A program made the position numbers and the translations under genes. The notes under the pieces were generated by a model that did no database searches, was not told where the DNA came from, and saw nothing but the letters and a program-made list of their open reading frames with translations. Shown here in pieces: positions 1-20,566 of a stretch of 20,566 bases of DNA. This stretch comes from a virus. Numbering within the stretch: the first letter of the stretch is position 1; each line of letters starts with the position of its first letter. The stretch is taken from positions 1-20,566 of IMG/VR virus record IMGVR_UViG_3300027973_000261; one strand, written 5' to 3'.

Positions 1-228
1 ACATCTGGTACTTCAGGTACAAGCGGTTCTTCAGGTAATGGTAGTTCAGGTTCATCAGGAACAGCTGGTACAAGTGGTAGTTCAGGAAATGGTACATCAG
101 GTTCTTCTGGAACAGCAGGTACAAGTGGCTCATCAGGTATAGACGGTTCTTCTGGTACTGCAGGAACAAGTGGTAGCTCAGGTGTGAATGGTTCTTCTGG
201 TAGTTCTGGTACAGCTGGTTCATCAGGA
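1..228 (+). repeat. Gly-X-Y coding repeats of the fibre stalk
   Basis: Degenerate tandem DNA encoding SSG, TSG and TAG triplets. A higher-order unit of about 45-54 bases recurs: SSG-TAG-TSG-SSG followed by a variable spacer (NG, NG, IDG, VNG). Codons for the same residues vary (GGT, GGA, GGC; TCA, TCT, AGT, AGC), so the repeat is better conserved as protein than as DNA. The repeat continues off the left edge. Confidence 0.85.
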
Positions 229-2214
229 ACTAGTGCAACATTTGATAGTGGTTCTTATGCTACTACAGGTTCAAACACATTTACTGGAGTACAAACATTA
301 ACAAATCAACAATACCCATTATTAATTAACAATCCTGTTAATGGTTCTGGGCAACTTAAATTTGGTTTTAATACAGGCACAACCTGGGCTCAACAAGAAG
401 TACAATTCTTAGGAGATAAAAACTATTTCCAATCAAATGGTGATTTAACGTTTGAAGGTACTTTAGCTGGTGCTACAGGCAGTATTACATTTACATCAGG
501 TAAAGATATTGCTTTACAAGCACCTGGTACTATATCGGCTAATAATCAAATAACTATTAATAGTTATAAAGGTTTTATTGTAAATGATAATACATATACA
601 GCATATGCTGGTGTTGACTTTTATACAGGTGGTACAGGTACTCAAGCACAATTTACATCAACCGCAGATAAAACATATATACAATCTAAAAATGATTTAT
701 ATATTAATTCAAATAATGGTGGTTCTACAACTGGTTCAATATATGCAACATCAAATAAAGATTTGTTATTAAAAGCTATTAGTGGTACAACTACTGTAAC
801 ATCATCAATAGTTAGTGTTATTTCTCCATCGGTTGCTATTAACTCACCATCTGTTAGAATAACAGGTAGTTTAATTTCATCTGGTTCATTAACTGAAATT
901 GGTAACGTAACAGTTCAAAACCCAAATATGTCACTTACGTATAATAACGTATCTTCATCATATGGTGGTAATGTGTTATTTGGATGGGATGGTATATTGG
1001 CGGGAGAAGCAACTTCAACTGGTTCATATGTAATTAGTGGTTCAAATAATATACTTGCAGTTACTAAACCAAGATCAGCAGTTGGCTTATACAATTATGT
1101 AAGTGGTTCATCAAACATTATGTTAGGTGGTACAATAGCAATGACAACAGCGTCACTTTTAAGACCTGTTACAAGTAATAACATTATAAATTTTGGTCAA
1201 ACAACACTTTATTTCCAATCATCATCAGTAGCTGGCGGACAACCAAGTTATCAAAACAATATTTTAAATCAGACTTTCGTTGCTGATATGGGTGTTAGTG
1301 GATCTTTAACGGCCACAGGTAATATTGTAAATGGTGCAACTTCTATATATCAAACAGGTTCAGCAATTGCTAACTTAAGATCAACATTTAATGCTAATAA
1401 CATTAACTCTACATTCTTTGTACAAAACTATGTAAGTAGTTCATTTACAGTAAATAACAACAATACTGTAGGTGCAACACATTATATTGACAATTATTGG
1501 GTAAATGGATTTGGTACCGCTGGTATTACAGCAAGTAGAAACTTCTATCAAGGTCAAGCAAACTTTATTACTTTTTCAGGTTCACCTTCTTCAAATACGT
1601 CTCGTGCAGTTAGTGACAACTTTTTAGGTGGTAACACAGTTAATATAAACGCAATTGTTAGTGGTTCAAATGCTGGTAACTCTTATGCTACAATAATATA
1701 TGGTTACAATTTACAAGCAAACGCAACAGCAACAGGTATATCTGGTGGTTCAGCATTTTTAGGTAGGTTTAATGACACAGGATCTTTTGCTAATACAAGT
1801 GATATTGTATTCGCTGTAGGTACTGGTACAGCTGCTGCAACAAGAAGAAATGGTCTTACAATTGATACTGGTTCAAACGTACTTGTATCTGGTTCGTTTA
1901 ACGTAAGTGGTAGTGCAACATTTAGTGGTACAGCATTTGCTGTTAATAATAACGCATCTTTTGGTACAGTTAATATGAATGCCACTGGTTCAGGTGCTCA
2001 AATGAACTTAAGATCAGTAGCAGTAACAGTATCTGGTTCTAATACAATTTCATTGAATAGCACAAATACTAACGTAACTGGTTCACTTAAACTTGCAAAC
2101 GTTATGAATTTAAGAGGTCAAGATCCATTACCAGCGGGAACAATCGGAGATTTAGCAGTGTCTTCGTCAAACAAACTTTACTTCTATAACGGTGCTTGGA
2201 CATTAATTGTATAA
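1..2214 (+). CDS. Collagen-like, beta-rich tail fibre (5' end outside window)
   Basis: The reading frame is open from base 1, so the gene starts upstream; 737 codons are visible. Residues 1-76 are Gly-X-Y triplets made of Ser, Thr and Ala (SGTSGSSG type), a collagen-like stalk without proline. The remainder is rich in Gly/Ser/Thr/Asn with recurring GSL..xG, VSGS and TGS turns, as expected for a beta-helical or beta-prism trimeric fibre. The C-terminus (LRGQDPLPAGTIGDLAVSS, then KLYFYNGAWTLIV) is a tip signature I recognise from aquatic phage fibres. No enzymatic motif is visible. The gene is followed after one base by the gp10-like gene. Likely role: an extracellular adhesin contacting the host surface. 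An internal GTG at 184 is not a credible start because the repeat continues upstream of it. Confidence 0.8.
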   Translation, partial: TSGTSGTSGSSGNGSSGSSGTAGTSGSSGNGTSGSSGTAGTSGSSGIDGSSGTAGTSGSSGVNGSSGSSGTAGSSGTSATFDSGSYATTGSNTFTGVQTLTNQQYPLLINNPVNGSGQLKFGFNTGTTWAQQEVQFLGDKNYFQSNGDLTFEGTLAGATGSITFTSGKDIALQAPGTISANNQITINSYKGFIVNDNTYTAYAGVDFYTGGTGTQAQFTSTADKTYIQSKNDLYINSNNGGSTTGSIYATSNKDLLLKAISGTTTVTSSIVSVISPSVAINSPSVRITGSLISSGSLTEIGNVTVQNPNMSLTYNNVSSSYGGNVLFGWDGILAGEATSTGSYVISGSNNILAVTKPRSAVGLYNYVSGSSNIMLGGTIAMTTASLLRPVTSNNIINFGQTTLYFQSSSVAGGQPSYQNNILNQTFVADMGVSGSLTATGNIVNGATSIYQTGSAIANLRSTFNANNINSTFFVQNYVSSSFTVNNNNTVGATHYIDNYWVNGFGTAGITASRNFYQGQANFITFSGSPSSNTSRAVSDNFLGGNTVNINAIVSGSNAGNSYATIIYGYNLQANATATGISGGSAFLGRFNDTGSFANTSDIVFAVGTGTAAATRRNGLTIDTGSNVLVSGSFNVSGSATFSGTAFAVNNNASFGTVNMNATGSGAQMNLRSVAVTVSGSNTISLNSTNTNVTGSLKLANVMNLRGQDPLPAGTIGDLAVSSSNKLYFYNGAWTLIV

Positions 2215-2215
2215 T

Positions 2216-2704
2216 ATGGATTTAGAAAAGATCGCACCTATTATTGAGAAGATTATGAAAGATACCTTGGAACAGAAGCGTTATCCATTTGGATTTGCTA
2301 AGTTTAAAGGAACGGGTAATAAGGTTGCGTCTGGTAAATTAAGAGATAGCATTAGTGTTGTAACAAATAAAGTTAATAAAGACGAAACTATCATACAAGT
2401 GTTATCTGCTGAATATGCTCAATGGGTTCAATCTGGAAGATTACCTGGAAAGAAAGGTGTGCCAGTTGACGCATTAGAGAAATGGATTAAAGATCGTGGG
2501 TTAACAGGTAGAGATAAAAAAGGAAGATTCATAAAAAGAAGAAGTTTCGCATTTGCGATACAAAAAAATATAAAGAAATTTGGAATAAGACCTTCCAACT
2601 TTTTGGATGTTGCATTAGAAATGATAGCAGATGATCCAAAGATTATGGATTTAATTGAAGAAGGTTCTTTTGAAGAATTATTAGACTTAATACAAGGAAT
2701 ATAA
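2216..2704 (+). CDS. HK97 gp10-like tail-completion / neck protein
   Basis: A 162-residue basic protein. The pattern fits the HK97-gp10 family of head-tail joining proteins: an N-terminal helix, then SGKLRDSISVV, then a Tyr/Trp-rich strand (AEYAQWVQSGR), a DALEKWIKDRGL helix, and RSFAFAIQKNIKKFGIRPSNF followed by an acidic helical tail. In the family this protein caps the tail or bridges tube and neck. I start it at ATG 2216, one base after the fibre stop, in the context TAATATGG. The frame extends to a TTG at 2207, but that overlaps the fibre and adds only MYN. It is co-transcribed with its neighbours. It is unusual to find a neck gene among fibre and tail-tip genes, far from the portal. Confidence 0.7.
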   Translation: MDLEKIAPIIEKIMKDTLEQKRYPFGFAKFKGTGNKVASGKLRDSISVVTNKVNKDETIIQVLSAEYAQWVQSGRLPGKKGVPVDALEKWIKDRGLTGRDKKGRFIKRRSFAFAIQKNIKKFGIRPSNFLDVALEMIADDPKIMDLIEEGSFEELLDLIQGI

Positions 2705-2706
2705 TT

Positions 2707-4305
2707 ATGGCAACATTTGGTTATCAACGCTTATATAGCAATGGATTAAACAGCAACACGCAAATACGTCGTTCAACTGATATGGTTTACCAACGTGGTG
2801 GAACATATGAAATAGTTTTAACTGGAGATACTTATGCATCTTCAATGGAAATGACTGTGGATTTGTATTCAGATGGTAGTAAGGTTGGCAGAATGTCACT
2901 TGTTCCATATGATGTTGCACAATCAGGAGCAACGTATACATATAGTTTTAATCTAAGGCCGTATAGTTATATGTCAAATTATGTTCAAGCGCAGCATTAT
3001 ACATACTATTGGTTAAACGATTGGTATGCAACTATAAATCAAATAAATTTAAATAACCCGTATCCAAATAGCATAACAGCAAATTTTAAATATGGGTATA
3101 CATATATAAATTCAACTGGAGGAACTGTAACTGAATGGGGTATATATGGTCAAACATCTCCAATTAATAATTTTGATCACTACACAGACATTCCATTATG
3201 TGCAACATCAACTGGGTTTACTGCATCAGGTTTTACCAATACAGGTGGTAATTTTGACTATGTGGGTGGATCTTTCCAAATGCAGGACAAACTAATACTT
3301 CCGAATTTTGATCAAGAATTGGGCACCGTAATAGGCACAGGATTGACAATTAATACTGTTGATAGATTTAGAACTTATAGTCCTATGTCGCAGTACTTAA
3401 TGAACTATCCATCAGTACCAGAGATGAGTGAGAGTGCTAGGTTTTTAACTGACGCACCAAGGATACAATATATACAATCTAACGAAAATTATGTATTATA
3501 TTACTTAAACGGACAGACAGGAGATAGACAAGTTATAGAAGCAGATTACGCAGTATTCCAATTTTATGACGAAAGCAATACTCTAGTTAATACATTTAAC
3601 CAACAATTGAATTTTATTAATACGCCATATGCATCACCAACAGGTTATACAGATACCTTACAAGTGTTCGCATTGCCTTGTGGACCAGTAGATATAGATA
3701 ATTTATTTACAGTAATTGACTGGGATACTGTCGCTTATTATAGAGTACAATTGTTTTATGCTTATCCAACTAACAGCGAATTAAGAAGTAGTTTAGGTCC
3801 AATAGGTCCTGTGTCAGAAGAGTTTTTCTTTTATGTGGATACTAACTGTGGTCCAGAAGATACTCGCCTTGCCTTCTTAAATGACCGTGGTGGCTTTGAT
3901 TACTTTACATTTACGTCATACAGACAAGACACTAAAAAGATAGATAGACAGTCTTATGATTCAAGATATTATGCAACTGATTTACAATCAGCAGATAGGG
4001 ATTTTGGTAGAACAGTTAAGACTTTTGATACGAATATTACACAAGAAATAGTATTAGAGTCAGACTATTTATCTGTACCTATGGCAAACTGGTTAGAACA
4101 ATTATTTACATCACCACAAGTGTATGAAATGAAACCAGACTATATATCTCAAATTGATAGACAAGACAAGATATATAAGGATTTGAGACCTATGCAAGTT
4201 ATATCAACTGAGGTTGAAACAATAACTAAAAAGCATAGAAAACTAAATAAATACAAGATCACACTTAAGTCTGCAGACTCTTACTTTGTAAACAGAGGCT
4301 TCTAA
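2707..4305 (+). CDS. Large tail structural protein (532 aa)
   Basis: A 532-residue soluble protein rich in Tyr, Thr and Asn with no membrane segment or signal peptide. The first ~380 residues look like consecutive beta-sandwich material. Residues ~385-532 form a more conserved-looking end: RLAFLNDRGGFDYFTF, then a region with KKIDRQSYDSRYY, then WLEQLFTSPQVYE, and a Lys-rich stretch ending KITLKSADSYFVNRGF. I recognise this C-terminal pattern (a 'LxxLNxxGGxDyyTF ... wLxxLxxSpxVY' signature) from tail or baseplate-region proteins of Bacteroidota phages, but I cannot name a molecular function. It starts two bases after the gp10-like gene and lies three bases before the 1484-aa gene, so the three are almost certainly one transcript. 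Virion tail component is inferred from these patterns and from context. Confidence 0.6.
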   Translation: MATFGYQRLYSNGLNSNTQIRRSTDMVYQRGGTYEIVLTGDTYASSMEMTVDLYSDGSKVGRMSLVPYDVAQSGATYTYSFNLRPYSYMSNYVQAQHYTYYWLNDWYATINQINLNNPYPNSITANFKYGYTYINSTGGTVTEWGIYGQTSPINNFDHYTDIPLCATSTGFTASGFTNTGGNFDYVGGSFQMQDKLILPNFDQELGTVIGTGLTINTVDRFRTYSPMSQYLMNYPSVPEMSESARFLTDAPRIQYIQSNENYVLYYLNGQTGDRQVIEADYAVFQFYDESNTLVNTFNQQLNFINTPYASPTGYTDTLQVFALPCGPVDIDNLFTVIDWDTVAYYRVQLFYAYPTNSELRSSLGPIGPVSEEFFFYVDTNCGPEDTRLAFLNDRGGFDYFTFTSYRQDTKKIDRQSYDSRYYATDLQSADRDFGRTVKTFDTNITQEIVLESDYLSVPMANWLEQLFTSPQVYEMKPDYISQIDRQDKIYKDLRPMQVISTEVETITKKHRKLNKYKITLKSADSYFVNRGF

Positions 4306-4308
4306 TAT

Positions 4309-7300
4309 ATGGCAAACGAACAACAAACAGTTTTACGCGTACAATTTGATAATGTTAATACCAATACTGGTATAACCGAATATGAATTTTTAGATCTATA
4401 TGGTGATGTTCCTATTAAGATTAATAAATCTTTTGCTGAATTGCAAGATATATCAAAGCGTAACTCTGATTATTCAATTGGTTTAACATTACCTGGAAGC
4501 AAAAAGAACAATAAATTCTTTGAGAACTTCTTTAACGTTGATACTCAATCACTTTATTTTAATGCAACTAAACGTGTTAATTGTCAGGTATTATTAAATG
4601 ATCAAGCATATTTTACTGGTTATTTAAAACTAAATAAAACATCTGTATTAAATTCTAAGGTTGAATATGATGTAACGTTATATTCTACAATAGGCGATTT
4701 ATATGGTCAAATAGGAAATAACCTATTAATTGATTTGAATTATAGTGATACTGAATATAATTTTAATCATACATTTGATCAATATGCTGTAACTAATGAC
4801 TTTAATCGCAACTTATTTTCAGAGAATAGCATATATCCAAATACATATTTTTATCCAATTATTCATAATGGTTATGAATATTCTGGTGACACCGTTAATT
4901 TAAGCGGAGGAACCCCATCAAAGCAAACAAGATTATATACAACATCTGGTACAACTTTAGGAAGTTATGCCACTGCTGCGGCTGCTTATGCGGTTGTAGG
5001 TGAATATAGAATTAACTCACCGTATCAAGGATTAATTGATAATCAATTAAAGCCAGGATTAAGTATATGGAGTTTAATTCAGTTAATATTTAAAACATAT
5101 AATTACACAATTAAATCAGATTTTTTTAACACTCCTTGGTTTAAGGCATTATATATGTATGGTTATTTTAGTAGTGATTCAACTAAGTTTGGTTATTCAA
5201 TTGGTACTATAGCTACATTACCATTAGAGGGTGTTGAATTAGTTCCTTTTGAATTTCCTAGTGGTACTATAAATGTTATTGTATGTAAGTTAGGAACAGG
5301 TATACCTTGTTATTGTTCAAATGATATTACATTTACATTAACAACAGAATATCCATATGAACCAATACAATATGAATCAACACATACAATTACTGCAGGG
5401 TCAACTGGTTATACAGCTGATTTAGTTGGAGATATTTTTATTGGAATTACATCAGATCAGGTAGCAATTGGAACAACATTAAGATATTTTCCACAAGCAG
5501 CAAATACAATTGTACCATATGTAGATGGTGATTTAGTAGATTTTAGCAAAGTTATAAGTCAGGATTTAAAACAAATAGATTTAATTAGCTCAATAGCTAA
5601 GAAGTTTAATTTAGTATTTATTCCAGACCCAGAAAAGTCTAATCAAATTATTATTGAGCCTTATAACTATTATATTGGTACAGGAGATATACATAATTGG
5701 AGTGATAAAATTTCATTTGATAAAGGTTTTACGGTTGAACCTGCCTTAAATTATATTGAGTCTGAATTATTTTTAACAGATCAAGAGGACGGTGATTATG
5801 GTAATAAGACATTTAAAGATTCAAATGCTAGAATATATGGGCAAAATTTGGTATATAATCCAACTGCCTATAAGTCTCAACAAAAGAAAATAGACACAAT
5901 ATTCTCTCCCGAATTTATTAGAACTTGGGATCAAAATATAGCATTACCATTAGGTATAAATTATGTGGGAACATCTCAAGCAAATAACACAGCTGGTGGA
6001 TCTGAGAATCAAACTTGGACATATAAGGGTGTTAGAACTAAACCAAAATTAATGTATTGGTTGGGTGGGTTTAATCCATTCTTAAATATAGTCGGTGAAA
6101 CATTTAGTTTAGCTGATACATATCAAACTTTTTGTGTATATATTTCAACTTCTGATTTAAGTGGTGTAGCTGGTAAATTTCAATATATTCCAGTAATTAG
6201 CCATACAATGCCAATCGGTAATCCAGATAGCAATAAAAAAAATAATGATAGTATTTGTAATTTATTTAATTCAGAACCACCAGCAATAGTTGGAACAACA
6301 TCATCATATAACGTATATACAGAAAATGATGCATATAAATTATTCTATCAAAATAGAGTAGATAATTTATATAACGCTAACACACGTTTTTTAACAGGTA
6401 ATTTTTATTTAAAACTATCTGATATACAAAACCTTAAACCAAATGACCTTATTAAAATTAATGAGCAATACTTCACTTGGAATAAGATTGAAGGGTTTAA
6501 TCTAACTAATACTGAATTAACAAAGGTTGAGTTGATACAAGCTAATAATAATCCAAGCACATATCCAACAAGATATTTTGAGTATTATTATTGTGACGAT
6601 CCAACTAAAATTTATAAGTTTAAAACTGATTTTACAAACGAAAATTTAAGAGATACAAATTATTTCTGGAGTATTTTATATGATTATAATGTCGGTATAT
6701 TAGGTGGTAATGTTTCTGGATTTACAGCGTCATTTGCTGACAATCAAGCTAATGCTATTAAGTATGTTCCATATTTTATGTATGAGGTTTCTGATACAAC
6801 TTATGATACAACTGGTATAGATTGGCAATATGATAGCTTACATAATTATATATATACAATTGGATTTGATCCATTTAATACATACGTTCCTGGGTTTTGG
6901 ATTAATTCTGGATCTACTACTACTGGTTTAAATCTATATTCTAATTGCTCAGGATTTACATCTGCGGCAACAACATATGGTATTGTTACTGGTAGTTCAA
7001 CATATCACGGAGTCATTGCTACACCAACACCAACGCCTACTGCTACAGTAGCACCTACACCAACTCCAACACCTGATATGCTTGGATCGTTATTGATGAG
7101 TTATGACTCATTAGAATTGGGAGATAATTATCAGGTTTCTGTTAATGGAGCATTAAGAACATTGCAATATATTGATTCAAGCAATTTGTATTCAACTTAT
7201 ATATATCCTGGAGATGTTGTTAGAATTACTGGATCAACAATATCACCATATGGTAAAATATGGTCAGTTAATAGAGTGGATTATACAACAGATGATCAAG

Positions 7301-8763
7301 GTGGTGATATGGGTATTAGAACTACAGGTGCTACGTTTACAACTACTATAGTTGATATATATAATACAATTATTGAATTTACTGCCACACCAATTGCTCA
7401 AGATTATAATTTTGAATATTTGGTTGGTTTAATATCTGGTCCAACTGCTACACCAACACCAACTCCTACACCAACAAGTACTCCGACACCAACGCCAACT
7501 AGTACTCCTACACCTACACCAACAAGTAGTCCTACGCCAACGCCAAGTAGTACTGCAACGCCTACTCCAACAACTAGTCCTACGCCAACACCAACTCCAA
7601 CTCCTATATTAACTTATATGAGTATTGGTGGAGGATTTAGTGGCTCAACTAATCCGATACTTGCGGGTATATCGTTTGATAGTGAGATATTAAGTTCAGG
7701 TAAAATTATTATTGGTCACAGATATACATCTTATAGTGGTACATCAGTTTCTACTGTTACAAGATTATTAAATGATGGTACATTAGACACAACATTTATT
7801 ACTTCAGGTGTAACATCAACTGAATCTACATATGATATTAAAGAACAATCTGATGGTAAATTAGTAATCTCAGGTTTAGAGATTGGAGGATTTAACTTAT
7901 ATAGATTAAACTCAGATGGTTCAACTGATACAGGATTTACTCCAACATTAATTTATGGAGGTACGTCATTTAATGAAGAAAGAATTGAACTACAATCTGA
8001 TAATAAAATAATATATGGTAATGATTTTAGTACGGCATATAGTGGTTATACAGGTTTAATGAGATTTAATTCTAATGGTACATTAGATACAACATTTAAT
8101 AGTGGTGGTAGTCAGTTTTCAGGTAGTTATAGTGATAGAGTATATGATATATATGTTTACCCTGATGATAAGATATTAGTTGGTGGTTTATTTAACAAAT
8201 ATAATGGAGTTACTTGTAATGGTTTAATAAAATTAAATTCAAACGGTACGGTGGATACATCATTTAATGTTGACACTACAACAGGTTATACGTTTCCACC
8301 AATGATTTATGATATTGAAGTTCAATCTGATGGTAAGATTTTAGTTGGATTAGGTGATACTACATTTAATAAGAAATATTGGAACATTACAGTTGGTTTA
8401 ATGTGGAGGTTGAACGCTGATGGTACATTTGATAGTTCTTTCCCTTATAATCAATTCTTACCTAATTCAGGTGGAAATGGAGGTATAAATGACATATATC
8501 AAATGACTGACGGTTCATTATTAGTTGGTGGAACTTTTACATCTTATAGTGGAACTTCTGTTAATAATTTAGTAAAATTAAATTCTGATGGTACATTAAA
8601 TACAACATTTACACCGCCAGCAATTAATGGTAGTATATCAGATATTGAAATAACAACTGATGGTGGCGTATTATGTACAGGTACTATGACTCTTTTAGGT
8701 GCACAAACCGCAAGAGGAATAATAAAACTAAATCCAATTAACGGGTCATCTTTGATTACCTAA
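4309..8763 (+). CDS. Giant modular tail-tip protein with Thr-Pro linkers and C-terminal beta-propeller
   Basis: A 1484-residue protein, the largest in the window. Residues 1-~150 resemble the N-terminus of Bacteroidota-phage tail-tip proteins ([20 protein letters not shown], then [13 protein letters not shown] and a [10 protein letters not shown] strand). Residues ~150-900 are beta-rich. A first Thr-Pro linker spans ~905-922. A small beta domain (~923-1044) is followed by a long Thr-Pro/Ser linker (~1045-1099). Residues ~1100-1484 contain seven strands of the DGKilvgG type and six copies of [11 protein letters not shown]-like motifs near residues 1152, 1198, 1251, 1307, 1366 and 1422. This is the delta-60/DUF5122 repeat pattern, expected to fold as a beta-propeller. 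The layout suggests an anchor in the tail tip, flexible spacers and a terminal binding domain. Receptor or glycan binding is inference; no catalytic motif is seen. Confidence 0.72.
7021..7074 (+). repeat. Thr-Pro linker 1 in the 1484-aa protein
   Basis: Encodes a run of TP dipeptides with Ala/Val interruptions ([18 protein letters not shown]). At DNA level it is a degenerate ACACCA/ACTCCA hexamer tandem. It separates the large beta-rich body from a ~120-residue domain and would behave as an extended, stiff but disordered spacer. Confidence 0.85.
7441..7605 (+). repeat. Thr-Pro/Ser linker 2 in the 1484-aa protein
   Basis: About 55 residues of PT/PTP units punctuated by TS, SS and TA steps. 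The DNA is a degenerate 6-base tandem within a longer periodicity of roughly 24-30 bases. It joins the ~120-residue domain to the beta-propeller. Its length and near-identity to the other linkers make it a likely site for slippage or recombination. Confidence 0.85.
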
Positions 8764-8764
8764 T

Positions 8765-8783
8765 AATTTATATTTAATAATAT
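8765..8783 (+). promoter_or_regulatory. AT-rich intergenic motif abutting the 333-aa gene
   Basis: Nineteen bases (AATTTATATTTAATAATAT) directly before ATG 8784. The identical 19-mer occurs at 12238-12256. The core ATATTTAATAAT or a close variant also appears before the genes at 14223, 16058 and 16726. It could be a promoter -10/-7-like element, an AU-rich ribosome standby site, or both. Its position so close to the ATG would imply an almost leaderless mRNA if it were a promoter. Confidence 0.45.
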
Positions 8784-9785
8784 ATGAGAATGAAATACAT
8801 AAAGCAAATAATAAATCAAAACTTTATATTCCCGAACGATAATGTTTCGGAATACGATGTGGAGATTGTGAACGATATAAACAACAATAGCGTATCAGGA
8901 ACCGTAGAAAATTTAACTGCCACAACAGTAAGTTACAGTGCAATTACATTCACGTATGATTGGCAATGGGATAAAAATGGTGCTGAGCCATATATAATGG
9001 ACTCTGGTAAGATTAGTTTAGTATCTGTACATATGTTAGCTTATGGTCAAAATTATTTTAAACCTTGGAGAGTTGTAGATGATATATCAGATTCAACAAC
9101 TGGATTAACAACATATTCTAGTGTTGGTCAATCATTCAGTGTAACACCATCTCAAATGGGGTTATCCGCATTTAGTAATGGTATATATTATTTTGAGTTT
9201 AGATTTATTGGGCATAGAGCAATCTTTCCAGTTTGTGCTCAATTTACTGTTGGAGCAATACCAACACCAACGCCTACTCCTACACCAACGGCAACATCGG
9301 TTCCTCCAACACCTACTCCAACACCAACTGCTGAACCAAATATATATACAACTGGTGCGACATTAAATGTAACTGATACTGGTTGGATTAAATATAATAT
9401 GTCATCAGGACAAACCTATCAAGAAATTACAACAACAGGTACGGTGATATTAACAAACTGTTTAGATTGTTCTTCAATAACTTATGGTTATCCATTTGCA
9501 GATTTGGCAGCATTTACCATAACTAGCTGTGGTTCAAGTTGTACACCTGGTCCAACACCAACTCCAGCTCCAACAGCAACTCCAGATCCAGGATGTACAT
9601 CAACTGAATGGAGAATAGATAATAGCTCATCTGGTTATGATATTTATTGGGCTGGTGATGATTGTAATGGTAATCCAGTTGGCGGAACTGTAGGCGCATA
9701 TCAAATTCAATATACTGGTTGCGTTGCAGATTATACATTAACATATACAGGTTTCCCAACGGTAACAATTGCTGCAATTTGCTAA
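8784..9785 (+). CDS. Cys-rich modular tail protein with Thr-Pro linkers (333 aa)
   Basis: Three beta-rich domains separated by Thr-Pro spacers: residues ~1-158; linker ~160-185; ~186-255; a second short linker at ~256-270; and ~271-333. The second and third domains carry several cysteines (CLDC, CGSSC, GC, DDC, GC and a C-terminal IAAIC), suggesting disulphides or metal binding once the virion is outside the cell. No catalytic motif, signal peptide or membrane segment is visible. Start 8784 is chosen because it follows the AT-rich motif; ATG 8790 is an in-frame alternative two codons later. The linkers match those of the preceding 1484-aa protein in composition and codon pattern, so the two probably share history and location at the tail tip. 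The function is unknown; an accessory adhesin is the best inference. Confidence 0.6.
   Translation: MRMKYIKQIINQNFIFPNDNVSEYDVEIVNDINNNSVSGTVENLTATTVSYSAITFTYDWQWDKNGAEPYIMDSGKISLVSVHMLAYGQNYFKPWRVVDDISDSTTGLTTYSSVGQSFSVTPSQMGLSAFSNGIYYFEFRFIGHRAIFPVCAQFTVGAIPTPTPTPTPTATSVPPTPTPTPTAEPNIYTTGATLNVTDTGWIKYNMSSGQTYQEITTTGTVILTNCLDCSSITYGYPFADLAAFTITSCGSSCTPGPTPTPAPTATPDPGCTSTEWRIDNSSSGYDIYWAGDDCNGNPVGGTVGAYQIQYTGCVADYTLTYTGFPTVTIAAIC
9261..9338 (+). repeat. Thr-Pro linker 1 in the 333-aa protein
   Basis: Encodes two TP runs separated by ATSVPP and ending at AEP. The DNA uses the same ACACCAAC/GCCTACTCC words as the linkers in the upstream gene, giving short direct repeats between two adjacent genes. 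Confidence 0.8.
9549..9590 (+). repeat. Thr-Pro/Ala linker 2 in the 333-aa protein
   Basis: A short linker reading GPTPTPAPTATPDP between two Cys-containing domains. It is shorter and more Ala-rich than the other Thr-Pro linkers in the window. Confidence 0.75.
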
Positions 9786-9793
9786 AATTAGAT

Positions 9794-9967
9794 ATGAAAA
9801 AGATAGAGATATATAAAAGTAAAAAACCTATTAAGGTTAAAAAAACAAAACTAAAACAACCAACAGTAGTAGATATTGACTTTAGTTCAATACATCAATT
9901 GATTGGAAATAAAACTATATTGGAACACACATTCCAATTAACCAAAAATGAATGCTTAAATGGCTAA
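9794..9967 (+). CDS. Small Lys-rich protein upstream of the tape measure
   Basis: A 57-residue protein that I do not recognise. The first ~25 residues are very basic (MKKIEIYKSKKPIKVKKTKL); the rest is mixed (VVDIDFSSIHQLIGNKTILE). I choose ATG 9794; the frame extends to 9719 only by overlapping the preceding gene with an implausible Cys/Asn-rich stretch. It overlaps the tape-measure start by eight bases (ATGGCTAA), which implies translational coupling. Genes directly before a tape measure often encode tail assembly chaperones, but this one is much shorter than usual and no convincing -1 slippery heptamer in the right phase was found. A truncated or minimal chaperone is possible but unproven. 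Confidence 0.6.
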   Translation: MKKIEIYKSKKPIKVKKTKLKQPTVVDIDFSSIHQLIGNKTILEHTFQLTKNECLNG

Positions 9968-12107
9968 GAAAATAGAAATAGAACTTGATGTAAAAGGTAA
10001 TATCGTTGAAAGCACAAAGAACTTAAAAGCTATGAAAATGGAGCTAAAAGGTCTTGATGTTGGTACTGCCGAGTTTAAGAAGTTATACAATCAAATTGAT
10101 GATTTAGAAGATAAAATCAAAGCGGGTAAAAACGTATCTAAGGATTGGATTGATACACTTGAAGGCGCGGGCGGACCAATAGGTATGTTAGGTGCTGGTT
10201 TAAACAAAGTTAAAGTTGCTACTCAATCATTTGGTGGTGCTTTAAAAGCAACTGGTATTGGTTTAATTGTTGCTTTAATTGGTGGATTAGTTGCTGCGTT
10301 TAGTCAGACAGAAGGGTCAATGAAAAAGTTGGAACCTTTGATGATTGCAATGGAACAAATCTTTGGTGGCATTATGGAGGCATTGCAGCCTCTTATAGAC
10401 GGTTTTATTGAGCTGGCCATACAAGTTATGCCTTACGTAACTAAAGCCTTTAAAGTGGTTTATTCTGCGGTTACAGCGGTATTCCAATCTTTAGGTAAAT
10501 TAGGTGGTGCAATAGTTAAATTATTCAAGGGAGATTTTAAAGGCGCTTGGGAAGATGCTAAGTCATCTGTAACAGCGTTTAGTGATAACTATGAAGCGGC
10601 TACAGAAAGATTTGATAAGGGTGCTAAGAAAATGACTAAAACCCAAAAGGAAAATCTTAAATCACAATCTGAAGCAGCTCAAAAAGCTTTGGATGAAAAG
10701 CTTAAAAGAATGGAAGCTGAAGATAAGATAGACGAAGCTACACTTGAAAAGATGAAAGCAGAAGCCTTGGCTTTAGCAGTTACAGAACAACAAAAATTAG
10801 ATGTAGAGAAAGCATTTGCTGATAAATCATATCAACTTAAAGCTGCTGAACTTAATGATAAGATGGCACTTTATAAGAAAGATAGCAATGAATATAAAGC
10901 ATTACAAGCAGATAAAATTAAATTAGATGCTGAATATGTTACCACAACTACAGCAAATAAAGCAAAACAAAAAGAAATTACCGATAAAGCTAATAAAGAT
11001 TTAATGGATGCTGAAATTCAGGCATTAAATCTTAAAAAGGCTGAAGGAACAATTAAAGAGGATGAATATCAGAAAGCAATATATGATATAAAGAAAAAAT
11101 ATTTAACAGATAAAAAAGATCTTATTGATGCTGAAATTGCATATGAAAATTATTTAACTGAACAAAAGAAAAAGAAAGTTGCGGAAGAAAGAAATATTGC
11201 ATTGTCATTAATTCAAGAACGATTAAATGAATTTGATAGATTAAATCAAATTAAACAAAATGATTATGATAAAGATTTAGAACGTTTAGCTCAAAAGAAA
11301 TTATTATTAGATGACGCTGAAAAATTAGAATTATCTAATACAGAACTTACTGAATATGAAAAAACTGTAATTAAACAGAAATATGCAGATAAAAGAAAAG
11401 AAATTACAGCTGAGGAAACTAAAACTGAAAAAGATTATTTTCAAGCACAAATTCAAGGTATAACACAAACCTTAGATTCATTAGCTTCGGTAACTTCAGC
11501 AGTTGCTTCCTTATATGATGAGGAGGCCAAAACAAGTAAAGATGCATTTGAAAAACGTAAAAAATTACAAATTGCAACTGCAATAATGTCAGCAGCTTCA
11601 GGTATTATTCAAATATTAACTCAACCATCTACCTTACCATCACCGTTTGATTGGATTGTAAAAGGTCTTAATGTAGTTGCTTTAGGTATTGCAACAGGTG
11701 TTAATATTGCTAAAATTAAAAGTACTTCATTTGAAAGTTCAGGAGGTGCAAGTTCTGCAGCATCAGCTGGTAATTCAGCAGCATCATTAGGAAAAAACTA
11801 TGGTGATGGTGGTATGATTGAAGGACCAAGACACGCACAAGGTGGGACATTAATTAATGCAGAAGGTGGTGAAGCGGTAATGACACGTGGTGCTGTAACT
11901 ATGTTTGGTCCATTATTATCGGCATTAAATCAATCAGGAGGTGGAACATCATTTGGTAACTCAATGGTATCATCATATGATAATCCAGCAAGAACAAATC
12001 CTGCGGCAGAACAACAACCAATGATAATGAAAACCTATGTGGTTTCAAACGAATTAACAACAGCAGCTGAAAAGCAGGCTAGATTAAAAGATTTAAGTAC
12101 ATTATAA
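9960..12107 (+). CDS. Tape measure protein
   Basis: A 715-residue protein that would set tail length and travel with the DNA at ejection. Residues 1-60 are a Lys/Glu-rich helix-forming start. Residues ~97-115 (ATGIGLIVALIGGLVAAFS) form a hydrophobic segment. Residues ~200-500 are Lys/Glu/Ala-rich and strongly coiled-coil. Residues ~537-590 are a second hydrophobic stretch (QIATAIMSAASGIIQIL). The C-terminal region has GDGGMIEGPRHAQGG and EGGEAVMTRGA, a signature common near tape-measure C-termini. By the usual rule of ~0.15 nm per residue the tail would be about 100 nm. It is shorter than many siphovirus tape measures. No lysozyme or peptidase domain is visible. It is followed after one base by the 42-aa gene. 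Confidence 0.85.
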   Translation: MAKKIEIELDVKGNIVESTKNLKAMKMELKGLDVGTAEFKKLYNQIDDLEDKIKAGKNVSKDWIDTLEGAGGPIGMLGAGLNKVKVATQSFGGALKATGIGLIVALIGGLVAAFSQTEGSMKKLEPLMIAMEQIFGGIMEALQPLIDGFIELAIQVMPYVTKAFKVVYSAVTAVFQSLGKLGGAIVKLFKGDFKGAWEDAKSSVTAFSDNYEAATERFDKGAKKMTKTQKENLKSQSEAAQKALDEKLKRMEAEDKIDEATLEKMKAEALALAVTEQQKLDVEKAFADKSYQLKAAELNDKMALYKKDSNEYKALQADKIKLDAEYVTTTTANKAKQKEITDKANKDLMDAEIQALNLKKAEGTIKEDEYQKAIYDIKKKYLTDKKDLIDAEIAYENYLTEQKKKKVAEERNIALSLIQERLNEFDRLNQIKQNDYDKDLERLAQKKLLLDDAEKLELSNTELTEYEKTVIKQKYADKRKEITAEETKTEKDYFQAQIQGITQTLDSLASVTSAVASLYDEEAKTSKDAFEKRKKLQIATAIMSAASGIIQILTQPSTLPSPFDWIVKGLNVVALGIATGVNIAKIKSTSFESSGGASSAASAGNSAASLGKNYGDGGMIEGPRHAQGGTLINAEGGEAVMTRGAVTMFGPLLSALNQSGGGTSFGNSMVSSYDNPARTNPAAEQQPMIMKTYVVSNELTTAAEKQARLKDLSTL

Positions 12108-12108
12108 T

Positions 12109-12237
12109 ATGGCAAAGCAAAAAGGAACAAGCAATAAAATATCCTTCGGTAAAAGAAAGACGGGTAAACATAATGGTAAAAAGTCCTATGGACCTAAATC
12201 ACAGAAACCTAAACGTTATTTAGGACAAGGTCGCTAA
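12109..12237 (+). CDS. Very basic 42-aa protein
   Basis: ATG 12109 follows the tape-measure stop after one base, in the context TAATATGG also seen at 2216. It encodes 42 residues starting MAKQKGTSNKISFGKRKTGK and ending KPKRYLGQGR, with about 14 Lys/Arg and no acidic residue. It would bind nucleic acid or acidic protein surfaces nonspecifically. I have an impression of similar short proteins ending in Y-[RL]-GQGR in phages of this kind but cannot name a function. Tight packing and a clean start and stop between two real genes argue that it is translated. Confidence 0.65.
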   Translation: MAKQKGTSNKISFGKRKTGKHNGKKSYGPKSQKPKRYLGQGR

Positions 12238-12256
12238 AATTTATATTTAATAATAT
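12238..12256 (+). promoter_or_regulatory. AT-rich intergenic motif abutting the protease gene
   Basis: Exact second copy of the 19-base motif at 8765-8783; the last two bases are the AT of the ATG at 12255. This is the only non-coding sequence between the 42-aa gene and the protease gene. No TTTG -33 element is found at a normal distance upstream, so a standard Bacteroidota promoter is not supported here. Confidence 0.45.
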
Positions 12257-14153
12257 GGTAAAGAACGAAAAAGTATTTGAACTGAGAATTGACGATGAGG
12301 ATGAGTTATCAGGTATTGATAGCATTTCTTTAGTTGATGAACCAGCCATTGAAGTAAATTGGGTGGCGTTCAAAAAAGAAAAACAACAAGATTTTCACAT
12401 TCCTGATGGCGAAGACCAAAAGTACATTGATAGATTAATGGCTATTGCTCAGGACGAACAGGAACTATTTGATGAAGGATGGGTGGTAGATAAAATAACC
12501 ATCGTTGGAGAAGATGAATTTGTTTCAACTAATCCTAATGGCCCATCAATGGAAGATGAAAAAGAATATAATGTACGTTATAAGTATATTTTAAATCCAC
12601 GTATTAAGGGACAAGGAGCCGTAATTCCGACGACTAGAGACTTTTGTAAGTCTTTGATTGCTAAGAATTATGTATGGCGTGTTGAGGATATGGATGCCAC
12701 TCAGAACGATTTTGGCGATAGTGCTATGGTTTGGAGAGGTGGTTACAATTGTAGACACGTATGGTCAAGAATAGAATATAAGAAAGATGCTACGATTATC
12801 AACAAAGCGTCTGTTAATAAGGGTAAAGTAACTATTGGTGGTTTTCCTACTGATATGATTCCTGATACAAGAGTATTAGGATATGATCAACCAGATACCA
12901 CAACAAGTGCTACATTGGCTAATCCTTCGCCATCAACTAAAAAAAATTTAGGATTATCTAAAGTATATGATTTTATTGCTCAAAAGGTTTCTATTGATTA
13001 TGACGATACTCTATCTACTGATCGTGGTAAGGCGCTGGCTAAAAGGCTATTACAAGAAGGGAAAGATGTATCAATAATTACAAGAAGACAATCAGATCAA
13101 TTAGACGAGGTTAGAAAGGTTGCTGATGATTTAGGTATTTCACAAGATAAAGTCCACGCAACGGACGGAAAATTGAAATGGGAGACTATTAAGAAATTAG
13201 GTATAGAAAAACATATTGATAATAACTCAAAAGAATTGGAAGCAATTTCTAAGAACTTGCCAAATGTTGAAACTGAGAAGTTTGACTATGAGGTAGGTGA
13301 TATTGGTGGATATGTTGATCCAGGAGTTTCTGGAAATACAATATCCAAATCTTTAACAAACCCAACAATGTTTGAAAGTTATTCTGATTATCCAGATAGT
13401 GTTAAGAATAATGCCAAGGCTGTGTTAAAATATGCTGAGGAAAATGGATGGGGTTCTTGCGGTACAGACGTAGGAAAACAACGTGCAAATCAATTAGCTA
13501 ATGGCGAACCTATTTCAGAAGATACCATCCGTAGAATGTATTCTTACTTATCAAGACACGCAGGTGATTTAGATAGTTCAAAGGGTTATGGTGACGGTTG
13601 TGGAAAATTGATGTATGATGCTTGGGGTGGTAAAACCGCATTATCTTGGGCTGAAAGTAAGATTAACACATTTGAAAAGGAAAAGATGGGTAAACAAAAG
13701 TTTGCTACAGATGAAGAAAAACGTGTTGTGGTAGGTCCTGCAATGATACCAGATTTAAGAATATTCCGTAAGGATAGCAAAGGCAATCCTTATTATGTGT
13801 ATTTCTCTTCTGATACCATAAAGATGATTGCTGAAAAATATATGCGTAATAAGTACATTGATAACAATGACGAGATGCATAATGGCAAAGCTGTATCTGA
13901 CGTATATGTTATTGAAAGCTGGATTAAAGAAGACGGTCAAGACAAATCTAACAAGTATGGTTATTCTGAGCTACCTGTTGGAACTTGGTTTGTATCAATG
14001 AAAGTAAGGAATGACGAGACCTGGAAAAAGGTTAAAGACGGTTATTTAAACGGGTTTAGTGTGTCTGGTTACTTTGAGGAAGTGGCATCATTCTGTATGG
14101 AAGAGATGTTCCTTAAACAAGTAATTGAAATATTAAACAACGTAAATGACTAA
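12255..14153 (+). CDS. XkdF-like prohead protease with inserted minor-head, HAD-like and WGG modules
   Basis: 632 residues, several times the usual length of an XkdF/Peptidase_S78_2 protein. Residues 1-~45 are a typical XkdF start (VFELRIDDEDELSGIDSISL, then VDEPAIEVNWVAF). Residues ~113-178 carry RDFC...RGGYNCRHVW, the pattern at the end of Mu-F-type minor head proteins. Residues ~240-330 have HAD-like motifs: DYDDT at 248-252, Thr276 after a hydrophobic strand, Lys306/Lys308, and DNN at 322-324. Residues 343-367 resemble the capsid N-terminus. Residues 373-467 hold a phage module (RANQLANGEPIS, RRMYSYLSRH, LMYDAWGG). Residues ~486-615 are the protease core, with His542 in DEMHNG and Ser602 in GFSVSG as candidate catalytic residues. 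It would cleave scaffold and capsid precursors in the procapsid. Which inserted domains remain active is unknown. Confidence 0.78.
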   Translation: MVKNEKVFELRIDDEDELSGIDSISLVDEPAIEVNWVAFKKEKQQDFHIPDGEDQKYIDRLMAIAQDEQELFDEGWVVDKITIVGEDEFVSTNPNGPSMEDEKEYNVRYKYILNPRIKGQGAVIPTTRDFCKSLIAKNYVWRVEDMDATQNDFGDSAMVWRGGYNCRHVWSRIEYKKDATIINKASVNKGKVTIGGFPTDMIPDTRVLGYDQPDTTTSATLANPSPSTKKNLGLSKVYDFIAQKVSIDYDDTLSTDRGKALAKRLLQEGKDVSIITRRQSDQLDEVRKVADDLGISQDKVHATDGKLKWETIKKLGIEKHIDNNSKELEAISKNLPNVETEKFDYEVGDIGGYVDPGVSGNTISKSLTNPTMFESYSDYPDSVKNNAKAVLKYAEENGWGSCGTDVGKQRANQLANGEPISEDTIRRMYSYLSRHAGDLDSSKGYGDGCGKLMYDAWGGKTALSWAESKINTFEKEKMGKQKFATDEEKRVVVGPAMIPDLRIFRKDSKGNPYYVYFSSDTIKMIAEKYMRNKYIDNNDEMHNGKAVSDVYVIESWIKEDGQDKSNKYGYSELPVGTWFVSMKVRNDETWKKVKDGYLNGFSVSGYFEEVASFCMEEMFLKQVIEILNNVND

Positions 14154-14178
14154 TTTTTTGGAATATATATGAAAATAC

Positions 14179-14190
14179 ATATTTAATAAT
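14179..14190 (+). promoter_or_regulatory. ATATTTAATAAT motif upstream of the scaffold gene
   Basis: Third copy of the AT-rich core, 32 bases before ATG 14223 and inside the 69-base gap after the protease gene. The rest of the leader is almost entirely A with few C or G (AATAAATAAAACAAACAAAA), as in strongly translated Bacteroidota genes. TTTTTTGG at 14154-14161 lies upstream but is slightly close for a -33 box. Confidence 0.4.
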
Positions 14191-14222
14191 AGAACGAATA
14201 AATAAAACAAACAAAATAGATT

Positions 14223-14978
14223 ATGTCAAATTCAAAAACCGCAATCGCTGAGATTAAAAAATTAATGAAGCAGTTTGGTTTCTTGGCTGATGATGCCGCT
14301 TTAAAGTCTTTCAAATTGGAAGACAATACTATTTTACAAACTTCTGATTTAAAGGTTGGAGAGAAAATCTCTAAGATTAATGAGGCTTTTGAACAAGTAG
14401 TTTTAGAAGATGGTAAATTCAGATTAGTTGAAAACTTTGAAATAGAAGTGGCAAACGGAGAAATTAAATCTGTAAAAGAGATTTTTATTGATGCAAAATT
14501 AGCTGACGGAACAGTAGTTAAAGTTGAAGGTGATACTCTTTTAGAGGGTGCTAAAGTTGTTGTAGTTACCGCAGATGCAGAAATTCCTGCACCAGATGGT
14601 GTACACGAACTTGAGGACGGAACCAAGATTGAAACTAAAGATGGTATTATTGCTAGAGTTGAAGAAGTAATGGTAGATGAAATGCCTAAAGAGGCAGCTC
14701 CAATGGCTCCAGCAAATGACGCACCAGCAACAGAAGGCAAAGAAGTAGAAGTAGAAATGTTAGAAATGTTAAAAGACTTTATAAAGAAAATGTCTGAAAA
14801 AATGTCTAATATGGAAAACAATTACAATTCATTACAAAATGAATTTAAAGCATTCAAGAAAGAACCAGCAGCAAAACCTATTGCTAACGGAAAAACTGAG
14901 AGGTTTAATAATGTTTCAAATGATGATCTAGATGATAAAATATCTATGATTATGGCAATGAGAAACTCAAACAAATAA
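14223..14978 (+). CDS. Scaffold-like acidic protein with DGT repeats
   Basis: A 251-residue acidic protein between protease and capsid genes, the position of a scaffold. The N-terminal ~150 residues hold tandem short beta repeats (KLEDNTILQTSDLKVGEKI; KLADGTVVKVEGDTLLEGAK; ELEDGTKIETKDGIIARVEE). A Pro/Ala-rich acidic linker follows (PKEAAPMAPANDAPATEG). Residues ~175-215 are a coiled coil (EMLEMLKDFIKKMSEKMSNM). The C-terminus is charged, ending MIMAMRNSNK, which could be the capsid-binding helix. The role inferred is to guide capsid assembly and then be degraded by the upstream protease. No catalytic residues are visible. An antisense open frame over this gene is a mirror of its composition and is not a gene. 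Confidence 0.65.
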   Translation: MSNSKTAIAEIKKLMKQFGFLADDAALKSFKLEDNTILQTSDLKVGEKISKINEAFEQVVLEDGKFRLVENFEIEVANGEIKSVKEIFIDAKLADGTVVKVEGDTLLEGAKVVVVTADAEIPAPDGVHELEDGTKIETKDGIIARVEEVMVDEMPKEAAPMAPANDAPATEGKEVEVEMLEMLKDFIKKMSEKMSNMENNYNSLQNEFKAFKKEPAAKPIANGKTERFNNVSNDDLDDKISMIMAMRNSNK

Positions 14979-15005
14979 TTAAAATAAAACAAAAAAATTA
15001 AAATT

Positions 15006-15983
15006 ATGAAAATTTTATCAAGAGAACAATTCGCATATGACGTATCAACTATCGGTGGATATGTTGACCAAGTTGGTGGTGAATTATTATCAAAAGCACT
15101 TATTGGTGCAACAACTCCTAAATACGTAAATGTACGTTTAGGTATTAAAGGTACTCAAGCATTGAACTTACTTAACTCAACTGCTTACTTCCAAGACGGA
15201 ACTTGTGGATGGAATCCATCTGGTACAACAACTTATACTCAACACAATATCACAACTTGTGCAGAGAAATACAATGAAGCACTTTGTTACAAAGATCTAT
15301 TTGACACTTATCAGTCAATGTTGATGGCTCCAGGTCAAACTCAAGAATCTGTTCCATTTGAACAACAAATCGCTGATTTAAAAGTTAAGCAAATTCAACA
15401 AAGAATTGAGCAACAATTATGGCAAAACACAACCGCTGGTGGTGGATGTTTTAATGGTTTCGCTTTGTTAATTTCTCAATCAACTGGTAACACTTATGCA
15501 AGTGCAGTAGCATCTTCTAGTGGTACAACTTTCTCAAGTTCTGCTGCTTACGGTGTATCTGGTAACCCAATCACTGAGATTGACAAATTAATTAACGTAT
15601 TAGATGACAACGCAATGAGCCGTGAGGACTTAAGAGTGTTTATGTCTTATGCTAACTTCAGATTATATGTTCAAGCGTTAACTCGTGCTAACTTCTTCCA
15701 AAACTATATCGGTTCAACTGATATTACTGGAATGATGGAAGCAACTCAACCAAACACTAACGTTAAAGTAATCCCTACAATTGGTTTGAACGGTTCTAAC
15801 CAAGTTGTAATCGGACCTGCTGAATATATGGTAGTTGGTTTTGACTTGTTATCAGATCACGAAAAATTAGTTATCTGGTATTCTAAAGATTTTGATGAAT
15901 TGAGATTACGTGCAAACTACAACTATGGTGCGACTATCGCAACATTTGGTACAACCAAGTATTTTGCAACTAACGGATTATAA
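15006..15983 (+). CDS. Major capsid protein (HK97-fold, probable)
   Basis: 325 residues with the size, composition and position of an HK97-fold major capsid protein. A helical N-arm (MKILSREQFAYDVSTIGGYV) is followed by a Cys/Thr-containing loop region, a helix (PFEQQIADLKVKQIQQRIEQ), a Ser/Gly-rich loop, a spine-like helix with AMSREDLRVFMSYANFRLYV, and a C-terminal beta part (PAEYMVVGFDLLSDHEKLVI; RANYNYGATIATFGTTKYF). The codon choice (AAC, TTC, ATC, CGT) is visibly more selective than in its neighbours, suggesting high expression. The leader is A-rich with no Shine-Dalgarno. No long N-terminal delta domain is seen, consistent with a separate scaffold gene just upstream. A hairpin lies 15 bases after the stop. 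Confidence 0.78.
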   Translation: MKILSREQFAYDVSTIGGYVDQVGGELLSKALIGATTPKYVNVRLGIKGTQALNLLNSTAYFQDGTCGWNPSGTTTYTQHNITTCAEKYNEALCYKDLFDTYQSMLMAPGQTQESVPFEQQIADLKVKQIQQRIEQQLWQNTTAGGGCFNGFALLISQSTGNTYASAVASSSGTTFSSSAAYGVSGNPITEIDKLINVLDDNAMSREDLRVFMSYANFRLYVQALTRANFFQNYIGSTDITGMMEATQPNTNVKVIPTIGLNGSNQVVIGPAEYMVVGFDLLSDHEKLVIWYSKDFDELRLRANYNYGATIATFGTTKYFATNGL

Positions 15984-15998
15984 TACCTCCAAAAAAAC

Positions 15999-16019
15999 TG
16001 GTGGGTGAAAGTCCCACCA
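15999..16019 (+). other. RNA hairpin after the capsid gene
   Basis: Perfect 7-bp stem TGGTGGG/CCCACCA with loop TGAAAGT, 15 bases after the capsid stop and 38 bases before the next ATG. No U-tract follows, so full termination is unlikely. It more likely stabilises or attenuates the capsid mRNA. A GTG inside the stem opens a frame into the next gene, but that is not a credible start. Confidence 0.55.
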
Positions 16020-16030
16020 TATTTAAAAAT
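16019..16030 (+). promoter_or_regulatory. ATATTTAAAAAT motif variant before the tube gene
   Basis: One-mismatch variant of the ATATTTAATAAT core, immediately after the hairpin and 27 bases before ATG 16058. The remaining leader is A/T only apart from two C residues and ends AATAATATG, again like the other gene starts. Confidence 0.35.
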
Positions 16031-16057
16031 AAACTAAAAAAATTAATATACAATAAT

Positions 16058-16597
16058 ATGAGTTGTTACATATCTTCAGGTGTTCAATTAGGATGTTCTG
16101 ACGGAATTGGTGGTATTAAGAAAATCTACGTTGTGGGTGGTGCAACAGGTGAAGTTACAGGTTATACATATGACGCTGACGGTGCTATTACAGGTGCTAC
16201 TTCAACTACTGGAACTACTTTGTACGGATTTGAATTAAAAAGAAATACAAGTTCTTTATCTCAAAATGTTCAAAAATCATTTGAGAACGGAACTATCTTC
16301 TTTGAGCAAGTTCTTACTGCAATACTTTTCAAATATGACCAAGACAAGAGAAACCAATTGAAGATCTTATCACAAAACGACCAAATACAAATCGTTGCAA
16401 TTGACCAAAATGATGTTCAATATCTTTTAGGCCAAGTTAATGGAATGTATTTGAGTGGTGGTTCTGCCGCTACAGGTACTGCGTTCGGTGATCGCAATGG
16501 ATTTGAGCTAATTTTTACGGGAAGCGAACAAGAACCAGCAAGAGTTATTGAGGGTGCTTTAGCTACAGTATTTTCTGGTGCTACAATTAGTGGGTAA
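16058..16597 (+). CDS. Probable tail tube / major tail protein
   Basis: A 179-residue protein starting MSCYISSGVQLGCSDGIGGI. I recognise this opening from a family found next to capsid genes in Bacteroidota phages. It is beta-rich with a central helix (QNVQKSFENGTIFFEQVLTA) and ends NGFELIFTGSEQEPARVIEG, a layout compatible with the tail tube fold (beta barrel plus one helix, then a C-terminal strand). Codon use is selective, as in the capsid gene, consistent with an abundant protein. The start is ATG 16058: an upstream GTG at 16001 would add 19 residues encoded by the hairpin and leader. A strong terminator follows at 16649. Alternatives are a head decoration or another abundant structural protein. 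No sheath gene was recognised, so a flexible siphovirus-like tail is favoured. Confidence 0.55.
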   Translation: MSCYISSGVQLGCSDGIGGIKKIYVVGGATGEVTGYTYDADGAITGATSTTGTTLYGFELKRNTSSLSQNVQKSFENGTIFFEQVLTAILFKYDQDKRNQLKILSQNDQIQIVAIDQNDVQYLLGQVNGMYLSGGSAATGTAFGDRNGFELIFTGSEQEPARVIEGALATVFSGATISG

Positions 16598-16648
16598 ATA
16601 GTAGGTCTTTGCTGACTGAATATTCTATATCTAAATCCAAATGGAATT

Positions 16649-16670
16649 GGGGCTTCGCGGCCCCTTTTTC
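16649..16670 (+). terminator. Rho-independent terminator after the tube gene
   Basis: Stem GGGGC/GCCCC, extendable by a T-G pair, with a TTCGCG loop, followed directly by TTTTTC. It separates the protease-scaffold-capsid-tube unit from the portal unit. It is far more GC-rich than its surroundings. Confidence 0.88.
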
Positions 16671-16696
16671 TATTGTATCAATTCAATTTCATTTTT

Positions 16697-16711
16697 TTTA
16701 TATTTATTATT
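16697..16711 (+). promoter_or_regulatory. Candidate promoter/leader for the portal unit
   Basis: TTTATATTTATTATT shares its first 10 bases with the recurrent AT-rich motif and lies 15 bases before ATG 16726, just after a strong terminator. A new transcript is therefore expected to start here. A TTG at 16673-16675 is 23 bases upstream of TATATTTA, at the long end for a Bacteroidota -33/-7 pair, and the -7 box lacks its final G. Confidence 0.4.
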
Positions 16712-16725
16712 ATAGACAACACATT

Positions 16726-17100
16726 ATGTTATATCTACAAAAAGGATTACAAAACGAATTAACTTTGAATATTAATAACAATTCAACAACATCGTTTAGT
16801 GCATATACTTTGACATTTACACACATTATGTCGCAAGAGGTTAAGAGTTATACGGTTAGCACATCTGACCCACAAGTCTATGCGCAAAATATTCGTTATT
16901 GTGAGATAATACTAAATCTTCAAGACGCTGGTCAGGATTTGAATTACGAGGGTGAATACAATTTAAACATTTATGGTGACGGTACGGATCTAGTTTTTAC
17001 AGGTATAGCAATACTTGAAGGAACACAGGAAGAACCGTTCTTTACAACTTATGTATCACCAAATGAGAATAACGAGAATTATATATACATACAAGATTAG
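16726..17100 (+). CDS. Small beta-rich phage protein upstream of the portal
   Basis: A 124-residue acidic protein (MLYLQKGLQNELTLNINNNS; SYTVSTSDPQVYAQNIRYCE; ending ENNENYIYIQD) with alternating hydrophobic strands typical of a beta-sandwich and one cysteine. I have an impression of similar short proteins in Bacteroidota phages but can assign no function; a minor virion component is inferred. ATG 16726 is the start. The open frame reaches back to 16609, but that would translate through the terminator and produce an implausible Phe/Tyr/His-rich stretch. It lies two bases before the portal gene. Confidence 0.6.
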   Translation: MLYLQKGLQNELTLNINNNSTTSFSAYTLTFTHIMSQEVKSYTVSTSDPQVYAQNIRYCEIILNLQDAGQDLNYEGEYNLNIYGDGTDLVFTGIAILEGTQEEPFFTTYVSPNENNENYIYIQD

Positions 17101-17102
17101 TT

Positions 17103-18461
17103 ATGAGTGAAATAAAAAAATCAGAATTTCAAAAGATTAAATTCCAGACCGCATCGGTTCCAGTATATTCAGAGGTATTACAAAGAGTACCGTGGGTATA
17201 TTATGGTGATAATAACTTACTTCCAAATTACTTTATACAACTATATGACAACTGTGCAATACACAAAGCCGTTGTTACATCTAAGGTAAATCAGATTTTG
17301 GGTGATGGATTAGTATCTTTAAACAATCCAATGGCAACAGTTAATCTAATTAATAAGAGAGAAAACGTTACCGAAGTAATGAAAAAAGCTACTTTAGACT
17401 TTATGTTATTTGGTGGCTTTGCATTAAATGTTATTTGGACTAAGGATAAAAAACAGATTGCTGAGATATATCACCTAGATTTTTCTAGAATTAGAAGTGG
17501 TAAATTAAACGATAAGGATGAAATAGAATGCTATTATTACTGTCCAGATTGGAAACAAGTAAGAAAGTTTCCACCAGAAGAATATACAGCATTTAACCAA
17601 GAAACAGGTGGTAGTCAAATATTTTATTTTAAATGCTATCAACCTAATTTAACATACTATCCAATCCCTGACTGGTCTGCTGGTCAAAGAGCAATTGAGA
17701 TAGATATTGAAGCTAAGAATTTCCATATGAATAACCTACGTAAAGGTATGGTTCCATCATTATGGATTAACTATAATAATGGTATTCCTGGTGAGGAAGA
17801 ACAAAGAACATTGGTTCGTGCTTTAGAAGAGCAATATGGTGGAACAGATAATGCTGGCCAAGCCATTATTTCATTCAATGAAAGCCAAGAACAATCACCA
17901 GTAATTACACAAATTCCAAGAAACGATAATGACAATTATTATCAATCATTAAACGATGACATTACAAGATCTATCTTATCCGCACATAGAGTTTCTAGTG
18001 CTGAGTTATTTGGTATTGCTACCGCTGGTAAATTGGGTGGAGGCAATGAGATTGTTGAGCATTCTGAATATTTCCGTAAGATGGTTATTCAACCGTATCA
18101 AAACGAAATTCTCCCAGCATTTAGCAAATTGGTTTCATTAAAATTTGATAAACCAACTACATTTGAAGTTAAACCTTTATCATTATTCTTAACAGGTGAT
18201 GTTAAAGAAAACCCTATAGTTGATGACAAACCAGTAACACCAGTTTTAGTTGGTGAACCAGAAGGAGAACAACAATTAATCAATGAAAATATCAAGAAAT
18301 TATCTGGTAGAGAATACCAGGGTTTATTGAGAATTGTAAGAGAATATAATAAAGAAAAAATAAACCGTATGCAAGCGGCGCAAATGTTAATGGCAGGTTA
18401 TGGATTAACAGAAGAACAATGCAATGCGTGGTTAGGCGAAGAAGAAATAAATTATAACTAA
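17103..18461 (+). CDS. Portal protein
   Basis: A 452-residue protein that would form the dodecameric DNA-entry channel at the capsid vertex. Features fit phage portals: an N-terminal PWVYYGDNNLLPNYFIQLYD opening, a helical stem region (KATLDFMLFGGFALNVIW), FSRIRSG, a YYPIPDW loop, IDIEAKNFHMNNLRKGMVPS, and ILSAHRVSSAELFGIATAGK followed by KLGGGNEIVEHSEYF. The C-terminal tail from residue 400 (LSGREYQGLLRIVREYNKEK; MLMAGYGLTEEQCNAWLG) is a signature I associate with Bacteroidota-phage portals. It is tightly packed, two bases after the 124-aa gene and two before the connector. It lies downstream of the capsid gene, opposite to the usual order, and no terminase is found in the window. Confidence 0.85.
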   Translation: MSEIKKSEFQKIKFQTASVPVYSEVLQRVPWVYYGDNNLLPNYFIQLYDNCAIHKAVVTSKVNQILGDGLVSLNNPMATVNLINKRENVTEVMKKATLDFMLFGGFALNVIWTKDKKQIAEIYHLDFSRIRSGKLNDKDEIECYYYCPDWKQVRKFPPEEYTAFNQETGGSQIFYFKCYQPNLTYYPIPDWSAGQRAIEIDIEAKNFHMNNLRKGMVPSLWINYNNGIPGEEEQRTLVRALEEQYGGTDNAGQAIISFNESQEQSPVITQIPRNDNDNYYQSLNDDITRSILSAHRVSSAELFGIATAGKLGGGNEIVEHSEYFRKMVIQPYQNEILPAFSKLVSLKFDKPTTFEVKPLSLFLTGDVKENPIVDDKPVTPVLVGEPEGEQQLINENIKKLSGREYQGLLRIVREYNKEKINRMQAAQMLMAGYGLTEEQCNAWLGEEEINYN

Positions 18462-18463
18462 CA

Positions 18464-19084
18464 ATGGGTGTTTTATTAATATCAGAAACAAAATTAAAGG
18501 CGTTTACCAACATCAATAAGAATGTGGATATGGACGTACTTAAAGCAGAAATTCAAATTGCTCAAGATATAGATCTTCAAACTCTATTGGGTACCAGATT
18601 CTATAACCATTTATTGTCACAAGTAAGTGCAACTGGTAATACGTTCAATGCTGAAGAAACCACATTGGTAAATGATTACATTGCACCATTTATGATACAG
18701 ACAGCATACTTTAATGCTATTCCACATATCCACTACAGAACAATGAACCGTGGTATTGTTGAAGGTACTATGGAGAATGCTACATCTGTTGATATTGACA
18801 CAATGAAATATTTGCGTACAATTCAAAAACAACGTGCTGACTTTTATATGACACGTCTTCAAGATTATCTATTAATTGGCCGTGGTCAAAATCAATTCCC
18901 AGATTATGTATCTCAATCTACTATTGATGGTATGATCCCAGATCGCAGTCAGAAATTTAATAATGGTATATTCCTTGCTCACACAACAAGAAAAGGTTAT
19001 GCAAAGAAAAATATTACCAATAACGGTATCCCGATGTATTCTGAATTGGAGCACGAAAACCCTCCTTGTCAAGATTGCTATTAA
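18464..19084 (+). CDS. Head-tail connector (adaptor) protein
   Basis: A 206-residue, mostly helical protein. The opening (LLISETKLKAFTNINKNVDM; DVLKAEIQIAQDIDLQTLLG) and TRFYNHLLSQV match a connector-like family found next to portals in Bacteroidota phages (DUF6712-type, by recollection). The helical centre (ETTLVNDYIAPFMIQTAYFN, MKYLRTIQKQRADFYMTRLQ) fits a gp6/gp15-type adaptor ring that sits under the portal. The C-terminus ends in ENPPCQDCY, a two-cysteine tail that might bind metal. Its stop overlaps a tiny ORF in a TAATG arrangement. Confidence 0.68.
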   Translation: MGVLLISETKLKAFTNINKNVDMDVLKAEIQIAQDIDLQTLLGTRFYNHLLSQVSATGNTFNAEETTLVNDYIAPFMIQTAYFNAIPHIHYRTMNRGIVEGTMENATSVDIDTMKYLRTIQKQRADFYMTRLQDYLLIGRGQNQFPDYVSQSTIDGMIPDRSQKFNNGIFLAHTTRKGYAKKNITNNGIPMYSELEHENPPCQDCY

Positions 19085-19125
19085 TGCCAACTAAGGAAGT
19101 AAAACAACGCCAAACTAAGAAATGA
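19084..19125 (+). CDS. Possible 13-aa basic micro-ORF
   Basis: ATG overlaps the connector stop (TAATG) and the TGA stop overlaps the next start (ATGA). It encodes MPTKEVKQRQTKK. This chain of stop-start overlaps suggests either a coupled micropeptide or a remnant that lets ribosomes move from one gene to the next. It is very short, so chance cannot be excluded. Confidence 0.35.
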   Translation: MPTKEVKQRQTKK

Positions 19126-19382
19126 ATACAGAATATATATTAATTGTATCAAACGCACTTACCGCTATAGCCGCCTGGTTTGCTGGTAGAAGAAGAAGTA
19201 ATGCTGAGACGGACAATCAAGTCTTGCGTAATCTTGAATTATCAATAGGATTATACAAGAATATCATTGACGATCTTAAGCAAGAGATACAAGGATTAAA
19301 CATAAAGATACAAGACCTTGAAAGAAAGGTTGAGGAATTATATACAGAAAATAGAAAATTAAAAAAACACAATGGCATATAA
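19122..19382 (+). CDS. Membrane-anchored coiled-coil protein
   Basis: An 86-residue protein. Residues ~5-21 are a single hydrophobic helix (YILIVSNALTAIAAWFA), followed at once by GRRRSN. By the positive-inside rule the C-terminus would be cytoplasmic. Residues ~33-82 form a continuous heptad-like coiled coil (DDLKQEIQGLNIKIQDLERK, VEELYTENRKLKKH). The function is unknown. A lysis role (holin accessory) is conceivable, but the predicted topology is wrong for a classical spanin, whose coiled coil lies outside the membrane. It overlaps the next gene by 11 bases. Confidence 0.6.
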   Translation: MNTEYILIVSNALTAIAAWFAGRRRSNAETDNQVLRNLELSIGLYKNIIDDLKQEIQGLNIKIQDLERKVEELYTENRKLKKHNGI

Positions 19383-19599
19383 TTTAGAATTAGATATGAT
19401 GTTACCACAACCTACTGAAGAGGAATTAAACCTGGGAATGAAAGCAAATTACTATGGTAGATTAATTGATATGAACTTACATATAAAATATAAGATAAGC
19501 AAAGACGAATTATATAACTGGATACATCACAACTATTCAAGTGTATTTTTAACCAGTGAAGAATTATCGTTAACTAAATACAGAAAATTACAAAAATAA
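19372..19599 (+). CDS. Hypothetical protein, 75 aa
   Basis: Starts inside the end of the preceding gene (11-base overlap) and ends four bases before the next. The protein (MAYNLELDMMLPQPTEEELN; MNLHIKYKISKDELYNWIHH) is mixed alpha/beta without membrane segment, metal motif or signal. I do not recognise it. Tight overlap and sensible amino-acid composition support a real gene, probably translationally coupled. Confidence 0.55.
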   Translation: MAYNLELDMMLPQPTEEELNLGMKANYYGRLIDMNLHIKYKISKDELYNWIHHNYSSVFLTSEELSLTKYRKLQK

Positions 19600-19603
19600 A
19601 AAT

Positions 19604-19963
19604 ATGGAATTAAATGAATATATTTCAACATTGAAACAATCGTTTGAGCAGTCAGTAGTATGGCATCATCAAACAACTAGCTTTTCAGAGCATAAAGCAT
19701 TAAAAAATTATTATGAAGAAATTATTCCATTACTTGATGGTCTTATTGAGTCGGTTCAAGGAGTCTATCCACGAATTGGCGCTTACACTCTTGTTAACCC
19801 TGTGGATTGGAATGATGGTATTTCCACAACTTATTTTAAAGGGTTGTACCAATATGTTCAAGAGCATCGCAAAATGGTTTATCAAGAAAGTTGGATACAA
19901 AACCAGATAGACGAAATAGCACAATTAATTGTTGATACATTATATCAATTAAGTTTAAAATAG
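19604..19963 (+). CDS. Helical His/Glu-rich protein, possible DUF5856-like
   Basis: 119 residues, essentially all helical. The segment WHHQTTSFSEHKALKNYYEE followed by LLDGLIESVQGVYPRIG resembles small phage proteins in which a His-x-x-T-x-S-x-x-x-H-x-A-L helix precedes a YYE...D-x-x-x-E helix, a pattern reminiscent of ferritin/Dps-like four-helix bundles. I recall this as DUF5856, but cannot check. His, Glu and Asp at helix-face spacing could bind metal. The C-terminus ends in two further helices (SWIQNQIDEIAQLIVDTLYQ). Role unknown. Confidence 0.55.
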   Translation: MELNEYISTLKQSFEQSVVWHHQTTSFSEHKALKNYYEEIIPLLDGLIESVQGVYPRIGAYTLVNPVDWNDGISTTYFKGLYQYVQEHRKMVYQESWIQNQIDEIAQLIVDTLYQLSLK

Positions 19964-19969
19964 TTTTAT

Positions 19970-20278
19970 ATGAGATTAGATCAAATTATCAAGATCAGGT
20001 TGGAAACAAATAAAAGTAGCAAACCAAAGAATATGGACATAGAACCTAATCCTTGTTGGGATGGTTATGAGCCAATTGGGTTACAACCTGATGGATCACC
20101 AAATTGTGTTCCGATTAAAGAAGAACAAAGAACCATTAAAGATGGGTTCCCAATTCCTTCACCAGAAAAAGACGAGTTACAAGACAAATACATAAGTCGT
20201 TGTATTGCCGCCATATCTGACGAATACGACACTGAACAAGCATCAGGTATATGTTATTCCCAGTGGGAAAAGAAGTAG
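19970..20278 (+). CDS. Small four-cysteine protein with phage head-protein tail motifs
   Basis: 102 residues. After a basic helix (MRLDQIIKIRLETNKSSKPK) it carries NPCWDGYEPIGLQPDGSPNC (Cys29, Cys46) and then YISRCIAAISDEYD...ASGICYSQW (Cys78, Cys95). I know both motifs mainly as short modules attached to larger portal, protease or capsid-related phage proteins; here they form a free-standing protein. Paired cysteines might form a zinc site or disulphides. It is the last gene of the unit, 23 bases before the terminator hairpin. Function unknown. Confidence 0.6.
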   Translation: MRLDQIIKIRLETNKSSKPKNMDIEPNPCWDGYEPIGLQPDGSPNCVPIKEEQRTIKDGFPIPSPEKDELQDKYISRCIAAISDEYDTEQASGICYSQWEKK

Positions 20279-20300
20279 CCTTAAATCGCCTTAAAACAAG

Positions 20301-20332
20301 AAAGCCCCAGCATAAAAATGTCGGGGCTTTTT
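20301..20332 (+). terminator. Bidirectional terminator after the last gene
   Basis: AAAGCCCC pairs with GGGGCTTT, with an inner GCAT/ATGT helix and AAAA loop, followed by TT then A. On the minus strand the same stem is followed by TTTCTTGTTTT, so it can terminate in both directions. It ends the portal unit on the + strand. Confidence 0.88.
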
Positions 20333-20357
20333 AGATTACTACTTACCTTAATCCAAT

Positions 20358-20383
20358 TTAATATGCATCCTAACTCATATTAA
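20358..20383. repeat. Perfect 8-bp inverted repeat with 10-base spacer
   Basis: TTAATATG, then CATCCTAACT, then CATATTAA. It can act as an RNA hairpin in the candidate small RNA or as a dimeric-repressor operator just downstream of the minus-strand promoter. The arms are AT-rich, so chance formation is possible. Confidence 0.5.
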
Positions 20384-20391
20384 TCTTATCA

Positions 20392-20422
20392 CAAAGATAA
20401 TCAATATTTTTATATTACCAAA
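20392..20422 (-). promoter_or_regulatory. Bacteroidota-type promoter on the minus strand
   Basis: Read on the minus strand: TTTG at 20422-20419, a 19-base spacer, then TATCTTTG at 20399-20392. This matches the Bacteroidota housekeeping consensus of TTTG (-33) and TAnnTTTG (-7) with typical spacing. Predicted transcription starts near 20387 and heads left toward the terminator. Confidence 0.5.
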
Positions 20423-20434
20423 ATTATTTAAAGT

Positions 20435-20460
20435 AAAAGGCCCGAGTAGAAACTCAGGCC
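20435..20460 (-). terminator. Probable minus-strand terminator
   Basis: GGCC-C-GAGT / ACTC-A-GGCC stem with loop AGAA (20439-20460), one internal mismatch. On the minus strand it is followed by TTTTAC; on the + strand no T-run follows. It would stop leftward transcripts entering from beyond the window and insulate the promoter at 20422. Confidence 0.5.
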
Positions 20461-20566
20461 GATAACCGTATTATATATTATAGAAAAAAACGTATTAAAA
20501 TAGGAGGGTGATTATAACTAATGAACATGGCGTGTTGATTAAATTTTAATAGAATAAAAAAACCAC
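20461..20566. other. AT-rich non-coding right end
   Basis: No convincing gene. On the + strand there is AGGAGGG at 20502-20508 followed 12 bases later by ATG 20521, but that frame stops after five codons. On the minus strand one frame is open from the window edge to a TAA at 20480-20478 (about 28 codons), which could be the end of a leftward gene lying outside the window. Neither is supported by more than position. Confidence 0.3.

Follow-up and report, generated by a model that had tools for sequence, protein, structure and literature searches.

The stretch of phage DNA analyzed here (the window; all 20,566 nucleotides of IMG/VR virus record IMGVR_UViG_3300027973_000261) encodes an XkdF-type prohead protease whose first strand and protease core are separated by a long insert, and comparison with its relatives shows that the loop between these two parts accepts exchangeable modules. 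Within the insert lies a short peptide with a close counterpart in the N-arm of the major capsid protein (MCP) encoded by the same phage. We suspect that the loop is an acceptor for exchangeable head cargo and that the N-arm-like peptide docks the protease in the procapsid, an interpretation that we favor while judging it just short of probable. To our knowledge, the recruitment of prohead proteases into the procapsid before shell closure is poorly understood outside T4 and HK97, and a peptide that only the protease and the capsid N-arm have in common makes such recruitment directly testable.

The protease gene and the two parts of its fold lie as follows.

12255..14153, + strand: protease ORF, 632 aa, ATG start (ORF call; PF14550 at residues 485-607)
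12255..12380, + strand: residues 1-42, holding the XkdF N-terminal strand (alignment with the beginning of P12024L_01)
13683..14075, + strand: XkdF protease core, residues 477-607 (PF14550; likely catalytic His542 and Ser602 or Ser604)

Judged by its profile match and its conserved His and Ser residues, the ORF is a Peptidase_S78_2/XkdF-type protease. PF14550 is the single Pfam family above cutoff in the 632-aa protein and covers residues 485-607 only (E 7e-18; 65.3 bits, cutoff 24). UniProt lists members of the group under 'XkdF'. In the alignment of relatives H542 is nearly invariant and GFSVSG is retained in the rows that reach that far; we infer that Ser602 or Ser604 is the acting Ser of the presumed active site. 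The N-terminal strand (GIDSISLVDEPA, at about residues 20-42) matches GVYALSVVKSPA in the XkdF protein of Nonlabens phage P12024L, where the core comes directly after the strand, and the order in halovirus HHTV-2 gp38 is strand, short spacer, core. An earlier note made from the sequence of the window had proposed that a multidomain insert splits the protease and that related XkdF proteins usually run from strand to core directly. The second claim is borne out by P12024L. So is the first: since P12024L joins strand and core directly and HHTV-2 gp38 does so via a short spacer, the insert of about 435 residues (about 43-478) is real, and we regard the anatomy of the split protease as firm. At least 566 IMG/VR stretches encode a relative of the protease, and the same strand/insert/core gene recurs in many IMG/VR contigs, so the split gene is not a chance occurrence. 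A chimera of domains, or an artefact of metagenomic assembly, would fit with the close relatives all being metagenomic contigs, none of them confirmed among 84,980 species genomes; given that the same architecture appears with open frames in many independent samples, this explanation is so improbable that we give it almost no weight.

An AlphaFold model of the protease built on 26 relatives (mean pLDDT 65, pTM 0.32) has separate domains for the HAD region (244-342), the WGG module (375-476) and the core, with low-confidence stretches at 33-48, 86-98, 179-241 and 344-373. Residues 1-45 have pLDDT values of 40-68, and because of the low overall scores we do not read the packing of strand 21-27 on the core from this model. 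Packing of residues 1-45 on the core is instead a putative arrangement, suggested by the contiguous layout in P12024L and HHTV-2 and by the joint retention of strand and core in relatives. A sequence search of solved structures with the protease gave no match of weight, and in the VIA comparison of the model the match list was taken up by the HAD domain. In BFVD, the structures matched include A0A6J5KKZ6 and A0A6J5PDS7 from uncultured phages, which are named for Zeta-toxin or ParB/sulfiredoxin domains, hinting at further fusions.

The three modules that the earlier note had named in the insert are all present.

12393..12788, + strand: portal/minor-head tail module, residues 47-178, with RDFC ... 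GGYNCRH (PHROG 33693; hhalign)
12789..12974, + strand: linker, residues 179-240, low-confidence and probably disordered (pLDDT <50 at 179-241)
12975..13289, + strand: HAD phosphatase-like domain, residues 241-345 (VIA-align; motif residues)
13377..13682, + strand: helical WGG module, residues 375-476 (PHROG 2859; pLDDT mostly 75-87)

Two features go beyond what was noted earlier: a fourth element of the insert, the peptide at residues 343-356 that recurs at the capsid N-terminus, and the mosaic nature of the insert, which differs between near-identical relatives.

The first module carries RDFC at residues 128-131 and GGYNCRH at 162-168, and matches positions 424-522 of PHROG 33693, a portal family. 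Its homologues include the C-terminal extension of the portal in P12024L (hhalign E 3e-13 over 107 columns; tblastn E 7e-8) and the tail of gp30, whose gene follows the portal gene in Pelagibacter phage HTVC026P (hhalign E 2e-11 over 53 columns). The window's own portal (17103-18461, 452 aa) matches only positions 6-335 of PHROG 33693, and thus it is the protease that carries the module here and not the portal, whereas P12024L bears it on the portal and HTVC026P on gp30. Because of this homology to a portal extension and a portal-adjacent protein, the earlier description of the region as minor-head-like is fair; the MuF family itself (PF04233) gave no Pfam match there up to E 1. Against Mu gpF as a single-sequence template, hhalign gave a probability of 1.6%, with GWNCRC of gpF aligned to GGYNCRH of the protease and NCRC/NCRH in register, a suggestive likeness. 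In HTVC026P gp30 (1757-3583 of its record), the RDLC ... GGYNCRH tail is followed by a region with an HExxH motif.

The HAD-like assignment made earlier stands as well. The top structural match of residues 241-345 is the 3'-phosphatase of T4 Pnkp (5uj0_B; VIA Z 12.2, rmsd 2.3 over 102 residues, 19% identity), and universal stress proteins reach a VIA Z of 12.0. With these nearly as close, the motifs are needed and decide for HAD: D248 and D250 in the DxDxT motif (DYDDT, residues 248-252), T276, K306/K308 and D322, all kept in relatives that have the module. Fold and motifs together support the placement of this predicted domain in the HAD superfamily. That it has nucleic-acid 3'-phosphatase activity is our guess from the model; the T4 enzyme shares its fold and DxDxT motif, and the window's domain differs in lacking a kinase domain and in being embedded in a protease. 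The WGG module has no Pfam match; it matches PHROG 2859 and is also found in head proteins of widely differing viruses, including the HGTV-1 prohead protease, the HRTV-28 portal and a feature of Roseobacter phages annotated as a capsid protein.

The behavior of the insert among relatives is what identifies the loop as an exchange slot. Three scans of viral contigs yielded a sample of 187 sequences, including the window and a few annotated records; 88 of its 122 distinct protease ORFs bear the N-terminal strand, the remainder being mostly contig fragments. The earlier note had reckoned with the possibility that close homologues all share the window's layout. They do not: 22 module architectures occur among the 74 environmental relatives placed on a tree built from protease core and capsid body. 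These architectures need at least 39 changes on the tree compared with a mean of 49 for shuffled labels, and module arrangement is therefore only partly tied to ancestry. The portal-tail-like and WGG modules are nearly constant, and the HAD domain is replaced or joined by a helical domain (ICPGAQxxFxHL), a Cys-rich module (CGNCAFF), a TEDGKLYEGPTH module, zinc ribbons, short PNCVP modules or DUF3721 (PF12518, above the Pfam cutoff in relative L010). Different cassettes are found in pairs whose cores are 100% (L169/L166), 98.7% (L088/L086) and 96.8% (L148/L083) identical. The window and L060 share 91% of core residues, with HAD in the former and the Cys module in the latter. DNA identity between such relatives stops and restarts at the slot edges. 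The upstream edge is the end of the 179-240 linker (GLSK), as in L088/L086, where the breaks fall at GLSKEKF upstream and at EDMGYD, within the peptide, downstream; in other pairs the breaks coincide with the peptide or with the beginning of WGG.

Several observations concern the modules outside this arrangement. Three relatives (L034, L043 and L125) have no portal-tail module in the protease and none elsewhere in their partial contigs, and relocation of the module when it is absent from the protease was thus not seen. The HAD module of L125 (5926-7338; DYDGTLDT, NGRPKSDTL) is quite unlike the window's in sequence, a divergence which suggests that HAD domains may have been acquired independently in the same slot. 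In L044-L050 and L054, a HAD module, mostly with WGG, stands ahead of an apparently different, HK97-type prohead protease, from which it follows that these modules have been joined to head proteases more than once. An ORF of 102 aa in the window (19970-20278) combines a SRCIAAISDEYDTEQASGICYSQW module with an NPCWDGYEPIGLxxDGSPNCVPI module, and the latter is also a protease insert in L016, L034 and L130.

The remaining features belong to the capsid genes and to the peptide that the MCP shares with the protease.

13281..13322, + strand: capsid-N-arm-like peptide FDYEVGDIGGYVDP, protease residues 343-356 (own-record search; linker HMM)
14223..14978, + strand: probable scaffold protein, 251 aa, encoded by its own ORF (lies between protease and MCP in relatives)
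15006..15983, + strand: major capsid protein, HK97 fold, 325 aa (Foldseek E 1.6e-10; VIA Z 16.2)
15030..15071, + strand: N-arm copy of the peptide FAYDVSTIGGYVDQ, MCP residues 9-22 (own-record search; linker HMM)

The capsid protein aligns with HK97 (1ohg) over 261 residues at the VIA score listed, and the N-terminal 31 residues of its model are of low confidence. It matches only PHROG 11320, a family without an assigned function, and in a sequence search the capsid profile retrieved nothing of weight from among solved structures. The scaffold-like ORF had no family match of weight and resembles the C-terminal part of P12024L_01 by eye.

When the protease was searched against its own record with no pattern in hand, the second match fell in ORF 15006-15983 (E 3e-4). 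The typical form of the shared peptide is [FML]GYDVxx[IL]xxYVD, and exactly one copy is present in each of the 88 complete strand-bearing proteases (84 by regular expression and four diverged copies by eye). Its place varies: it precedes WGG in most proteases, follows WGG just before the core in L034, L079, L083, L161 and L163, and precedes the helical module in L106, L112 and L168. Across 49 capsid proteins there is no variation at F9, Y11, V13 and D21 and almost none at I16 and Q22. The capsid-invariant positions are also kept in the protease linkers, where the pattern used for selection fixes several of them, and a fairer test was therefore to search 4,251 non-redundant ORFs with a linker HMM made from 85 distinct protease linkers. 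At E<1 it recovered 140 matches in proteases, 107 in MCPs (best 2.4e-6) and three in two protease fragments; beyond these there was one match at E 0.96, and the next, unrelated, had E 11. The scaffold-like ORF lacked the peptide in this search, and tblastn with the short query found none in cultured phages.

The resemblance is not uniform, as some linkers are of a YDNxLPxYVDE type less like the N-arm. Linkers score higher with the N-arm of their own phage than with foreign ones (35.7 vs 34.0; permutation p 4e-4), but no covariation beyond ancestry was found (partial Mantel r 0.036, p 0.095) and independent pairs were uninformative, and so we do not use this excess as evidence. Recent gene conversion from the MCP has left no sign, in that the peptide codons are no closer to the phage's own MCP (0.518) than to foreign MCPs (0.511).

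A plainer view of the peptide is that it is a flexible spacer that also serves as a homology anchor for cassette exchange, with the modules as passengers lacking any function in the head. Breakpoints in the DNA of exchanged cassettes do lie at or beside the peptide in several pairs, cassettes are often replaced even where the cores are identical, and the HAD and WGG modules are found in other proteins too. Synonymous codon identity, however, is 0.60 in the motif and 0.51-0.57 elsewhere; synonymous sites thus vary nearly freely, the constraint acts on the protein sequence, and a DNA-level anchor is unlikely as the main cause of the peptide. A spacer need not resemble a capsid N-arm, the frames are open in all 88 complete genes, and the HAD motif residues persist wherever the module does, all of which makes the passenger view quite improbable.

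We return to the docking interpretation, according to which the peptide would imitate the capsid N-arm and so dock the protease inside the growing procapsid. Its binding site would be the partner of the N-arm itself, be it the C-terminus of the scaffold or a groove in the shell's inner surface, and docking would enclose the protease and its attached modules as the shell forms. With less assurance, the modules, tethered by flexible linkers, may be head cargo acting during DNA packaging or after ejection, and the cargo in the window may be a 3'-phosphatase-like enzyme for nucleic-acid ends. In favor of this interpretation are the pattern-free match, the restriction of the HMM matches to proteases and MCPs, the single copy kept despite its varying place, the capsid-invariant positions retained in the linkers and the protein-level constraint. 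The identical cores with different cassettes and the breakpoints at the slot edges favor it as well, as does P12024L, whose protease lacks the peptide and has a scaffold-like part fused to it. The missing covariation and the less N-arm-like linkers count against it, as does Rhizobium phage RHph_TM16, whose protease is apparently not fused to the ORF that follows it and yet has no peptide. A rule that a separate scaffold implies the peptide was accordingly dropped: P12024L fits it and RHph_TM16 does not.

Also weighing against docking is that much of the same evidence could be explained if the peptide were the protease's own cleavage site, such that a self-cut frees the module-bearing part from the core and the MCP N-terminus is trimmed as well. 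A comparable case is T4 gp21, for which a single short motif marks the cutting sites in many head proteins. This motif is L/I-x-E, with cleavage after it, and the same protease removes the T4 capsid-targeting propeptides (PMC9026906); several linkers here read [IL]xx[YF]VDE. The peptide is common to the protease and the capsid N-terminus and to no other ORF family in the linker HMM search, and it lies in a low-confidence and probably exposed stretch of both models (344-373, next to the HAD domain, in the protease). On the other hand, the conserved stretch is about 14 residues long, well beyond the requirement of a T4-type site, and the scaffold-like ORF, a usual substrate, does not have the peptide. 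A cut would sever the first strand of the protease from its core, and the invariance of the N-arm at several positions is more what one would expect of a part with a structural or binding role than of a tail to be discarded. We therefore consider a cleavage site unlikely, though it deserves to be taken seriously.

Docking through a short shared peptide would have precedents. In P22 the scaffold C-terminus contacts D14, E15 and E18 of the coat N-arm (PMC9965877), so that the N-arm is a docking site inside the procapsid; the window differs in having a second protein with an N-arm-like peptide, for which such a contact is putative. In T4 a stretch of ten residues is enough to direct cargo proteins to the inside of the head (PMC9026906). 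If docking is correct, the window's peptide would likewise take variable cargo into the head, but the T4 capsid-targeting sequence is N-terminal on an internal protein, whereas this peptide is N-arm-like, borne by the protease and internal between modules. It may thus work like a capsid-targeting sequence without being one. The nearest cultured or annotated relative, P12024L_01, shares the N-terminal strand, the protease core and the place before the capsid gene, and has neither the roughly 435-residue insert nor the capsid-like peptide. Its protease and scaffold-like region form one polypeptide (179-1228 of the record), which in the window are separate ORFs.

The proteases also resemble the polyvalent proteins of phages, multidomain proteins with shuffled enzyme domains, some of them fused to MuF or portal proteins (Iyer et al. 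2017, PMC5512222). By the 22 architectures among 74 phages, the protease group is itself multidomain with shuffled domains. It differs from the fusions of that survey in that the carrier is a head protease and the modules occupy an internal loop; the survey does not mention XkdF, and prohead protease appears only in one of its references. XkdF proteases, HAD phosphatases, portal/minor-head fusions and polyvalent proteins are thus all known already. No account of an exchange slot in XkdF, or of a prohead protease bearing a peptide like a capsid N-arm, turned up in searches of the full-text literature, with most subscription papers outside their scope. There is a fair possibility that the peptide represents a novel type of addressing signal. 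The fuller claim is possible but somewhat doubtful, namely that a single-copy likeness of the N-arm constitutes a new kind of capsid-addressing signal that enrolls exchangeable enzymes, with the loop as the cargo port of a large uncultured phage group. Should the peptide indeed direct cargo into the head, it would offer a short tag with which enzymes could be loaded into HK97-fold shells, and the contents of the exchange slot would form a natural catalogue of the cargo that phages select. The group is common in environmental viromes, as the IMG/VR matches attest, yet its MCP had no tblastn match in 50,697 phage records.

Elsewhere in the window, the structural ORFs contain long low-complexity stretches (184-2214 and 4309-9785), with GSSGTSG repeats at the start of 184-2214 and TPTPTP repeats in the rest of them.
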